From Larkinella terrae (GTDB taxonomy: Bacteria > Bacteroidota > Bacteroidia > Cytophagales > Spirosomataceae), in NCBI RefSeq assembly GCF_009668025.1, contig NZ_WJXZ01000009.1, positions 496,001 through 560,000 on the forward strand: a stretch of 64,000 bases of DNA. Reading direction: 5' to 3'. Below are positions 1-64,000 of this stretch, piece by piece (the stretch's first letter is position 1; every line of letters starts with the position of its first letter). The notes under the pieces are model-generated. The model ran no database searches. It had not been told where the DNA came from and saw only the letters and a list, made by a program, of their open reading frames with translations. A program made the position numbers and the translations under genes.

Positions 1-68
1 AGGCCCCAATTTTTCCAATCACGCCTGAAAAAAAGTACCTTTACTTACCACTCACTATCCAGCCTGAA

Positions 69-2639
69 ATGACAGACAGCCGTAGAGAATTTCTGAAAAA
101 AGCCGCCCTGCTAGCCGGTGGCACCAGCCTTTTCGAGGTTTTACCCGATTCGATTCAAAAAGCCCTCGCCATCGATCCCCAGCCGGGCAGCACCTTTCTG
201 GATGCCAAGCACGTTGTCATTCTAATGCAGGAAAACCGCTCGTTCGACCATTGCTACGGTACGCTGCAGGGCGTTCGGGGGTTCAATGATCCGCGGGCGA
301 TTACGCTGCCCAATAAAAATCCGGTCTGGCTCCAAACCAACGGCGCCGGGGAAACCTACGCCCCGTTTCGGCTGAATCTGAAAGATACCAAAGCCACCTG
401 GATGAGTTCGCTGCCGCACTCGTGGACAAATCAGGTGGATGCCCGCAACAACGGAAAATACGATAAGTGGCTGGATTCCAAGCGCTCCGGCCACAAGGAA
501 TACGCCAAAATGCCCCTGACGATGGGCTACTACAACCGCGAAGACATTCCGTTTTATTACGCCCTGGCCGACGCCTTTACGGTTTGCGACCAGAATTTCT
601 GCTCGTCGCTAACGGGCACAACGCCCAACCGGCTTTACCTCTGGACCGGCACGATTCGCGAAAAACCGGAACGGGAATCCAAAGCCAATGTGCGCAACGA
701 AGACGTCGATTACGGCGACGCGGCCCGCTGGACGACCTTCCCCGAACGGCTGGAAGACAACGGAATTTCCTGGAAAATTTACCAGAACGAACTGAGTTTG
801 CCGGTCGGTTTTGAAGGCGAACAGGAAGGCTGGCTGGCCAATTTTACCGACAACCCGATTGAATGGTTCGAGCAATACAACGTCGGTTATTCGGCGGCTT
901 ATCAAAAATACCTAGAAAAACGGGTTGCTGAATTACCAACTGAAATTCAAGCCCTTACCGCTAAAATCAAATCTCTTCCCGAAGCTGACAGCGAAACCGA
1001 CAAACTGAAAAAAGAACTGACCCGGAAGGAAGAAGAGTTAAAAACCGGTCTGCTGCACCGCGAAACCTTCAGCCGGGAAAACTACGAAAAGCTTTCGCAG
1101 CGGTTGAAAAACCTGCACAACAAAGCGTTTACCACCAACAAAAACGACCCCGATTACCATTCACTGACGTCGCTGAAATACCACGATGGCAGCACGGAGC
1201 GCGAGGTGGAAATCCCGAAAGGTGACGTACTGCACCAGTTCCGGGCCGACGTCAAAAACCGTACCCTGCCGACGGTTTCTTGGGTCGTCGCACCCGAAAA
1301 CTTCTCCGACCACCCGGGCGCGGCCTGGTATGGTGCTTGGTACATTTCCGAAATGCTCGACATTCTGACGCAGAACCCGGACGTCTGGAAGAAGACGGTT
1401 TTTATTCTTTGCTACGACGAAAACGACGGGTATTTTGACCACGTTCCGCCTTTCGTTGCCCCCCACCCCGACCAGCCCGAGACCGGCACCACGTCCAAAG
1501 GCATCGACACGGGAATCGAACACGTATTTATGGAACAGGAGCTGAAACGCAAGGGCATCAACGCCAAACGCGAAGCGCGGGCCAGTTCCATCGGGCTCGG
1601 TTACCGCGTTCCGCTCGTGATCGCGTCGCCCTGGAGCCGGGGCGGCATGGTTTCGTCGGAGGTGTTCGATCATACGTCGATTCTCCAGTTTCTGGAAGTT
1701 TTCCTCAACAAGAAAACCGGTAAAAAGATCGAGGAATCCAACATCAGCGCCTGGCGGAGAACGGTTTGCGGGGATTTGACATCTGTATTCCGGCCCTACA
1801 AAGGCGAGAAAATTCCATTGCCTACGTTCGTGGCTAAAAACGAATTTGTCGAAAGCATCCACAAAGCCCAGTTCAAGCAATTACCGGCTGGTTTTAAAGA
1901 ACTTACGAAGGAAGAAATTTCGCAAATCCGACAGTCGCCGATGGCGTCGCCACTCGTTCCGAATCAGGAAAAAGGCGTTCGGGCGGCTTGTGCCTTGCCG
2001 TATCAACTTTACGCCGATGGCAAGTTGAGCGCCGATAAAAAAGCATTCGGGATTACGTTTCAGGCCAAAAAAGACATTTTTGGGGCCAAATCGGCGGGCT
2101 CGCCGTTTACGGTTTACGCGCTGGATTCGTTCCTGACTGCCAGTGAAAAACCGGAACGCGATTTCAAAGTCCGGGATTACGCGGTCACTGCAGGCGACAG
2201 CCTGACCGATAGCTGGCCGCTTGCCGACTTTGAAAAGGAAACTTACCACTTCCGGGTCAATGGCCCGAACGGTTTTTTCCGCGAATACATTGGTGACGTC
2301 AACGACCCGGCGCTGGACATTCTGTGTGACTACCAGCGGACCACGCCACAGAGCAAGCAATTGACCGGTTCGATTGAACTGAAAATCAGCAATCTGGATA
2401 AATCAAAGCCGGTTACTATCGAGGTCAAGGACAATGCTTACAAAACCGGTACGAAGACGAAAGCGATTGCCAAAGGCAGTCAGGCGAGTCTGGTGCTGGA
2501 TTTGGGCAAGAGTTTTGGCTGGTACGATTTCAGCGTGAAAGTTTCCGGAAGTACGGTTTTTGAAAAGCGGTTTGCGGGCCACGTCGAAACCGGGAAACCG
2601 AGTTTTACGGACCCGGTGATGGGCGGGACGATCGTTTAG
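69..2639 (+). CDS. plcC: Phosphocholine-specific phospholipase C (Tat-exported)
   Basis: Predicted to hydrolyse phosphatidylcholine or sphingomyelin to a diacylglycerol or ceramide and phosphocholine outside the cytoplasm. The N terminus is a twin-arginine signal (SRREFLKK, residues 4-11), as in Pseudomonas PlcH/PlcN. The phosphoesterase core starts with the metal-site motif QENRSFDH (residues 54-61). Two short beta domains of the DUF756 type fill roughly residues 640-856. At 856 residues it is longer than the Pseudomonas enzymes, partly because of a Lys/Glu-rich coiled-coil-like insert at about residues 280-330. A -7-like TACCTTTA lies at 36-43, leaving a short leader. A terminator follows the gene and no partner gene is adjacent, so it is probably monocistronic. 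The family call is firm; substrate preference is not visible. Confidence 0.93.
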   Translation: MTDSRREFLKKAALLAGGTSLFEVLPDSIQKALAIDPQPGSTFLDAKHVVILMQENRSFDHCYGTLQGVRGFNDPRAITLPNKNPVWLQTNGAGETYAPFRLNLKDTKATWMSSLPHSWTNQVDARNNGKYDKWLDSKRSGHKEYAKMPLTMGYYNREDIPFYYALADAFTVCDQNFCSSLTGTTPNRLYLWTGTIREKPERESKANVRNEDVDYGDAARWTTFPERLEDNGISWKIYQNELSLPVGFEGEQEGWLANFTDNPIEWFEQYNVGYSAAYQKYLEKRVAELPTEIQALTAKIKSLPEADSETDKLKKELTRKEEELKTGLLHRETFSRENYEKLSQRLKNLHNKAFTTNKNDPDYHSLTSLKYHDGSTEREVEIPKGDVLHQFRADVKNRTLPTVSWVVAPENFSDHPGAAWYGAWYISEMLDILTQNPDVWKKTVFILCYDENDGYFDHVPPFVAPHPDQPETGTTSKGIDTGIEHVFMEQELKRKGINAKREARASSIGLGYRVPLVIASPWSRGGMVSSEVFDHTSILQFLEVFLNKKTGKKIEESNISAWRRTVCGDLTSVFRPYKGEKIPLPTFVAKNEFVESIHKAQFKQLPAGFKELTKEEISQIRQSPMASPLVPNQEKGVRAACALPYQLYADGKLSADKKAFGITFQAKKDIFGAKSAGSPFTVYALDSFLTASEKPERDFKVRDYAVTAGDSLTDSWPLADFEKETYHFRVNGPNGFFREYIGDVNDPALDILCDYQRTTPQSKQLTGSIELKISNLDKSKPVTIEVKDNAYKTGTKTKAIAKGSQASLVLDLGKSFGWYDFSVKVSGSTVFEKRFAGHVETGKPSFTDPVMGGTIV

Positions 2640-2659
2640 TGTATTACCTGGCAACTGAG

Positions 2660-2689
2660 AGTGGGCGGAGAAAACCGTCCACTTTTTTT
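2660..2689 (+). terminator. Rho-independent terminator after the phospholipase gene
   Basis: A nine-pair stem (AGTGGGCGG at 2660-2668 with CCGTCCACT at 2675-2683, one G-T wobble) and a six-base loop run into a stretch of seven T. It begins 20 bases after the stop codon of the phospholipase gene. Confidence 0.8.
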
Positions 2690-2746
2690 GCGCCTTTTAT
2701 TCTTCCAACTGTGAATCCAGCTAGTATATCTCCTTTCAAATCGACT

Positions 2747-2908
2747 TTTGGTCGCGTATCGCCTGAATGTTTGTAGCAGGAAACCCGCCAAACGCATTCT
2801 TTTTTGGTCGCGTAGCGATCGAACGCGTGGGAGGTTCGATCGCTACGCGACCGCTGTGAAGTGCTTGGGATATTCGCATTTCTACAAACATTTGGTCGCA
2901 ATGCGACC
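2747..2908. repeat. Nested palindromic intergenic element, copy 1
   Basis: The gene-free stretch 2640-3001 is largely this structure. A perfect 19-bp inverted repeat (2806-2824 with 2834-2852, nine-base loop) is built on GGTCGCGTAGCGATC. It is enclosed by an outer pair, ATGTTTGTAG at 2767-2776 and CTACAAACAT at 2882-2891. The outermost parts are again GGTCGC words, including the small palindrome GGTCGCA-A-TGCGACC at 2894-2908. A second copy with the same order of parts lies at 13636-13788. There is no reading frame for a transposase, so it resembles a REP/BIME or MITE-type element mobilised in trans; that is inference. Confidence 0.75.
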
Positions 2909-3001
2909 GTAAAATCTGGATTTTCCTGACTATTTTGGGAGATTTGGAGTCGGATTAGAAACGACTTATTACATTAATTAAAGCACCCTATCCCCTTAAA
3001 A

Positions 3002-4231
3002 ATGAATTTTCGTGTATTTACCATTCTGCTTTTTTCACTAATCATTTTGCAATCCGTCCGCGCGCAGAAAAACGCTCCGGGAAATTCGCCCACGGCGGAG
3101 CGGGAATACCTGGTGCAAACGCTGGTGCGCATTGCCGACCCGGTTTTGGTTTCGCTGAGTCAGAACCAGTTGCGGGCCAAAATGCCGATCGAATCATCGG
3201 GTACGGAGCGGGAAAAATACACGCATCTGGAGGCCTTTGGCCGTTTGCTGGCCGGAATGGCGCCCTGGCTCGAACTCGGGCCGGACGAAACCGCCGAGGG
3301 CAAGCTGCGGAAAAAATACATCGACCTGACACTGGTTGCTTTACGGAATGCCACGGACCCGAAATCGCCGGATTTCCTGAATTTTAACAAGGGCGGCCAA
3401 CCCGTGGTCGATGCGGCTTTTTTCGCGCAGGGCCTGCTGCGGGCACCCACCCAGCTCTGGAACCGGCTCGACGCAACGTCGAAAGCAAACGTTATTGCCG
3501 CGCTAAAGTCGTCCCGGTCCGTCACACCCTATTACAATAACTGGCTGCTTTTCAGTGCCGAAGTCGAAGCGGCTTTGCTGAAATTCGACGGAAATTACGA
3601 CCGGATGCGAATTGATTACGCCCTGAAATCGCATCAATTGTGGTACAAAGGCGACGGGACGTATGGTGACGGTCCCTCCTTTCACTGGGATTATTACAAC
3701 AGCTTTGTCATTCAGCCGATGCTGCTGGACGTTCTGAAAACGCTGGTGGATGCCGTGCCAAATCCGTCGATTAAAAAGGAATACGAAACCGCATTGTCCC
3801 GCGCGCAACGCTACGCCGAAGTGCAGGAAAGCCTGATTTCGCCGGAAGGCACCTATCCGCCCCTGGGCCGGTCGCTGGCCTACCGGTTTGGTGCGTTCCA
3901 GGTACTTTCGCAGGTCGCGTTGCTGAAAGCGCTTCCCGACGGTCTGGAACCGCAACAGGTACGGGCGGCTTTGTATACGCTTATCAAAAAACAGGTGGAA
4001 GCGCCCGGAACTTTCGACGCCAACGGCTGGCTGCAAATCGGTCTGTACGGCCACCAGCCGCAGGTTGGGGAAACCTATATTTCAACCGGCAGTCTGTATC
4101 TCTGTTCGGAAGCGTTTCTGATGCTGGGCTTGCCCGCCAGCGATGCGTTCTGGACTGGGCCGGACAAAGACTGGACGTCAAAACGAATCTGGAAGGGGGA
4201 AAATATTCCGGTTAAACACGCGAAAGATTGA
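3002..4231 (+). CDS. DUF2264 family exported protein
   Basis: A 409-residue protein with a signal peptide (cut near residue 21, after VRAQ). The rest matches the DUF2264 pattern: an all-helical (alpha/alpha)-toroid-like fold with the GRLLAGMAPWLEL region at residues 80-92 and the YYNNWLLFSAEVEAALL segment near residue 180. Family members sit in polysaccharide-degradation gene sets of Bacteroidota and are suspected to be glycosidases or lyases, but no reaction is assigned here. It stands alone on the plus strand and converges with the antiporter gene, nine bases away. Confidence 0.85.
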   Translation: MNFRVFTILLFSLIILQSVRAQKNAPGNSPTAEREYLVQTLVRIADPVLVSLSQNQLRAKMPIESSGTEREKYTHLEAFGRLLAGMAPWLELGPDETAEGKLRKKYIDLTLVALRNATDPKSPDFLNFNKGGQPVVDAAFFAQGLLRAPTQLWNRLDATSKANVIAALKSSRSVTPYYNNWLLFSAEVEAALLKFDGNYDRMRIDYALKSHQLWYKGDGTYGDGPSFHWDYYNSFVIQPMLLDVLKTLVDAVPNPSIKKEYETALSRAQRYAEVQESLISPEGTYPPLGRSLAYRFGAFQVLSQVALLKALPDGLEPQQVRAALYTLIKKQVEAPGTFDANGWLQIGLYGHQPQVGETYISTGSLYLCSEAFLMLGLPASDAFWTGPDKDWTSKRIWKGENIPVKHAKD

Positions 4232-4240
4232 ACGGGCGGT

Positions 4241-5527
4241 TTATGACTTTTCGGTTGAATCCCCCATTTTCAAAAACCGCACCAGAAACGGCAGGCTCAA
4301 CCCCTGAACCACCAGGGTAATTAACACCACGACGACAGAGAGAAAAATCAGCGTATTTCGCTCCGGGAACGCCTTGCCTTCGTCCAGCGTCAGCGGCAAT
4401 GCCAGCGCCGACGCCAGGGAAACGATGCCCCGCATGCCCGCCCAGCCGATGACCAGCGCATCCCGCCAGTCGATTTTTTCGTCGGTGTAAAACCGGAACC
4501 TGCCCTGCCGCTGCGGAAAAAGTTTGCGCTTGTTGATGGCTTTTTCCAGGTTATTGTTGTGACCAAACACCCACCACATTCGGATGATCAGCATGATAAT
4601 GCTAATCAGGAAGCTAAAACCAATCAGGGGTAAAATCTCGTCGTGATCAATGCTTTTGACCACCTGCGGAAACTGCAGCCCGATCAGAATAAAAACCAGG
4701 CCGTTGAGCAGGAAAATGATGACGTCCCAAAACGACTTGTTCTGATTTTTGACCGAAGTCGGAAACAGCCGGTTGGTGTATTGCGAGAGCGTAATGCCCA
4801 GCACCACCACCGCCAGCACCCCCGAAACGTGGACTTCCTCGGCCAGCAGGTACGCGATAAACGGCGAAACCGCCATCGCACTGATCGCAATCAGGCTGTT
4901 GCCGTAGACCCGGCGCAGAAAATACGCAAGCACCAGTCCGAACAGGATTCCCACGCCAACCCCGCCGATAACAACGATCAGAAACTGGAAATAGGCGTTA
5001 AAAAAGCGAAAACCGGCTCCGGCAATGGCAGCCACGGCAAACCGGTAGGCAATCAGGCCGGAGGCATCGTTCACCAGACTTTCTCCTTCCAGAATCGTCA
5101 GCGTCCGGTGCGAAAGGCCCAGGCCCTTGGTAACGTTGGTCGCGGCAACGGCGTCGGGCGGGGAAAGAATGGCGCCCAGCGCAAATGCCATCGGCCAGTT
5201 CAGTTCGGGAATGAGGTAATGTGTCGTAACGGCGATGGCCGTGGTGGTCAGAAAAACCAGCGAAATCGCGAGTGAACTGACGGTGGGCCAGTTATTGCGC
5301 AATTCCTTGAACGAGATATTAAAAGCCGCATCGTGCAGCAACGGAGGCAGAAAAATCAGAAAAACGACTTCCGGATTTAATGTAATGGCCGGGATGCCCG
5401 GCAGATAACCGATACCGATGCCCGCCAGCACCAGCAAAATCGGATACGGAATTTTAATTCGGGTAGCGACCGCCGACAACACAATCATGATCGCCATGAT
5501 GAACAAAACGATACTGTAGTTTTCCAT
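4241..5527 (-). CDS. Na+/H+ antiporter, CPA1/NhaP family
   Basis: A 428-residue inner-membrane protein with about 12 hydrophobic segments. It has the CPA1 signatures: ALGAILSPPDAVAA in the fifth/sixth helix region and ILEGESLVNDASGL, which carries the Asn-Asp ion-binding pair. It is expected to exchange cytoplasmic Na+ (or K+) for protons in pH and salt homeostasis. The length lacks the long C-terminal regulatory tail of many NhaP proteins; only a short cytoplasmic end follows the last helix. A 7-bp-period inverted repeat (5531-5632) begins three bases upstream of its start codon, so its promoter must lie within or beyond that structure. Confidence 0.92.
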   Translation of the reverse strand: MENYSIVLFIMAIMIVLSAVATRIKIPYPILLVLAGIGIGYLPGIPAITLNPEVVFLIFLPPLLHDAAFNISFKELRNNWPTVSSLAISLVFLTTTAIAVTTHYLIPELNWPMAFALGAILSPPDAVAATNVTKGLGLSHRTLTILEGESLVNDASGLIAYRFAVAAIAGAGFRFFNAYFQFLIVVIGGVGVGILFGLVLAYFLRRVYGNSLIAISAMAVSPFIAYLLAEEVHVSGVLAVVVLGITLSQYTNRLFPTSVKNQNKSFWDVIIFLLNGLVFILIGLQFPQVVKSIDHDEILPLIGFSFLISIIMLIIRMWWVFGHNNNLEKAINKRKLFPQRQGRFRFYTDEKIDWRDALVIGWAGMRGIVSLASALALPLTLDEGKAFPERNTLIFLSVVVVLITLVVQGLSLPFLVRFLKMGDSTEKS

Positions 5528-5530
5528 TCG

Positions 5531-5632
5531 GTTTTCGGTTCATAGTTTACGGTTTATGGTTTGCGGTGGTTCGATCTATCCTGGTCAAACTGTAAACCGA
5601 AAACCGTAAGCTACAAACCATAAACTGAAAAC
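5531..5632. repeat. Heptad inverted repeat A
   Basis: Both arms are tandem seven-base words. The left arm (5531-5565) is five in-phase words fitting GTTTnnG with small deviations. The right arm (5584-5632) is seven in-phase words fitting nnnAAAC, roughly the reverse complement. The arms can pair into a long imperfect hairpin around a centre near 5575. It lies between the antiporter start and the terminator of the upstream oxidoreductase gene. Confidence 0.7.
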
Positions 5633-5633
5633 T

Positions 5634-5663
5634 AAAAATGGCCCGCATTTGCATACGGGCCAT
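5634..5663 (-). terminator. Rho-independent terminator of the Gfo/Idh/MocA gene
   Basis: Read on the minus strand, an eight-pair stem (ATGGCCCG with CGGGCCAT, 5638-5645 and 5656-5663) with a ten-base loop is followed by TTTTT. It ends 27 bases beyond the stop codon of the oxidoreductase gene. Confidence 0.8.
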
Positions 5664-5689
5664 CGTTCGGGAGCAAATAAAACGGAATT

Positions 5690-7150
5690 TCAGGATTTTG
5701 TCGCCACCGTATTTCCTTTTTTAAGCGTGCCGGGGCTTTTCTTACCGGTTCCGGGCTTTTTACCGGACGAAACCGAAGGGTTTTTCTGCGTCATCGTCAC
5801 CGGGTCCCAGTGCACCACTTTATTTTCGAAATAACTTTCGTTGCAGGCCAGAACCGGGGCGGCTGCGCGGAAACCGAAAACCGGGTCTTCGACGGTTCCC
5901 TGACTGCCCACCCGCACGTTCGCGAAAAAGTCGCCGAAGTGTTTGGCGTGGGCATCGTCGTCTTTCGGCGCTTCGAACTTGATTTCCTTAACGGGTTCGG
6001 CGGTGCGGGTTTCGGGCGGATATTTGGCGTCGTATTCCTCCACGAATTTCTTCTGGACGTCCTCCGTGAACGTAAAAAAGCTGTCGTAGTTGCCGTAACC
6101 GGGCGCAATAGGCAGTTTTTTCTTGGTCAGGATCAGGTTGTTTTCCGAGAATTCGACCGTGCCTTCGTTGCCGATAATTCGCGTCACGTTGCTGATTTTG
6201 CCGGCATTGGCGAAGTTGACGCGCAACACCATCTGGAACGCTTCGTGCTGATCGGTTTTCGGATAATCCATGATGCTCGTCATCACATCCGGTACATCCC
6301 GGTGCTCTTTCCAGTAGGCCAGGTTGCCGGACGAATAAACCCGGGTCGGGCCCAGCGTATTGGTCACAAAATGAACGCCCGTAATCAGGTGAATGAACAG
6401 GTCACCAGCGACACCCGTACCGTAATCCCTGAAATTCCGCCAGCGGAAAAACCGGATCGGGTCGAACGGGCGTTTGGGCGCGTCGCCCAGAAACCGGTCC
6501 CAATCGACGGTCTGGGGCGTTGCATCCGGCGGAACCGAGTAGTTCCAGGCCCCAATGGCGTTAAACCGGTCGTTGTTGGATTCGATGTAATTGATCTGCC
6601 CGATGTCACCGGCGGCAATCATCCGCTTGGCTTCCTTGAACGACGCACTGCTGATGCGCTGGCTGCCTACCTGCATGGTTTTTCCCGATTTCTTCCAGGC
6701 ATCGATCACAGCCTTGCCCTCGTTCAGGTGCTGCACCATCGGTTTTTCGCAGTAAACGTGCTTCCCGGCTTTCAGGGCCGCTATCGTGATGTGGTCGTGC
6801 CAGTGGTCGGGTGTAACGATCAAAACCGCGTCAACATCCGGCCGGGCCAGAATCTCGCGGTAATCGCGGGTCGTAAACAGTTGCTGCCCAAAAGCCGTCC
6901 GGGCGTGTTCGAGCCGACCGGAGTACAGGTCACAAACGGCCACCAGTTCCACATCCGGGTTTCGCAAAGCCGCCTGTGTATCGTAATTGCCCTGAATCCC
7001 CATGCCGATGGTGGCAATCCGGATTTTGTCGTTGGGGCTGATCTTTTTCAGATCACGAATGATATTGAAAGGTTTTGCGACACTCTGCGTGGCAATCAGC
7101 GCCGAAGCCGCTGTCACCCCTCTGATAAAGTCGCGACGATTGGAATTCAT
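5690..7150 (-). CDS. Gfo/Idh/MocA family NAD(P)-dependent oxidoreductase, exported
   Basis: A 486-residue dehydrogenase-type protein with a Tat-like leader (NRRDFIRGVTAASAL, residues 4-18). The Rossmann region carries IRIATIGMGIQG near residues 43-54, and the family's catalytic-lysine motif follows as CEKPM. The C-terminal alpha/beta domain is complete. A Ser/Lys/Gly-rich tail (about the last 25 residues) extends beyond the usual family end. Exported members in Cytophagales act, by inference, on sugars or sugar acids released from plant polymers, with NAD(P) bound before Tat export. The long open frame opposite it (5810-7306) is an antisense shadow. Terminators at both ends make it a single-gene transcript. 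Confidence 0.92.
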   Translation of the reverse strand: MNSNRRDFIRGVTAASALIATQSVAKPFNIIRDLKKISPNDKIRIATIGMGIQGNYDTQAALRNPDVELVAVCDLYSGRLEHARTAFGQQLFTTRDYREILARPDVDAVLIVTPDHWHDHITIAALKAGKHVYCEKPMVQHLNEGKAVIDAWKKSGKTMQVGSQRISSASFKEAKRMIAAGDIGQINYIESNNDRFNAIGAWNYSVPPDATPQTVDWDRFLGDAPKRPFDPIRFFRWRNFRDYGTGVAGDLFIHLITGVHFVTNTLGPTRVYSSGNLAYWKEHRDVPDVMTSIMDYPKTDQHEAFQMVLRVNFANAGKISNVTRIIGNEGTVEFSENNLILTKKKLPIAPGYGNYDSFFTFTEDVQKKFVEEYDAKYPPETRTAEPVKEIKFEAPKDDDAHAKHFGDFFANVRVGSQGTVEDPVFGFRAAAPVLACNESYFENKVVHWDPVTMTQKNPSVSSGKKPGTGKKSPGTLKKGNTVATKS

Positions 7151-7173
7151 GGAATAGTTGGGTTATCAATGTC

Positions 7174-7213
7174 AAAAAAAAGCACATTTACGTTTCAATA
7201 TACGCAAATGTGC
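7174..7213 (-). terminator. Rho-independent terminator downstream of the TPR/Ppx-like gene
   Basis: On the minus strand a twelve-pair stem with one wobble (7202-7213 with 7182-7193, GCACATTT core) and an eight-base loop is followed directly by eight T. It lies about 40 bases after the stop at 7254 and separates that gene from the oxidoreductase. Confidence 0.85.
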
Positions 7214-7253
7214 CGAAAAGGGCCTAACAAAATCGCACAATTAACCGCAACTC

Positions 7254-8678
7254 CTACCGAGTATACAAGGCGCCTTTGGCAATGGTCGATTCGTATTCAC
7301 CACTGATGGTTTCCAGAAATTTACCGGTTACCCAGCCGATGTCTGAATTTCGGATAAACACAAACCGCTTCGGGGCCGTGGGAGTCGAATAGGTTTTCAT
7401 GATGGATTCCAGCCATAATGCCCCGGCAATCAGCTGCTTTTCACTGACCTGATCGCGAACCGTAGCAATTTCCTGCTCGGCTTTGGTCCGGATTCCCGCG
7501 TCGGCTATCTCTTTCACGTTGGGGTGCGTCAGGGCGTTGTAATCTTCCATGACCAGCTTCCGGAATCGCTCGACATCGTCCATCGAAATGGCCACCGCCG
7601 TGGTACCGGTTTTTTCCGGATGCAGGTACGTCACCAAAGCCCAGGCCACGTCGCCCCCCAAACCGACCGTCCGGCGCTTCTGCAAACCGGCGTTACTGCT
7701 CTTAAATCGGTAAGCCAGCTCCGTATCGGCAATAATTTTAACCACCCGTGGCGCTTCCTTTCGAAAAGCATCACTGCTCAGGGACCGTTTGTTTTCTATC
7801 TGGTTCACCAGCGTGTTGGTCCCCACCGGCATTTCAATCGGATGGAACGTCTTATCGGCGTCAAAATAACCGCCAAGCGTTACGTCAGAGCCAATATTGA
7901 GTGAGGAAGTACTTGGCCAGACCTTGCGGGGAATGGAACCGACGGTAAATAATTCGGCTTCGCGGTTCAGCGAAAGTGTAGTGTCGATGCGGAGATTACC
8001 GTTCGGTAACGCGCGCGACAACTGGTCGTATAGCATCTTTTTGGTTGCCGGGGTTTTGGCCAGTCCTTCCTTCATCTCGTTGCTGAACACGATAAAAATC
8101 CGCTCGTTCGGAATGTTGTAGCGACTGATGGAATCCAGGCAAACCCGCAGCGCGTCCTGTCCAGCTTTCAGCGATTTACCGGCATCGGCGACCAAACTGA
8201 CGTTGGGAACCTCGATCCGGGTTTTGATATCTTTCTCGTAAAAATCGCTTTCGTACCGCGTTTTGAATATCGCCAGCTTAACGTCCGACGCCCCAAATTG
8301 AATTCCGGCGTAGAGGTTTTTACCGGAAATATCGCGAATCAGTTCATTGACGCCCCAGGCGCTGGCCACATACCGCAGTCTCTCGTAGCGAGTCCGGGCG
8401 ATTTTCAGGTAATGATCCGCAAGAGTGTTGTCCCCATTTTCGTAATACGCCAGCCCCAGCGACTCACAGGCGACGGCTTCCCAATACGGATTGACTCCGC
8501 GAACTGCCGGCAAGGCCCGCTCCAGCAGGTTGATCGCGTCCTGCGGTTTGTCCAACGCCCGGAGTGTGTTGGCGAGTTTCGTGTAGCGAATGGCCTGAAC
8601 CACACTGGTGGCTTTTTGGGCAAACGCCGAATTCAACAGAAAAAGCAGGAGGCAGGACAGGGAAAAGATTCGTTTCAT
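7254..8678 (-). CDS. Secreted TPR protein with a degenerate Ppx/GppA-like domain
   Basis: A 474-residue protein with a signal peptide (cut after AFAQ, residue 21), then two TPR-like helical hairpins (about residues 27-100). A region laid out like an exopolyphosphatase/GppA ASKHA domain follows: a phosphate-1-like strand AGIQFGASDVKLAIF (124-138), a segment resembling the SGxEEA region (236-250), a phosphate-2-like NIGSDVTLGG (261-270), a Gly-Thr loop IEMPVGTNTL, and VGLGGDVAWAL (338-348). Active Ppx/GppA proteins have DxGSNS and DIGGGS at these sites, so the acidic and glycine residues are altered. It may bind a phosphorylated ligand without hydrolysing it. The domain call rests on motif order only. 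Confidence 0.6.
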   Translation of the reverse strand: MKRIFSLSCLLLFLLNSAFAQKATSVVQAIRYTKLANTLRALDKPQDAINLLERALPAVRGVNPYWEAVACESLGLAYYENGDNTLADHYLKIARTRYERLRYVASAWGVNELIRDISGKNLYAGIQFGASDVKLAIFKTRYESDFYEKDIKTRIEVPNVSLVADAGKSLKAGQDALRVCLDSISRYNIPNERIFIVFSNEMKEGLAKTPATKKMLYDQLSRALPNGNLRIDTTLSLNREAELFTVGSIPRKVWPSTSSLNIGSDVTLGGYFDADKTFHPIEMPVGTNTLVNQIENKRSLSSDAFRKEAPRVVKIIADTELAYRFKSSNAGLQKRRTVGLGGDVAWALVTYLHPEKTGTTAVAISMDDVERFRKLVMEDYNALTHPNVKEIADAGIRTKAEQEIATVRDQVSEKQLIAGALWLESIMKTYSTPTAPKRFVFIRNSDIGWVTGKFLETISGEYESTIAKGALYTR

Positions 8679-8793
8679 ACGTTTGTGAGCGTAAAAGGTT
8701 ACACCATGTTTCCGATGTTGAATTATCGGCTACATATATACGTACGAAGACTGGAAAACGATTTGGGATAGGCTGGAGGAAATGGTCTGGGAA

Positions 8794-8886
8794 AATGATA
8801 AATTACAAATGATATCCGCCGAATGTAGAAGTGCGGATTGCCAGACACTTTTACATTCGGCATTCATCATTTGTAATTTGACATTC
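8794..8886. repeat. Heptad inverted repeat B
   Basis: The left arm (8794-8828) has five in-phase seven-base words fitting AATgnnn. The right arm (8852-8886) has five words fitting nnCATTn. The arms pair with each other and the structure ends three bases before the emrB stop codon. It shares the word pair GCCGAATGTA with repeat F at 42180-42260. Confidence 0.7.
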
Positions 8887-8889
8887 CTT

Positions 8890-10446
8890 TTAATCCATCG
8901 CCATTTCGACGTGGGCCGGAGCCTGGATTTTCCGGCCAATGAACAGCAGCAACAGCGGAACGCAAATCAGGAAAAACGAGCCAATAATCAGGAAGGCATC
9001 AGCGTAGGTCATGACCAGCGCCTGTTTGATCACCGCTCCCTGCATGACGCCGTACGCCTTGTTCGTAGCCGTCATCAGCGCATCGCCTTTGGACAGAAAC
9101 AGGTTCGTATACTGACGAATCCGTTCGGCCGAAAGGGGATTGTAGAGGGAAACATTATCGCCCAGCCGGGAGGAATGGAAAACCGTGCGGGTCGAAATGT
9201 AGGTAGTCATAATGGCCGTTCCGAACGTACCGCCCAGCTGACGAATCATCCCGGTCAAGGCCGAGCCCTGCGGAATCTCGACGTTCTTCAAATCAGCTAA
9301 CGTAATGGTTGTCAATGGGATAAAAATCAGCCCCATCCCGACCCCCCGAACGATAAGCGGCCAGAAGAAATAATCCGGACCAGCCGCCAGACTGATGGCC
9401 GACAAATCGAAACAGAATCCGAAAAAGAGCACAAAACCGATGGCGGCATACCAGATGGGCGAGATATAGTTTTTACTCATCAAACCGCCCACCACGGGCA
9501 TCATGAAACCGGTGGCCAGCGAACCCGGCATCAGCAGCAAACCGGTCTGGCTGGCCGTGAAACCGAGGATGGTCTGACAAAAAACCGGGATGATGAAAAC
9601 CGACGCAAACAGCCCGAAACCCAGAATGAAGTTGAACAAAGTGCCTACCGCAAACCGTCGCTGCAGCAGTAATTTCAAATCCAGAATGGGTAATTTAACG
9701 GTCAGCTGTCGCCAGATAAAACCAAGGATTCCGATTCCGGCCGCAATCGACATGCCTACAATGAAGCCCGAATCGAACCAGTCGTTTTCCTGACCTTTTT
9801 CCAGAATAATCTGCAACCCGCCGATGCCCATCGTGAGCAATATCAGCGCCAGCCAGTCCATCCCGCCCGCCGTCACTTTTTCCGCCGGTTCTTTGATGTA
9901 GGTGTAGGTCAGGAAAGTGGCTAAAATTCCGAAGGGAATGTTGATGTAAAACACCCAGCTCCACGACAGGTTATCCGTAATGTAACCGCCCAGCGTGGGG
10001 CCAATCGACGGCCCAATGATGACACCCATCCCGAAAATAGCGTTGGCAATCCCCAAATCCTCTTTCGGAAAAGTCTGAATTAGAATGGATTGCGCCGTTG
10101 TGAGCAAACCGCCCCCGCCAATGCCCTGAACGACCCGGAAGAAAACCAGTTCCCAGACGTTGGTCGACGTTCCGCAGAAGATGGAGGCAATCGTAAACAA
10201 AATGATCGAAGCCGCGAAATAATTCCGCCGACCCAGTTTGGCCGTCAGCCAGCCCGACATCGTAATCATCACGGCGCTGGCGGCTGCATACCCCGTTACA
10301 ACCCAGCTAATGTCGCCCAACGACGCGCCGAGGTTGCCCATCATCTGGTTCAGCGTCACGTTGACGATGGACGAATCGATGGTTTGCAGCAGGGCCGCCA
10401 CCGTTACCGTGAGGACGACGATCCATTTATCAAATCCTAACTTCAT
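8890..10446 (-). CDS. emrB: DHA2-family drug:H+ antiporter (EmrB/QacA type)
   Basis: A 518-residue MFS permease with the 14 hydrophobic segments expected of the DHA2 group. Motif C of drug antiporters is visible as FGMGVIIGPSIGPTLGG, and RVVQGIGGGGLL precedes it. With the periplasmic adaptor and TolC proteins encoded just upstream it should form a tripartite pump that exports lipophilic drugs or toxic acids directly outside. It is the last gene of a four-gene operon, 13 bases after emrA. The substrate cannot be read from the sequence. Confidence 0.94.
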   Translation of the reverse strand: MKLGFDKWIVVLTVTVAALLQTIDSSIVNVTLNQMMGNLGASLGDISWVVTGYAAASAVMITMSGWLTAKLGRRNYFAASIILFTIASIFCGTSTNVWELVFFRVVQGIGGGGLLTTAQSILIQTFPKEDLGIANAIFGMGVIIGPSIGPTLGGYITDNLSWSWVFYINIPFGILATFLTYTYIKEPAEKVTAGGMDWLALILLTMGIGGLQIILEKGQENDWFDSGFIVGMSIAAGIGILGFIWRQLTVKLPILDLKLLLQRRFAVGTLFNFILGFGLFASVFIIPVFCQTILGFTASQTGLLLMPGSLATGFMMPVVGGLMSKNYISPIWYAAIGFVLFFGFCFDLSAISLAAGPDYFFWPLIVRGVGMGLIFIPLTTITLADLKNVEIPQGSALTGMIRQLGGTFGTAIMTTYISTRTVFHSSRLGDNVSLYNPLSAERIRQYTNLFLSKGDALMTATNKAYGVMQGAVIKQALVMTYADAFLIIGSFFLICVPLLLLFIGRKIQAPAHVEMAMD

Positions 10447-10459
10447 AATGGTGAATGGT

Positions 10460-11572
10460 TTATTGTTTCTGTAAATCCACGGCCACCGTCACACTCATAC
10501 CGGGACGGAGTTTGGCAAACAGTGGACTTTTCGAATCCAGGTCGATGCGAACCGGAATCCGCTGAACAACCTTCACATAGTTCCCGGTGGCGTTGTCAGG
10601 AGGCAGCAGGGAAAATTTCGCACCCGTTGCACCCGCAAACGATCCCACTTTACCGGTGAGTTTTTCGCCCCCAAAGGCGTCCACGTCGATGTCGACCGAC
10701 TGGCCGGGCTGCATCTGTTTCAATTGCGTTTCCTTAAAGTTGGCCGTTACCCAGAGCGTTGAGTTACCAACCACCGAACACAGCGCCTGACCTGGCTGCA
10801 CCAGTTGACCGATTTGCACGGCGCGTTTCGACACGACGCCCGAAATGGGCGCCAGAATAACCGTATACGACAGTTGCAGATTTGCCATATCCAGTTCCGT
10901 CTGCCGTTGCTTCACCGCAGCCTGCGCTACCGAGATTTGTCCCTGCGTCGCCCGGCGCTGCGAATTGGTTACGCCGGTTTGCGAACCAGCCGCATTCACC
11001 TGTGACTGAGCGGTTTGCAGTTGGGCTTCGGCGGCCTGAAGTTGTGCTTTAGCGGCTTCGTATTCCGCCTGAACGGCATCATACTGTTGCTGGGGTACGG
11101 TTTTTTCGGCCAGCAATCGTCCATAGCGTTCAAAATCCTGGGTGGCTTTCCGGCTCCGGGCCTGCGCGGCTGCCACATTGGCCTGCGCTGTAACCACCTG
11201 ATTCCGGGCGGTTTGGACACTCACCTGCGAACTTTCCACCGTGGCCGATGCCACGCTAACGTTAGATCGAGTCACGCCCGCGCTCGCCATCGCGCTTTGC
11301 AAAGCGGCTTCGGCCTGCGCCACCCGAATGCGGTAGTCGGCATCGTCAAGAACCACGAGCGTATCACCGGCTTTTACGTACTGATTGTCCTGAAACTTAA
11401 TGGCTTTCACGTACCCGCCCGCCTTGGGAATAACCGGGTTCACGTCACCGTCGACCTGCGCATCGTCCGTGGTTTCGTGGCGTTGCAGGTACCGAAATTC
11501 GCTGTAACCAAAAAAGAGAGCAAGGGCCAGAACCAGAAGGCCACCTACGCGAAACAGAGTTTTCTTATTCAT
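10460..11572 (-). CDS. emrA: HlyD/EmrA-type periplasmic adaptor
   Basis: A 370-residue membrane-fusion protein with one N-terminal membrane anchor (residues 9-23). The barrel-sandwich half-motif TDDAQVDGDVNPVIPKAGGYV follows, then a long Ala/Gln-rich coiled-coil hairpin (about 75-225). The second lipoyl half (SYTVILAPISGVVSKRAVQIGQ) and a beta-barrel end the protein. It joins the EmrB permease to the outer-membrane channel. It lies 20 bases downstream of the tolC-like gene and 13 bases upstream of emrB. Confidence 0.94.
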   Translation of the reverse strand: MNKKTLFRVGGLLVLALALFFGYSEFRYLQRHETTDDAQVDGDVNPVIPKAGGYVKAIKFQDNQYVKAGDTLVVLDDADYRIRVAQAEAALQSAMASAGVTRSNVSVASATVESSQVSVQTARNQVVTAQANVAAAQARSRKATQDFERYGRLLAEKTVPQQQYDAVQAEYEAAKAQLQAAEAQLQTAQSQVNAAGSQTGVTNSQRRATQGQISVAQAAVKQRQTELDMANLQLSYTVILAPISGVVSKRAVQIGQLVQPGQALCSVVGNSTLWVTANFKETQLKQMQPGQSVDIDVDAFGGEKLTGKVGSFAGATGAKFSLLPPDNATGNYVKVVQRIPVRIDLDSKSPLFAKLRPGMSVTVAVDLQKQ

Positions 11573-11592
11573 GATCGTATCGTCAAACGAGA

Positions 11593-12927
11593 TTAATTAA
11601 GGTTGTTGCCGGTAGCTTTTAACAGATGCTGGTAAGCCAGTTGGGCATCCACGGTGGCATTGATGACATTAAGTTGAGCCTGGAGTAAAAAGCTGTTGGC
11701 TTCGAGCAAATCCGTCGAGCCAACCAGCCCGTTGCGAAACCGCGACTCCGTTAGGCGGTAATTTTCCTGCGCCTGTCCAACCGCCGTCCGGATCACAGTT
11801 TGCTGTTCCAGCGCCAGTTGGTAGTTATTATAGGCCGTCACCACTTCCGACCGAATCTGATCGGTTTGCTGTTGGCCCTGCAACGAAGCCTGATTGATGG
11901 CGAGTTTGGCGCTGTTTAGTTTGCCTTTCATGTTGAACAGCGAACCCACATTATACGTCAGCCCCGCTCCCACGTTCCAGGCGCTCACAAACGACTTGGC
12001 TTCCGGAATCAGGTGCGCCGTGGGGTTGATGTAATTGAAACCCGCCGAAACGCCCAGATGGGGATAAAGGCTGCTTCGGGTGTTCCGCAACAGCTCCTGT
12101 GCGGATTGCAACCGCAGGTTGTTGGCTTCCACTTCCGGGCGCGACTGCACGGCCTGCGTGACAAAATTGCTCAGCGGTTCCGCCGTCGTCACGGGATTAG
12201 CCAGCGTCGTATCAACGGAAATGGTTTGGTCTTCCGGCAATCCGACGAGCAGATTGAAGTTGTACAAGGCGGTTTGCCGGGCCTTATCGACCTGTAAGCG
12301 GCTCAGTTGCAGGTTATTCTTCTGCAGTTGAATCTTCAGCACTTCGTTGGCCGTCACGATTCCTTCTTTTTCCAGATTGCGCGCTTCGCGTTCTTTTTCA
12401 TCAAACTGCTTGATACTTTGGTCGATGACAGAAGTGGAACGGACCAGTTTAACGATGTTGTAATACGCATCTTTCACCGTGTAAACCAGTTCCGAGCGGT
12501 TTCGCTTTGCATCCAGCCGACTGGCTTTGGTCAACAATTCCGCCGACTTCTCCGCCGATTTTTCGGCAAAACCGCCAAACACTTCCTTGGTCACCGTAAG
12601 GCCACCAATTGTTGCGTTGAAAGCGCCCGCCGGAATGGTCAGCGCCGATTTGCCGTCTGCATCGGGGGCACCCAGCGAAAAGGGTCCGAGCAGGCTGTAG
12701 CGCGAATACGCCAGCGACGCGTTGGCCTGCGGCAGGCTGCGATCTTTGGCCTCCTGCGAGCGGGCTTCGGCCGCCAGCGTCCGCGCGTCGGCCAGTTTTA
12801 TACTCTTATTATTTTGCAGAGCGAGTTCAACGGCCCGGTCCAGCGGCATTACCGGGGGCGTCGGTTGGGCAAATCCCCAGGCCGCGCTCATCAGCCATAG
12901 GCTCGCTCCTAGTACGTACGTTTTCAT
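11593..12927 (-). CDS. TolC-family outer membrane efflux channel
   Basis: A 444-residue protein with a signal peptide (cut after GFAQ) and the two repeats of the outer-membrane efflux protein family: the first around MPLDRAVELALQNNKSIKLADAR, the second around residues 250-440 with long heptad-rich helices. It should form the trimeric exit duct of the pump. Its ATG follows the marR stop by a single base, so it is co-transcribed and probably translationally coupled with the regulator. Confidence 0.93.
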   Translation of the reverse strand: MKTYVLGASLWLMSAAWGFAQPTPPVMPLDRAVELALQNNKSIKLADARTLAAEARSQEAKDRSLPQANASLAYSRYSLLGPFSLGAPDADGKSALTIPAGAFNATIGGLTVTKEVFGGFAEKSAEKSAELLTKASRLDAKRNRSELVYTVKDAYYNIVKLVRSTSVIDQSIKQFDEKEREARNLEKEGIVTANEVLKIQLQKNNLQLSRLQVDKARQTALYNFNLLVGLPEDQTISVDTTLANPVTTAEPLSNFVTQAVQSRPEVEANNLRLQSAQELLRNTRSSLYPHLGVSAGFNYINPTAHLIPEAKSFVSAWNVGAGLTYNVGSLFNMKGKLNSAKLAINQASLQGQQQTDQIRSEVVTAYNNYQLALEQQTVIRTAVGQAQENYRLTESRFRNGLVGSTDLLEANSFLLQAQLNVINATVDAQLAYQHLLKATGNNLN

Positions 12928-12928
12928 A

Positions 12929-13360
12929 TTAGCGGTTTCTAATTTTATTCAAGAGTGTATTCAATGTGCTTACTTCCTCGTCGGTCAGGTGACTCACAAT
13001 CGACTCAAAATCTGCAAAATGGGCCGCTGCGGTTTCGACAAACTGTTTCGATTCTTCGGTCAGTCGTAAATTCACCCGTCGACGGTTTTGCGGGTCTATT
13101 TCGCGCACGATCAGATTTTTCGCTACCAGTCGGTCGACCAGCCGGGTCATATCCGGATTCAGATCGTTCATTTTTTCCTTCAACTCCCCGGCTGTCAAAC
13201 TGTTCGGATAGCCTTCGGAAAGATGCCGTAAGACGATGTATTGCTGAACCGAGAGATCAAACGGAGCCAGTTTCTGACCAAAATAGTTGAAGATGAAACT
13301 GTTGGTCTGGTGCAGATTGGCGATCAGTCGGTGGTATTCGTTTCGAAATTGCTTGTTCAT
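12929..13360 (-). CDS. MarR-family repressor of the efflux operon
   Basis: A winged-helix regulator of about 143 residues, first gene of the marR-tolC-emrA-emrB operon. The core has the MarR pattern: helices around LSVQQYIVLRHL, the recognition part LTAGELKEKM and DMTRLVDRLVAKNLI, and the wing RREIDPQNRRRVNLRLT-like stretch. I chose the ATG at 13358-13360 (MNKQFRNEY). An in-frame TTG at 13379-13381 would extend the frame, but that TTG is part of the -7 promoter box, so translation cannot start there from this promoter. It probably represses its own operon through the palindrome overlapping the -33 element and is released by the pump's substrates. Confidence 0.9.
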   Translation of the reverse strand: MNKQFRNEYHRLIANLHQTNSFIFNYFGQKLAPFDLSVQQYIVLRHLSEGYPNSLTAGELKEKMNDLNPDMTRLVDRLVAKNLIVREIDPQNRRRVNLRLTEESKQFVETAAAHFADFESIVSHLTDEEVSTLNTLLNKIRNR

Positions 13361-13378
13361 TTTCTGTTCAGTCCTGAC

Positions 13379-13409
13379 CAAAGGTAGACCCTATATTCGT
13401 TTAAACAAA
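13379..13409 (-). promoter_or_regulatory. Promoter of the marR-efflux operon
   Basis: On the minus strand a -33 TTTG (13406-13409) and a -7 TACCTTTG (13379-13386) are separated by exactly 19 bases. This is a full match to the Bacteroidota vegetative consensus TTTG-N19-TAnnTTTG. Transcription would begin a few bases downstream, giving a leader of about 15 bases before the ATG at 13360. Confidence 0.75.
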
Positions 13410-13442
13410 TATTGTTTAAACGATGGTTTGCGCAAACCATCG
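13398..13442. promoter_or_regulatory. Probable MarR operator palindromes
   Basis: Two adjoining perfect palindromes. The first (13398-13422) has 11-bp arms CGTTTAAACAA/TTGTTTAAACG around a three-base centre and covers the -33 element. The second (13421-13442) has 11-bp arms CGATGGTTTGC/GCAAACCATCG with no centre and lies just upstream. Length and placement fit a MarR dimer blocking RNA polymerase; that MarR binds here is inferred. Confidence 0.65.
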
Positions 13443-13635
13443 TTTTTAATCGAAGTTTAATTTGTACAAATCGATATTAGGATGTTTTGAAGAATATCTA
13501 GCATCCTAACCATTGCTAATGGTTTAATGGCGTATACCGTTGAAGCTGTTCGAAGAAAAATCACATTTTTGACATAACGCGCATTGACCGTTTGACCCAT
13601 TTTTTTGGTAGGCAATTTCAAATAGGGATTTACCA

Positions 13636-13788
13636 GGTCGCATCGCGACCCGATGTTTGTAGAAAAATCTGAAATCCTATTTTCTCCTGGTCGCGTAGCG
13701 ATCAAACAGATTGCTTGTTCGGTCGCCACGCGCCCCCCATGAAATTACGCTGACTTGCTTTCTACAAACATCAGGTCGCTAAGCGACT
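13636..13788. repeat. Nested palindromic intergenic element, copy 2
   Basis: The 467-base gap 13443-13909 holds this element and nothing else I can support. The parts and their order match the copy at 2747-2908: GGTCGC-ATC-GCGACC (13636-13650), ATGTTTGTAG (13653-13662), the inner GGTCGCGTAGCGATC arm (13689-13707) with a degraded partner (13717-13734), CTACAAACAT (13762-13771), and GGTCGCT-A-AGCGAC (13774-13788). The inner hairpin has decayed by wobble-type changes while the outer arms are intact. Confidence 0.72.
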
Positions 13789-13909
13789 GAATTGGCACCC
13801 GCCAGCCAGTATTCAGCCATTTGGAGTAGCTTAGAGCAAAGAATCTGAATAGAAGCCAGAAGGTATTCGGTAGGAAATAGTCACAAAAATGCGGTTTTCT
13901 GATTCTGAT

Positions 13910-15955
13910 TCACTTCCGAACCAACTTAAAAATAGCGGCATCACCGGCGGGCAGCGAGGTGCGTAGAGTGCCGGTGGTTGTGAAAGTCGAATGCTGGAAC
14001 AATTCGCTGGTCAGGTATTCCGACGATCCGTCCAGCCCGATGCGGGTCAGGTCGATGATGTACTCTTTGGGATGGTCATCGTAATTTAACACGGCCAGAA
14101 ACCATTCCCCTTTGATTTCCCGAACAAACAATTCTCCCGCCGATTTTCCCGAATTGCCCTCCACCGGTTTGAAGGCAACGCCATTCTTTGCCAGGTCCAG
14201 AATCGAGCGGTTTTGCAGCAGCTGCCGGGCGCGCACGCTCCACGGGCCGTGGACGGAATAATCGTCGCCGGTAATGAACGTACCGGTAATGACACCGGAG
14301 GTCAGCCGGGCGCGGTTTGCCCCCTCCGACTCTTCACCAAAAACAATGTGATCGGCGTCGATATAATTATAGACGTACGTCTGCCACCAGCCGTAGGTCA
14401 GGCCATTCAGCGTGTATTTCGTGTCTTTGATGGTTTTCCAGGCGTCGCAGGCAATTCGGCGGGTGTGGGCATACCGCCCCATCGCCAGATTGGGCGAGAT
14501 GGCGGCATAGATCAACATTTGCCCGTCCAGTTGATCGATCAAATGTTCCATTCCCTGCCGAAACGCCTGCATCCCGGTCGTTACAGACCTGTCGTAAAAA
14601 CCGTCCGATTCAATGGCAGCATGGCCCAGAAAATCGATCTTGATCATTTTAAAACCGCATTCCTTCAGCTTTTTGATCGCAAAAGTCAACCGCTGTTTTG
14701 TCCCCGGATGCGTCGGATCGAGGGCGCGGCCGCCGTCAAAATCGTGGTAAGTCCCGTTTGCTTTGGTCCACAAGTCCGAAAACAGATAATCCCCGCCCTC
14801 CGCTTTGCGAACTTTCCGGGATTTCCAGCCCCAATCGGTGAAGGGCGCCCAGTAGACGCCGGGCTGCAACCCTTTCTTTTGGCAGTAATCGGCAAACTCC
14901 TTCAGCTTGCTGAAATCACCGTTCAGTCCGCCCGAAAAGAAATTGTCCCAGAACGAATCGAGATCGATGTAAGCCGTATTGTCATTCCGAAAACCGGTCA
15001 GGCTATCGGCAAAAAAATCAGCCACTTTCACCGCTTTATCGAACGAAATCTTGCTTTTGATGGCTCCCCAGCTATTCCAGCCAAACGGCGTCGGTTTGTC
15101 CCAGTTGAATACATACGGCTTTTCGGTGATGCGGTTTGCTTTGCCGTACGCTTCCAGACCATCGCGCCAGTCGTCGAAAAAACCGACGAACAGCCTGGGT
15201 GACTTAATGGACTTACCGGAAAGCGAACCGTGTGGTATTTTGTCGCGGGTGATCTTTTCGTCCGACAAACCACCCCAGGCTTTCAGTTCGGTCAACTGCT
15301 GACCAACGCCCGCAGTCGTGATTCCGGTTTTCCACTCCAGGTGTTCGACCGAGCCAATGATCAATCCTTTGCGAGTGTAGTTTTCATAAACCGCTGCCAC
15401 TTCCGAACTGGTCAGCGACTGCCCGACCTGTACCGGTCTGGAGTCGTAACTCACAAACGCGTCGTTGTCAAACGGAACGAACAGACTCCGATTGTCACCC
15501 CGAACACCGATATCAGCTTTTTCGGCAACGATCGGTGCCATGTAATTGCTTTTCAGGCTATTGCCACTCACCACCACTTCCGTAAAGAAAAATTCCCGAT
15601 CCGGATAAACATAAAAAATCTGCTGCAGCGTCGGCGAACCCTTGCGGGTCAGGACGATCGAATGCTTTTGTCCAACGCCAAAACCGTCTTTGATGGCGGT
15701 TTGCGAATGTTTGCGAGTCGGGTACTCTTTGCTGTTCAGAATCGCATCCCGGTTTTTTACGACCGCGTACGCCCCCGAAATAATTGTTCCAGAATCTGCA
15801 ATCAGATCAAATTCGCCGGATTGGAGATGGTATTCGATCCGACCGTTTTTGCCGTATGGAATCGAAATCAGGTCTTTGAGTTTAGGCGGTTTTACGGCAA
15901 AAGCTGTCTGGCAAAAAATCCAGCCCAGAGCGATGAGTCTGATACGCAGCGACAT
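13910..15955 (-). CDS. Alpha-galactosidase-like glycoside hydrolase (GH27/GH36 clan)
   Basis: A 681-residue secreted enzyme (signal peptide to about residue 20). An N-terminal beta-sandwich (about 25-270) precedes a (beta/alpha)8 barrel with FGWNSWG (291-297), YIDLDSFWDN (329-338), GVYWAPFTDWGW (366-377) and the strand KMIKIDFLGH, whose Asp441 fits the catalytic nucleophile of melibiases. A short beta domain closes the protein. It should remove terminal alpha-galactosyl (or related) residues from plant oligosaccharides. No SusC/SusD pair is adjacent, so it is not part of a classical PUL. The exact GH family (27, 36 or a related one) is not certain. Confidence 0.85.
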   Translation of the reverse strand: MSLRIRLIALGWIFCQTAFAVKPPKLKDLISIPYGKNGRIEYHLQSGEFDLIADSGTIISGAYAVVKNRDAILNSKEYPTRKHSQTAIKDGFGVGQKHSIVLTRKGSPTLQQIFYVYPDREFFFTEVVVSGNSLKSNYMAPIVAEKADIGVRGDNRSLFVPFDNDAFVSYDSRPVQVGQSLTSSEVAAVYENYTRKGLIIGSVEHLEWKTGITTAGVGQQLTELKAWGGLSDEKITRDKIPHGSLSGKSIKSPRLFVGFFDDWRDGLEAYGKANRITEKPYVFNWDKPTPFGWNSWGAIKSKISFDKAVKVADFFADSLTGFRNDNTAYIDLDSFWDNFFSGGLNGDFSKLKEFADYCQKKGLQPGVYWAPFTDWGWKSRKVRKAEGGDYLFSDLWTKANGTYHDFDGGRALDPTHPGTKQRLTFAIKKLKECGFKMIKIDFLGHAAIESDGFYDRSVTTGMQAFRQGMEHLIDQLDGQMLIYAAISPNLAMGRYAHTRRIACDAWKTIKDTKYTLNGLTYGWWQTYVYNYIDADHIVFGEESEGANRARLTSGVITGTFITGDDYSVHGPWSVRARQLLQNRSILDLAKNGVAFKPVEGNSGKSAGELFVREIKGEWFLAVLNYDDHPKEYIIDLTRIGLDGSSEYLTSELFQHSTFTTTGTLRTSLPAGDAAIFKLVRK

Positions 15956-16078
15956 GTCGGGTCGTTTAGGAATTGAGCAAGTATAGCACTAAATTAGACT
16001 CAAGCCAACACGGAAGCGGTTTTTCAGCCTGCGGTTTTCAGTCCTGCCAACCCCGTTTGCAACCTATCTCTATTCATT

Positions 16079-16516
16079 ATGGAATTACTACCCATCAAAG
16101 CAACGCTGGATGAAAATGCCGGTTTTCAGGAACACCCCGAGTGCGAAACTTCCCTTGCCATGACGGTGGATTTTTTCAATCGAATTGGATACCAACCGCC
16201 GTGGATTGGCTATTACGCCCGGGAAAATGGCGAATTGGTCGGCAGTGCAGCTTTTAAAGGAGCGCCCAAAAACGGGCGGGTAGAAATCGCATACGGAACG
16301 TTTCCGCAATTTCAAAGGCAGGGAATTGCCTCCGAAATGTGCCGAAAACTAGTGCTGCTGGCCCAGCAAACCGATCCCGCAGTTACCATCAGCGCCCGAA
16401 CCTTTGAGCCGGGCGATGAATCGAGCCGCGTTCTTCAACGGAACGGTTTTGTGGGCCTGGGAACGGTTTGGGATGAAGAAGACGGCGCCGTCTGGGAATG
16501 GGAATATCGTGCCTAA
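16079..16516 (+). CDS. GNAT-family N-acetyltransferase
   Basis: A 145-residue acetyltransferase with the GNAT core: GELVGSAAFKG (strands 2-3), the strand VEIAYGTFPQFQRQGIASEMC, whose QRQGIA is the acetyl-CoA pyrophosphate loop (R/QxxGxG/A), and the terminal beta-bulge region SSRVLQRNGFVGLG. Members with this layout acetylate amines or ribosomal-protein N termini (RimJ-like); the substrate is unknown. It is isolated, convergent with the toxin/antitoxin-like pair. Confidence 0.85.
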   Translation: MELLPIKATLDENAGFQEHPECETSLAMTVDFFNRIGYQPPWIGYYARENGELVGSAAFKGAPKNGRVEIAYGTFPQFQRQGIASEMCRKLVLLAQQTDPAVTISARTFEPGDESSRVLQRNGFVGLGTVWDEEDGAVWEWEYRA

Positions 16517-16557
16517 ATCTTTGGGCCGGAAGTGAAGTCGTATAGTTTATTTTCCTT

Positions 16558-16770
16558 TCATACCGTAATGGCCTCAAATCCAATAGGCATTCCTTTCTGT
16601 TCATTGGTTCGAAAATTTAGTTTTTCAAAACCAATCACTTCACCACGACTGTTTTTCATTAAAACCATTTCTTCTCCAGTTTCCTCACTAATGACCTCAT
16701 CTTCGCGGTTACCAAACCAGACGGTCAATGTGTTGCCTTCAGTATCATAAAAAACGCTTACTTTTTCCAT
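16558..16770 (-). CDS. DUF2283 small protein, antitoxin-like
   Basis: A 70-residue protein with the DUF2283 layout: SVFYDTEGNTLTVWF, an acidic middle (NREDEVISEETGEE), then RGEVIGFEKLNF. Members are small all-beta proteins often encoded next to RelE- or BECR-fold nucleases and are suspected antitoxins. Its start overlaps the end of the upstream gene by 13 bases, so the two are translated as a coupled pair with this one second. Confidence 0.75.
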   Translation of the reverse strand: MEKVSVFYDTEGNTLTVWFGNREDEVISEETGEEMVLMKNSRGEVIGFEKLNFRTNEQKGMPIGFEAITV

Positions 16771-17120
16771 ATTATTTCTCCTTCTTTAATAGCATCAGTC
16801 GGATATGCTGTTATTAAAAAATTGGGTCTATTATCCGGCTTTTTGATGAAGGCACAAATCCATCGTTTTGTTCGGATGGTTTTGTAAAGCAAATATCCCG
16901 ATTCGTCCGCTCTACTTCTTCGTATTTCATCAGGGTTTTCTAAAGTGGCTTTAACCAACTCTTCCTGTTCTAACAAAACCGGATGCTTTTGAGTAACAAT
17001 CAGTTCCCAACGTTGCTTCTCTACAGAGACAGTAAAACCCAAAGGCGTTTGAGCTACAAATAAGGTTTCGTTTTCCAAAACGGAGATTCTTTTACATTTA
17101 ACTTTTTTGGAAATACACAA
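16758..17120 (-). CDS. Small BECR/RelE-like nuclease candidate (toxin-like)
   Basis: About 120 residues with the pattern WELIVTQKHPVLL, then LENPDEIRRSRADESGYLLYK, RWICAFIKK and FLITAYPTDAIKEGEIIW. This order of a His-containing strand, the RRSR-type basic turn and the AYPTD strand is typical of phage-type BECR nuclease-fold toxins. The frame has no ATG: after the upstream in-frame stop the only candidate start is TTG at 17118-17120, so the N-terminal 15 or so residues are uncertain. It is followed, with overlap, by the DUF2283 gene. Pairing suggests a toxin-antitoxin module, toxin first; toxicity is inferred. Confidence 0.6.
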   Translation of the reverse strand: MCISKKVKCKRISVLENETLFVAQTPLGFTVSVEKQRWELIVTQKHPVLLEQEELVKATLENPDEIRRSRADESGYLLYKTIRTKRWICAFIKKPDNRPNFLITAYPTDAIKEGEIIWKK

Positions 17121-17140
17121 TATATCATAAACACTTCACA

Positions 17141-18463
17141 TCAGCCAATTACCCAGCTCAACGCCATCACACCTGCCAGACCCGTTACAGAAACCAGCGT
17201 TTCCATCACCGACCAGGTTTTGAGGGTGTCGGCCATCGACAACTGAAAGTATTCGCGGAAAAGCCAGAAACCGGTATCGTTTACGTGCGAAAACATCATG
17301 CTCCCGGCGCCGATGCTCAACACCATCAGGTTCGGCTCCACGCCGGTGGCCGCCAGCATGGGGGTTACAAAACCGGCGGTCGTAATCCCTGAAACCGTCG
17401 ACGAACCGGTGCAGACGCGGATCAGGGCGGCCATACCCCAGGCCAGCACGTACGGGTGCAGCGTGGAATGTTCCATCATTTCGGCGATGGACTGACTCAC
17501 CCCGCCGTCCGTCAGCACTTGTTTTAAGGCTCCCGCTCCGCCGAAAATCAGAAAAAGCATGGCGACATCCTTGATCGCATCCCCAAACAGTCCGGTCACT
17601 TCCGGAATGGTTTTCCCGCGCCGGGTTCCGAGCGTGTAGGTCGCCACCAGCACCGAGAGAAACATGCTAACGACAGGCTCTCCCACAAAAGCGATAATTT
17701 GCTGAGCCAGCGAATTGTTCGGCAAAAACGGGCTCAGGAAGGTACTGAGGCCAATGAGCAAAATCGGAAACAAAACCGTTAGAAAACTGGTGGTGGCCGA
17801 CGGCATCTGCTCATCGCTCAGTTCGGGCGCAATGAATGTTGGATTGCCAAGCGTCGTATACCGTTTCACCGTCGAGCCAAACAGTGCACCGGAAATCAGA
17901 ATGGCAGGAATGGCGACGATAATTCCGTAAAAAAGCGTCAGGCCCATGTCGGCGTTGAACTGCTTCAAAATCGCCAGCGGAGCCGGGTGGGGCGGCAAAT
18001 AGCCCTGGGTTACGGAAAGCGACGCCAGCATCGGGAGGCCGATGTAGAGTGCGGGGAGTTTATAGCGATGCGCAACCGTGATCACCAGGGGCGCCAGCAA
18101 CAGGAAACCGACGGAATAGAAAAGCGGCAGGCCGACAATAAAACCGGTTACCAGAAAAGCCCAGCGGGCGTGTCGCGTGCCGACCAGATCCATGAGCTTG
18201 ACCGCGATGCGCTGAGCGGCTCCGCTTTGGGCGACCAACTTGCCCAGCATCGCGCCCAGGGCAATAATTGCGGTGATGGAACCGAGCGTTCCGCCGATGC
18301 CTTTCTGAATGGAGTCGAGAATGTCGAGCGGTTTTTGCCCCAGGGCCAGTCCAACGCCGAGCGAAACCGCCAGAAAAGCCAGAAAGGTGTGAAGACGGAC
18401 AAACGAAATGAGGGCAATCAGGACCAGAATGCCGAGGATGGTTATGGTTAGGAGCATAACCAA
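17141..18463 (-). CDS. GntP-family gluconate:H+ symporter
   Basis: A 440-residue inner-membrane permease with about 13 hydrophobic stretches. It has the GntP/GntT hallmarks: SIQKGIGGTLGSITAIIALGAMLGKL near residues 52-75, GLPLFYSVGFLLLAPL, and the late motif CTGSSTVSGITTAGFVTP. It should import gluconate or a related sugar acid with a proton. Its start is 12 bases after the stop of the dinB gene, so both may share a transcript, although no metabolic link is evident. Confidence 0.9.
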   Translation of the reverse strand: MVMLLTITILGILVLIALISFVRLHTFLAFLAVSLGVGLALGQKPLDILDSIQKGIGGTLGSITAIIALGAMLGKLVAQSGAAQRIAVKLMDLVGTRHARWAFLVTGFIVGLPLFYSVGFLLLAPLVITVAHRYKLPALYIGLPMLASLSVTQGYLPPHPAPLAILKQFNADMGLTLFYGIIVAIPAILISGALFGSTVKRYTTLGNPTFIAPELSDEQMPSATTSFLTVLFPILLIGLSTFLSPFLPNNSLAQQIIAFVGEPVVSMFLSVLVATYTLGTRRGKTIPEVTGLFGDAIKDVAMLFLIFGGAGALKQVLTDGGVSQSIAEMMEHSTLHPYVLAWGMAALIRVCTGSSTVSGITTAGFVTPMLAATGVEPNLMVLSIGAGSMMFSHVNDTGFWLFREYFQLSMADTLKTWSVMETLVSVTGLAGVMALSWVIG

Positions 18464-18475
18464 ACATAGGAAATA

Positions 18476-19078
18476 TTACGATTCCACCGAAATTTTTGGG
18501 TGAAGATTCAATTCCGTTGCTACCCGAAGTGCCTGTAACACATGGCGTTGCTCGTGCGCGATTAAAAACCGGAAGGTGTCGCCCGTCGAAAGCCGGATAA
18601 ATCTGGCAATGGAAATCGGCACCCGGAGTTTTTGAATGTTGACCCGGCTGGCCCGATCGAGCAGTTCCAGAATGGCTTCCTGCTGTTCAAGAAACAGGTT
18701 CAAAACCGCCGAAGCGTCCTGTTTCGGCCCTGGCGTATGCGCTTTGACGGCTTTCATTTTCAGCGCAATCGAACCATTGGCCTGGGGTTGCATCGAATTG
18801 GCGAAGTAATTTCCCAGCCAGCCACTTTGGAAGGTCGGCGCGGGCGGAAGCCGGTTTTCCTCTCCTTTGGCGATCGCGGCTTCGAGCATCGGAATGTAGT
18901 AATGTCCGTAACTGTTCAGGTGCTCCAGGCACTGGGCAATGCTCCAGCGGTCGGGCGCGGGCTGGCGGTTTAGATCCGCGTCCGTCATCGGCCGGAACGC
19001 ATCTGTAACGGTCTGAATGAGCGTTTGGGTGTCCTTCGTCAGTTGTTCGAGCAATTCATCAGTCTGAAAAGTGCGCAT
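18476..19078 (-). CDS. DinB-family putative metal-dependent protein
   Basis: A 200-residue four-helix-bundle protein of the DinB/YfiT superfamily. The metal-ligand histidines fit WSIAQCLEHLNSYGH near residues 46-60 and LIAHEQRHVLQALRV near residue 175. Family members include thiol S-transferases and proteins of unknown role; no reaction is assigned here. A -7 box lies 22 bases upstream. It is followed closely by the gntP-like gene. Confidence 0.87.
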   Translation of the reverse strand: MRTFQTDELLEQLTKDTQTLIQTVTDAFRPMTDADLNRQPAPDRWSIAQCLEHLNSYGHYYIPMLEAAIAKGEENRLPPAPTFQSGWLGNYFANSMQPQANGSIALKMKAVKAHTPGPKQDASAVLNLFLEQQEAILELLDRASRVNIQKLRVPISIARFIRLSTGDTFRFLIAHEQRHVLQALRVATELNLHPKISVES

Positions 19079-19099
19079 GGCTGTTGGTGTTTACAGGCA

Positions 19100-19107
19100 C
19101 AAACCTA
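19100..19107 (-). promoter_or_regulatory. -7 promoter box of the dinB-gntP transcript
   Basis: TAGGTTTG on the minus strand is a full match to TAnnTTTG and lies 22 bases before the dinB ATG. No good TTTG is found at the -33 position, so it is a weaker call than the marR promoter. Confidence 0.45.
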
Positions 19108-19120
19108 AGACGGTTTTTTC

Positions 19121-19151
19121 CGAAAATTGTTGGTGAAGACCAAGATTTTCG
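19121..19151 (-). terminator. Hairpin downstream of the Crp-like gene
   Basis: A two-part stem (CGAAAAT with ATTTTCG, then TTGGT with ACCAA, four-base loop) lies six bases beyond the Crp-like stop codon. The T tract is weak, so termination efficiency is uncertain. Confidence 0.45.
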
Positions 19152-19157
19152 AAACCG

Positions 19158-19757
19158 CTACAATTTGACCGTCGCCAGTAACTTACTGAAAGTAGTGGGG
19201 TCAAGAGCCAGGTACGAAGCCAGGTATTTGTGTGGAATCAGTTGCAGCACGTGCGGGCTGCGCGTCAGCAACACGCGGAATTTCTCCTCGGCCGTGTACG
19301 TCATCAATTCGATATACCGCTCCATCAGTCCCGACATGGCGGCTGCCGTGCCGATGCGTCCCCAACGTTCCAGGTTCGGGTAGGTCGCCAGCAAGCGGTT
19401 GAAATCGGCGAACGAAAGCCGCAGCAGTCGGCTGGCGGTCAGTGTTTCAAGGTAATACAGCGACGGTCGCTGGAGCTGGAACGAGTCGATAATGCCCGAC
19501 ATTGAACCGGAATACGAAAAAATCAGCGTCGCATCCCGTTTGCTGTCGCCCACAAAATAAGCCCGCTGCACGCCATCGACCACAAAGTACAAAAACCGCT
19601 CAACTTCGCCAGCCGCCGTCAGCACGGTTTTTCGTTTATAATCGACTGGATGCCAGCAGTTCGCGAAATCCTTCCATTCGTCGTCGGTGAGCGATACTAC
19701 CGGAAAAACCACTTTCTTCAGCCGGTCCAGAGCCGCTGCCAGTTCAGGCTGTCCCAT
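19158..19757 (-). CDS. Crp/Fnr-family cyclic-nucleotide-binding-type regulator
   Basis: A 199-residue protein with an N-terminal cNMP-binding-fold beta roll (KRKTVLTAAGEVERFLYFVVDGV, about residues 40-62) and a C-terminal winged helix ending with the recognition region YLASYLALDPTTFSKLL. The usual cAMP-contact Arg-Ser pair of E. coli CRP is not evident, so it probably senses something else, as is usual in Bacteroidota. Its ATG lies inside the 3' end of the histidine kinase gene (14-base overlap), which implies coupled synthesis with the kinase. Confidence 0.87.
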   Translation of the reverse strand: MGQPELAAALDRLKKVVFPVVSLTDDEWKDFANCWHPVDYKRKTVLTAAGEVERFLYFVVDGVQRAYFVGDSKRDATLIFSYSGSMSGIIDSFQLQRPSLYYLETLTASRLLRLSFADFNRLLATYPNLERWGRIGTAAAMSGLMERYIELMTYTAEEKFRVLLTRSPHVLQLIPHKYLASYLALDPTTFSKLLATVKL

Positions 19758-21102
19758 GCGCTACGGGATTTGTAACCGAATTCTGCGGAATGGTTAACAG
19801 TGTTAGAATGACCTGAAACCAGCCATCGGCTTCGCCAACGAGCGGCACCGGCTGATTTAACAACCGGTATTTATGATCGATGTTGGACAACCCAACACCG
19901 TTCGATTCGATGCGCAGGTTCTTGCGTTGCAGGTTATTTTCAACGATCAACAGGTCGTTGCTGGTCGTCCGTATCCGAATCGTGAGCGGTTGGTCGGGCA
20001 AAATTACGTTGTGTTTTACCGCATTTTCGACCAGCAACTGCAACGTCAACGGCGGTACTAGGGCCGCTTTTAATGGTTCATTAACTGAAACATGTAACTG
20101 AACACTCCGGCCAAAACGGGTTTGCAGCAGATGGAAATACGACCGGATAAACCGCAGTTCGTCGCTGAGCGTCACCAGTTCGTTTTCGTTACTCCGCAGC
20201 AAATAGCGGTAGACGTTCGACAGTTCATCGACAAATTCGCTGGCCTGCCGGGGCGCTTCGTCGATCAGCGAGGACAAGGTATTGAGCCCGTTGAACAGAA
20301 AATGCGGATTGACCTGGCTCTGCAGCGCGCGCATCTGCACCTCGGTTTTTTCCTGCTGCATCCGTTGAATGGCCAGATCGGCCTCCAGATTTTCGCGGTG
20401 ACGCTGTTCGCGTTCGCGCTCCAGATCTTTTTCCACCACGGCTTTCCGAATGGCTTCGCGCCGGTGCCGGAACGAAATCCCGAGCGAAAAAAAGATCAGA
20501 TCCAGCACCACACCGGTTTGCACAAATAAATCGGGATGCTGCCAGAATGGCAGGCTTTGACTCAAATTTGGCGAACGGATCAGGAGAATGGTCGTAATTG
20601 AATGGTTGATGAGCAGCGAAGCGGTTCCGGCCACAAAGAACCGGGCTACGGTATCCTTCGACCGAAAAAAAGTGTATACCATGTAAGCGCCAACCGACAG
20701 CAGCGCCAGCCGAACGGGTTGAAGCAGAATATTATGAAGTTTGGTTTGCCAGAAATCCGTAAACAGATAGATGTAAGTTTTGACCACGACGTAAAAAACC
20801 AGCATCCACTGTACGACCACCACCCAGCGAACAAACCGGGGCCTTTCTTTCAGATTCAGAAAGAGTTTGGCGAGTTCCAGATAAAGAATATAGCCGGAGT
20901 ACGACAGGATCAGTTTGTAAAAATTGCCGATGTTGAGGGGTAAATGGAAGTGATTGACGACGAAATAAACCGCCCAAACCAGCGTGTAGATCGTATACAA
21001 CCCATAAATACGCTCCCGGTACATCAGCCATTGGATGGAAGTCACCAGAAAGATGGCAAGCACCATTCCCAGAAAGAGCGGAGACCAGGCTTCGTACGTC
21101 AT
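19744..21102 (-). CDS. LytS-type sensor histidine kinase with 7TM sensor
   Basis: About 452 residues from the ATG at 21100-21102 (MTYEAWSPLFLG). The frame stays open upstream to 21276, but that part reads as unstructured sequence in front of a good membrane start. Seven hydrophobic segments (about residues 8-210) resemble a 7TMR-DISM sensor. A charged coiled coil (about 212-255) and a His_kinase domain follow, with the phosphoacceptor in NPHFLFN (His267), then a HATPase domain with LQLLVENAVKHN and GVGLSNI. Such kinases usually pair with a LytTR response regulator; here the next, overlapping gene encodes a Crp-type protein instead, and no response regulator is adjacent. Confidence 0.88.
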   Translation of the reverse strand: MTYEAWSPLFLGMVLAIFLVTSIQWLMYRERIYGLYTIYTLVWAVYFVVNHFHLPLNIGNFYKLILSYSGYILYLELAKLFLNLKERPRFVRWVVVVQWMLVFYVVVKTYIYLFTDFWQTKLHNILLQPVRLALLSVGAYMVYTFFRSKDTVARFFVAGTASLLINHSITTILLIRSPNLSQSLPFWQHPDLFVQTGVVLDLIFFSLGISFRHRREAIRKAVVEKDLEREREQRHRENLEADLAIQRMQQEKTEVQMRALQSQVNPHFLFNGLNTLSSLIDEAPRQASEFVDELSNVYRYLLRSNENELVTLSDELRFIRSYFHLLQTRFGRSVQLHVSVNEPLKAALVPPLTLQLLVENAVKHNVILPDQPLTIRIRTTSNDLLIVENNLQRKNLRIESNGVGLSNIDHKYRLLNQPVPLVGEADGWFQVILTLLTIPQNSVTNPVAHGTA

Positions 21103-21377
21103 TTCGGCGAAAAAGAAATCATTTATACGTTCGCGATAGCAGTATAAAACGTAAATGTACAAAAAAGCCAGACCAGATTTAATAGGCGAATGAGGCAATG
21201 GAAACAATGAATGGGCCGGATCTGGCCCATTCTGGCGAAATACAGCTTGCTGGGTCAGCCAACGCCCACCATTCACGTAAACGATGGGCAGTTTACCGCC
21301 AAATTGCCGCTTCTGGCTTTTATCAGCGGCCCAACCGTGGTCTGAACTGAACCAAATTCGACGCCAAAACCTTATTA

Positions 21378-21419
21378 ATGTACCAACACGAATTCATAAT
21401 GTACCAACACGAATTCATA
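21378..21419. repeat. Perfect 21-bp tandem duplication upstream of the dsbA-like gene
   Basis: Two exact back-to-back copies of a 21-base unit beginning ATGTACCAACACG (21378-21398 and 21399-21419). A partial echo (GAATTCATAC) recurs near 21457. The divergent gap 21103-21475 holds this repeat, a weak promoter for the plus-strand gene (TTG 21423-21425, TAAGTTTT 21444-21451) and nothing else I can support. It could be a doubled regulator site or a slippage product. Confidence 0.8.
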
Positions 21420-21475
21420 TCGTTGGAAAGTATCGTATTGAACTAAGTTTTCGTTGAATTCATACCTTAAGAATC

Positions 21476-22183
21476 ATGAAAGTAGAAATCTGGTCGGACG
21501 TGATGTGTCCGTTTTGCTACATTGGAAAGCGGAAATTTGAATCCGCGCTGGCCCAATTCGAAAATAAGGACGCAATTGAAATTGAGTGGAAGAGCTTTCA
21601 GCTCAACCCGGCTCAGGAAACCGATCCCACCAAAAATGTGACGGAATACCTGGCCGAAGTCAAAGGCTGGACCATCGGTTACGCCCGGCAAATGAACGAC
21701 TATGTCACGAACATGGCGCGTGAAGTAGGACTTCAGTATGACTTTGATAAAGCCATAATAGCCAACTCATTCGACGCCCACCGGGTCGTTCAGTTAGCCA
21801 AAAAACACGGTAAGGGCGATGCCATGGAAGAGCGGCTTTTCAAGGCGTATTTCACCGAAGGGCTAAACACTGCCGACCACGAAACACTGCTTCGTTTGGG
21901 CGCGGAAATTGGTCTCGAATCGGATGAAGTCAGACAGGTTCTGGCGTCCGATCAGTATCGCAAAGAAGTGAAAGCTGATATCAACGAAGCTCGTCAGGTA
22001 GGCGTTACCGGCGTTCCATTCTTCGTCTTTAACCAGAAGTACGCGGTTTCCGGTGCGCAGGCTCCCGAAACGTTTCTGGGTGCCCTGAAAAAATCGTTTG
22101 GCGAATGGCAAGAAGTAAATCCAGTTGCTGAACCGGTTACTATTGAGGGAGCGGTATGTACGCCGGATGGGAATTGTGCGTAA
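21476..22183 (+). CDS. DsbA-family (FrnE-like) thiol oxidoreductase
   Basis: A 235-residue cytoplasmic-type protein (no signal peptide) with a thioredoxin fold interrupted by a helical insertion. The redox motif is CPFC at residues 11-14 in SDVMCPFCYIGKRKFE, and the cis-Pro loop is GVTGVPFFVFNQKYAVSGAQ near residue 180. FrnE-like proteins act as isomerase/oxidase-type disulfide enzymes or 2-hydroxychromene-like isomerases. The membrane protein gene begins 20 bases downstream. Confidence 0.92.
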   Translation: MKVEIWSDVMCPFCYIGKRKFESALAQFENKDAIEIEWKSFQLNPAQETDPTKNVTEYLAEVKGWTIGYARQMNDYVTNMAREVGLQYDFDKAIIANSFDAHRVVQLAKKHGKGDAMEERLFKAYFTEGLNTADHETLLRLGAEIGLESDEVRQVLASDQYRKEVKADINEARQVGVTGVPFFVFNQKYAVSGAQAPETFLGALKKSFGEWQEVNPVAEPVTIEGAVCTPDGNCA

Positions 22184-22203
22184 TTTTGCGAAAAATATCC
22201 ACC

Positions 22204-22590
22204 ATGACGCATCCCTCCCATTCATCCGCTTCCGGCGATTCAGTCGTCCATGAACCCTTTTTCAATGTTCGTTTAGGCATCAATTTTCTGCTGGTTCTGG
22301 CTAACAGTATTCTGCTGCTGATGATGATTAAATGGACAAACGTGGTTCACTGGCCGTATTTACTGGCGGCAGCTTCGGCAGCTGTCATCGGTTTCCTGGA
22401 ACCCCGAAAAGGCTGGATTCTGGCGATCGTACAAGTGGTTATTCTCTGGATTGGGTATACATTTTTCACCTCGGCACCCGCTAACGGCAGCAAACTGGAA
22501 CTGGAACTTTTTTGCCTTTACGGTTCCATTTTCCTGACTTTTCTGGGCAGTTTCGTAGGTGGTATTGTGAAACGAGCATCCGGTAAATAA
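22204..22590 (+). CDS. Small integral membrane protein of unknown function
   Basis: 128 residues from the ATG at 22204 (MTHPSHSS). An in-frame ATG at 22156 lies inside the preceding gene and would add a non-hydrophobic extension, so I prefer the later one. Four hydrophobic segments are visible (about residues 22-38, 46-62, 68-86 and 98-120). I do not recognise a family. It follows the dsbA-like gene by 20 bases and is probably co-transcribed; its C-terminal end abuts repeat C. Confidence 0.6.
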   Translation: MTHPSHSSASGDSVVHEPFFNVRLGINFLLVLANSILLLMMIKWTNVVHWPYLLAAASAAVIGFLEPRKGWILAIVQVVILWIGYTFFTSAPANGSKLELELFCLYGSIFLTFLGSFVGGIVKRASGK

Positions 22591-22602
22591 AGTAAAGAAA
22601 TA

Positions 22603-22695
22603 AGACATGAGAAGTGAGACAAGAGAGTAGAGACAAAAAATTGCCCTTGGTTATTTTTAAGTCTTTATTCTCTTGTCTTTTCTTTTTACTCTCTT
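22603..22695. repeat. Heptad inverted repeat C
   Basis: The left arm (22603-22637) is five in-phase seven-base words fitting AGAnnnG. The right arm (22661-22695) is five words fitting nTCTnTT with variation. The arms are complementary and start 13 bases after the stop at 22590, leaving only eight bases before the next start codon. Confidence 0.7.
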
Positions 22696-22703
22696 GATAA
22701 AAC

Positions 22704-23870
22704 TTGAACATCAGCCCGTCAAATACGCTTCATTCACCCCGCCGAATCCGGTTTTCGATTGCCGGTTTTTTCTTCATTTCCGGTTTTGGATTTGCCACCT
22801 GGGCATCGCGGATTCCGTCGCTGCAACAGCAACTTCAGTTGAACGAAGCCGAACTGGGAGCAGTTTTATTTGCGCTGCCGCTGGGCCTGATTCTGACGCT
22901 TCCGATCACGGGTATGCTGATTGGCCGGTTTAGCAGCCGGGTCATGATGCTGGTGGGAGCGGTTTTTCTGAACCTGATTCTGGTACTGCTGGGTCAGGTT
23001 GAACAGACGTGGCAATTGGCACTCGTCCTTTTCTGCTTTGGCGCTGCCCGCAATCAGCTTAGCATTTCCGTAAACGCACAATCCATTGGTGTACAGGCAC
23101 TTTACGAACGTTCCATTCTGACGTCTTTCCACGGAATCTGGAGCATTGCCGGTTTTGCCGGTGCCGCATTGGGCTCCTTTATGATTTCGATTCACGTCCT
23201 ACCAGCCGGGCATTTCATTCTCGTCAGCATTTTTCTGACGCTGATCGCCCTCTCCTTGTTTCCCAGCACGATTCCGGAACCGGCCGGAAAGTCGAACGCC
23301 CGGACCGGTTTTGTGTTACCGGATCGGGCATTGCTGAAATTCGGGCTGATGTCGTTCGCGTCGATGGCTTTTGAAGGCATCATGTACGACTGGAGCGGCA
23401 TCTATTTTCAGAAAATCGTTCGCGCACCCAAAGAAATGATCGCACTCGGATTTGTCGCCTACATGAGCGCCATGACCATCGGGCGGTTTTCCGGGGACTG
23501 GCTCGTAAATCGGTTCAACAAGAAAACCGTGCTGACCTGCAGCGGACTTCTCATGGCGAGCGGTTTGTTACTGGCTGCCGTTTTTCCGAACGTTGTAGTT
23601 GCCGGATCGGGTTTCATCATGGTCGGATTCGGCACGTCCTGCGTCGTTCCGTTGGTGCTGAGCCTGGCCACGCAATCCAAACTGGCGGGAACAGGCCCGG
23701 TGATTGCCGCCGTTTCCACCATCGCCTATTTTGGTTTCCTGATCGTTCCGCCGGTGGTGGGTTTTCTGGCCGAAGCCCTCAATCTCCGCTGGTCATTTGG
23801 ATTTCTATCACTGTTAGGTGTAATGATGGTCTGGATAGTTCGCAGATTACCAGATCATTACAAATCCTAA
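22704..23870 (+). CDS. MFS transporter (YbjJ-like)
   Basis: A 388-residue permease with 12 hydrophobic segments. The N-terminal FFFISGFGFATWASRIP and LGAVLFALPLGLILTLP stretches are typical of the YbjJ-like MFS group. The start is forced: an in-frame TAA ends at 22700 and the only start-type codon before the first helix is TTG at 22704. Heptad repeat C comes right up to this start. Substrate unknown; relatives sit near sugar genes. It converges with the GH43 gene, with two bases between the stop codons. Confidence 0.87.
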   Translation: MNISPSNTLHSPRRIRFSIAGFFFISGFGFATWASRIPSLQQQLQLNEAELGAVLFALPLGLILTLPITGMLIGRFSSRVMMLVGAVFLNLILVLLGQVEQTWQLALVLFCFGAARNQLSISVNAQSIGVQALYERSILTSFHGIWSIAGFAGAALGSFMISIHVLPAGHFILVSIFLTLIALSLFPSTIPEPAGKSNARTGFVLPDRALLKFGLMSFASMAFEGIMYDWSGIYFQKIVRAPKEMIALGFVAYMSAMTIGRFSGDWLVNRFNKKTVLTCSGLLMASGLLLAAVFPNVVVAGSGFIMVGFGTSCVVPLVLSLATQSKLAGTGPVIAAVSTIAYFGFLIVPPVVGFLAEALNLRWSFGFLSLLGVMMVWIVRRLPDHYKS

Positions 23871-23872
23871 GA

Positions 23873-24880
23873 TTATTTCCGCAACCGCTGCGGTTTCACG
23901 CCCTCCACGGTAATCTGCACCGGTTTAATGAGGCCGTTGGCATCGAATGACATGACATCGATACAAGTTTCGCGGTGGTTTCCATCGGTTTCGGTGAGCG
24001 GACGGCGGTGGTACACGATATACCACTGGTCTTTGCCCGGCACCTGAATCACGGAATGGTGGCCCGCTCCGGTCGCAACTTTCGGGTCTTGCTTCAGAAT
24101 TTTATCGATGCGCTCAAACGGCCCAAACGGCGAATCGGACATGGCGTAAGCCACGGAATAATCCGGGCCAGTCCAGCCGCCCTCCGACCACATGAAGTAG
24201 TATTTGCCGTTCCGGATGAACATGAATGGCCCTTCCACGTATCCTTTGGGCGTAATTTCCCTGAACGTCGTCCCATCGGGAAATGGCAAAAAACCAGTAA
24301 AATCGTCTTTCAGTCTGGCGATGTTGCAATGCCGCCAGCCGCCATAAATTAGGTAATACTGACCGTCTTTATCCTTAAAAACAAACTGGTCGATCGGTTG
24401 CGCGCCGTTGATAAACTTGTCGACCAGCGGTTTTCCGAGGTAATCCTTGAAAGGCCCGGCCGGATTGTCGGCCACGGCCACGCCAATTCCTCCCGGGCTT
24501 TGGTCATTCTGAATGTCGTTCGCACCAAAAAAGAGGTAATACTTTCCACCTTTCTCCACAATCGCGGGTGCCCACATCGCCCGCCAGGCCCATTTGATAG
24601 CAGTGGTGTCAACAATCCGGCTGTGCTTAGTCCAGTTCACCAGATCCGGCGACGAAAATGCATCCATAAAAACCTGTTGTTTATAGGGTGCTGAAAACGT
24701 CGGATAGATCCAGTATTTATTACCGAATATAACGCCTTCCGGATCGGCATACCAGCCCGGGAATACCGGATTACCAGACGTCGATTTTTTGCCTTTGGAA
24801 TTTTGAGCGGTTGCCGAAAGCTGCATTAAAACCGCCAGGAGTAAACAAAAAAGAGCAGGGATTAAACTCCGTTTTTTCAT
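23873..24880 (-). CDS. Glycoside hydrolase family 43 enzyme
   Basis: A 335-residue secreted five-bladed beta-propeller (signal peptide to about residue 26). The three GH43 carboxylates fit Asp46 in PGWYADPEG, Asp164 in AQPIDQFVF and Glu216 in GYVEGPFM. The family removes arabinofuranosyl or xylosyl units from plant polysaccharides. It lies 26 bases downstream of another propeller glycosidase gene, so the two form an operon that probably works on one substrate. Confidence 0.9.
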   Translation of the reverse strand: MKKRSLIPALFCLLLAVLMQLSATAQNSKGKKSTSGNPVFPGWYADPEGVIFGNKYWIYPTFSAPYKQQVFMDAFSSPDLVNWTKHSRIVDTTAIKWAWRAMWAPAIVEKGGKYYLFFGANDIQNDQSPGGIGVAVADNPAGPFKDYLGKPLVDKFINGAQPIDQFVFKDKDGQYYLIYGGWRHCNIARLKDDFTGFLPFPDGTTFREITPKGYVEGPFMFIRNGKYYFMWSEGGWTGPDYSVAYAMSDSPFGPFERIDKILKQDPKVATGAGHHSVIQVPGKDQWYIVYHRRPLTETDGNHRETCIDVMSFDANGLIKPVQITVEGVKPQRLRK

Positions 24881-24906
24881 AAATTGAGATCGATGCGTTG
24901 GTATTT

Positions 24907-25830
24907 TTAGTTGGCCGGTTTTTCAGCTGGCAGATAGACATTCACTTCCGGATGCATGGTATACAGGCGGTATTGCTTCCCATCGTTCACTAAAATACCG
25001 CTCGACTTGTTGTCGCCAAGAATGGGATTGCCAGCGTATTTTTTCCAGTGAATCAGGTCTTTCGAAACCGCTACGTTGGTCGACCATTCCCGCCAGTCTT
25101 TGAACGCCGAAGCGTGGTAATACATGTAATAGAGTCCTTTATACTTGATGATCTGATTGGCAGCTACCGCAAACTGATCGTATTTCTCGGGACCCATTTT
25201 CAAAACCGGTTCATCCTGAACGTTCGTCCAGCGCTTCATATCACTGGAAGTTGCCAGCCAGACCGCGGCATCGTTGCGCTCGTAAAACAAATACCAGGTA
25301 TTTCCATCTTTCCAAACCGCCGGGGTTCCGTACGGACCTTTGGTGAGCGGTTTTCCGTCGGTATAATAAATATTGATCGGCCCCTGCTCCTGCCAGTGAA
25401 TCCGGTCGGTTGAAGTCAGGATGTGAGCAATATCATCTTTCCCTTCCGCGAACATGTAATACGTTTTACCAGACTTCCAAACCGATATATCTTCCACCCA
25501 GTCGGTTTTATGAATTGGATTGTCGGCATATCGTTTCCAGGTAAAACCATCCGTCGAAGTGGCATACCCGAGAAATTTAGTCTTGTCTTTTCCAGCTTCG
25601 TAACCCGTATACCACAGGTACCATTCGTTTCCTTCCCGCAGAATAAAACCCCGTTCCCGGATTTTATTATCCCAGGTATCCGAGCCGGTTCCGGTAAAAA
25701 CCGGGTTTTGTGGGTATGCTTTAAAATGAATGATTTCAGCCGGAAATTCCGAATTCGGAGCCGGTTTTTCGGACGAAATCCAGCCAATAAATAATACAGA
25801 AACCAGGAGTAAAAGGTAGGCTTTTTTCAT
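24907..25830 (-). CDS. Five-bladed propeller glycosidase-like protein (GH43/GH32/GH130-like)
   Basis: A 307-residue exported protein (hydrophobic leader to about residue 18) with repeated blade signatures: NEWYLWYTGYE, KTYYMFAEGKDDIAHILTS, NTWYLFYERNDAAVWLATS and GLYYMYYHASAF. The acidic positions fit VEDISVWK and DQFAVAANQ. It belongs to the propeller glycosidase superfamily, but I cannot fix the GH number. Co-encoded upstream of the GH43 gene (26-base gap). Confidence 0.75.
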   Translation of the reverse strand: MKKAYLLLLVSVLFIGWISSEKPAPNSEFPAEIIHFKAYPQNPVFTGTGSDTWDNKIRERGFILREGNEWYLWYTGYEAGKDKTKFLGYATSTDGFTWKRYADNPIHKTDWVEDISVWKSGKTYYMFAEGKDDIAHILTSTDRIHWQEQGPINIYYTDGKPLTKGPYGTPAVWKDGNTWYLFYERNDAAVWLATSSDMKRWTNVQDEPVLKMGPEKYDQFAVAANQIIKYKGLYYMYYHASAFKDWREWSTNVAVSKDLIHWKKYAGNPILGDNKSSGILVNDGKQYRLYTMHPEVNVYLPAEKPAN

Positions 25831-25853
25831 AAAATCGGGTTAGTCAATGGCAG

Positions 25854-26075
25854 TTACTTGGTTTTTATTCTCAGATACAATTCCTCCACCTTCTGACGTG
25901 CCCAGGCCGTTTTTCGCAAAAAAGTCAGGCTGGATTTGATGCTCGGGTTGTCGGTAAAACACCGGATATTGATCCGCTGGCCCAGGCGCTCCCAACCAAA
26001 ATGGTCGACCAGTTCCGTTAGAATCAGTTCGAGGGTTTTGCCGTGAAGCGGGTTGTTTGGCTGGGAAGGAGTCAT
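25854..26075 (-). CDS. VF530 family DNA-binding protein (DUF2132)
   Basis: A 73-residue protein with the full VF530 pattern: [47 protein letters not shown]. The family is small and DNA-binding by structure, with unknown role. It is 23 bases upstream of the propeller glycosidase gene, probably by chance of gene order. Confidence 0.85.
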
Positions 26076-26294
26076 CTCAGGAAATGGTTGCGATCAGGCG
26101 CAAAGATAGCTCAAGTTGTGAGACGGGCGTTTTTTGAAGTAATCTTCTTTTTTATGTTCGATTGACGTACTTATTCCGTTTTTAAGGCTACCTTATACGA
26201 CATTAGCGAATAGAGCCGGAAACAAGAGATTGGTGACTTATAGTTTATCCCACTTTCTTCCATCTATTCCTGCCAAACTCAAATTTCAAGCATC

Positions 26295-26408
26295 ATGGCC
26301 CAGCAAAAAGCACCCTCAAAAGGAAGCGCTAAAAAACCGTCCGAGAAAACACTAAAGGAAAAACGTGCCGACAAACAGGCGAAGCGCGACAGCAAAAAGG
26401 ATTATTAA
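26295..26408 (+). CDS. 37-residue Lys-rich basic protein
   Basis: A short frame, ATG at 26295 to TAA at 26408, encoding 37 residues with 13 Lys and 3 Arg (MAQQKAPSKGSAKKPSEK and so on). Its composition and Ala/Lys/Ser repeats resemble histone-H1-like or ribosome-associated tails seen as small hypotheticals in Cytophagales. It stands alone after a gene-free 220 bases and its stop meets that of the radical SAM gene with no base between. Function unknown. Confidence 0.6.
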   Translation: MAQQKAPSKGSAKKPSEKTLKEKRADKQAKRDSKKDY

Positions 26409-28607
26409 TCACACCACCAACAGGCCATTCTGCCGCAAACTTCGACCGATTTCCGACTGCATGAAGTTCCCAAAGCGCCCTAACCCGGCGGTTTCAAAGT
26501 CCGCTTTTAAGCCGTCGAGGGACCAGGGTTCGTGCTTTGCAATCACCAGTTGGGGCATGATTTTCGCCAGCCACTCACCCACCGGCACACTCGTTTCCAG
26601 AGCCCATTCGTTTTTCTTCGAATAAAAAACCAGTTCGGCCAGTTCAACTACCTTTTTACCCTTTTTGACTTCCAGCACCGAAAGATTCGGCACGCTCCCC
26701 AGCCAGACCACGAGCGCATTGGGCCGAAAATCACTGTCTGATAACTGACGAATACTCTTTTCGATATAGTTCGCCGGAATGGTGGTCGGTGGCGTTTTAA
26801 AGTCAAACCAGCTTTTGAGCGGAAACTCGAAACACACGCCGTGCATGTAATTGAACAGTGACTTTCGTAAGCCTTCCGAGAACTGGCCGTGATCGCAGCC
26901 GAGCGGGTCGTCGTGGTCCAGATCGTTGTCGGCAAATAAACCGGTTTCGGGGCCGATTCGCATCACGTCGAAACCCGCCGGATGCAATCCCACCGGGCTG
27001 TGGGCAGTCATCGCAAACCGGTGCCAGAACCCCGACTGGACAATTCCGATTTCAAATAATTGCCGCACCATCTCCAGTGAATCGATCGTCTCCTGGGCGG
27101 TTTGCGTCGGAAACCCGTACATTAAATAGGCGTGCACCATAATACCCGCCTGAGTGAATCCATCGGCCACACGGGCCACCTGCGCAACGGTTACGCCCTT
27201 TTTCATGCGTTCGAGCAGCCGGTCCGAGGCAACTTCCAGCCCACCCGAAACTGCAATGCAGCCCGACGCTTTCAACAAACGGCACAGATCGGGTGTAAAG
27301 TTTTTTTCAAACCGAATGTTTGTCCACCAGACCACGGTCAGCTTCCGGCGAATGATTTCCAGGGCCAGATCACGCATCAAGGCGGGCGGGGCGGCTTCGT
27401 CGACGAAGTGAAACCCATTCTGACCGGTTTGTTTGATAATTTCTTCGATCCGGTCGCAGAGTAAAGCCGCCGTCAGCGGTTCGTAGCGTTTGATGTAGTC
27501 GAGCGTTACGTCGCAAAACGAACACTTTCCCCAGTAGCAGCCGTGCGCCAGCGTCAGCTTGTTCCAGCGTCCGTCGCTCCAGAGTCGGTGCATCGGATTG
27601 ACGATTTCGATGACTGATAAATAGTCGTTCAGCGGCAAATCGCGGTAGTCAGGTGTGCCGGTATCGCGCTGCGGAATATCCCGCTCCCGGTTCTGGTTGT
27701 GGTACGTTACAAGCCCGTCCGTCCGGGAATAAACCCGTTTCAAACCTTCCCGTTCGCGGTTTCCCGCTAGGTAATCCAGCAGCGAAAGCAGTGGAGCTTC
27801 GCCATCGTCGAGGCAGATGTAATCGACGTAATCAAAAACGCGGGGTTCTTTCAGCGACCGAAGTTCGGTGTTGGCGTAGCCCCCGCCCATGATGACGGCA
27901 ATCTGCGGATGGTTTTTCTTCAGATACTGGCCGCATTTTAACGCTCCGTAAAGATTTCCCGGAAACGGAACCGTCAGACAAACCACGTTAGGGTTCCACG
28001 CCTGAATCCGCTTTTCGAGCAAGTTCGTTAGAGTAACCGAAATCAGGGTTTCGGGAGCTAATAAAGCCGAGTTGATTTCGTCGAAATGCGTTGCTGAACG
28101 GCCCAAACGTTCGGCGTAGCGGCTGAAACCAAAGTGCGGGTCCACCGCTTCGGTAATCAGATCGGCCAGATCTTCGAGGTATAAAGTGGCCAGATGGCGG
28201 GCTTTGTCGTGAATTCCCATCGTGCCGAAGGCCCAGTCCAGTTCGTCGAGCAGCTCAAACCGCGCGGCTTCGGGCAGGTACGAGCGGTCGCAAATGCCGT
28301 GGGCCAGGGTTGGATTTTTGTTCTGCAAAAACCGGATAACCGGATCGATGGTGCTGATGTAATCCTCTTTCAGCGAAAAAATCCGATAGCTGTTTTCGGA
28401 CAATTCCGCGTCCGAAGCCTCCAGTTCGTCGAAAAGCGTTTTCAGCCCTTTCGCCGAAAATAAGTTTAGAATTACCTCGATACCCAGATCAGCCTGGTAC
28501 GACTGAAAGCCTTTCGTGTTCAGGAACCCTTTGAGGTAAGCCGTCGCCGGATACGGCGTGTTAAGCTGCGTGAAAGGCGGGGTAATAAAAAGGATCTTCG
28601 GTTCCAA
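26409..28607 (-). CDS. B12-binding-domain radical SAM protein with CX4CX2C motif
   Basis: A large radical SAM enzyme (732 residues from TTG at 28607). An N-terminal Rossmann-type domain (up to about residue 290, with VVCLTVPFPGN and IAVIMGGGYAN) resembles cobalamin-binding domains but lacks the DxHxxG cobalamin-ligand motif. The radical SAM barrel has the cluster motif HGCYWGKCSFCD (Cys357, 362, 365), i.e. CX4CX2C rather than the usual CX3CX2C. GGLEVASDRLLERMKKG and MVHAYLMYGFPTQT fit later barrel strands. An alternative TTG at 28634 overlaps a TACCTTTG box (28632-28639), so I prefer 28607. Reaction unknown. Confidence 0.87.
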   Translation of the reverse strand: MEPKILFITPPFTQLNTPYPATAYLKGFLNTKGFQSYQADLGIEVILNLFSAKGLKTLFDELEASDAELSENSYRIFSLKEDYISTIDPVIRFLQNKNPTLAHGICDRSYLPEAARFELLDELDWAFGTMGIHDKARHLATLYLEDLADLITEAVDPHFGFSRYAERLGRSATHFDEINSALLAPETLISVTLTNLLEKRIQAWNPNVVCLTVPFPGNLYGALKCGQYLKKNHPQIAVIMGGGYANTELRSLKEPRVFDYVDYICLDDGEAPLLSLLDYLAGNREREGLKRVYSRTDGLVTYHNQNRERDIPQRDTGTPDYRDLPLNDYLSVIEIVNPMHRLWSDGRWNKLTLAHGCYWGKCSFCDVTLDYIKRYEPLTAALLCDRIEEIIKQTGQNGFHFVDEAAPPALMRDLALEIIRRKLTVVWWTNIRFEKNFTPDLCRLLKASGCIAVSGGLEVASDRLLERMKKGVTVAQVARVADGFTQAGIMVHAYLMYGFPTQTAQETIDSLEMVRQLFEIGIVQSGFWHRFAMTAHSPVGLHPAGFDVMRIGPETGLFADNDLDHDDPLGCDHGQFSEGLRKSLFNYMHGVCFEFPLKSWFDFKTPPTTIPANYIEKSIRQLSDSDFRPNALVVWLGSVPNLSVLEVKKGKKVVELAELVFYSKKNEWALETSVPVGEWLAKIMPQLVIAKHEPWSLDGLKADFETAGLGRFGNFMQSEIGRSLRQNGLLVV

Positions 28608-28705
28608 GGAGTAACGGCGCTTCGTTTCCCACAAAGGTAGTTCTTGTTCTTCAGAAATAGCTCTTCTGAGAAATGCGTCCTATTTTAGCGTAACTGAATA
28701 CATCC

Positions 28706-30274
28706 ATGAAAAAACATCTCCTTTTTGCGCTTTTGGTTGCTTCGACGGCCCAAAGCCAGCCCAAACCCGTTGCGGGGGATCGTGTACCGGCCTCCTATTC
28801 GACCAGCTACCAGCCCCCGGTTTTTACCGATCCGCAGCGTAATGAAAAGATCAAAGCGGTTTTCCCGGCCATCGACAATCTTTTCCGAGATTATGCCACG
28901 AAAAACCACTTTCCGGGTCTGGCCTTCGGCATTGTGGTCGATGGCAAGCTGGTGCACGCGGGCGGTTTTGGGTTTACGGATGTTGCTAAAAAAACGGCGG
29001 CAACGCCCCAATCACTGTTCCGGATTGCGTCGATGAGCAAGAGTGTAACCACAATGGCCATTCTGAAACTACGCGACGAAGGCAAACTCCGGCTCGATGA
29101 TCCGGCGTATCTGTACATCCCGGAGTTGAAAAGATTGTCGTATCTCACGTCTGATTCGCCCCTGATCACCATCCGGCATCTGATGACGCATTCGGCGGGA
29201 TTTCCCGAAGACAATCCGTGGGGTGACCGGCAACTGGACGACAGCCCGGCGGATCTGATCAGGCTGATCGAAGGCGGATTTTCGCTGTCAAACGTTCCGG
29301 GGGTTACCTATGAGTACAGCAATCTGGCGTTTGCGATGTTGGGTGCCATTATCAGTAAAGTTTCCGGAAAACCGTACCAGCAATTCATCGATGACGCAAT
29401 TTTTAAACCGCTGGGCATGACCCACACGGTTTGGGAGTACAACAAAGTGCCTCCCGGCCAGTTGGCTCACGGCTACCGCTGGCAGAACAACGACTGGCTG
29501 GAAGAACCGCTGCTGCACGACGGTTCTTACGGTGCGATGGGCGGTTTGATAACTTCCGTTGAAGATTTCAGCAAATACCTGGCGTTCCATGAATCGGCCT
29601 GGCCACCCCAAAGTAGCGCCGAAACCGGTCCGGTAAAAAGGAGCTCATTGCGCGAAATGCAGCAGCCCTGGACGTTTAACAACCTGAATGCCAGTTTTAA
29701 ATACCCAAACGGCCGTGCCTGCCCTATGGTGAGTAGTTACGGATACGGTTTGCGCTGGAGCCGCGATTGCGAAGGCCGCGTGTACGTTGGGCACACGGGT
29801 GGTTTGCCCGGTTTTGGCAGTCAGTGGTGGATTATGCCGGAATACGGAATCGGGGTTGTGGCTTACGGTAACCTGACTTATGCCGGTATGGCAACGGTCA
29901 ACTGGGCGGTTCTGGATACGCTGATTGCGACGGCGGGGCTGAAACCGAGGATGATACCGGTTTCTAAAATTCTGGCACAGCGGAAAGCCGAGATTGTCAA
30001 ACTGTTGCCCGACTGGACGAATGCGGCCAGTAGCACGATTTTTGCAGAAAACTTCTTCCCGGATCAATCCGTGGAATTTCGTCGGAAAGCGGTTCAGGAT
30101 TTGTACGCCAAAGCCGGAAAAACCATTCGGATCGGTGAACTATTGGCGGATAACCAGTTGCGGGGGCGGTTTTTGATCGAGGGCGAGAAGGCCAATATTG
30201 AGGTATTTTTTACGCTTACACCCGAAAATCCGGCTTTAATTCAGCAGTTGGACTTTAAAGAAGTGAAGAAATAA
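28706..30274 (+). CDS. Secreted serine hydrolase, class C beta-lactamase family
   Basis: A 522-residue protein with a signal peptide (cut near residue 17) and the penicillin-binding/class C fold. The catalytic SxxK is SMSK (Ser109-Lys112), the YxN motif is Tyr204-Ser-Asn206, and the HTG variant of the KTG triad is His363-Thr-Gly365 in VGHTGGLPG. A C-terminal domain (about 430-522) follows. The HTG form is typical of esterases and D-amino-acid peptidases rather than true beta-lactamases. Confidence 0.9.
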   Translation: MKKHLLFALLVASTAQSQPKPVAGDRVPASYSTSYQPPVFTDPQRNEKIKAVFPAIDNLFRDYATKNHFPGLAFGIVVDGKLVHAGGFGFTDVAKKTAATPQSLFRIASMSKSVTTMAILKLRDEGKLRLDDPAYLYIPELKRLSYLTSDSPLITIRHLMTHSAGFPEDNPWGDRQLDDSPADLIRLIEGGFSLSNVPGVTYEYSNLAFAMLGAIISKVSGKPYQQFIDDAIFKPLGMTHTVWEYNKVPPGQLAHGYRWQNNDWLEEPLLHDGSYGAMGGLITSVEDFSKYLAFHESAWPPQSSAETGPVKRSSLREMQQPWTFNNLNASFKYPNGRACPMVSSYGYGLRWSRDCEGRVYVGHTGGLPGFGSQWWIMPEYGIGVVAYGNLTYAGMATVNWAVLDTLIATAGLKPRMIPVSKILAQRKAEIVKLLPDWTNAASSTIFAENFFPDQSVEFRRKAVQDLYAKAGKTIRIGELLADNQLRGRFLIEGEKANIEVFFTLTPENPALIQQLDFKEVKK

Positions 30275-30332
30275 ACATTCTTGCTACCTTCAGGTTTCTT
30301 TCAGTTGTATCCAATATTTCTCTACTATCGAG

Positions 30333-32690
30333 GTGGTAAGTATAAGCACAGTGGAGCGGACACGCCCCGGACACGTCCCCCAACTACATATACTGTGGAT
30401 AGGTGACACCGTCGATTCGCGAATCCAGCGCCTTCTGGCTAAAACCTACTTTTTCGAAACAGTTCCCGACGCGGTTTCGGCGCTTCGAAACATTAGCCAA
30501 AACCGCCCTGATGTGATCATTTGTGCTGATCAGCGTCCGGTTTTTGGTGAGTTATCGCTGATTCACCTGCTGAAAAATGATGCAAAAACGGCATTCATAC
30601 CGATTATCCAACTGATCGATAAAGAGGCCGACCGGAGCCATGATGCCACTGAGCATCCGGCGGATGATCACCTTGCGACCCCCTTTCCGGCCCGGGAGCT
30701 GGTCACGCGGGTGCGCATTCAACTTGCGATTTCCCAGACTCGAAACGAGGGGGAACGGAAGCTGCAAAATGTCATCAATCAGGCACCGATGGGCATTGCG
30801 GTTTTGCGGGGCAGGGAGTTCATTTTTGAAGCGGCCAACAACAATTACCTGAATCTGATCGACAAAGCTCCGAACGAGATTCTTGAAAAACCCATTCTGG
30901 ATGCATTACCGGAGCTAAAAAATCAGGGTATTTTCGAATTGCTGACGCGGGTAGTCGAAACCGTTGAGCCTTATTTCGGCAACGAATATCCGGTTACCCT
31001 GAAACGTCACGGGAAAGACGAACTGGTTTATTTTAACTTTGTTTACCAGCCCCTGCAGGAAGATGATACAATCATCGGTGTAGTGGTGGTTGCCAATGAC
31101 GTAACGACCCTGGTAAAATCCAAACATGCGTTGCAGGAGAGCGAACGCCAGTTTCGGAATATGGTCATTCAGTCGCCCATTCCAATGACGATTTTTCGGG
31201 GACCGGATCACATTATCGAAATCGCCAACGAAAGCCTGCTGAACAACATCTGGAAACGGTCCCTTTCCGAAGTTCAGGGGAAGAAATTATTGGATTTATT
31301 TCCCGAACTGAACAACCAGCAGTTCCCTAAGCTGTTGGAAAATGTCCTTAAAACCGGGATATCGTATACCGAAAAAGAAGCATTGGCCTACGTTAATTCG
31401 CCGGAAGGCATGGGCAAATACTACCTCGATTTTGAGTACGCTCCTTTGTTTGATACCGAGAATAGCGTTTCCGGTATCATGGTGACGGTGAACGATGTAA
31501 CGGAAAAGGTGGAGGCCCGGATGTCTATTTTTGAAGCCGAACAGCGTTCTCGTCTGGCCATCGAAGCCGCCGAAATGGGAACGTATGACTGGGACATGGA
31601 AACCGATGATTTCCAGTATTCGGACCGGCTGGCGGAAATTTTCGGGTTTTCAACGGATCGCTTTCACCCCCAAAAAGAATTCAGCAATGCCATTCACCCG
31701 GATTTTATTCAGGTTCGGGCCCGGGCGTTTGAGGAAGCTACCCAAACAGGGCGGCTTTTTTACGAATCCCGGCTGGCGCGGCCCGACCACGCGGTTCAGT
31801 GGGTGCGTTTTGCGGGAAAAATCATTTTTGATCAGAATCAAAAAAGTCGGCGGTTGTTAGGAACGGCTCTCGACATTACCCAGCAGGTTGTAGCCCGGAA
31901 AAATCTGGAGGAAATTGCCGAGGAGCTGGAAAAGCGGGTTGCTGAACGGACGCTGCAGCTTCAGAATATCAACCAGGAGTTGGTACGAACCAATCACGAA
32001 CTGGAGCAGTTCGCCTACATTGCCAGCCACGATTTACAGGAACCGCTGCGAAAAATTCAGACGTTTATCGAATTGCTTCAGGAAGATAGTCACGATCCGG
32101 CAACCGCGCAGGCGCTGTTTGCCAAAATCAGTTCGTCGGCCCAGCGAATGTCGGCGCTGATCAAGGATGTGCTGAACTACTCCCGGCTTTCGAAAACCGA
32201 TGACGAATTTACGGCTACCGACCTTAACTTGATTCTGACGAATGTGATCACGGATTTTGAGCTATTAATCGACCAGAAGGGCGCGGTTATTTTCAACGAT
32301 CCCTTGCCGACGATCAGAGCCATTCCGCTGCAGTTGAATCAGCTTTTTTCAAACCTAATTGGTAACTCACTCAAATTCACCGAGAAAAATCCGGAAATTC
32401 GGATTACATCTGAGGTTTTACCCCCGGGGACACTGCAACATCTCTCCCATCTGGATCGGAATAGCTCCTATTTAAAACTTCTGTTTAAAGACAACGGGAT
32501 CGGTTTTGAACAACACTATGCTGAGCAGATTTTCACCATTTTCCACCGGTTGAACGGGCGAAAATCGTATTCCGGAACGGGCATTGGCCTGGCTTTGTGC
32601 AAAAAAATTGTTGAAAATCACAAAGGGTTTATCTTTGCGGAAAGTGCTCTGGATCAGGGTGCTTCCTTCACCATTTACTTGCCGGTTTAA
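30333..32690 (+). CDS. Multi-PAS sensor histidine kinase with N-terminal pseudo-receiver
   Basis: 785 residues from a GTG start. Order: a receiver-like domain (about 16-132), three PAS domains (about 142-260, 270-395, 402-520), a coiled coil (520-555), a HisKA domain with the phosphoacceptor in IASHDLQEPLRK (His566), and a HATPase with LFSNLIGNSLKF, DNGIGF and GTGIGLALCKKI. In the receiver, Asp66 could be the phosphoacceptor, but the conserved Lys of the KPF motif is missing (ATPF at 115-118). The kinase half resembles light- or cell-density-type PAS kinases. No transmembrane segment, so it is cytoplasmic; no response regulator is adjacent. Confidence 0.9.
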   Translation: MVSISTVERTRPGHVPQLHILWIGDTVDSRIQRLLAKTYFFETVPDAVSALRNISQNRPDVIICADQRPVFGELSLIHLLKNDAKTAFIPIIQLIDKEADRSHDATEHPADDHLATPFPARELVTRVRIQLAISQTRNEGERKLQNVINQAPMGIAVLRGREFIFEAANNNYLNLIDKAPNEILEKPILDALPELKNQGIFELLTRVVETVEPYFGNEYPVTLKRHGKDELVYFNFVYQPLQEDDTIIGVVVVANDVTTLVKSKHALQESERQFRNMVIQSPIPMTIFRGPDHIIEIANESLLNNIWKRSLSEVQGKKLLDLFPELNNQQFPKLLENVLKTGISYTEKEALAYVNSPEGMGKYYLDFEYAPLFDTENSVSGIMVTVNDVTEKVEARMSIFEAEQRSRLAIEAAEMGTYDWDMETDDFQYSDRLAEIFGFSTDRFHPQKEFSNAIHPDFIQVRARAFEEATQTGRLFYESRLARPDHAVQWVRFAGKIIFDQNQKSRRLLGTALDITQQVVARKNLEEIAEELEKRVAERTLQLQNINQELVRTNHELEQFAYIASHDLQEPLRKIQTFIELLQEDSHDPATAQALFAKISSSAQRMSALIKDVLNYSRLSKTDDEFTATDLNLILTNVITDFELLIDQKGAVIFNDPLPTIRAIPLQLNQLFSNLIGNSLKFTEKNPEIRITSEVLPPGTLQHLSHLDRNSSYLKLLFKDNGIGFEQHYAEQIFTIFHRLNGRKSYSGTGIGLALCKKIVENHKGFIFAESALDQGASFTIYLPV

Positions 32691-32694
32691 ATTT

Positions 32695-32792
32695 CGGTTT
32701 ACGGTGCCTGACGCATTCATTATTGAATGATTACGACTGCGCGGGGAGCGTTTCTACTGCAAATCCGTAAACCGTCCACCGTAACTGATAAA
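32695..32792. repeat. Heptad inverted repeat D (short)
   Basis: CGGTTTACGG (32695-32704) is a perfect 10-bp inverted match to CCGTAAACCG (32765-32774). The right side continues as in-phase seven-base words fitting CCGTnnn to 32785. The words resemble those of repeat A. It lies between the PAS kinase stop and the ThuA start. Confidence 0.55.
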
Positions 32793-32796
32793 TCCT

Positions 32797-33624
32797 ATGC
32801 CCCAATCCTTTAAATTCATCGTTCTGATTCTGCTTTGTTTTGTTTCCGGAGCGCAGGCGCAAAACCGGTCACCTAAATTCAAAGTGATTGCTTTTTTTAC
32901 GGCGAAGAATGACAAAGCGCACATTAGTTTTGTGCGCGAAGCCAATGAATGGTTTCCCAAAATGGCCGCCAAATACCATTTCAGTTACGATTCCACGTCC
33001 AACTGGAGTCATCTTAATGCCGATTTCCTCGCTAATTATCAGGTTGTTGTCTTTTTTGATACCCGCCCCGAAGCACCGGAACAACGGGCGGCTTTTCAGA
33101 AATACATGGAAAATGGCGGAGCCTGGATGGGGTTCCATTTTGCCGCCTTTGCCCTAACCCCTTCCGCCTATCCCCAGAATTGGGACTGGTATCATAATGA
33201 ATTTATTGGGGCTGGCTCGTATAAAAGCAACACCTGGCGACCAACCCCGGCGATTCTTCGGGTTGCGAACCGCAAACACCCGGCGACTAAAAAGTTACCG
33301 GTAACGTTTAAATCCGCGCCGAATGAGTGGTACCGCTGGACCAATGATTTGAAAAGCAATCCGGATATTAACATTCTCGTTTCCATCGACTCCACCAGCT
33401 TTCCGTTGGGAACCGGTCCAAAACCGCACGAAATCTGGCACAGCGGTTATTATCCCGTGGTTTGGACGAATAAAAAATACCGCATGCTTTATTTAAACAT
33501 GGGGCATAACGACATCGATTACGAGCATAAAACCCACAAAGAGCTCTCGTCGTCGTTTTCCAGTGACGACCAGAATCAGCTGCTGATCAACGGGTTGTTG
33601 TGGTTGGGAAGTGGCCGGAAATGA
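32797..33624 (+). CDS. ThuA domain protein (trehalose utilisation-like)
   Basis: A 275-residue exported protein (signal peptide cut after AQAQ) with the flavodoxin/glutamine-amidotransferase-like ThuA fold: VVVFFDTRPEAPEQRAAFQKYMENGG, GFHFAAFAL, a WYRWTNDL segment and PVVWTNKKYRMLYLNMGHNDIDY. ThuA proteins occur with Gfo/Idh/MocA oxidoreductases in sugar pathways; here that partner lies 25 kb away. Catalysis is unproven in the family. Confidence 0.88.
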   Translation: MPQSFKFIVLILLCFVSGAQAQNRSPKFKVIAFFTAKNDKAHISFVREANEWFPKMAAKYHFSYDSTSNWSHLNADFLANYQVVVFFDTRPEAPEQRAAFQKYMENGGAWMGFHFAAFALTPSAYPQNWDWYHNEFIGAGSYKSNTWRPTPAILRVANRKHPATKKLPVTFKSAPNEWYRWTNDLKSNPDINILVSIDSTSFPLGTGPKPHEIWHSGYYPVVWTNKKYRMLYLNMGHNDIDYEHKTHKELSSSFSSDDQNQLLINGLLWLGSGRK

Positions 33625-33706
33625 GGTGTACGAGTAAACCGTTTCCTAAAATGTGCTAGTACCGGCATACGAACTTTTTTACATTCGTATAACAACAGGT
33701 CCGCTA

Positions 33707-34258
33707 ATGGCACATAAAGGAAAAGAAATTCGCAATCCGAAAACTGGTCAAACGATCCAGTTTGTTAAAACCCGGGCCGATACCAATGGCCGGTATCTGG
33801 AATTAATTTCTACCTACGAATCCCATTCCAAAGAGCCCATTCCGCATTATCACCCCAGGCAGGACGAGTATTTTGAGGTATTACAGGGTGAATTAAGTGT
33901 TCGTTTAAAGGGAAAGTTAACAACGCTTCAACCCGGCGATACAATTCATATTGAGCGAAATACGGTTCACTCGATGTGGAACGGCACCGCCGAAAAAACC
34001 GTCATTTCCTGGAAGACCGTGCCGGCAATGGACACGGAATATTTGCTGGAACTAAACACCGGGCTGGCCAATGATGACAAAACCAATGCGGATGGCGTTC
34101 CCGATTTGCTGCAGGTGGCGCTGATGATGAATCATTATGACCACGTTTTCCGGGTAGCCAAACCGCCCTTTTTCGTTCAAAAAGTAATTTTTGGGATTCT
34201 GACGCCGTTCGCCAGGCTGCTTGGCTACAAATCGTATTATCAAAAATACATTGATTAG
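33707..34258 (+). CDS. Cupin domain protein
   Basis: 183 residues from the ATG at 33707 (MAHKGKEIRNPKTGQ). An earlier GTG at 33653 would add an unlike extension. The cupin motif 1 fits PHYHPRQDEYFEVLQGELSV (His-His-Glu ligands) and motif 2 fits LQPGDTIHIERNTVHSMWN. The C-terminal 70 residues are helical and end with a hydrophobic stretch (GILTPFARLLGYK). The metal and substrate are unknown. It converges with the deaminase gene across the inverted repeat at 34278-34409. Confidence 0.83.
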   Translation: MAHKGKEIRNPKTGQTIQFVKTRADTNGRYLELISTYESHSKEPIPHYHPRQDEYFEVLQGELSVRLKGKLTTLQPGDTIHIERNTVHSMWNGTAEKTVISWKTVPAMDTEYLLELNTGLANDDKTNADGVPDLLQVALMMNHYDHVFRVAKPPFFVQKVIFGILTPFARLLGYKSYYQKYID

Positions 34259-34277
34259 GTCGCACCCCATCAGCGAC

Positions 34278-34409
34278 CACACCCAGTCAGCGGTCAAAGA
34301 CCCTGACTGCGGTGGCTTTGGTATATATTTCTTCTAAATTTAAAAGGAGATTTCTATTGAAAATAAAATTTCAACCGCAGTCAGGGTCTTCGACCGCTGA
34401 CTGGGTGTG
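34278..34409. repeat. 36-bp inverted repeat with self-folding arms
   Basis: The left arm 34278-34313 and right arm 34374-34409 match as inverted copies at 35 of 36 positions, around a 60-base AT-rich centre. Each arm is itself a hairpin (CAGTCAG-C-GGTC, short loop, GACC-CTGACTG). It fills the 218-base gap between two convergent genes, so it could act as a two-way terminator or be a MITE-like element. Confidence 0.8.
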
Positions 34410-34476
34410 ATCGTGGTCGGCGTTTGGCTAGCAATGGCCGAAACCGTTACATCCGACTCGCCCAATTTCCGATTGG

Positions 34477-35349
34477 TTACAGGTCTAAAACCGGGCTGCG
34501 GCCCTGCAAACCACCGGTGTGAATAGCAACCACCGTCGCGTCCGGTAAAAAGAAACCATTTCTGGCCAGATCGTAAATACCGTACAGCATTTTACCGGTG
34601 TATACCTGCTCGATCCGCACCCCGGTTTTGCGTTCAAAGTGTTGGATAAAGCTCAGCAAGTCGGGCGTGGTTTTGGCATAACCGCCAAAGTGATAATCCG
34701 TTAGAATCTGCGCCGTTGAATGGTTTGTAGGTACAAACCCTTTTAGGGCCGAAAATCCCAGCACGTTCGTTCCGGCTGGTGCCGACTTTTCAAGACCCGC
34801 CAGCGTCCCGCCCGTTCCGACGGGGCAACAGACGTAGTCCGGAATTCCTCCCAATTGTTGTATAATTTCCGGAATTATTTCCGCCGTACCGAGCACCGCC
34901 AGATCATTCGTGCCCCCTTCCGGTAATTCGTAAAACGAGCCAAAATGGTGCCGAAGCTGCTCTCGAAAAACCGCATCCGCCCGGTTTCTGAACTGCGCAC
35001 GCGAAATGAAATGGAGGTACATGCCCTGCTCCCGGGCAAAAGTCAGGGTCGGAGTGTCGCGCTCCCGGTGGTCTTCGCCCCGAATCACGCCAATTGTTGA
35101 AAAACCGTACTCACGCCCGGCGGCCGCTACGGCGTAAATGTGGTTGGAATAAGCCCCTCCGTACGTTAAAAGGGTGTCGTGGCCGGATTGATGGGCCTCG
35201 GTGAGGTTGTATTTCAGTTTTCGCCATTTATTCCCGGATATGGACGGATGGAGCTCGTCATCCCTCTTCAGATAAAGCCGAAAAGAGATCGGTTCCGGAA
35301 ACGGATCTGGCAGGTATTGGAGTCGGGAAAAGTCAGAAACCGTCAGCAA
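34477..35349 (-). CDS. 1-aminocyclopropane-1-carboxylate deaminase / D-cysteine desulfhydrase family
   Basis: A 290-residue PLP enzyme of the tryptophan synthase beta superfamily. The Schiff-base lysine fits SGNKWRKLKY (Lys41), the Asn-Ser-Asn-type loop is YGGAYSNHIYAVAAAGRE, and the phosphate loop is CCPVGTGGTLAGL. Such enzymes break down ACC or D-cysteine; many bacterial members are D-cysteine desulfhydrases. The frame has no ATG near its start: a stop lies 15 bases upstream and TTG at 35347-35349 is the only candidate. It follows the small lipoprotein gene by 15 bases, so both are one operon. Confidence 0.88.
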   Translation of the reverse strand: MLTVSDFSRLQYLPDPFPEPISFRLYLKRDDELHPSISGNKWRKLKYNLTEAHQSGHDTLLTYGGAYSNHIYAVAAAGREYGFSTIGVIRGEDHRERDTPTLTFAREQGMYLHFISRAQFRNRADAVFREQLRHHFGSFYELPEGGTNDLAVLGTAEIIPEIIQQLGGIPDYVCCPVGTGGTLAGLEKSAPAGTNVLGFSALKGFVPTNHSTAQILTDYHFGGYAKTTPDLLSFIQHFERKTGVRIEQVYTGKMLYGIYDLARNGFFLPDATVVAIHTGGLQGRSPVLDL

Positions 35350-35364
35350 ATCCGTCCCGCTCGA

Positions 35365-35817
35365 TTATTTACCGTTTACCTGTTTTTTCGCAAAGACCGA
35401 GCCCGCGTATCCGTTGTAGCCTTTGATGGTGTAGCGGAGAATCAGGGTTTCGTTGACCATTTCACCCTCGCCGGAAATAGTGTACTGATCACCCAGGTAG
35501 TTGATAAAAGCCTGATCTCCAATCACCAGGTAGACACCCGAAGCCGTGGCTTCGATCGGGTTCTTGACCAGATTGGCCAGATTTTCGATCAGAAACGTGT
35601 TGGGTTTTTCGGTGCTTTTCCGCACCGTTAACAGGTAATTGTCTTTAGGATTGACTTCCTGTACGGTAAATACGCCGTCAAACTCGGTTGGAGGAACCAC
35701 GACGGGTTCGGGCGTATCACAACTACTCAGCAGGAGAAATGCGACAGGTAATAAAATGGCAAATTTTAGACACGCAGCCTGTAACGGCCACATTTTTAGT
35801 AGGGCTGATCGGTTCAT
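35365..35817 (-). CDS. Small lipoprotein of unknown function
   Basis: About 150 residues from the ATG at 35817. A signal peptide ends in the lipobox LLLSSC (Cys33), followed by a Pro/Val-rich linker and a compact beta-rich domain (FDGVFTVQEV, NYLLTVRKS, GVYLVIGDQAFINYL, YTISGEG). I do not recognise the family; the fold resembles small lipocalin-like lipoproteins of Bacteroidota. First gene of a pair with the deaminase. Confidence 0.7.
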   Translation of the reverse strand: MNRSALLKMWPLQAACLKFAILLPVAFLLLSSCDTPEPVVVPPTEFDGVFTVQEVNPKDNYLLTVRKSTEKPNTFLIENLANLVKNPIEATASGVYLVIGDQAFINYLGDQYTISGEGEMVNETLILRYTIKGYNGYAGSVFAKKQVNGK

Positions 35818-35915
35818 TATTTTCAGGTTGTACAACTACAGACCACAAAAATAAGAAGGTCGCGCGATATTTTAACAAAAACCAGTGACCGTTCGCTAAA
35901 ACGTCCGATTCTTGG

Positions 35916-35923
35916 TACTTTTG
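35916..35923 (+). promoter_or_regulatory. -7 promoter box of rluD
   Basis: TACTTTTG is a full match to TAnnTTTG. It lies five bases before an ATG at 35928, which would make that ATG nearly leaderless, and 23 bases before the ATG at 35946. It therefore favours the later start for rluD. The -33 side is weak. Confidence 0.45.
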
Positions 35924-35945
35924 TAAGATGTTACAACCTGAAATT

Positions 35946-36986
35946 ATGGCTCAGCAGGACGAAGAGCCGGTGCTTGCTGATCCGGATGAAGACGAGCTTT
36001 ACGAACATTACCGCATCGTGGTCGATCCCGGCCAGAATTTGATGCGGATCGACCGGTTTTTGACCGAGCGATTACCCAATGCCACCCGAACCAAAGTCCA
36101 GAACGCCATCGACAGCGAATCCGTCAAAGTTAACGGCAAGGCGATCAAGGCGAGTTACAAAATAAAACCGCAGGATATCATTACGGTATCGCTGCCCCAT
36201 CCACCCCGCGATACCGATATTTTACCGGAAAATATTCCGCTTAACATCGTTTACGAAGACGACGACGTGCTGGTATTGAATAAACCGGCAGGAATGGTGG
36301 TGCATCCGGCCTACAGCAACTGGACCGGTACGCTGGTGAACGCGCTGGTCTATCATTTTCAGAATCTGCCGACCTCGCGCAACGGCAGCATCCGCCCCGG
36401 TTTGATCCACCGAATCGACAAGGATACTTCGGGTTTGATGGTCATTGCCAAAACTGAGTATGCGATGGCCCACCTCGGGCGGCAGTTTTTTGAACACACC
36501 ATCGAGCGAACTTATAACGCCATTGCCTGGGGAGAACTGAAGGAGGAAGCGGGCACGATTACCGGAAACATCGGCCGCAGCCTCCGCGACCGGAAAGTGC
36601 AGGCGGTTTTTCCCGATGGCAGCCAGGGCAAACACGCCGTTACTCACTACAAAGTGTTGAAATCCCTGCATTATGTTTCACTGATCGAATGCAAGCTGGA
36701 AACCGGTCGGACGCACCAGATTCGGGCGCACATGCAGTACCTCGGCCATCCGCTTTTTAGTGATGCCACCTATGGCGGTGACCGGATTCTGCGCGGCAAT
36801 GCCACCGGCGCTTACAAAGCATTTGTCCAGAACTGTTTTGCGCTAATGCCCCGTCAGGCGCTCCATGCCCGGTCGCTGGGTTTCGAACATCCGAAAACCC
36901 ACGAGTGGCTTCAGTTTAACTCCGAATTGCCGGACGATTTCCGGGCGGTTCTGGAAAAATGGGAGAATTACCTCGAAAACCGATAA
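35946..36986 (+). CDS. rluD: RluA/RluD-family 23S rRNA pseudouridine synthase
   Basis: 346 residues from ATG 35946 (MAQQDEEP). An S4 RNA-binding domain (about 30-80, RIDRFLTERLPNATRTKVQNAI) precedes the pseudouridine synthase domain with the catalytic aspartate in HRIDKDTSGL (Asp158). The RTHQIRAHMQYLGHPL strand near 255 is typical of RluA/C/D. The acidic N-terminal tail (residues 4-20) is common in Cytophagales. It converts specific uridines in the large ribosomal RNA; specificity for the helix-69 sites (RluD) is likely but not proven. Confidence 0.9.
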   Translation: MAQQDEEPVLADPDEDELYEHYRIVVDPGQNLMRIDRFLTERLPNATRTKVQNAIDSESVKVNGKAIKASYKIKPQDIITVSLPHPPRDTDILPENIPLNIVYEDDDVLVLNKPAGMVVHPAYSNWTGTLVNALVYHFQNLPTSRNGSIRPGLIHRIDKDTSGLMVIAKTEYAMAHLGRQFFEHTIERTYNAIAWGELKEEAGTITGNIGRSLRDRKVQAVFPDGSQGKHAVTHYKVLKSLHYVSLIECKLETGRTHQIRAHMQYLGHPLFSDATYGGDRILRGNATGAYKAFVQNCFALMPRQALHARSLGFEHPKTHEWLQFNSELPDDFRAVLEKWENYLENR

Positions 36987-36991
36987 GCACT

Positions 36992-37218
36992 ATTTCGCAA
37001 TTCGCTATTTTACTTTTCGATATTCAGTATTCGATATTACTAACCTTTAAGAGACTGTCTGCCCCCAACCCCCTAAAGGGGGCTTTAGTCGACTTGCAAA
37101 AGCCCCCTTTAGGGGTTGGGGGCAGACCGCAGTAAGATGAATTCTGAATTTTAGATAGTTTTTAATTAGTTGCGATTATTAATATCGAATAGCGAACACT
37201 GAATAACGAATAGCGAAC
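36992..37218. repeat. Composite inverted repeat E: heptad arms around a 30-bp palindrome
   Basis: The outer left arm (36992-37040) is seven in-phase seven-base words fitting nnTTCGn/nTATTnn; the outer right arm (37184-37218) is five words fitting AnCGAAn. Inside lies a near-perfect 30-bp inverted repeat (37057-37086 with 37099-37127, one-base difference) built on GTCTGCCCCCAACCCC, with a 12-base loop. The outer left arm starts five bases after the rluD stop. Confidence 0.75.
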
Positions 37219-37264
37219 TATAGAAGACAGAATTTAAAAGACTAAACGAATAAACCGATCACGA

Positions 37265-37714
37265 ATGACAATCCGAAAAGGAACGCCCGCCGATGTTCCC
37301 TCTCTCTTTGAACTGGTTCAGGAACTGGCCTTGTATGAAAAAGCCCCGCACGAAGTAACCAACACCCCGGAGCAGATGTTGAAAGACGGTTTTGGCGAAA
37401 ACCCGCTTTTTGGTGTGCTGGTGGCCGAAATCGAAAACAAGATTGTGGCCATGTCGTTATACTATTATCGGTATTCGACCTGGAAAGGCAAGCGGTTGTA
37501 CCTGGAAGACATTATTGTCAACGAGGCTTTTCGCGGTCGGGGTTTGGGAAAAGCCCTTTTCGATGCCACCATCGAGGAGGCCCAGCACACCGAATGTACC
37601 GGAATGATGTGGCAGGTGCTGGACTGGAACGAACCGGCCATCAATTTTTACAAGCAGTTTAGTACCCGCTTCGATACGGGATGGTGGAATTGCCACCTGG
37701 ATTTTGATAAATAG
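37265..37714 (+). CDS. GNAT N-acetyltransferase, diamine/polyamine acetyltransferase-like
   Basis: A 149-residue acetyltransferase: MTIRKGTPADVPSLFELVQELALYEKAPHEV, the strand LYLEDIIVNEAFRGRGLGKALF with the RGRGLG acetyl-CoA loop, and the C-terminal DWNEPAINFYKQF. This layout, including the YEKAP and LEDIIV stretches, matches spermidine/spermine acetyltransferase (SSAT)-type enzymes. The amine acceptor is inferred from resemblance only. Confidence 0.88.
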   Translation: MTIRKGTPADVPSLFELVQELALYEKAPHEVTNTPEQMLKDGFGENPLFGVLVAEIENKIVAMSLYYYRYSTWKGKRLYLEDIIVNEAFRGRGLGKALFDATIEEAQHTECTGMMWQVLDWNEPAINFYKQFSTRFDTGWWNCHLDFDK

Positions 37715-37734
37715 CCGTAACTTCGCGCCACACC

Positions 37735-39963
37735 ATGAAAGTGCCGGAACCCTATTTCGGATCACTTTACTTGTTTACAATGCAATTCAATAAAAAACGA
37801 ATACTGATCATCGCGGGCTGGGTGCTGCTGGGATTTTTGATTCTGGGTGCAATTGGAGCCGGTATTGCCTACAACAAACGCGAAGCTCTTCTCAAGGAAG
37901 GACTTTCCAGAGCCATTCGGAAAGCAAAACGCGACTACGATCTGAATGTCACCATCGGAAAGGCCCAATTCACCGGCTTGTCGACGGTGGCTTTTTCCAA
38001 CGTTGCGGTCGTACCGGAAGGTCGCGATAGCCTGCTGCGGCTCGAGAAAACCGAAGTGGGCGTCAGCATCTGGCCGCTTATTTTCGGAAAAGTGGCGGTT
38101 TCTTCCCTGACGCTTCAAAATGGTTTGGCGCACATTGTCCGCCGGGATAGTACCAGCAACGTCGATTTCCTGTTAAAATCGCAGAAAAAAGACTCAAGCG
38201 CGACCGCCGAAACGGCCGACACTGGACGCCGGGTTGACCTCTCAGTGGTGGCCGAAAACCTGGTCGATAATCTGCTGGCCAAAATTCCGGACAACATGGA
38301 CGTTCGTAACCTGGAATTGCGGTTAACCGACAACGAACGGCAGCTGAGTTTCCTGACCCAAACCGCCACGATCGACGACGACGAACTGACGTCGACCATC
38401 CGGGTCAACAATGGCGAATCGGTCTGGCACCTGGTGGGTACCGTGGCACCTTCGGATCAGGAAGCCAATGTAGCGCTTTATGCCGACGGAAAACCGCTTG
38501 AATTACCGTATCTGGAACATCGGTTTAAGCTTAAGTTGCAAGTCGATACATTGCGGGCGGAACTACGCGATGTGGCCAGTTCGGGCGGAGAATTCAAGAT
38601 TGAAGGTGCCGGAGCGGTGCGAAATCTGCGGATCAATCATCCGGCGGTGGCGTTGGGCGACGTGCTGGTTGAAAATGCCGCGATGGACGCCAACGTCTTT
38701 GTGGGTGAGAATTACATTGGTATCGACAGTACGTCGACCATCTATCTGGGAAAAGCCAAAGCCCGGCCGTTTATCAAATACACGGTGTCGCCGGTTAAAA
38801 TCTACGACGTTCAGGTTCACACGGATTCGCAGGAAGCGCAGGATATATTTGATTCATTTCCGCAGGGGCTTTTTGAGTCGCTGGAAGGCATGAAAGTTTC
38901 CGGGAAGCTGAAGTACGATGCGGTTTTGCATCTGGATAGTTCAATTCCCGATTCCGTGCAGTTCTCGTCGGGTCTCACGCCGGATCAGTTCAAGATTCTC
39001 CAATTCGGAAAGGAGGATTTCAGCCGCGTCAATAAACCGTTCGAGCACGAGGTTTACGAAAAAGACAAACTAGTTCGGAAGTTCATTGTCGGTCCCGCCA
39101 ACCCCGATTTCACCCCGCTGAACGCCATTTCGCCCAATCTGCGCAACGCCATTCTGACGGCCGAAGATTACAATTTCTTCACCCACAACGGTTTTAACGA
39201 AAAAGCGTTTCGGGTTTCGCTGGCGACCAATTTCAAAACCAAAAAATTCAAGCGCGGAGGAAGTACGATTTCGATGCAATTCGTCAAAAATGCTTTTCTG
39301 AACCGCAATAAAACGCTCTCCCGCAAAGCCGAGGAAATTCTGATTGTGTGGCTTATTGAAAACCAGCACATTATCAGCAAGGAGCGGATGTACGAGATTT
39401 ACCTCAACTTCATCGAATGGGGCCGTAACATCTACGGAATCGGCGAAGCATCCCGGTATTATTTTGCGAAAAGTCCGTCGAATCTGGACATTGGTGAAAG
39501 CATTCTCCTGTCGTATGTCGTTCCTTCGCCTAAAGCAACGCTGAGCCGGTTTTATCCGGATGGTTCCGTAAAAACGTATCTCAGGGGGTATTTCAAATTG
39601 ATTGGCCGAATTATGGCGTCTCGGGGCTTAACTCCTTATGACACAACCGCCTACGGTTTTTATGGAGTGCGATTGCGGGAAGGATTGCGGCAGGAAATCG
39701 CCCCCGCCGATTCCATCGAGATCGATTCGCTGATGATGCCGGATGAAGAAACGGAGGAAAGTACCAACGGAATCAACGATTTTTTCCGCCGGGTGTTAGG
39801 GCGCGACCGGGAAGAACCGGAAGTCATTACGCCCCAGCAGGAATCTGCTAAAGGCGAAGTTGCTCCGACGGACTCGGTTCCCAAATCGCGCCGTCAACTC
39901 CGAAAAGAACGCCGGGAGCAGCGACGCCGGGAAAAAGAGGAACAGGAAAAGCAGGAAAACTGA
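37735..39963 (+). CDS. GT51 peptidoglycan glycosyltransferase without transpeptidase, with AsmA-like region
   Basis: 742 residues. One N-terminal membrane helix (about 23-43) is followed by a large periplasmic beta-rich region (about 50-420) that resembles AsmA/DUF748-type repeats. A GT51 domain comes next: ILTAEDYNFFTHNGF (Glu477 as catalytic base), RGGSTISMQFVKNAFL and WGRNIYGIGEASRYYF. No penicillin-binding domain follows; the C terminus is acidic, then very basic (RKERREQRRREKEE). It should polymerise lipid II glycan strands. An internal ATG at 37780 (MQFNKKR) is an equally good start. Monofunctional Mgt/MtgA proteins are about 240 residues, so the N-terminal region is the unusual part. 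Confidence 0.85.
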   Translation: MKVPEPYFGSLYLFTMQFNKKRILIIAGWVLLGFLILGAIGAGIAYNKREALLKEGLSRAIRKAKRDYDLNVTIGKAQFTGLSTVAFSNVAVVPEGRDSLLRLEKTEVGVSIWPLIFGKVAVSSLTLQNGLAHIVRRDSTSNVDFLLKSQKKDSSATAETADTGRRVDLSVVAENLVDNLLAKIPDNMDVRNLELRLTDNERQLSFLTQTATIDDDELTSTIRVNNGESVWHLVGTVAPSDQEANVALYADGKPLELPYLEHRFKLKLQVDTLRAELRDVASSGGEFKIEGAGAVRNLRINHPAVALGDVLVENAAMDANVFVGENYIGIDSTSTIYLGKAKARPFIKYTVSPVKIYDVQVHTDSQEAQDIFDSFPQGLFESLEGMKVSGKLKYDAVLHLDSSIPDSVQFSSGLTPDQFKILQFGKEDFSRVNKPFEHEVYEKDKLVRKFIVGPANPDFTPLNAISPNLRNAILTAEDYNFFTHNGFNEKAFRVSLATNFKTKKFKRGGSTISMQFVKNAFLNRNKTLSRKAEEILIVWLIENQHIISKERMYEIYLNFIEWGRNIYGIGEASRYYFAKSPSNLDIGESILLSYVVPSPKATLSRFYPDGSVKTYLRGYFKLIGRIMASRGLTPYDTTAYGFYGVRLREGLRQEIAPADSIEIDSLMMPDEETEESTNGINDFFRRVLGRDREEPEVITPQQESAKGEVAPTDSVPKSRRQLRKERREQRRREKEEQEKQEN

Positions 39964-39982
39964 CTATGATTACAGTGATAGA

Positions 39983-40092
39983 TTATGATTTCGGTGATTG
40001 GTTATGGTTGCGATGATTAATGATGCTTGATTCAATCTAAAATCATTTATTCCACTTTTATCACCGCAATCATTACCAATCACCGAAATTAT
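39983..40092. repeat. Inverted repeat H between convergent genes
   Basis: The left side (39983-40013) and right side (40060-40092) match as imperfect inverted copies built on CGGTGATTGGT words spaced nine to ten bases apart. It lies between the GT51 and trmD stop codons. Unlike repeats A-G it does not keep a strict seven-base period. Confidence 0.55.
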
Positions 40093-40098
40093 AGTCCC

Positions 40099-40773
40099 TC
40101 ATAGTAGCAAGTCCGGGCGACGCTGTTTGGTTCGTTCCAGCGCCTTCTCAAATCGCCATTCGTTGATTTTGGCTTCGTGACCCGACAGCAGGATATCAGG
40201 CACGGCATGTCCTTCAAAATCCGCCGGGCGGGTATAAACCGGGGGCGCCAGCAAATCATCCTGAAAAGAATCCGTCAGCGCGGAAGTTTCGTCGTTCAGG
40301 ACGCCGGGCAGCAACCGAATGATAGCATCGGAAATAACCGCAGCCGGGAGTTCTCCCCCCGACAACACGTAATCACCAACGCTGATTTCTTTCGTAATAA
40401 ACAGTTCGCGAGCCCGCTCGTCAACGCCCTTGTAATGCCCGCACAGGATGATCAGGTTTTGAGTGAGCGACAGCCGGTTGGCCGTCCGCTGGTTAAACCG
40501 TTCGCCATCGGGAGTTACGTAGATAATTTCATCGTACGTGCGTTCGGCCTGCAAAGCCCGAATGCAGCGCGCAATGGGTTCGATAGACATCACCATCCCG
40601 GCTCCCCCACCGAACGCATAGTCATCCACCCGGCGGTGTTTGTCGAGTGTGTAATCGCGCAGGTCGTGAATGTTGACTTCCACAAAACCGCCCTGTTGGG
40701 CCCGTTGCAGAATGGAATGGGCAAAAAAACTGTCCAGCAAACGGGGCAGGCAGGTTAAAATATCAATCCTCAT
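40099..40773 (-). CDS. trmD: tRNA (guanine-37-N1)-methyltransferase
   Basis: 224 residues from ATG 40773 ([13 protein letters not shown]), the normal TrmD length. The frame stays open upstream but only inside rimM. SPOUT-knot motifs are visible: [27 protein letters not shown] and [16 protein letters not shown]. It methylates G37 of tRNAs reading CNN codons and prevents +1 frameshifting. Its start overlaps the rimM stop by 11 bases, so the two are translationally coupled. Confidence 0.95.
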
Positions 40774-41353
40774 CGGGTAATTCCTCTTCGTCGGTCTCAT
40801 CGGTTTTCTTCCCGATCGTAGCCGAGGGTTCTTCCAGGTAGATATCGACCAGGCCGTCCGGAAGTCGGACGTGCAGAATCTTCCGGGCTTTATCCGCCGA
40901 GGGCGTCAGTTCGTCATTGACCGGAATTAAAACTTCTTTCCCCTTATAATCCATCGAAATCAGGTTCTGGGGGGCCACATTGTAAACCGTGCGAACCGTT
41001 CCGAGATCGCCCAGCTTTTCGTCATGGACCAGATAACCGACAATCTCGTGGAAATAAAACTGGCCTTCGTCCAGTTCGTCCAGGTTGTCAAGGGGCAGAT
41101 ATAGTTCACAGTTTACCAGTTTCTGGGCCTCTTCAATCGTTTCAACACTTTCCAGCGCCACAATCCCCCGGTTACGGTTTATGGAAATCGACTCAATAAA
41201 ATACGGAACCAGATCCCCCCTTATCTCGATCAGAACGGAATCCATTTCGGCATACAGTTCCGGCATGTCCACATCCAGGAAGAACACCAGTTCGCCCCGC
41301 ACGCCATGCGTTTTCGTTATTTTTCCGAGTTGAAAACAATCGTCTTTGGTCAC
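40763..41353 (-). CDS. rimM: 16S rRNA processing protein RimM
   Basis: 196 residues from a GTG start at 41351-41353 ([22 protein letters not shown]). The RimM N-terminal beta-barrel is followed by the PRC-barrel domain ([51 protein letters not shown]). It assists late assembly of the 30S head near S19. An acidic 25-residue tail is specific to this lineage. Second gene of rpsP-rimM-trmD. Confidence 0.95.
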
Positions 41354-41406
41354 GATTCACAATTTTTGTGTTCCGGTAAAGTAGCCTGAACGGGTAGCTA
41401 TAAAAT

Positions 41407-41454
41407 AACAACTGACGGAAATCCATTCCGAGAAACAGACTTCCATCAGTTGTT
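41407..41454 (-). terminator. Intercistronic hairpin between rpsP and rimM
   Basis: A 14-bp stem with one mismatch (41441-41454 with 41407-41420, AACAACTGA core) and a 20-base loop lies 47 bases after the rpsP stop. On the minus strand it is followed by ATTTTAT rather than a strong T run. It may attenuate rimM-trmD relative to rpsP. Confidence 0.5.
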
Positions 41455-41501
41455 AAAACGTACCGGCAGACCAATGTCCATCGGCACTAAATGACAAAAT
41501 A

Positions 41502-42059
41502 CTATGCCTGAGTTTCGCCCTCTTCAGCGGCTGGTGCTTCAGCAACCGGAGCGTCTTCAGCAGCGGCCTCATCGGTTGGTGCCTCAGCAACGGGTTCTTC
41601 AACCACGTTTTTCTTGGCAATTGCCTGTGCGCGGGTTTCGTTCACTTTCCGCTCTGCTTCCAGACGAGCCTGTTTAGCATCGGCTTTAGCCTGCGATTTG
41701 GTATCTGCGCTGCCCTGTTTGCGGCCTTCTTTGCCCTGTTTCCAGTCTTCGAATTTGGCATCAGCCTGTTCCTGCGAAATGGCACCTTTGATGACACCCA
41801 CTTGCAGGTGTTTTTTCAACATAACGCCTTCGTGCGACAGAATCGAACGGGCTGTATCAGTTGGCTGGGCACCTTTCAACAGCCAATCTACCGCACGATC
41901 GCTTTTCAGAACTACGGTAGTGGGATCGGTATTCGGGTTGTACGAACCGATTTTTTCAATAAAGCTACCATCACGTGGTGCTCTGGCATCGGCTATAACG
42001 ATGTCGTAAATAGCCAGTTTTTTGCGTCCCCGACGCGATAAACGGATTTTAACTGCCAT
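41502..42059 (-). CDS. rpsP: 30S ribosomal protein S16 with long C-terminal extension
   Basis: 185 residues; the S16 core is residues 1-80 or so ([51 protein letters not shown]). A Lys/Ala-rich helical stretch (about 100-150) and an acidic Ala/Glu/Pro tail (150-185) follow. Such extensions are common in Bacteroidota S16. S16 binds 16S rRNA helices in the 30S body. The gene starts the rpsP-rimM-trmD operon from a good -7 box. Confidence 0.95.
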
Positions 42060-42133
42060 TTTATTGGATTGTGTTTGTTGAAGGAAACGACTTGTTCACA
42101 AAAGTGAGGCCGCCCTTCGATTGAATCAGGGGG

Positions 42134-42141
42134 CAAAGGTA
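42134..42141 (-). promoter_or_regulatory. -7 promoter box of the rpsP operon
   Basis: TACCTTTG on the minus strand, a full match to TAnnTTTG, 74 bases before the rpsP ATG. TCTG at 42162-42165 (20-base spacing) is a three-of-four match to the -33 TTTG. The long leader could carry autoregulation, but I see no defined structure. Confidence 0.55.
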
Positions 42142-42179
42142 GAAATTTTTATCCGGAAATACAGAATGTATTTTTGGAA

Positions 42180-42260
42180 ATGATGAATGCCGAATGTAAA
42201 TGTTTCCGGGTGGCATTACACTCTTACATTCGGCATTCATCATTTTACATTTATCATTCA
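42180..42260. repeat. Heptad inverted repeat F
   Basis: The left arm (42180-42200) has three in-phase seven-base words fitting ATGnnnA. The right arm (42226-42260) has five words fitting nCATTnn. The inner 15 bp (GAATGCCGAATGTAA and its complement) are perfect. The words are those of repeat B, 33 kb away, so B and F are the only two of this class that are plainly related in sequence. Confidence 0.7.
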
Positions 42261-42262
42261 GT

Positions 42263-42307
42263 CTAAAACGCCAAAACCCCGATCAGGTCGGGGTTTTGGC
42301 GTTTTAG
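42263..42307 (-). terminator. Strong terminator of the OmpA-family gene
   Basis: A perfect 20-bp inverted repeat (42263-42282 with 42288-42307) with a five-base loop. The stem includes the AACCCCGA/TCGGGGTT core and T-rich ends. It begins 14 bases after the ompA stop and can work in both directions. Confidence 0.85.
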
Positions 42308-42320
42308 AAGTCACTATTTC

Positions 42321-43868
42321 TTAGCGTGGTTCTCTCGGATCAAACCGTTGACCAGACTGGTAGTTCGAACGCAGCATGTTCATCGGAACGATCTTGATCT
42401 CGACGCGCCGGTTTCGCTGGAGATTGTCTCCGGAGGTGTTCGGCGCAATCGGTCGATACTCCCCGTAGTATTCAACCGTAACCCGGCTTGGATCAGAAAG
42501 ACCCGCACGGGTCAAATACCGCTTGGCCGCGTCAACCCGGCGTTTTGACAGCTGAACGTTATAGCCATAAGAAGCGCGGTAATCGGTGTGTCCCACCAGG
42601 ATGATACCGCAGTTGGTTTTTACATTCAGCAGTTCAATCACTTTCTTCAGGATGTCCTGCGACGCGGGGCGGATCGTGGCTTTGTCGGTATCAAATTCGA
42701 TGTTTCCAAACAACGCTTCGCATTCCGGAGCAAATTTACCGCGAAGAATCGAGCTGATGATACTGTCGAGGTTCATCGCTACACCGGCTCCGGAAACAAT
42801 GCTGCCGGCCGGAGTTGCGGGCTCTTTGTCAAACAAATCGGCCACACCGTCATTATCCGTATCGGTATACAAACGGGGATCGACCGGTTTTGGCATGTTC
42901 GCCTTGGCAATCGAATCCGCATCGTTCATCGTCGGGTTATACGGTTCTTTGATCAAATCTTTCGGATCGGCCCAGCGCAGGTGGTAGCGACCTTTTGCCG
43001 GATCATAAACACCATCTTTACCAACCCGAACGGCATCTTTTCCAATTTTGTAGGTCATGGCCAATCCCAGGCCAGCCCATTTGTCCAGACCCGAGTCACC
43101 CCGACGCCAGCCATAAACATTACCGGCTTTCGAGTTGTCAACGCCACCCACAGTCATGTCCAGTTTTTCGGTGTTAACCATATAAAGGGTTGCATCGAGA
43201 CCAATGTCCAGCCGGGAAGTCAGTTCATAATGCAGCGTTGATCCAAGCGGGAAAACGAATTCACGGGTATAAACCGAACCGTCTCCTTCCCATTTTCCCT
43301 GCGTAACCGAGCTGTAATCGCGACGGTCGTTGCTATACCGGATCATTTGGCCCGTGGTCAGGTCATACACCCGGGTATCGAACCACATCAGCCCTGCACC
43401 CGCGTGAACATCCCATTTCCAGCGTTTCAGCTTTTTGGTGCCAAACAGGAGTGATTTCAGGTTAGCGTTGGCATTAAGCGTTCCCTGAAGGAAATTGGAA
43501 CGGAACGAAGCGTTGTAGAGCGCCTGTTTGGAACCCCGCAGCGAACCCACGTGAAAGTCGGCTGACGCGCCGAACAGGTGAGTCAACTGTTTGTTGATGG
43601 AAATGCCAAGTGCCCCGGTCATTTTGGTGCTGGGGCCTTTTTCGGGAAATGCTTTGTAAAAACCGTAATTATCCAGGTCGCCAAAGAAACGGGTGATCGC
43701 GGGTGTGACGGTCACTGACCAGGTATTCATTTTGTAATCGCCTTCGTAGGATCGATTACGGGAGGATGCTCCGGCGGAGGAACGGTTGGTGGTGTCAGTT
43801 TGGGCATACCCGACAGCCTGCGTTAACAACAGAAGCGTCAGAGAAGCGAAAATGGAAATTTTCTTCAT
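42321..43868 (-). CDS. OmpA-family outer membrane protein
   Basis: 515 residues: signal peptide (cut after GYAQ, residue 23), a beta-barrel of about 270 residues, a calcium-type thrombospondin-3 repeat (DTDNDGVADLFDKEP, near residue 345), then a C-terminal OmpA peptidoglycan-binding domain with NIEFDTDKATIRP, LVGHTDYRAS and LSKRRVDAAKRYL. It links the outer membrane to peptidoglycan and is probably abundant. A divergent-looking 110-base leader separates it from rnpB. Confidence 0.92.
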   Translation of the reverse strand: MKKISIFASLTLLLLTQAVGYAQTDTTNRSSAGASSRNRSYEGDYKMNTWSVTVTPAITRFFGDLDNYGFYKAFPEKGPSTKMTGALGISINKQLTHLFGASADFHVGSLRGSKQALYNASFRSNFLQGTLNANANLKSLLFGTKKLKRWKWDVHAGAGLMWFDTRVYDLTTGQMIRYSNDRRDYSSVTQGKWEGDGSVYTREFVFPLGSTLHYELTSRLDIGLDATLYMVNTEKLDMTVGGVDNSKAGNVYGWRRGDSGLDKWAGLGLAMTYKIGKDAVRVGKDGVYDPAKGRYHLRWADPKDLIKEPYNPTMNDADSIAKANMPKPVDPRLYTDTDNDGVADLFDKEPATPAGSIVSGAGVAMNLDSIISSILRGKFAPECEALFGNIEFDTDKATIRPASQDILKKVIELLNVKTNCGIILVGHTDYRASYGYNVQLSKRRVDAAKRYLTRAGLSDPSRVTVEYYGEYRPIAPNTSGDNLQRNRRVEIKIVPMNMLRSNYQSGQRFDPREPR

Positions 43869-43978
43869 GAGAACTCAGGTTTAATTCATAAGCCTTTAAC
43901 GTAGAACAATCGCACGGCAAACCGGCGCTACGGCGGACCGTCTAAAACTACTCTTTTTCACTATTTCAGCAACTTTCC

Positions 43979-44434
43979 GCGAAGTAAATCTATAAGCCGG
44001 ATTCTGTCTCCGAATCAGATTGCCGAAACAACCCTTTCAGGTTCTTATCATTTATCTCGATTCCGGATCACTCCGGAACTCTATCGATCTACCCGCATCG
44101 GCATCATTCCGGATCACTCCGGAATTACAGGAACGAGTCGCCCCTATTCCAATGCTTATTTGATCTTTCAGCCCATAAGGTTTACCGTGCCCCGCCTGTC
44201 ACCAGCCGGGCGGTAGGCTCTTACCCCACCTTTTCACCCTTACCGCACCGAATTTAGAAACTAAATCCAGCGACGGCGGTATTTTTTCTGTGGCACTTTC
44301 TGTCAAATGGTCAGAAACGCTGAGCGCTTCCCTCCACCTGCCTTCCCGTTAGGAAGTATGGTACTCTGTGCTGTCCGGACTTTCCTCCCCGGTTCGTTAA
44401 ACCGTTCCGGAGCGATAAGACAATTTACTCCGCG
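43979..44434 (-). ncRNA. rnpB: RNase P RNA, bacterial class A
   Basis: Catalytic RNA that matures tRNA 5' ends. On the minus strand the conserved blocks are all present in order: GAGGAAAGTCCGGACAGCAC near the 5' end, AGGCAGGTGGAGGGAAGCG, ACAGAAAGTGCCAC, GGGTGAAAAGGTGGGGTAAG, GACAGGCGGGGCACGGTAAA, and AGAATCCGGCTTATAGAT at the 3' end. P1 pairs CGCGGAGTAAAT (44423-44434 side) with ATTTACTTCGCG (43979-43990 side), which sets the ends. Total about 456 nucleotides, somewhat longer than the E. coli RNA. Confidence 0.95.
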
Positions 44435-44458
44435 TTGGTTGCCATTCCGTGAATACCG

Positions 44459-44466
44459 CAAATCTA
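44459..44466 (-). promoter_or_regulatory. -7 promoter box of rnpB
   Basis: TAGATTTG on the minus strand fully matches TAnnTTTG and lies 24 bases before the predicted mature 5' end of RNase P RNA. A TTTT stands at the -33 position with 19-base spacing. Confidence 0.55.
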
Positions 44467-44556
44467 TAAATACTTAGGTTCTTTAAAAACCTGGTATCGA
44501 AAAACTGCAAATTTTTCGAGCCTATTGCCAAAAAAAAGGCACGAAATCGCGTTTAA

Positions 44557-46002
44557 CTATAATCCTTCGACCTTCAAATTGATTTTACCGGACGCATATA
44601 CGACCGCCAGCATCGATTCTTGTGTCAAGTAAACCTGATCCGGCGTAACTTGTTCAAGTTTACCGTTGATAATAACTCCCTTAGTGATTTGATTGTTCGT
44701 TAATCGGGCCTGAAGCGATTTTCTGGCCTCATCAATCTGATTTCCCACCGGAATGGTCAGCTGTTTTTCCAGGGTCCGCGCAAAACTACCCTGTAATAAC
44801 CAACTGGCGGTTTTATACAGAATATTTTTTGTGTCCAGGTCATAATGCAGATCGCGCAGCGAAATCGTCCGGGTCTGGCCGTCGTAATAGGGCTGCCCCC
44901 GTAAATAAATGGCTCCGTTAATGCTGCCCGCCAAAGTTGCTTTGATGATCAGGTTGTTATTCTGCCCGTATAAATCAATCTCCTTGATCGTTATTTTATA
45001 CCGACCGTCGCGAAACTCGTACGACTGACCAACAAATTCGTCGGAAACCACTTTAGTTGCTTCCGAATAACTGGCTTCACTCAGCAACCCGATGCGAAAC
45101 TGGTCGGGGATTTCCTTTGAGACGATCAATTCCGGAATAGTAACGGCTGGTTTGACTTCGGGTTTGGCACCGGTTTGGGTCAGCGCGTAGCCTTCGATGC
45201 CGATCGTCGACCGGATTGCGCCTTTTTCGAACTGAAAGGGTTCAATCAGAATCCGCTTGGGAACGACCAGTAACCAGGTGCGGTATTTTTCGGAAACCAG
45301 GTACGGCTGACGGATGGTATTCCAGGCATTCAGAACCGGAGTCCGCAAATCGATTTCCTTACGGACCTGATCGTCAAGCGCTTTCGTAATTTTACCCAGA
45401 TTTTTATCGATGAGCCTTCCCACAATGCTCGTAACCGGCACATCGAAACCAGCAATTTTGACGGCCGGTTTTTTCACCCAATCGTAGCCTTCCGACGTGG
45501 TTTGGGTGTTGGCGGTCCAGTCTTTATCGATGGAAAACCGGGTGGCAAATTTGATGTTCAGCTCGAATTCCGTCTCCTGGTATTTCGTAAAACCCAGCAC
45601 GGACATACCGGCTTTGGCCCAGATTTTCAGCGGAACCGTGAAGTGAAATAAACTATCCTGGGCAGTAACCTGAATGGGAGAACGCTTCCAGACTTTGGTC
45701 ATAAACTGATCATCGTCGTTGTCAGTCAGGCTGTTGTCTTCGTAAATCAGGCCATTAACCTGACTATTGATCTGCCGCTCGACGTCAGTCAGCGCAATGG
45801 ATACCGGAATGTTTACAGTCGATAAAAACTTGTCGTTCTGTACCTCCATTTTGGTTACCGAATAAGCGGCTTTGGGCGCCTTCGGATTTGTCGTCGCGGT
45901 GTGTTGGCAAGCCTGTATCACCAGAAAAACCAGTGCCAGGCTCAGGAATCGGGTCAATGTAGTAAAAATTATTTTATTTAATCTTAACCTTCGTGGCACC
46001 AT
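44557..46002 (-). CDS. DUF4403 family lipoprotein
   Basis: About 481 residues from ATG 46002. A signal peptide ends in a lipobox (VIQAC) followed by a DUF4403 domain covering most of the protein: STVNIPVSIALTDVERQINSQ at the start, paired long beta segments and IRQPYLVSEKYRTWLLVVP in the middle, and the repeat-like AGSINGAIYLRGQPYYD near residue 365. The fold resembles tubular lipid-binding (BPI/SMP-like) proteins, so a role in envelope lipids is conceivable. Its start overlaps the 3' end of the Smr gene by 29 bases. Confidence 0.85.
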   Translation of the reverse strand: MVPRRLRLNKIIFTTLTRFLSLALVFLVIQACQHTATTNPKAPKAAYSVTKMEVQNDKFLSTVNIPVSIALTDVERQINSQVNGLIYEDNSLTDNDDDQFMTKVWKRSPIQVTAQDSLFHFTVPLKIWAKAGMSVLGFTKYQETEFELNIKFATRFSIDKDWTANTQTTSEGYDWVKKPAVKIAGFDVPVTSIVGRLIDKNLGKITKALDDQVRKEIDLRTPVLNAWNTIRQPYLVSEKYRTWLLVVPKRILIEPFQFEKGAIRSTIGIEGYALTQTGAKPEVKPAVTIPELIVSKEIPDQFRIGLLSEASYSEATKVVSDEFVGQSYEFRDGRYKITIKEIDLYGQNNNLIIKATLAGSINGAIYLRGQPYYDGQTRTISLRDLHYDLDTKNILYKTASWLLQGSFARTLEKQLTIPVGNQIDEARKSLQARLTNNQITKGVIINGKLEQVTPDQVYLTQESMLAVVYASGKINLKVEGL

Positions 46003-46978
46003 AGCCAAATTTTTCCTTTTGGGCATCTTCGAAATAGGCAACACCGGGGTACGAGCCTAGCCGCCGGTGCAATTCATTCCGCAGAACGCCGTTGCCGACC
46101 CCGTGAATAAACGTAATGTGGTCCATTCCGCTGGCAATGGCATTCTCCAGATTTTTCTCAAACGCCTGAAGTTGCACCTCCAGCAATTCCACGTTTGTCC
46201 GACTGCCAAAACCGTTGGGCAGTAACTTACCGATATGCAGGTCGATAATCGACGAGGGCCGCACCAGCGTTGCCGGTTCCTTTTTATCGGTCAATCCCAG
46301 AAGGCTATCGCGCAGGGCGGCAACATCGATCGGTTTTTCACCGGTTTTCTTCTCCTTCGGCGGTTCTTTCTGAGCAGTTTCTTCCAGATCGAGTTGAAAA
46401 ACCGTCCCAGTTTGGTTCAGAACCGGAATCGTACCGGTATGATCCTGAAAGGTCTGCGTCCGGCATTTCAGTCGTTTGATCAACGGTTCCCGCAAAGCCG
46501 ACGCCCCCCGCCGGTGCCAGAGCCCCTGCAACAGGAAAGTCGGCCAGTTTTCCAGAGTCGCCAGTGAATACTGCTGCACGAGTTTGTGAAAAGACCGCGC
46601 TTTTAAAACGTCCGAATGCAGGCCCAGGTAGCGGTTTTCCCGTTCTTCACCGATGGTAAACGGTAATTCCCAATCCGTATTGTTGACCAGGTATACGTCG
46701 ACTTCTCTGGCACCATTCCGGTCGTTCTGTGGAATAAAAGCCAGATAAATGCCCGAATTCGCAATGATTTCGGGCCTGGCCGGTTTTTGCGGCTCCAATC
46801 CCGGTTCCGCCTGAAACCGTTTGGCTTCCATCGCGGACACCACCACAATTTCCGACCGCAGGACCGGAATGCGGAAACCATCCTCAATTTCAATTTCGAC
46901 CTGATTACCGGGTAAGAAGCGCGTTACGATGCCCTGCTCCTTCGCCCTTACCATTCTTACTTTATCACCAATGTTCAT
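45974..46978 (-). CDS. DUF2027 and Smr domain protein
   Basis: 334 residues: an N-terminal KOW/SH3-like segment (GDKVRMVRAKEQGIVTRFLPGN), a DUF2027 region (about 75-230), and a C-terminal Smr domain (IIDLHIGKLL, then HITFIHGVGNGVLRNELHRRLGSY, residues about 240-320). In MutS2, Smr is a DNA or RNA endonuclease; the HGVGNGVL motif is the conserved HGxGxxxL. Bacteroidota-specific architecture. Probably RNA or ribosome quality control, as for other Smr proteins; inferred. Confidence 0.88.
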   Translation of the reverse strand: MNIGDKVRMVRAKEQGIVTRFLPGNQVEIEIEDGFRIPVLRSEIVVVSAMEAKRFQAEPGLEPQKPARPEIIANSGIYLAFIPQNDRNGAREVDVYLVNNTDWELPFTIGEERENRYLGLHSDVLKARSFHKLVQQYSLATLENWPTFLLQGLWHRRGASALREPLIKRLKCRTQTFQDHTGTIPVLNQTGTVFQLDLEETAQKEPPKEKKTGEKPIDVAALRDSLLGLTDKKEPATLVRPSSIIDLHIGKLLPNGFGSRTNVELLEVQLQAFEKNLENAIASGMDHITFIHGVGNGVLRNELHRRLGSYPGVAYFEDAQKEKFGYGATKVKIK

Positions 46979-47092
46979 ATCTGAGTACCTACGAACTTTT
47001 GTCCGTGAGATTCTTGAAATAATAAGCTGATTTTACCAATCCGGTTCTAATCCACTATCTAAACCGGCAGCGGCCGTCCGACCGGGGGTAAA

Positions 47093-48037
47093 TTAAAAGT
47101 ATAACGCATGAAAACGAAAACCGTTCCGCCCGTTGTATTCCAGCGTCGGCGCAGGCATTTTCAGCGTATTTAATAAGAAGAAAACTGTCTTTAAGGTTTT
47201 GCTCCGGGTCTTGATGCGCGTAAAATCAATATCGAGGGAGAGGTAATACTGGCGGTAAGGCCGGTAGCCGATCTCGATACTTTTCGGAACTTCAGCCGCC
47301 ACCATGTTCTGAATTCCGTAGCCAGCTGCCACATTCAGCCACTTCGGAAACTTTGAATCCCGACTGCCGAACGCCGATGGATTGACGGAAAGCCAGTACG
47401 TCTGCCCGTTGTAGTCCTTCAGCCAGCGGTCGTGCCACGTACTCCCCAGCAATTCTTTCCGAACCTGATACAAAGGCGTGTTGTGAAACGAAAATTTTGG
47501 CTGAATCCGCAGTTCACCCCAGGCCAGGTATTGACTGGTGTATAAAGCAGGACCTGCAATATTGGCGGCCATATCCCCCACCGAAAAACCGTATTCCGGC
47601 GAAAAACCGTCCAGAATCTCGATCGGCGTTTGAAAAATCAGACCCGTTAATCCGGCGTAAATGGCGGCTTTTTTATCCGTTAGGCCCGTCCAGCGATACG
47701 CCTGCGCCGAAATCCGGGCAATCTGGTACGCCGTCAGCATGTGGCCGACTTTATCAATTTGCAGCCACTCGTGGTTATCGTTGAAAAAATGGAAGTTTGT
47801 CAGCGGATTGTTGTACCAGGCTTTGCTCAGGCCGTAAATGGTGGCGCTATACACAACGGTTTCACCAATAAGAAGTCCGCGAAGGCGACATCGGTAACAA
47901 GGCTCAGTCGTTCGACTGGTGGTATCCTGAGCAAAACCGGTTAGTGAGAACACCAGCGTTATCACCAGAAAACCGATCAATATGCCCCGTTTTACCGAAC
48001 TTTTACTTCTACTATTAGCGGTTTTAATATGCACCAT
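47093..48037 (-). CDS. DUF2279 (YfiM-like) membrane-associated protein
   Basis: About 314 residues from ATG 48037 (MVHIKTANSRS). An N-terminal hydrophobic leader (about 19-36) precedes a DUF2279 domain: YGLSKAWYNNPLTNFHFFNDNHEWLQIDKVGHMLTAYQ in pieces, DGFSPEYGFSVGDMAANIAG, then a beta-rich C-terminal part. The conserved KVGH and SxGDxxAN motifs are typical. Predicted envelope protein of unknown role. It starts 14 bases inside the 3' end of the VWA gene, so the two are coupled. Confidence 0.85.
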   Translation of the reverse strand: MVHIKTANSRSKSSVKRGILIGFLVITLVFSLTGFAQDTTSRTTEPCYRCRLRGLLIGETVVYSATIYGLSKAWYNNPLTNFHFFNDNHEWLQIDKVGHMLTAYQIARISAQAYRWTGLTDKKAAIYAGLTGLIFQTPIEILDGFSPEYGFSVGDMAANIAGPALYTSQYLAWGELRIQPKFSFHNTPLYQVRKELLGSTWHDRWLKDYNGQTYWLSVNPSAFGSRDSKFPKWLNVAAGYGIQNMVAAEVPKSIEIGYRPYRQYYLSLDIDFTRIKTRSKTLKTVFFLLNTLKMPAPTLEYNGRNGFRFHALYF

Positions 48038-50108
48038 GATACTTCCGTAATCCCCACTCAACGCTGATCAATACCACGATCAGGAAAAATAGCCAGCGTA
48101 AATTAATCAGTTCGTTCAACTCTTCATTGCTGCTCAAGCGCCCGGGTGGTTTCTTTTTCACCAGGTCGTCGGCCAGCGACGACAGCGTGGCGGCATTGTA
48201 AAAACGCCCGCCGGTTTGCTGAGCCAATTGCCTCAGCATCAGGTGGTCTGCCGTCGTATTGATGGCTTCAAACTGTTGTTCCCGCACAATGAACTCTCCC
48301 GTGGCGGATTCGGTCCGGCCGTTCAGGGAAGCCGTGGCCCGGAAGCGGTAAACGCCTTCGGGCAGGCTGCTGACTTCAAAACGCGAATTATTGGAAGTCG
48401 GCGTGTAGTTGAAACTGCGCGGAACATCCCGCTCGTTGGTAATTTCAAGACGCACCGGCCGATCGAATAACTTCTCGTAAATATCGTTGTACATCTCCGT
48501 TTCGAACGTCACTTTTTCGCCCGCCAGAAACTCGTTCCGAATCGGATACACCCGCAGTTTCCGGCGGTCTTCCTTAATCGAAATCAACTGCATGACCTTC
48601 TGGAACAGCTCATCAACCACTGCCTGATTGTCGGTGATAGCAAACTCTTCCAGCCGCCATTCCCACAAGCCCTCACCCGCCAGCACGGCGGCTTTGCGCT
48701 GGGCCGTACTGTTGATCGCCAGGAGCGGTTTGCTCGTCCGAACACTGCCGACTTGCTGCCACAATACCACCTCACTGCCCGGTGACAGTTTAAAATCGCC
48801 AAACGGTACCAAAACCGGTGGCAGCCGATCCAGCAGCGTCAGCTTTTGCGCATCCAGATTGAGCTGCCGAAAATCGGGATTAAACCGGCCGGTCACTTTA
48901 TCGGTCTGGCCCCCACCGGCGGTAATCTGCATCACCGGATTCAGGCCGTTGAACGATTGAAGCCCCGACTGATTTCCCAGAATAAACAAAACCGGGGTAT
49001 TTTTTTGCAGCGCCTTCTGCACAGCGGCAGCTCCGGCGTTTAGATTATCCGGCAATTGGTGCAAAATGACCAGATCGTAAACTTTATCGGGAATCTCGGC
49101 GGTTCCGCCATTCAGAATCCGGATGTCCAGTTCGTAGTTCTGATTTTTTTCGATAATGCTGCGTAAGGCCTTCACATCCGGGTGCGGAGTCAGCGCCAGC
49201 AGGAGTATTTTTTCTTTTCCGTCGATGATGTCGATGTACACATCCCGGCGGTTATTTCGCGGGGTAAATTCTCCGCTTTGGGGCAACACTTCGATCACGT
49301 AGTGCTGCATTCCCTTCTGGTTGGAAAACGTCTGAAACGTCAGTTGCTGGAATGTTTCCGGACGATTGAAGTTGACGGTTTGCCGACTCAGCTCTTTGCC
49401 GTTCTGCCGCAAAACCACCGTGCCGTTTTTCCCCTGAAAACCGTAGCTGACCACGTCGGCCTGAATGGGAAACTGGTTGCCGAGGTACGCGATTTTGTTA
49501 GCGACCGCATCTTTCAATTGCACATCCCGCTTTGGAATTGTATCGCCCACGCCAACGGTGTGCAGGGCAAAATTATAGCGGCCAAAGGTCGGTGAGAGTC
49601 CCTGGTTGGCAATCCCATCCGAAATCAAAACTATGTCGGTCAGGTTGCGCCCTTCGTACGAATTCCGGATGCCGCCCAGCAGATTCGACAGATCCGTGGT
49701 ACGCTGGTTGAATGGAATCGTCTTCAGATCGCCGGTCACCAGACTGTCGCCCAGTGTTTGCACCGAAACCTCAATATCGTCGCTGGTCAGTCGTTCGCGC
49801 AATTGGTCGGCCGCTTCCAGCGCCCGGTTAAGTTGCGCCCGTCCGCCCACCGTCATCGACTCCGAATTATCAATCGCCAGCACTACTTTTGGCTTTTCGG
49901 TAATGGTTTGCGTGCTGCGAATCAGGGGATTAAGCAGCAGGAAGCACACGACACTGACCACCAGAAACCGGAATGCGGCCAATGCCAGATTCATCCGCTG
50001 GCTCCACCCGGAATTCCGTTGGTACAGGGCAAACGCGTAACCTGCTCCCACCGCCAGACAAAGCAGCAACCACCAGGGAGAAGACTGAAAATAAAGTTCG
50101 GAGCGCAT
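48024..50108 (-). CDS. VWA-domain membrane protein
   Basis: 694 residues with two N-terminal membrane helices (about 12-30 and 41-62), a von Willebrand A-type domain with a MIDAS (DNSES, Asp80-Ser82-Ser84, and ISDG near 165), a large periplasmic or extracytoplasmic Ig-like/beta region (about 250-650), and a C-terminal membrane helix ending just before the tail. Resembles the BatA/BatB-like and DUF4159-type VWA proteins of Bacteroidota. Metal-dependent protein binding is expected; the partner is unknown. Confidence 0.82.
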   Translation of the reverse strand: MRSELYFQSSPWWLLLCLAVGAGYAFALYQRNSGWSQRMNLALAAFRFLVVSVVCFLLLNPLIRSTQTITEKPKVVLAIDNSESMTVGGRAQLNRALEAADQLRERLTSDDIEVSVQTLGDSLVTGDLKTIPFNQRTTDLSNLLGGIRNSYEGRNLTDIVLISDGIANQGLSPTFGRYNFALHTVGVGDTIPKRDVQLKDAVANKIAYLGNQFPIQADVVSYGFQGKNGTVVLRQNGKELSRQTVNFNRPETFQQLTFQTFSNQKGMQHYVIEVLPQSGEFTPRNNRRDVYIDIIDGKEKILLLALTPHPDVKALRSIIEKNQNYELDIRILNGGTAEIPDKVYDLVILHQLPDNLNAGAAAVQKALQKNTPVLFILGNQSGLQSFNGLNPVMQITAGGGQTDKVTGRFNPDFRQLNLDAQKLTLLDRLPPVLVPFGDFKLSPGSEVVLWQQVGSVRTSKPLLAINSTAQRKAAVLAGEGLWEWRLEEFAITDNQAVVDELFQKVMQLISIKEDRRKLRVYPIRNEFLAGEKVTFETEMYNDIYEKLFDRPVRLEITNERDVPRSFNYTPTSNNSRFEVSSLPEGVYRFRATASLNGRTESATGEFIVREQQFEAINTTADHLMLRQLAQQTGGRFYNAATLSSLADDLVKKKPPGRLSSNEELNELINLRWLFFLIVVLISVEWGLRKYHGAY

Positions 50109-50115
50109 GTTTCTT

Positions 50116-50205
50116 TGAATGATGAATTATGAATGATGAACGATGAATTGAGATGAAAACGGTCAGCAGACGACCTGGACATCCTTCATAATCCATCATT
50201 CATCA
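50116..50205. repeat. Heptad inverted repeat G
   Basis: The left arm (50116-50150) has five in-phase seven-base words fitting TGAAnnA. The right arm (50185-50205) has three words fitting TnCATnA. The right arm ends directly at the fabG stop codon; the left begins eight bases before the VWA start on the other side. Confidence 0.7.
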
Positions 50206-50952
50206 TTAAGTTAGCATTCCCCCGTCCACCTGCAGCACCTGGCCGGTGATGTAGCGGGACAGGTCGGAAGCCAGGAACAGGGCACAGTCGGCGACCTCTT
50301 CCGGTTGACCACCGCGTTTGAGCGGGATCGACTGCTTCCATTCTTCAACGGCTTTATCGTTGATTTCACCGGTCATTTCGGTTTCGATAAAACCGGGCGC
50401 AATCGCATTCGAACGAATGTTCCGCGAACCCAGTTCCAGTGCGACCGATTTGGTGAACCCAATAATACCGGCTTTGGAAGCGGCATAATTGGCCTGACCC
50501 GCGTTGCCGCGAATACCGACAACCGAGGTCAGGTTGATGATCGAGCCTTTCTTAGCTTTCATCATCGGTTTGATCACGGCTTTGGTCAGGTTAAAAACCG
50601 ACTTTAGATTAACGTTGATAACGACGTCCCATTGTTCTTCGCTCATCCGCATCAGCAGGCCGTCGCGCGTGATTCCGGCGTTGTTGATAACCGCATCTAT
50701 AGTGCCAAAATCGGCCACAATCTGGTTAACCAACTCTTCGGCGGCTTTGAAGTCCGACGCATCCGACCGGTAGCCTTTCACTTTTACGCCAAACGCCGAC
50801 AGTTCCGTCTCCAGCGCCTGTCCTTTTTCGACGCTCGAAAGATACGTAAAAGCAATACTTGCGCCCTCCTGGGCAAAACGAGTGGCAATGGCCCGGCCGA
50901 TGCCACGGGAAGCTCCGGTAATCAACGCAACTTTTCCTTGAAGTAAACTCAT
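50206..50952 (-). CDS. fabG: 3-oxoacyl-[acyl-carrier-protein] reductase
   Basis: 248 residues from ATG 50952 (MSLLQGKVALITG), the usual FabG length; the frame is open further upstream but with no homology. NADPH-binding TGASRGIG (12-19), the NNAG strand, the catalytic Ser/Tyr/Lys set in LTSVVGIRGNAGQANYAASKAG, and the C-terminal SDLSRYITGQVLQVDGGMLT are all present. It reduces 3-oxoacyl-ACP in fatty acid elongation. It is not next to other fab genes here. Confidence 0.95.
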   Translation of the reverse strand: MSLLQGKVALITGASRGIGRAIATRFAQEGASIAFTYLSSVEKGQALETELSAFGVKVKGYRSDASDFKAAEELVNQIVADFGTIDAVINNAGITRDGLLMRMSEEQWDVVINVNLKSVFNLTKAVIKPMMKAKKGSIINLTSVVGIRGNAGQANYAASKAGIIGFTKSVALELGSRNIRSNAIAPGFIETEMTGEINDKAVEEWKQSIPLKRGGQPEEVADCALFLASDLSRYITGQVLQVDGGMLT

Positions 50953-50991
50953 GGAGTAAATGGGAGTAACGAGGGTTTGTAAGATTGGCCG

Positions 50992-51031
50992 CAAAAATAG
51001 TAGTATATATTCGATCATCCGACTACTTTTG
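50992..51031. promoter_or_regulatory. Divergent pair of -7 promoter boxes
   Basis: TATTTTTG on the minus strand (50992-50999) faces fabG, and TACTTTTG on the plus strand (51024-51031) faces the GDPD-like gene. Both match TAnnTTTG; neither has a clear -33 TTTG. They are 24 bases apart, back to back. Confidence 0.4.
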
Positions 51032-51086
51032 CCCGAAACGTTGCAAGAGTAGCCTGACTTTTTTCCGAACCCACCTTTGATCACTC

Positions 51087-51860
51087 ATGACAAGATTTGC
51101 ATTTATCTGTTTGATTGTCGGTCTCAGTCAGCAGAGTTTCGCCCAGAAAATTCACGCCCACAACGATTACGAAAAACCGGAGCCGCTGACGGCGGCCATT
51201 CGCAACCAGGCGGGTTCGATTGAAGCCGACGTTTACCTCGTTGATGGTAAGTTACTAGTTGCCCACGATAAATCCCAACTAAAACCCGGGCGCACGCTGG
51301 ATTCTTTGTATTTGAAACCGATTGCGATGCTGTTCGGCGAAAATAAAAACCGCCAGTCGACCAGTGGTACCGTTAGCAAAGACCGGAAATATTCCTTCCA
51401 GCTGATGATCGACATGAAGGACAACGGCGTGGAAGCGATCAAGGAACTGGAAAAAGCCGTAGCGCCCTACCGGACCTGTTTCGACCGCGCGATGAATCCG
51501 GCTGCCGTTCAGCTGGTGATCAGCGGAAACCGCCCGCCCGTTGCCAACTGGGTCGATTATCCGGCCTATATTCTTTTCGACGGCCGACCGAGTGAACTCT
51601 ACGATGACGAAACCATTAAACACGTCGCCCTGATCAGTGACACGTTTCAGAATTATTCGCGCTGGAACGGCGAAGGCGTCATGCCGGACAAAGATCGGGA
51701 AACCTTGAAACGGTTTATCAAACGCGCGCACAACGACAATAAACCGATCCGGTTTTGGGCCGCCCCCGACAATCCGAACACCTGGAAACAACTTGCCAAA
51801 TTGGGCGTCGATTTTATCAATACCGATAAGGTAGAGGAATGCGCCAGTGAGCTGAAATAA
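51087..51860 (+). CDS. GDPD/PI-PLC-like phosphodiesterase family protein
   Basis: 257 residues with a signal peptide (cut after SFAQ). A TIM-barrel of the glycerophosphodiester phosphodiesterase/PLC-like superfamily: HAHNDYEKPEPL (metal and general-acid His), SIEADVYLVDGKLLVAHD (Glu-x-Asp metal ligands and second His), MIDMKDNGVEA, and the final strand GVDFINTDKVEE. Expected to cleave glycerophosphodiesters or phosphoinositide-type headgroups outside the cytoplasm. Confidence 0.85.
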   Translation: MTRFAFICLIVGLSQQSFAQKIHAHNDYEKPEPLTAAIRNQAGSIEADVYLVDGKLLVAHDKSQLKPGRTLDSLYLKPIAMLFGENKNRQSTSGTVSKDRKYSFQLMIDMKDNGVEAIKELEKAVAPYRTCFDRAMNPAAVQLVISGNRPPVANWVDYPAYILFDGRPSELYDDETIKHVALISDTFQNYSRWNGEGVMPDKDRETLKRFIKRAHNDNKPIRFWAAPDNPNTWKQLAKLGVDFINTDKVEECASELK

Positions 51861-51943
51861 AGCTGCATTGAATTGATGGACAGGTAGTTTTGGATTTCTT
51901 CGAGCGGTTTTGTAAAACACACTATCATCCTCTTCCCTGCCTC

Positions 51944-52015
51944 ATGAAAATTTGCGTACAATACGGCAGTTCGGCGGATGATACCCAAACGCTGGTCGGT
52001 CAGTTAAAAACGTAA
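51944..52015 (+). pseudogene. Possible truncated N terminus of a lost gene (23 codons)
   Basis: An ATG at 51944 opens a 23-codon frame beginning MKICVQYGSSADD that stops at 52015. The leading strand-like segment looks like the first strand of an alpha/beta protein. It ends inside the tail of the antisense barrel gene. It may be a gene remnant or chance; support is slight. Confidence 0.2.
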
Positions 52016-53138
52016 TTGATCGTGAATGCGGGCTGTAGGGTTGCCGACAGTCCACTGTTCCAGGAACTGAGATTGACTTCGGAGGAAGAAAAGTTTCGGC
52101 CAGCGTGCACCTCCCCCAAGGTGGCTTCAACAATAAACCGGTCGCCCAATAGATAGGCTAATCCGGCACTAGCCGTAAAAGTCGCGCTGTGATTGTTGAT
52201 CGTACCGACGCCTTCCAGCTTGTTTCGAAGTGTCATGTAAGTAAGGTCTCCAGCAATAAAAGGCCGCAACCGATTCGTAGAAATATATTTTTTCACATAC
52301 GGACTGATTCCAAATCCCGTACTCGAAGACGATTTACCGGTATTAATCTGAATCGGAATTGAAACTCCAAGCAACAGGTTCTTTTTAACAAACCAGCCGA
52401 CGGACGGGCTAACGGCAAATGTATTCGTCCGGTTTTCCGTCGCGCCGGGAAGGTTACCTTTTGAACTTTCCGAGCTAAAACCAAAACTGCCGCCAAGAAC
52501 CCAGCGCCCTTTTGATGTTTGGGGCGCGTCGTAGGGTTCGGGACCTACGATGCTATTTCCACCCGTCAGAACGACGATACCGACTCCGAAGCTGTTGAAC
52601 GATAGCGGAAAAGTACTTGAAGTTGCCGTGGCTTCCAGCCCGATTCGGTTGGTCAGGTAATAATTGGCTCCGCCTGAAAAACCGGGGCAATCGTGAAATG
52701 ATCTTGATCCGGATTCGAATTTACCGATTCGCCAGTATACCGGGCTGACTCATATCCCAACGTCAAACCGCCCCCCAGAAAAACCCGCCACTTGTCTTTC
52801 CCCCAATACCGCCTGACGAAGCCATCCAGGCCGGCATTTAAATTCGATAAATGATTGTCGGATGATTGATTCTGTATTGTCACACCATATTTGGCGGCTT
52901 GCCATCCCAAACTGACTCCGCCACCCGCCAACCAGTTATCTTTAAAAAAGACGCCCCGACTGAACGAAAGTCTACTTTGTGGCATTCGATAAAAACTATT
53001 TGCCTGACCTTGATCCGTCTTTGTTGACACGAAATTAAATGCGGCCGAGCCTGTCCAGATTCCCTGTCCTTTTTCGGTTTGTGCAACTACCAGGGCGGGC
53101 AATGCGCTGATAGCGGTAAAAAGTAAAAGCTTTTTCAT
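52000..53138 (-). pseudogene. Duplicated outer-membrane beta-barrel protein, single frameshift
   Basis: A signal peptide (MKKLLLFTAISALPALVVAQ from ATG 53138) and a first eight-strand-type barrel read to a TGA at 52653. Shifting frame by one base at the C run/T run at 52676-52688 (one base missing) gives PGFSGGANYYLTNRIGLEAT and an unbroken frame to the stop at 52000. I followed it codon by codon from 52680 to 52374 without a stop. The repaired protein is about 379 residues and consists of two similar barrels (first from GIWTGSAAFNFVS, second from GRWVLGGSFGFSS), each ending with a long hydrophobic strand. Either a recent pseudogene, a programmed or phase-variable shift, or a sequencing error. 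Confidence 0.75.
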
Positions 53139-53286
53139 GGTGTTGGAATTGTTGTACGCGAAAAGATAAACCAAATTACCGACATATGTATTAAGCGGTG
53201 GTGTTAAAAATAGTAAACCGGAAATACCATTTATTCGATTTGGCCTACCTTCTATTAACTTCTACCGACTCGTTATCAATTTATAA

Positions 53287-53317
53287 TTTCCCGACCCTGC
53301 TTGCCTTCTTATTTTTG
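53287..53317 (+). promoter_or_regulatory. Promoter of the alpha/beta hydrolase gene
   Basis: TATTTTTG (53310-53317) fully matches TAnnTTTG, with TTTC (53287-53290) in the -33 place at 19-base spacing. It is 29 bases before the ATG at 53347. Confidence 0.55.
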
Positions 53318-53346
53318 ATCATCGAATATAATGACACTAATCCGCC

Positions 53347-54270
53347 ATGAAACCACACCGTGTATCATCGTTCAAAAAACCGGCAGAGGCCGCGTTGTTT
53401 CTGGAAAAATGGAATCAGGAGGTGGAAGCCCTGAACGGTTTTTCCTACGAGCGAATAACGATTTCGACCTCTTTTGGTAATACCCGGATCTGGGCGGCAA
53501 ACACCCACCTGACGGACGCCAAACCCGTGGTCTTTTTTCCCGGTGCCCGGACCTGTGGTTTATTCTGGGACATGGACAACGCGCTGAAGCCTTTCCGAGA
53601 AAACCACCGGTTTTACATTGTGGACGTGAACGGCCAGCCCAGCCTGAGTGACGGAATGTGCCCCAATTTGAAAAGCACCGACTACGGCGTATGGGCCACG
53701 GAACTGCTGGACGGCCTGGGCTTGAAAAAAACGACGATTGTCGGAGCCTCGCTCGGTGGCCTGATCTGCCTGAAGCTCTGCCTGGAATCGCCCCGGCGGG
53801 TCAAAAAAGCCATTCTGATGAATCCGGCGGGCATTCAGGCGTTCTCAACTTCGGTGCAGAATCTGTATAATAACCTGCTGCCGATCCTATGGCCCACGAT
53901 GGGAAACCTGAATAAATTTCTCGATAAAGCAATCTTCTGTCCACCCCGCCATGCGGTACCGGATTTGTATCGGAGCCTCATCAGTGAATACCTGCTGTAC
54001 GCGCTGACTAATCACAAATTTCGGGGCGATTACCCGGCTCCGCTGGAAAAAGAAGAGCTGCACCGATTGACGACGGAAATCTACCTGATTCTGGGAGAAA
54101 ACGATCCACTTTTCCCGCCCAACGAAACCATTCGTTTAGCGGAGGAACACATCCTGACCTTACAGGGCAGCCAGATAATACCCAGCACTGGCCACGGCAT
54201 AGAAACCTCCAAAGAAGCATTGGCTATTTTATGGGAAATTGTAAATAAATCGGCGTGTTTTTCATACTGA
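53347..54270 (+). CDS. Alpha/beta hydrolase
   Basis: A 307-residue cytoplasmic-type hydrolase. The nucleophile elbow is VGASLGG (Ser135), the acid fits LGENDPLFPP near residue 258, and the His fits STGHGIE near residue 282. The oxyanion strand is VVFFPGARTCGLFW rather than the usual HG motif. It resembles carboxylesterase/lipase-type (MhpC-like) proteins; the substrate is unknown. Confidence 0.87.
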   Translation: MKPHRVSSFKKPAEAALFLEKWNQEVEALNGFSYERITISTSFGNTRIWAANTHLTDAKPVVFFPGARTCGLFWDMDNALKPFRENHRFYIVDVNGQPSLSDGMCPNLKSTDYGVWATELLDGLGLKKTTIVGASLGGLICLKLCLESPRRVKKAILMNPAGIQAFSTSVQNLYNNLLPILWPTMGNLNKFLDKAIFCPPRHAVPDLYRSLISEYLLYALTNHKFRGDYPAPLEKEELHRLTTEIYLILGENDPLFPPNETIRLAEEHILTLQGSQIIPSTGHGIETSKEALAILWEIVNKSACFSY

Positions 54271-54389
54271 TTCTACCTAAAATAGGTGTCTTTCTTTTGA
54301 AAGACGGCACGATTAAAATTGGTTCTCCAGAATGATTGCTCAACCATTTCTAAATAAAGAATTCGGAAAAAACGTCATTCACCAACTGC

Positions 54390-55298
54390 TTATTTTTTCC
54401 GAAGCCAGATACTTCCGCCCGGATTATGAAGGAATCGGGGCATGTTTTTGGCCAGCCACGACGGGTAGTTCTGGTGCATAAATGAGTTGAAAAACAGAAT
54501 TTCAAAATCCCGATTATACATCATAAAATTGCGTAGCATATAACTTTCGTTCCAGCCGAAACCTTTCCAGCCCAACACCCATTCTTCCGGGTATTCGAAG
54601 GGATAAAATATATCATGAAAGTGAATTAAAACGCCACTTTTCAGTCGGGGAAGGATCTCAAAAAAAATATAATTAACGTCACTTCCGGTTTTGGAAACGT
54701 GCGTGGAATCCACGAAGAAAATATCGTTTTTTTCAAGTTTCTCGAACTCCTGCAAGGGAACGGATTGCAACCTGGATGCTAAAACCGTCGCGCTGGAGCT
54801 ATCTTCATCCCGAAGCAAACTGTAGAGCCGTTCGGGATTGGGATCGATAAACGTAAACTGCAGCGAATTGTCAAAAAAATATTCATTCGTATCCAGCATT
54901 GCCGCCGAACTAAAACCGGAACCTGCTTCAATAATACGCTTCGGCTGAAAGTGCCGAAGCATGGAATGCAACACAATCGCATCGCCGTAACTATACAAAT
55001 CATTCTCAAAATAATAGCGAAACGACGAATCTTTCCGCGCCGGAAAAGGAATTGTTTTGTAATAATCCGCAAATTGCTGAAGCAACCGAAATTGAGCGTA
55101 CTTGCGCAGTTCTATCCCCTTCAACTGATCTGGTTTTCGTGAGAATAAGGTCGCACGAAACGATTGTAACTCCTCCGTATTCACAATCGGACTATAAAAA
55201 TGACCCGGTGGATACATTGTCTGGTATTGTTCCAGTTGCTGACGCAGGTTCCTGATGTAAGGAATGTGGTCTAACAGATACTTTGCCAGTGTTTTCAT
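54390..55298 (-). CDS. Class I SAM-dependent methyltransferase (Methyltransf_24-like)
   Basis: 302 residues. The SAM loop is RIIEAGSGFSSAAML (near residue 121), motif II fits FTFIDPNPERLYSLL, and the catalytic-site strand fits GVLIHFHDIFYPF. The group often sits in polysaccharide or O-antigen loci and methylates sugars; no such neighbours are visible here. Confidence 0.85.
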   Translation of the reverse strand: MKTLAKYLLDHIPYIRNLRQQLEQYQTMYPPGHFYSPIVNTEELQSFRATLFSRKPDQLKGIELRKYAQFRLLQQFADYYKTIPFPARKDSSFRYYFENDLYSYGDAIVLHSMLRHFQPKRIIEAGSGFSSAAMLDTNEYFFDNSLQFTFIDPNPERLYSLLRDEDSSSATVLASRLQSVPLQEFEKLEKNDIFFVDSTHVSKTGSDVNYIFFEILPRLKSGVLIHFHDIFYPFEYPEEWVLGWKGFGWNESYMLRNFMMYNRDFEILFFNSFMHQNYPSWLAKNMPRFLHNPGGSIWLRKK

Positions 55299-55565
55299 AA
55301 AAAAATGGTGTGGATAGTGGGGATAAAAACCGGTCAGGCTGGTGACAGGGAATGACGTAGCTAACCGGATTCAAAGCTAAATCCGCTTCTCTTCAAAAAG
55401 GTGAACGGCGTTTGCCGAATTTTGGATAAAATCTGTTGCCCGAAGAAAAAAACCGGTCTGCACGGATTGACTATTCACCTTTTGGCTGGCTCCCCGATGA
55501 ATGAACAATTACCCGGTACGTGACTTGGAAGGTTAACTGGTTTATCTTCGTTTTTTTTCTGTCTT

Positions 55566-56153
55566 ATGGCCACCCGTCCACTACCTGGTTACGCAACCGA
55601 CCTGGATTTTTACGACGCGCTCAGTCGTCGCGACGAACGAGCGTACCATAATTTGTACGCAACGGTATTTCCTTCATTTCAGCGCTGGGTACTCAGTAAC
55701 AACGGCTCCGAAATGGATGCGGAAGATGCTTTTCAAAAAGGATTAATGAATTTTCTGCTGAACATCGAAATCGGAAAGTACCAGTTGCAGTCGGGCGCGC
55801 GCATCACAACGGTGGCTTTTGAATACTGCAAACGTGTCTGGCTTACGGAATTGAAATCGGCCCGGTTTCGGTATCGCGGCAACATGCCCGACCATCTTGA
55901 CCTGGCTGATACCGTTGATGTGGAAAAAGATCTGGAGCGAATGGATGTCGTGTATGCCGTTCAGCAATCGATGCACCAACTGAAGGAAGTCTGCCGAAAC
56001 CTGCTCGAGTGGTTTTACGTGGATGAGCTTCCTTTGCGGGAAATTGCCGAACGGCTGGATATGAAAGAAGAATCCGTTAAATCAAAACGGTATCAGTGCG
56101 CCGAAAAATTAAAAGCCTATTACCGGCAGACGACTAACCAAAAAAGAATATGA
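55566..56153 (+). CDS. Sigma-70 family RNA polymerase sigma factor
   Basis: 195 residues with region 2 (FYDALSRRDERAYHNLYATVFPSFQRWVLSN, AEDAFQKGLMNFL) and region 4 (RNLLEWFYVDELPLREIAERLDMKEESVKSKRYQCAEKL). It is of ECF type (no regions 1 and 3), somewhat unlike the usual Bacteroidota SigZ/CarQ sequences in region 2. It starts a two-gene unit with the TPR membrane protein (ATGA overlap). Its regulon is unknown; the divergent spacing to the kinase operon suggests a link but does not show one. Confidence 0.87.
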   Translation: MATRPLPGYATDLDFYDALSRRDERAYHNLYATVFPSFQRWVLSNNGSEMDAEDAFQKGLMNFLLNIEIGKYQLQSGARITTVAFEYCKRVWLTELKSARFRYRGNMPDHLDLADTVDVEKDLERMDVVYAVQQSMHQLKEVCRNLLEWFYVDELPLREIAERLDMKEESVKSKRYQCAEKLKAYYRQTTNQKRI

Positions 56154-56941
56154 GACTTACTGAAGATCAGTATGAATTAATTGAGGCCTATTTAAAAAAT
56201 GAACTGTCGGCAACGGATCGGTCTACCTTCGAAGCTGATATTCAGGCCGATGCTCAACTTCGGACTGAGATCGAGCGTCAGCGGAATCTCCGCTTGGGAT
56301 TGCGCGCCATTGGCATTACTCATGCACTCGATCAGGCCCGGATTCAGTACAAAACATCGCTGCTGGCGGCCAAATCTTCCCCCAAGCGATCAACGATTTT
56401 TCAGTCCTTTCCGGCGTGGACGTATTGGGCTGCGGCCGCTTCCATCGCGGTTGTCGTTGGTTTTGGTTACCTTGTTTATCAGGGAAATGCCAGTTGGCAG
56501 GCGGATCTGGCGTATTACGAAACGTTCCGATCGGATGCCAATGCCGATTTACTGAAAGGCTTCCCGGCCGAAAACGTTTCTTCCGAAACCAAGGTTACCT
56601 TTTTGGATGCTTTTAAAAACTACAAGGCGGGTAACTACGATGCGGTTATTGAACGACTGAAAAATTTACCCCTTGATAAACAAACGGTTCACTACAAAGA
56701 CTTTCTTCTGGGGTTGAGTTACCTCTCCAACGACCAACCCGTCGAAGCCGTTCCGCTCTTGACGAAAGCACAGCAAACGCCGTCGCCCGAGCTCCGCCAG
56801 AAAGCCGTCTGGTTTTTAGCACTGGCCTACGTAAAGATGAATGAAAAAGAGCAGGCTATCCCCATTCTGAAGCAAATCAGCGCGGATAAAATGAATCCTT
56901 TTCAATCGCTGGCCCAGAAGGTACTCCGGAAGATTCAGTGA
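56150..56941 (+). CDS. Membrane TPR protein, anti-sigma-like
   Basis: 263 residues. The cytoplasmic N-terminal 70 residues (MRLTEDQYELIEAYLKNELSATDRSTFEADI) resemble anti-sigma factor N termini. One membrane helix follows (YWAAAASIAVVVGFGYLVY, about 89-107) and then a periplasmic TPR-like region (about 150-260: AFKNYKAGNYDAVIERLKNL, VPLLTKAQQTPSPEL, AIPILKQISADK). The start overlaps the sigma-factor stop by four bases (ATGA), typical of sigma/anti-sigma pairs. Anti-sigma function is inferred from position and topology. Confidence 0.75.
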   Translation: MRLTEDQYELIEAYLKNELSATDRSTFEADIQADAQLRTEIERQRNLRLGLRAIGITHALDQARIQYKTSLLAAKSSPKRSTIFQSFPAWTYWAAAASIAVVVGFGYLVYQGNASWQADLAYYETFRSDANADLLKGFPAENVSSETKVTFLDAFKNYKAGNYDAVIERLKNLPLDKQTVHYKDFLLGLSYLSNDQPVEAVPLLTKAQQTPSPELRQKAVWFLALAYVKMNEKEQAIPILKQISADKMNPFQSLAQKVLRKIQ

Positions 56942-56949
56942 AAACCGGT

Positions 56950-58611
56950 TTATTGAGTATAAAGCGCCTGAATATCACTGGCGGTCAACGCCCGTTTGTA
57001 AACGCGAATGTCGTCCATGGCGCCATCAAAGTAATTGGGAACGCTCTGGGATTGCGCTCCGAATTTTAAATCTCCGCCCAGACACTCATCGATTGCACTT
57101 CTCGGCAAAATTTCGCTGGTAACGACCAACACGTTATCAAAATACATCCGGGCTAACCGACCGCTGTAGGTCATCACCAGGTGATGCCAGGCGTTCTGCT
57201 GAATGTTACCGGTGAACGCAATCGTTTGCCAGCCAGCCCCGCGCTGGCAAGTACTATTCTGTTTAATATCGGCACTAACGACAAGGCCCGGGTCTGCTGC
57301 ACTTGGGTGAATCGCCGAACTATACATCTCATTCGCCCCGTCGCTAAAACGTGACTTGTTGTAAATTTGCATCCATCGGTCGACTGTTACCGGCCTGATC
57401 CAGAGGCTGATGGAAAGTTCGGCCGGGCGGAGGGTAGCGTTCTCGTCCATATAGAAATAATCATTCTGGCCATCCAGTTGAATAGCAGAGTTTACCCGAC
57501 CTTTCCGATCGGCCACAAAAGTGGGGTTATCGACCAGTTTCACATCGTTGTTGTTACCACTAACATCCAATCGTGAGCCATCAGTAAAGGAAACGCTGGC
57601 CACCAGATCCTGCGCCAGCGCATCGACCTGCGTCGTAAATGATTCCGTTGTGGGGCTGTAAATCACCTCGCCGGACGCGAGTTTGGCATAAGACCGGTAA
57701 TAATACCGGGTGTTTGAGGTGAGATCCGTTAACGAAACGGTCACATTGGTCCCGACAATCGGATTGGCTACTTTTAAGTACGGCGAATTGTTAATATCCG
57801 GTAGGGTGTTTGTCGATGAATAGCAAATTCCGTATTCAATTGCGGCTGGCATACCGGCGTTGGTAACCATAAAGCGGGCGCCTGCCGTTGAAACACCCAC
57901 ATTGACGGCCCCCATGCTGCTGACCGCCGGTTTTGAACCGGTTCGAAACGTCTGGACGGTCGAGCTGTAGCCAATCCCCTCCTGATTGGTCGCAAAACTG
58001 CGAACGTAATAAAGGGTATTTGGTGTAAGGTTGGTCGGCGTAAACGATACCGGTGTATTGAGCGGCAGTACCTTTATATTCTGAAGAACCAAAACGTCGC
58101 TTTTTCCCCTTTCAGGCACCTGGTTTGTCGAAGAATAGCAAATTCCATAACTGAGAATTTCCGCGTTGCCCGCCGACGTGATGGTCATTCCAATGGTTGC
58201 GGTGTTGATTGTAATGTCAAAAGCGGGCTGTAAACTAACGGAAGGATAAGCCGCATCCTGGACCATAACCGTACGCGACAGAATGGTTTCGTCAAGGCAG
58301 GAATTGGACAAGATAGCCCGGACCGAAAATTCGCCGGGCGACGGATAGCTGTAACTGACGGTTAAACCGCTTGTAACCGTAGAGCTGCCGTTCCCGAAAT
58401 CCCAGGTTACCTTGTCGATCTTCCCGGTACTTCCGGTGACCGAAAAATTGACATCCTTCTGTTGAATCTGAGCATCAAGGCTTCCGGCCGGTTTTCCACA
58501 ATCGCGCAGGGTTTTACTGGCGGGCAATTCCCATTCGCATCCCAGCAGGGATACGCCAAGCAGGCAAACAAAGATCAAAATTATAGTAGACGTGGATAGG
58601 GACTTCATCAT
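56950..58611 (-). CDS. PKD/LamG surface lipoprotein
   Basis: 553 residues. Lipobox SLLGC (Cys25). A PKD domain (about 45-115, IDKVTWDFGNGSSTVTSG), two FN3-like repeats (about 120-225 and 228-330, each with the phrase SYGICYSSTN or EYGICYSSTN), and a C-terminal LamG/concanavalin-like domain (about 340-550, SISLWIRPVTVDRWMQIYNKS, WHHLVMTYSGRLARMYFDN, GAMDDIRVYKRAL). Likely displayed on the outer membrane as a carbohydrate- or protein-binding factor. It is the last gene of the minus-strand operon, 33 bases after the TPR membrane protein. Confidence 0.85.
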   Translation of the reverse strand: MMKSLSTSTIILIFVCLLGVSLLGCEWELPASKTLRDCGKPAGSLDAQIQQKDVNFSVTGSTGKIDKVTWDFGNGSSTVTSGLTVSYSYPSPGEFSVRAILSNSCLDETILSRTVMVQDAAYPSVSLQPAFDITINTATIGMTITSAGNAEILSYGICYSSTNQVPERGKSDVLVLQNIKVLPLNTPVSFTPTNLTPNTLYYVRSFATNQEGIGYSSTVQTFRTGSKPAVSSMGAVNVGVSTAGARFMVTNAGMPAAIEYGICYSSTNTLPDINNSPYLKVANPIVGTNVTVSLTDLTSNTRYYYRSYAKLASGEVIYSPTTESFTTQVDALAQDLVASVSFTDGSRLDVSGNNNDVKLVDNPTFVADRKGRVNSAIQLDGQNDYFYMDENATLRPAELSISLWIRPVTVDRWMQIYNKSRFSDGANEMYSSAIHPSAADPGLVVSADIKQNSTCQRGAGWQTIAFTGNIQQNAWHHLVMTYSGRLARMYFDNVLVVTSEILPRSAIDECLGGDLKFGAQSQSVPNYFDGAMDDIRVYKRALTASDIQALYTQ

Positions 58612-58644
58612 TACTCTGAAAGATCGACGTGTGGGAATTCGAAA

Positions 58645-59556
58645 TCAGAATGAATACCGAATCGCCAGGCCCCACGAGTCCGAAGATGGCTGCCAGCTCA
58701 AAGCAGGCGGGCGGGGTTTGGGTTTGTGAAGAAACAAGTACACTTCCGCAGCTGTGGCCACTGCCGCAACTCCCAGAAAAACCGTAAACAGGCCCTGCTT
58801 CTTTTTAGCAGCATTGGCGGCCGCGTAGGCGTTATCATACTCCCGATACTCAATCGGGCTGTCGATTATGCCCGTTCCGTTCGGATCGAGCGATTGACCG
58901 ATTTGGTTCAGTGCCCTTAATTTTGATCGATAATTAGCGTGTAAAACCAGTGCCGTTACCATTGACCCAATGGCAACACTCCCGGCAGCCGCCTTCAGGC
59001 CGGTTTGTTTTGGATAAACGGGCAGCAATAGTTGGTCGATGTTCCGAACCTGCTCCCGCAAAAGCTCAGCTTTGTTTGCACTGGCAAACTCAATAGCTGT
59101 GGTATAATTATTCCGGGCATCCCGCAACTTTCCCTGATTAAAAAGCCGGTTTCCCTCCCGCTCGTAATGATCGGAAAACTGGTTTTTAGTAATGGCATCC
59201 TCCGGATTTAGATTCAACAACTGATACAACAGATCCACAACCTGCTGACTTTTGCCCTGGCTCATCGCTTCGTCAACCTGCTGGCGCAGGGCCAGCCCGG
59301 CGGCACTGGTTTCAATCTGCTTCAGGGCATAGGGATCATTTTCAAAACCGGGTACCTCAAGGCAGTTTTCATATTGCCAACGGGCTTCCAGATACTTGCC
59401 TTCCCTGAAAAAGTCGTCGCCCTTTTTTTTGTAACGGTCATACTCTTCGTCGATGACCGGCGCTGGAGTTGCGGTTCGGGCCAGCGCGGAGACTGTTGGC
59501 GGCCAAACCATAACGAGAAGAAGAATTAAGATGATGTGGTGTAGGACGTTACGCAT
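58645..59556 (-). CDS. TPR-containing membrane protein
   Basis: 303 residues: a signal peptide or N-terminal anchor (about 8-25), a TPR array (about 38-170: YKKKGDDFFREGKYLEARWQYENCLEV, GNRLFNQGKLRDARNNYTTAIEFA), then two membrane helices (about 186-204 and 255-273). The C-terminal region ends SWGLAIRYSF. It sits between the kinase and the surface lipoprotein in the operon (12 and 33 base gaps) and may be the kinase's membrane partner. Confidence 0.78.
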   Translation of the reverse strand: MRNVLHHIILILLLVMVWPPTVSALARTATPAPVIDEEYDRYKKKGDDFFREGKYLEARWQYENCLEVPGFENDPYALKQIETSAAGLALRQQVDEAMSQGKSQQVVDLLYQLLNLNPEDAITKNQFSDHYEREGNRLFNQGKLRDARNNYTTAIEFASANKAELLREQVRNIDQLLLPVYPKQTGLKAAAGSVAIGSMVTALVLHANYRSKLRALNQIGQSLDPNGTGIIDSPIEYREYDNAYAAANAAKKKQGLFTVFLGVAAVATAAEVYLFLHKPKPRPPALSWQPSSDSWGLAIRYSF

Positions 59557-59568
59557 ATCGTTTGAAAA

Positions 59569-61746
59569 CTAATTGGCACACTGCTTAATTTTTCGTCGAA
59601 CCTCCTCGGTGTCTTTCAGCGCCTGTGCGACCTGATACCAGCGTTTTGCCCCTTCAAATTCATCCGTAGCAAAGATCTTGTTGGCTTTGTTCAGGTAGGT
59701 CAGGTAGGCAATTTCGGCTTTAGCCGTCATCAGGCCATGTTCTTTCGCAAGTACCTGCGCCCTGTTGAAGGAGGCAATGGCTTTAACTTTATCATTCCCG
59801 GTTTTGATGGCGTTCACCCCCTCTTCCACCAGTTGATCGTATTGTTCCTGTTTTTCTTTCAATAGGGCTTCTTTCGATTCAGGTTTTGCTTCATCCGGTT
59901 TCACTTCGGTCGACGCAGCCAAGGTTCTGGCAGTGGTTCCGGCAGCCTGCCCGATCGAGTCGGTTTTTGATTCGGCGGGCTTAATCGTTTGCGCTTTTTT
60001 CAGGGACGCGTCGTACAAAAACCGGACATCCCGGCGCGTTGGATCGAGCAGCAAAGCACTTCTGGTCAACACAATGGCGCCATCAAACTCTTTTCGCCGG
60101 AAAGCCAGTCGGGCCTTATTGAGAGCCACATTGATTCGCTTCGTCAGGGCGTCTTTCGTCTCACCGGGTTGCGATTTCAGAACCGCTGGCTCCGCATTTA
60201 ACCCTGATTCCGGTTTCGCCAAAACCGTTGGAAAATCCCCTTTCGTTGGGGTCGGCTTAGCTGATTCAGCCGGACTTTTCAGGTAAAAAAACAATACGAT
60301 AGCGCTGAAACCAGCCGCCACCGGACCCACCAGACGCCACGGAAAAGCCCGATGCACCAATTGAACTCCGGGTTGCAAAACCGCAGTTGAAGACGAGTCG
60401 TCAAGTTGTAAACCCGGTCTTCCTACCTGCGGAGTTGTTCCGGTTTCAACAAATAAAACCGGTTGCGTCGCGCTCTGGGGAGTTGTTACCTCTGACGGCA
60501 CATCGTAAACATCCGTTTTGTCTTCCAGATAAGCATCCGTTAATTCAGCCTCAGCCAGCACCGGTTTGGGTCGAAGTTGTTCCACGCAGGATGCCAACCC
60601 ATGAATGGCGGTTTCCAGCGTCGGGTTGAGCTGCAATACCTGCTCGTAGCGTTTTTTGGCCTGTTCAAACTGAAACTGTTCGAACAAATCACCGGCTTCG
60701 CACAGTAGGTTATAAACGTCCTGTTCCTCAAGAATCGCCCGGCATTCCGCCAGCCCTTTTTCGGCTTCCGCATGATTCTCACGAAGCGTAAGCACTTCCT
60801 CGTACAGCGAAATGGCCTGCTTGAAATCCCGCTGATCAATCTTTTTCCGGGCTTCACTGACCAATTGAGGAATTCGGTCCAGCAAATCCAGTAGCTCCTC
60901 CGCTTTGCGAACCCGCTCATGAATATCCCGGACCAGACAGCGCTGAATCATGCTGCGATACGGATCGCTCAGCTGGCTGAGTTGAGCGGGCAAATCCACC
61001 GTCACGATTTTCTTTTCAATCTCGCGCCGGGCCGACTGTTCGGTCGCATTCCTGAGATCCGCCCGGAACGGTTTTTCCCCCGTCAGCATTTCGTACAAAA
61101 TGATTCCAAACGCCCACAGATCGAGGTTAAAGCTGACCTTGCTGCCTTCAATCTGCTCCGGGGCTTTGTACGAAGGCGTCCCCCGGCCATCGCTCAGGTC
61201 AAAATCCGAGCTGTCGAGTTCGTCGTCACTGACTAATTTACTTAAGCCAAAATCGGCAATTTTGGGAATAAACCGGCCGGTATGGTCGCGGGAAATGAGG
61301 ATATTGGATGGCTTAAAGTCGCGGTGAACGATCCGGTTCCGGTGCAGGTGCTGCAACCCCAGCAAAATTCCCTGGGTTATTTCGTAAAGCTGAACCGGCG
61401 TTAAGGTTTCCCGTTTCAGCAAATCCGCCAGATTGCCGTCCGGGTAATACTTCATGATGGCAAAATCGCTGATGCTGGTATCGGTTTCCAGGCGGTAACA
61501 GGCGTCGTAGCGGGCAATATTGGCCTGTCGGGGCACGCGCTGGGCCAGACTCACTTCGGCTTGCAGGGATTTGGCATCGTTGCCCTTAAATTCACTGACT
61601 TTAATGGCAACCCATTCCGTTTCAAGCTGGTCCTCGACTTTTATGACACGACCGTATGAACCACTGCCCAATTGGGCCCCTTTGTCATTGGGGCGAATGG
61701 GGTAGCGTCGTTTAAATTCCTGGAACGTAGTAAACGTCGCGGTCAT
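59569..61746 (-). CDS. Membrane serine/threonine protein kinase with TPR domain
   Basis: 725 residues. The kinase domain (about 24-290) is complete: GSGSYG (27-32), Lys49 in VAIKV, HRDFKPSN (141-148), DFGLSK (165-170) and KAPEQ (194-198). A cytoplasmic TPR-like region follows (about 295-395), a membrane helix at about 471-489, and a periplasmic TPR region (about 530-720: ALNKARLAFRRKEFDGAIVLTRSALLLDPTRRD). It should phosphorylate Ser/Thr of partners read by the FHA protein encoded in the same operon and reversed by the PP2C phosphatase. Confidence 0.93.
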   Translation of the reverse strand: MTATFTTFQEFKRRYPIRPNDKGAQLGSGSYGRVIKVEDQLETEWVAIKVSEFKGNDAKSLQAEVSLAQRVPRQANIARYDACYRLETDTSISDFAIMKYYPDGNLADLLKRETLTPVQLYEITQGILLGLQHLHRNRIVHRDFKPSNILISRDHTGRFIPKIADFGLSKLVSDDELDSSDFDLSDGRGTPSYKAPEQIEGSKVSFNLDLWAFGIILYEMLTGEKPFRADLRNATEQSARREIEKKIVTVDLPAQLSQLSDPYRSMIQRCLVRDIHERVRKAEELLDLLDRIPQLVSEARKKIDQRDFKQAISLYEEVLTLRENHAEAEKGLAECRAILEEQDVYNLLCEAGDLFEQFQFEQAKKRYEQVLQLNPTLETAIHGLASCVEQLRPKPVLAEAELTDAYLEDKTDVYDVPSEVTTPQSATQPVLFVETGTTPQVGRPGLQLDDSSSTAVLQPGVQLVHRAFPWRLVGPVAAGFSAIVLFFYLKSPAESAKPTPTKGDFPTVLAKPESGLNAEPAVLKSQPGETKDALTKRINVALNKARLAFRRKEFDGAIVLTRSALLLDPTRRDVRFLYDASLKKAQTIKPAESKTDSIGQAAGTTARTLAASTEVKPDEAKPESKEALLKEKQEQYDQLVEEGVNAIKTGNDKVKAIASFNRAQVLAKEHGLMTAKAEIAYLTYLNKANKIFATDEFEGAKRWYQVAQALKDTEEVRRKIKQCAN

Positions 61747-61795
61747 AAGGTCACACTTACACTACTCAGTATATATTACTCAGCATATTGCTTCT

Positions 61796-62536
61796 TCAAA
61801 GATAAGATAAAGCCAGATTATCTGAAAAACGTCCATAAAAAACCGGTGCCTGTTTTCCCTTTGTGGTCAACCGAACTTTGGGCGACACATACCGGTGCAG
61901 TTCACGGATGGTTACAATATGGTCATGATCCAAATCAGCGCGTCCGTTGAGTCCTTTCAGCAAATAATGCGTAAACGTTCCGCCCGCCAACCGGCTCGAT
62001 TCCACCGCATCCTGAGTTGACCGACTCGCCAGTAACATTGCCACATTACTCCCCTTCCCGGCGTTCTTCGTAATGGATTCCGCGGCCGTACGCTGGCTGG
62101 CGGGTTGGGTCATGCTGCCCGACAGGCAGGCATCCGCAATGCACAGTTTTGTCAATGCCTTTGATTCATGAAAAGCGGCTTTGATGGTCCGGTGCGTCAA
62201 CAACCGGCTCCGGTTTCCCGGAACAACATCGTAGGGCACAAAACTATCCGGTAAGCCGTGACCCGAAAAATACAGAATGACCCGATCGCTCGGCCTCGCC
62301 CTCCGAAAAACCGCCAGCGCCTGCTGAATGGTTGCGCAGGTAGCCTGCCGGTTTATCAAAAGCCGAATATTCGAACCCGGAACCTCTCCTCCCGGCTTGC
62401 TTTTCAGAAACTGAACGACCTGCCGGGCGTCGCGATCCGCAAACCGCAAATCTCCCGTTGCGTACGAAAGTGCCTGGTAATCAGAAATTCCCACAATAAC
62501 GGCGTACGTTTGACCGGTTTTAGATGAGGTATCCAT
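61796..62536 (-). CDS. Caspase-fold (peptidase C14/metacaspase-like) protease
   Basis: 246 residues from ATG 62536 (MDTSSKTGQTYAVIVG); a hydrophobic in-frame stretch upstream lies within the PP2C gene's 3' end. The caspase dyad is visible: His93 in ILYFSGHGLP and Cys137 in CIADACLSG. The preceding strands and the DLRFADRDARQVVQFL helix match the fold. A protein of this size is a single protease domain without an obvious pro-domain. It lies between a kinase and a phosphatase gene. Caspase-like proteases in bacterial conflict systems cleave host proteins after a trigger. Confidence 0.9.
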   Translation of the reverse strand: MDTSSKTGQTYAVIVGISDYQALSYATGDLRFADRDARQVVQFLKSKPGGEVPGSNIRLLINRQATCATIQQALAVFRRARPSDRVILYFSGHGLPDSFVPYDVVPGNRSRLLTHRTIKAAFHESKALTKLCIADACLSGSMTQPASQRTAAESITKNAGKGSNVAMLLASRSTQDAVESSRLAGGTFTHYLLKGLNGRADLDHDHIVTIRELHRYVSPKVRLTTKGKQAPVFYGRFSDNLALSYL

Positions 62537-62568
62537 GTACCAAACCCACAAACTAAGCAGCCAGTACG

Positions 62569-63378
62569 TTACCATCCTGTTCGGGATTCAGAAACCGCCG
62601 TTGATTCGGTAACATTCTTTACGCCAATCAGATAACCGGAGTAATTGTCTTTGGTCTGTTCATTACAAACCGCAACCAGCGAAGCTACCTTGGCCTGATC
62701 GGGCATGTTGCCGAAAAGGATGGTTTCCAGTACGTAATCATCGATTTGTTCCAGCACGCCATCCGTACACATAAAGAAATAATCTCCCGCCCGAACGTCC
62801 GTCAGAAAATGCAAATCCGGAACTGCACGGGCGGCCGTTTCCGGGCTCTCCTGCGAGTTTAAAACGACGGCCCGGCTGAGCCGGTTTCTCCAGGGATGGG
62901 TCAGCGCCTGGGTTGCAGTGATAATTCCGGCTTCGACCATGTCATTTACCTGCTTGTGATCTTTCGTTCGGAAAATGATTTTTCCTTCCCGGAGCTGATA
63001 AATCCGGCTATCGCCCAAATGCGCAACGGTTACGCCATGCTGATGAAATTGCAATAAGGTGAGTGTCGACCCCATGCGATTGACGAGCGGATGCTGATTC
63101 AGATAGTCGTAATACGTTTCATACACCTGTTCGAGCGCAGCCTGCAGGTGCACGATGTCAAAAACCGGATAACCCATCGACCTGGCATAATCAGCCACGC
63201 CATGACACAACAGCTGACTGGCGACCTCGCCTTTGTCGGCTCCGCCCATTCCGTCGCACACCATGAACAACTCGGTTTGTTCGTCGGCGGCATTTTCACC
63301 CGGATAGAGCGTATCCTGATTGATGGTCCGCTGGCCGATGTGGGAAAAAGCAAAGGGTAAATTGGGCTGAATCTGCAT
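62569..63378 (-). CDS. PP2C-family protein phosphatase
   Basis: 269 residues with the PP2C metal motifs: GQRTINQDTL (15-24), DGMGGADKG (42-50), HLGDSRIYQL, FFMCTDGVLEQI and the final KDNYSGYLI. It removes phosphate from Ser/Thr of the kinase's targets. Gap to the FHA gene is three bases, and to the caspase gene 32 bases. Confidence 0.93.
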   Translation of the reverse strand: MQIQPNLPFAFSHIGQRTINQDTLYPGENAADEQTELFMVCDGMGGADKGEVASQLLCHGVADYARSMGYPVFDIVHLQAALEQVYETYYDYLNQHPLVNRMGSTLTLLQFHQHGVTVAHLGDSRIYQLREGKIIFRTKDHKQVNDMVEAGIITATQALTHPWRNRLSRAVVLNSQESPETAARAVPDLHFLTDVRAGDYFFMCTDGVLEQIDDYVLETILFGNMPDQAKVASLVAVCNEQTKDNYSGYLIGVKNVTESTAVSESRTGW

Positions 63379-63381
63379 GGA

Positions 63382-63984
63382 CTACTCGGTACGATCGGGG
63401 TTAAACGACAAGTCAACTTTATAGGTATCGAGCATCGTCGACGGAATAAAATAATGAGTCAACCGAAAACGATCGACTCCGCCCAGGGTAATGACACTCT
63501 CGTGATCCACATCAATCAGCTCCATTTTTTGCAAAGGCGTCTCGTTAAGCAGGGTTCCATTCAGACTGGAATGCAACTGCCGCAGTTCGCCATCCAGAAC
63601 GCCGTCCTGAAGCTGGTAACGCAACCGGCCGCGCCATTTGTCGAACGAAACGGTAAGGGTGCAGTGCCGGCGGCTGATGAAACAGCGGCCATTGTGTTGA
63701 AACCGCTCGATCTGAACCGTACATGAATCAGCGGTGCCGATACTGTTCTGTCCGAATTGCAGCGGGTATATCCGCCCGGGTTTGCCGATGTACGTCAAAT
63801 GCCCGAATTCCGGCAAGCCCTGCACAATGGCTTCGTCGTAGTGAAACGCCGTCTGCAGAATATTAACCGCTCCGCATCCCACGTGTGAGCAGGTAATGGT
63901 TCCCCGTTCGGCATCGGCCATCCGAACCATGATGCGCCGGCCACATTGCTGGCAGGCGATAAGCGTCATTTTAAACCCGCTCAT
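63382..63984 (-). CDS. FHA-domain protein with N-terminal zinc ribbon
   Basis: About 200 residues. The N terminus is a CX2C...CX4C zinc-ribbon candidate (Cys11, Cys14, Cys32, Cys37). An FHA domain follows with QNSIGTADSCTV, ISRRHCTLTV and SLNGTLLNET, the phosphothreonine-binding Arg/Ser/Asn set. A later in-frame ATG at 63969 (MTLIACQQCG) is possible. It would recruit kinase-phosphorylated partners. It is the first visible gene of the operon and the upstream edge is at the window end. Confidence 0.9.
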   Translation of the reverse strand: MSGFKMTLIACQQCGRRIMVRMADAERGTITCSHVGCGAVNILQTAFHYDEAIVQGLPEFGHLTYIGKPGRIYPLQFGQNSIGTADSCTVQIERFQHNGRCFISRRHCTLTVSFDKWRGRLRYQLQDGVLDGELRQLHSSLNGTLLNETPLQKMELIDVDHESVITLGGVDRFRLTHYFIPSTMLDTYKVDLSFNPDRTE

Positions 63985-64000
63985 ACCGATTACTCGTTCA

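Follow-up and report, generated by a model that had tools for sequence, protein, structure and literature searches.

An eight-gene operon of Larkinella terrae appears, with a probability that we put at roughly one half, to encode the caspase-bearing form of a conserved Bacteroidota module for phosphothreonine signalling across the cell envelope, in a version without a type VI secretion system (T6SS). Six of the genes lie in the window, the 64,000-nucleotide stretch of DNA that was analysed, where they occupy positions 56950-63984, all on the minus strand. A check of the open reading frames recovered each of them at the coordinates given in the initial annotation and, together with Pfam, found all six to be real and intact, with matches to Laminin_G_3, PKD, TPR (weak), Pkinase plus TPR, Peptidase_C14, PP2C_2 and FHA. 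The gaps, in coordinate order from the lipoprotein gene to the first FHA gene (FHA1), are 33, 12, 49, -7 and 3 nt; the range of 3 to 49 bases first proposed is correct for four of them, whereas the caspase and PP2C genes overlap by 7 bases. The description of a six-gene operon holds in that the six form one unit but is incomplete, as two further genes just upstream of the window also belong: that of a membrane protein here called U (63990-64940 in window coordinates, or 9991-10941 of locus L009; minus strand, only its last bases, 63990..64000, being inside the window) and that of a second FHA protein, FHA2 (65019-65777, outside the window). Judged from its sequence, the eight-gene stretch is one conserved unit. 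It is adjoined by a convergent ECF sigma/anti-sigma-like pair at 55566-56941, a pairing that is also conserved. No Bacteroidota promoter consensus was found before FHA2, the sole match in L009 being at another place and no better than chance.

Spirosoma, Larkinella and members of the Bacteroidales (among them Prevotella and Bacteroides) share the core FHA2-U-FHA1-PP2C-kinase, in many cases together with the caspase. A caspase search of 121 genomes of the family gave 58 places; among the 31 strongest, which were examined and include two in the window's own genome, PP2C and FHA1 are present at all 31, a clustering beyond chance. Across nine Larkinella genomes the PP2C gene adjoins each of the seven caspase matches (E<=1e-30), so this caspase subfamily is not scattered and the single-unit view is borne out; one of eight Larkinella PP2C places (in genome G016) has no caspase. 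The 78 U loci of the named genome set, some of them cut by contig ends and all found with a query built from rows of caspase-bearing loci, which favours such loci, comprise 74 with FHA1, 69 with PP2C, 66 with FHA2, 60 with the caspase and 60 with a kinase, and the median gap between U and the caspase is 10 nt. The constant parts of the system are the two FHA proteins, U, PP2C and the kinase. In even samples U is present in 6/395 genomes of the phylum and 6/395 of the class, and the system is therefore patchy; one of the six phylum genomes (G314) has U at E 0.001 only, with no core genes in the stretch.

The caspase is one output among others and not the sole output of the core, being absent from 18/78 U loci of the named set and from 17/46 of the family. 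A single fixed alternative effector was not found in the caspase-less loci, whose neighbours differ: L124 has a PKD protein with a type IX secretion (T9SS) tail and, by eye, a PorV-like protein and a small one resembling a lipoprotein; L125-L128 resemble each other in gene lengths, with a large homologous protein in L127 and L128; L129-L132 contain T6SS genes; and L134 is surrounded by ordinary metabolic genes. Elsewhere, vWA genes adjoin two of the relatives examined (L221 and L066). The lipoprotein (56950..58611, minus strand; lipobox LLGC by eye, with PKD, fn3-like and LamG domains, the fn3 match being near threshold) and the TPR protein (58645..59556, minus strand; an N-terminal hydrophobic segment, two further membrane-like segments and weak TPR) are encoded in 14/31 and 19/31 caspase-anchored family loci, respectively. 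Both are, from their domains and distribution, clade-specific extras, the lipoprotein a predicted surface accessory, and a role for either as an essential part is rejected. The earlier proposal that an outside signal enters through these two proteins thus does not describe the centre of the system, although outside-to-inside signalling by phosphorylation is plausible.

The caspase (61796..62575, minus strand) matches PF00656 at 64.5 bits and contains the motifs SGHG and DAC, read by eye. His106, Asp148 and Cys150 are invariant across 41 aligned caspases, which confirms the intact His/Cys dyad noted initially; the invariant Asp148, two residues before the catalytic cysteine, is presumably compatible with cleavage after Arg/Lys. 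Foldseek placed the protein closest to metacaspase Yca1 (best E 8e-11), with legumain and MALT1 also among the nearest PDB folds; a PDB sequence search gave a single match (E 0.017), a hydrolase that is not a caspase. System caspases cluster on the tree, with 3 label changes versus 20.4 in shuffles, a contrast that, like our other shuffle comparisons, is overstated because relatives are not independent. The window protein has an N-terminal signal-like hydrophobic segment and is predicted to be exported. Directly N-terminal of the caspase fold, 81/83 system caspases carry a hydrophobic 11-mer, compared with 0/103 PP2C and 2/110 FHA1 proteins. Signal-peptidase-like motifs precede the fold in 66/83, against 51.7 in shuffles; since this enrichment is only mild, the caspase may be membrane-anchored. 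Two loci (L053 and L054) encode PP2C-caspase fusions in which a membrane-like segment sits between the two parts. The caspase thus seems to cross the inner membrane, and direct action of the kinase on a cytosolic executioner protease is for that reason unlikely. Bacterial caspases have mostly been treated as cytosolic executioners or stress proteases. The window protein shares the C14 fold and the His/Cys dyad with the prokaryotic caspases and metacaspases surveyed in PMC3501461, which, in the portion consulted, points to possible signal peptides among N-terminal helices and, in Myxococcus, to operons with sigma factors; the linkage to FHA, PP2C, kinase and U is unnamed in that portion, and FHA does not occur in its main text.

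The remaining parts fit a relay leading to such an output. The Ser/Thr kinase (59569..61746, minus strand) combines Pkinase with TPR and retains VAIK as well as the HRD and DFG motifs that had been reported intact, all read by eye; a membrane-like segment (~472-490) is predicted to leave its C-terminal part outside. A segment after the catalytic domain is present in 120/147 system kinases, and in 96 of these 120 its N side is the more positive. A membrane-like segment is found in just 62/103 system PP2Cs and not in that of the window (62569..63378, minus strand; PP2C_2). FHA1 (63382..63984, minus strand) has a zinc-ribbon-like N-terminus and an FHA domain that in the window clade is without the usual GR, the window protein reading GT. 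U has a single membrane-like segment, a conserved core motif and an acidic tail; in the window species it has no match in Pfam or NCBIfam, nor in PDB folds at E<=0.001. The N side of its segment is the more positive in 126/130 U proteins at a lenient threshold. The N-tails of U contain 39 occurrences of the motif [DENKS]T.[YF][DEN], versus 2.4 in shuffles, but the strict motif is present in just 26/131 tails. In the window species glutamine replaces the best candidate threonine, so the tail model is weakest there.

In the mechanism that we infer from these features, in which the compartments of the parts are predicted and the substrate, the direction of signalling and the phosphorylation itself are all conditional, membrane kinases with the catalytic domain inside and a TPR/Sel1-type domain outside would sense the envelope and act on U by phosphorylating threonines of its cytosolic N-terminal tail. 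The phosphorylated tail would be bound by FHA1 and FHA2 and reset by PP2C, as its family suggests. As U is predicted to span the inner membrane, linking the cytosolic FHA proteins to the periplasm, the inner phosphorylation state could thereby reach its outer domain, beside which the exported caspase would act as a periplasmic output, probably cutting a partner in that compartment, most likely after Arg/Lys, and making the signal irreversible. Cleavage of U itself at an invariant Arg is disfavoured because the residue sits in a confidently folded helix, and no cleavage site in U was identified.

This arrangement recalls LapD/LapG, in the published part considered here (PMC3032545), in that a cytosolic state is predicted to be relayed through the inner membrane and to reach a cysteine protease in the periplasm; in contrast to that pair, the signal would be threonine phosphorylation rather than c-di-GMP, the protease is a C14 caspase, and the operon has no c-di-GMP receptor or LapG-family Pfam match. 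We tentatively suggest a phosphorylation-driven counterpart of LapD/LapG, with phosphothreonine on U, two FHA readers and an exported caspase, the caspase-less relay being an undescribed control of Bacteroidota T6SS. A rival Lap-like reading, in which inner phosphorylation gates the protease to free a locus-encoded LamG lipoprotein, BspA-LRR or PKD protein from the surface, seems to us doubtful. It agrees with a predicted protease outside, readers inside and U across, with a logic established for LapD/LapG, and with the surface-type proteins of many loci (the lipoprotein in 14/31, BspA-LRR relatives in 29/78 of the named set, the PKD/T9SS-tail protein of L124), but the surface partner varies by clade and neither a cleavage site nor a surface substrate was identified.

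The sigma pair offers another possible target. The ECF sigma factor (55566..56153, plus strand) is followed by an anti-sigma-like protein (56150..56941, plus strand) with a membrane-like segment at 93-109, predicted N-in with its TPR part outside, and the exported caspase could cut this outer part and free the sigma factor by regulated proteolysis. Sigma genes occur in 22/31 caspase-anchored family loci and in L061, L062 and L067 come immediately after the caspase; the closest own-genome paralogue of the window sigma (128 bits, the next 67) is likewise directly behind the caspase of the core's second copy. The anti-sigma-like partner of that second copy has no membrane segment, however, nor do those in L061 and L062, and sigma is found in just 11/78 named-set loci, making this reading unlikely. 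LytTR-protein relatives occur in 44/78 named-set U loci. From gene linkage, the probable transcriptional output in the preferred signalling module would be the adjacent ECF sigma pair in Spirosomataceae and the LytTR gene in Bacteroidales.

In Pseudomonas, the T6SS is under threonine-phosphorylation control by PpkA, PppA and Fha, and the module, window included, likewise encodes a membrane Ser/Thr kinase, a PP2C and an FHA protein together. The core may therefore be a comparable control of T6SSiii, the window copy being a derivative that has no secretion system and the caspase an accessory, a reading that we consider possible but not probable. The gene tssC lies within 40 kb of 16/46 family U loci, where 0.55 are expected (11/17 without the caspase versus 5/29 with it), and U-positive and tssC-positive genomes overlap (26/35 vs 8/86). 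The L130 core is oriented divergently to a gene for a ClpV-type ATPase, after which come TssB, TssC, Hcp, VgrG and gp25; the ATPase shares 63% identity with an L066 protein that Pfam assigns to this type and has relatives in 8/149 loci. None of the loci of the window type (type-1), several of them on short contigs, is within 40 kb of tssC, however; the window genome (G000) has no tssC, no T6SS families were found in five genes flanking the operon, and relatives of the L130 ClpV, TssB and TssC are absent from the 78 named-set loci within a reach of at most 10 kb per side. The window operon also differs from the Pseudomonas pathway in its second FHA protein, U and the predicted exported caspase. 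The frequent nearness of the core to T6SSiii genes suggests that this secretion type is subject to a layer of post-translational control, of which we know of no description; in a paper on the Bacteroidales T6SS (PMC4714493) the words kinase, FHA, phosphatase and phosphorylation are absent.

Phage defence or programmed cell death, among the roles first suggested for the operon, is very improbable, and no link to either emerged. Caspase domains are known from bacterial conflict systems, according to the parts consulted of PMC7159879 and PMC8195603, and the kinase matches 34 PADLOC models (E<=0.01), mad6 and PD-T4-6 being the best among the 25 listed of the 34. These kinase matches are generic, however, and the caspase and PP2C, with one model each, match as domains without the rest of any system; FHA1, the TPR protein and the lipoprotein have no match, nor, at E<=0.001, have ten further proteins (U, FHA2, the sigma pair and six flanking genes). 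The neighbourhood comparison called for initially thus bore out a core gene set recurring in relatives, but no PADLOC support for a defence island was obtained outside the kinase, caspase and PP2C domains. The operon lacks the NTPase, vWA/MoxR and effector-associated (EAD) domains (Pfam, E<=0.01) of the NTP-dependent ternary conflict systems, as far as PMC7159879 was consulted, and predicted export of the caspase also argues against such a role. The caspase domain resembles that of EACC1-associated caspases (NF047832, 79.4 bits) but scores below the curated cut-off of 140 bits. No description of the cluster was found among the titles and abstract openings listed by literature searches on it, on exported caspases and on analogues, a scope with most subscription journals outside it; in the passages of PMC4933709 considered, kinase and FHA do not occur.

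If the suggested phosphorylation-driven counterpart of LapD/LapG and its caspase-less control of T6SS were real, one module would join envelope sensing, contact-dependent secretion and periplasmic proteolysis by a caspase, and would range from Cytophagales of the environment to Prevotella and Bacteroides of the gut. U is a marker protein by which the system can be traced in gut and environmental genomes. A conserved caspase subfamily tied to a kinase, a phosphatase and two phosphothreonine readers, and predicted to lie across the membrane from them, would provide a concrete setting for roles of such caspases beyond cell death.

Reading of the open reading frames (ORFs) together with Pfam matches bore out the six minus-strand genes (56950-63984) that the initial annotation had regarded as a single kinase/PP2C/FHA/caspase/TPR/lipoprotein signalling system. 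Beyond the end of the window the operon is two genes longer: an unnamed membrane protein, here termed U (316 aa; L009:9991-10941 in a fetched stretch), which lies 5 bases before FHA1 and in this species has no Pfam or NCBIfam match, and FHA2, an FHA-domain protein of 252 aa whose gene is 78 bases before U. The gene order is FHA2-U-FHA1-PP2C-caspase-kinase-TPR-lipoprotein. Genes for an ECF sigma factor and an anti-sigma-like protein are convergent with the operon, and five flanking genes encode ordinary products (a methyltransferase, two alpha/beta hydrolases, an EVE-domain protein and AraC). The window spans G000:C22:496001-560000, and another copy of the core, divergent in sequence, lies elsewhere in this genome (locus L062, G000:C4:241501-261500). 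That copy has Sel1 repeats in its kinase and a WG repeat in its PP2C, and includes a caspase together with the closest paralogue of the sigma factor.

Searching 121 Spirosomataceae genomes for the caspase yielded matches at E<=1e-10 in 41 genomes, at 58 places. Neighbours were counted at the 31 strongest of these (E<=2e-44), which include two from the genome of the window (the window locus, L059, and L062); the other 27 places, with weaker matches, lie mostly in long ORFs. PP2C and FHA1 are encoded at all 31 loci, FHA2 at 30, and U and a kinase at 29 each; FHA1 of L040 and L045 is masked by an opposite ORF, yet present. Twenty of the 31 loci are of the window type, with unchanged core order, and five of these (L052-L056) have an extra gene of ~668 aa between caspase and kinase; the other 11 form a second type, in which the core is retained but the kinases differ or none was found in the stretch. 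Among 20 further caspase-match stretches from the Cytophagales, FHA1 and PP2C are present in 5 and absent from 15, which indicates that the link is specific to one caspase subfamily rather than to caspases generally. On a tree of 108 caspases, with weak deep forks and some long branches that may be misplaced, the label 'system' requires 3 changes, compared with 20.4 in shuffles. Seven loci of one genus of the order (L094, L095, L097-L100 and L102) encode a separate, well conserved caspase-domain protein of ~575 aa (domain from ~335), in stretches without the signalling genes. Near one second-type core, a 1774-aa protein (L060:11803-17127) has Ser/Thr kinase, AAA_16, GAF and histidine kinase domains.

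U is the marker of the system. It has one membrane-like segment, a core, F.EAF..AR.E.G.GG.F.W.G..Y.T, with 10 invariant positions among 15 rows, an acidic tail and, in many members, Asp-rich repeats. For Larkinella knui U, AlphaFold gives a confident model of the core and the following beta domain only (mean pLDDT 68.8), and comparison with the PDB gave no match at E<=0.001. Of the 121 family genomes, 35 have a match to the core profile, as do 6 of the 395 genomes that sample the phylum evenly. A scan of 84,980 species, one genome each, found 188 relatives, the best 80 of which correspond to 78 loci; the query for this named set, five U rows from caspase-bearing loci, biases it toward such loci. 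Thirteen of the 78, from Larkinella and Spirosoma, partly duplicate loci already covered; the others, by their record labels, are mostly from Bacteroidales (Prevotella, Bacteroides, Alistipes, Muribaculaceae, Odoribacter and others), and a single Clostridium-labelled locus is probably a mis-binned contig. FHA1 accompanies U at 74 of the 78 loci, PP2C at 69, FHA2 at 66, and caspase and kinase at 60 each; same-strand neighbours at most 60 bases apart include U>caspase (39), caspase>FHA1 (37) and FHA1>PP2C (59). Relatives of two proteins encoded at locus L166 recur as well, LytTR at 44/78 and BspA-type LRR at 29/78, as do those of a small unknown protein at 28/78. A U relative (MT838606.1:1344-2174; 32.5% identity across 83% of an L166 query) also occurs in an unannotated 5-kb fecal 'Bacteriophage sp.' record, possibly a bacterial fragment within a phage collection.

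Compartments were judged by simple hydropathy rather than with a trained predictor. A hydrophobic stretch immediately precedes the caspase fold in 81 of 83 system caspases, as against 0/103 PP2C, 2/110 FHA1 and 2/106 FHA2 proteins of the system loci. Cleavage-site-like motifs are only mildly enriched (66/83, against 51.7 in shuffles), so that soluble and membrane-anchored caspase forms are both possible. Each caspase motif is retained in 82 of the 83. Structure prediction (mean pLDDT 89.9) gives a fold that most resembles metacaspase, legumain and MALT1. PP2C and caspase are fused into a single ORF in two genomes that share a genus (L053:8794-10398 and L054:9871-11436), and the linker has a hydrophobic segment immediately N-terminal to the caspase; the predicted topology places the phosphatase inside and the caspase outside. 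The N side of the U segment is the more positive in 126 of 130 proteins at a lenient threshold, several U lacking the segment at a stricter one. Of 147 kinases, 120 have a segment C-terminal to the catalytic domain, 96 of them with the more positive charge on the N side, and 62 of 103 PP2C proteins have a membrane-like segment (N side more positive in 42); by hydropathy, none was found in the PP2C of the window.

Many U N-tails contain short repeats such as E-D-T-V-Y-D. A strict tail motif occurs 39 times (2.4 in shuffles) in 26 of 131 proteins and a looser one 108 times (34.6 in shuffles) in 80 of 131, enrichments that are overstated because the relatives share ancestry. The setting resembles that of GarA, whose unstructured N-terminal extension bears an ETTS phosphorylation motif (PMC5448819). 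The candidate phosphothreonine position is Gln in U from the window species, whereas Thr is retained in L. rosea and L. knui; FHA1 of the window clade has GT in place of GR, and GR occurs, at any position in the protein, in 84 of 110 FHA1 sequences. These substitutions may signal that phospho-binding has been lost in this branch.

A number of loci place the core near type VI secretion (T6SS) genes. At the caspase-less loci L129-L132 it runs divergently from genes encoding relatives of one ClpV-type ATPase, TssB, TssC and Hcp; L130 has Pfam matches to TssB, TssC, Hcp, VgrG-type and gp25 proteins, and its ATPase, identified via relatives in L066 and L135, is assigned to ClpV rather than ClpB by context. 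ClpV-type ATPase genes share a stretch with an FHA-U core at L129-L132, L135, L137, L066 and L069; the L137 core is separated from its PP2C and kinase, which are found in L142. TssC was detected in 34 of the 121 family genomes: in 26 of 35 with U and 8 of 86 others, although genomes are not independent. It lies within 40 kb of 16 of 46 U loci (0.55 expected), namely 5 of 29 caspase-bearing (L060, L063, L065, L066, L069) and 11 of 17 caspase-less loci, one of the latter (G033:C288) apparently being a caspase-bearing locus cut off at a contig end. For L065 the distance was taken round an assumed circle of 75,895 bases, the corresponding Runella rosea plasmid record being marked linear; without this assumption the counts are 15/46 and 4/29. 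That 75.9-kb plasmid (L065/L221, NZ_CP030851.1) carries a caspase-form core with vWA, WG-repeat and OmpA genes, and contig G063:C2, of the same size, also has TssC. No window-type locus, several of which are on short contigs, was found within 40 kb of TssC, and among nine Larkinella genomes only G016 has it. The closeness of core and T6SS genes possibly reflects a form of phosphothreonine control over T6SSiii that has so far not been described; an account of Bacteroidales T6SS (PMC4714493) never mentions kinase, FHA, phosphatase or phosphorylation. After the core at L124-L128 come a large PKD protein bearing a T9SS sorting tail (Pfam, in L124), a small lipoprotein-like protein and a PorV-like outer-membrane protein, the last two named by eye in L124.

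The cluster was not found among the matches listed from full-text searches on it and on exported caspases, which leaves absence from print unproven. The FHA, PP2C and kinase passages of PMC7159879 and PMC8195603 concern other conflict systems. A metacaspase operon survey (PMC3501461) describes N-terminal helices, possibly signal peptides, and, in Myxococcus, operons that contain sigma factors; FHA does not occur in its main text.

The reading that fits best is a trans-envelope phosphothreonine relay centred on U, for which we infer substrate, phosphorylation and binding. Its direction may be inside-out, as in LapD/LapG (PMC3032545), or outside-in. Sigma as an output is supported by paralogy: the genome's best match to the window sigma (128 bits, against 67 for the next) is encoded immediately after the second copy of the caspase. 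A periplasmic caspase would be one output of the relay, and transcription would be another, through the ECF sigma factor in the window and LytTR in Bacteroidales.
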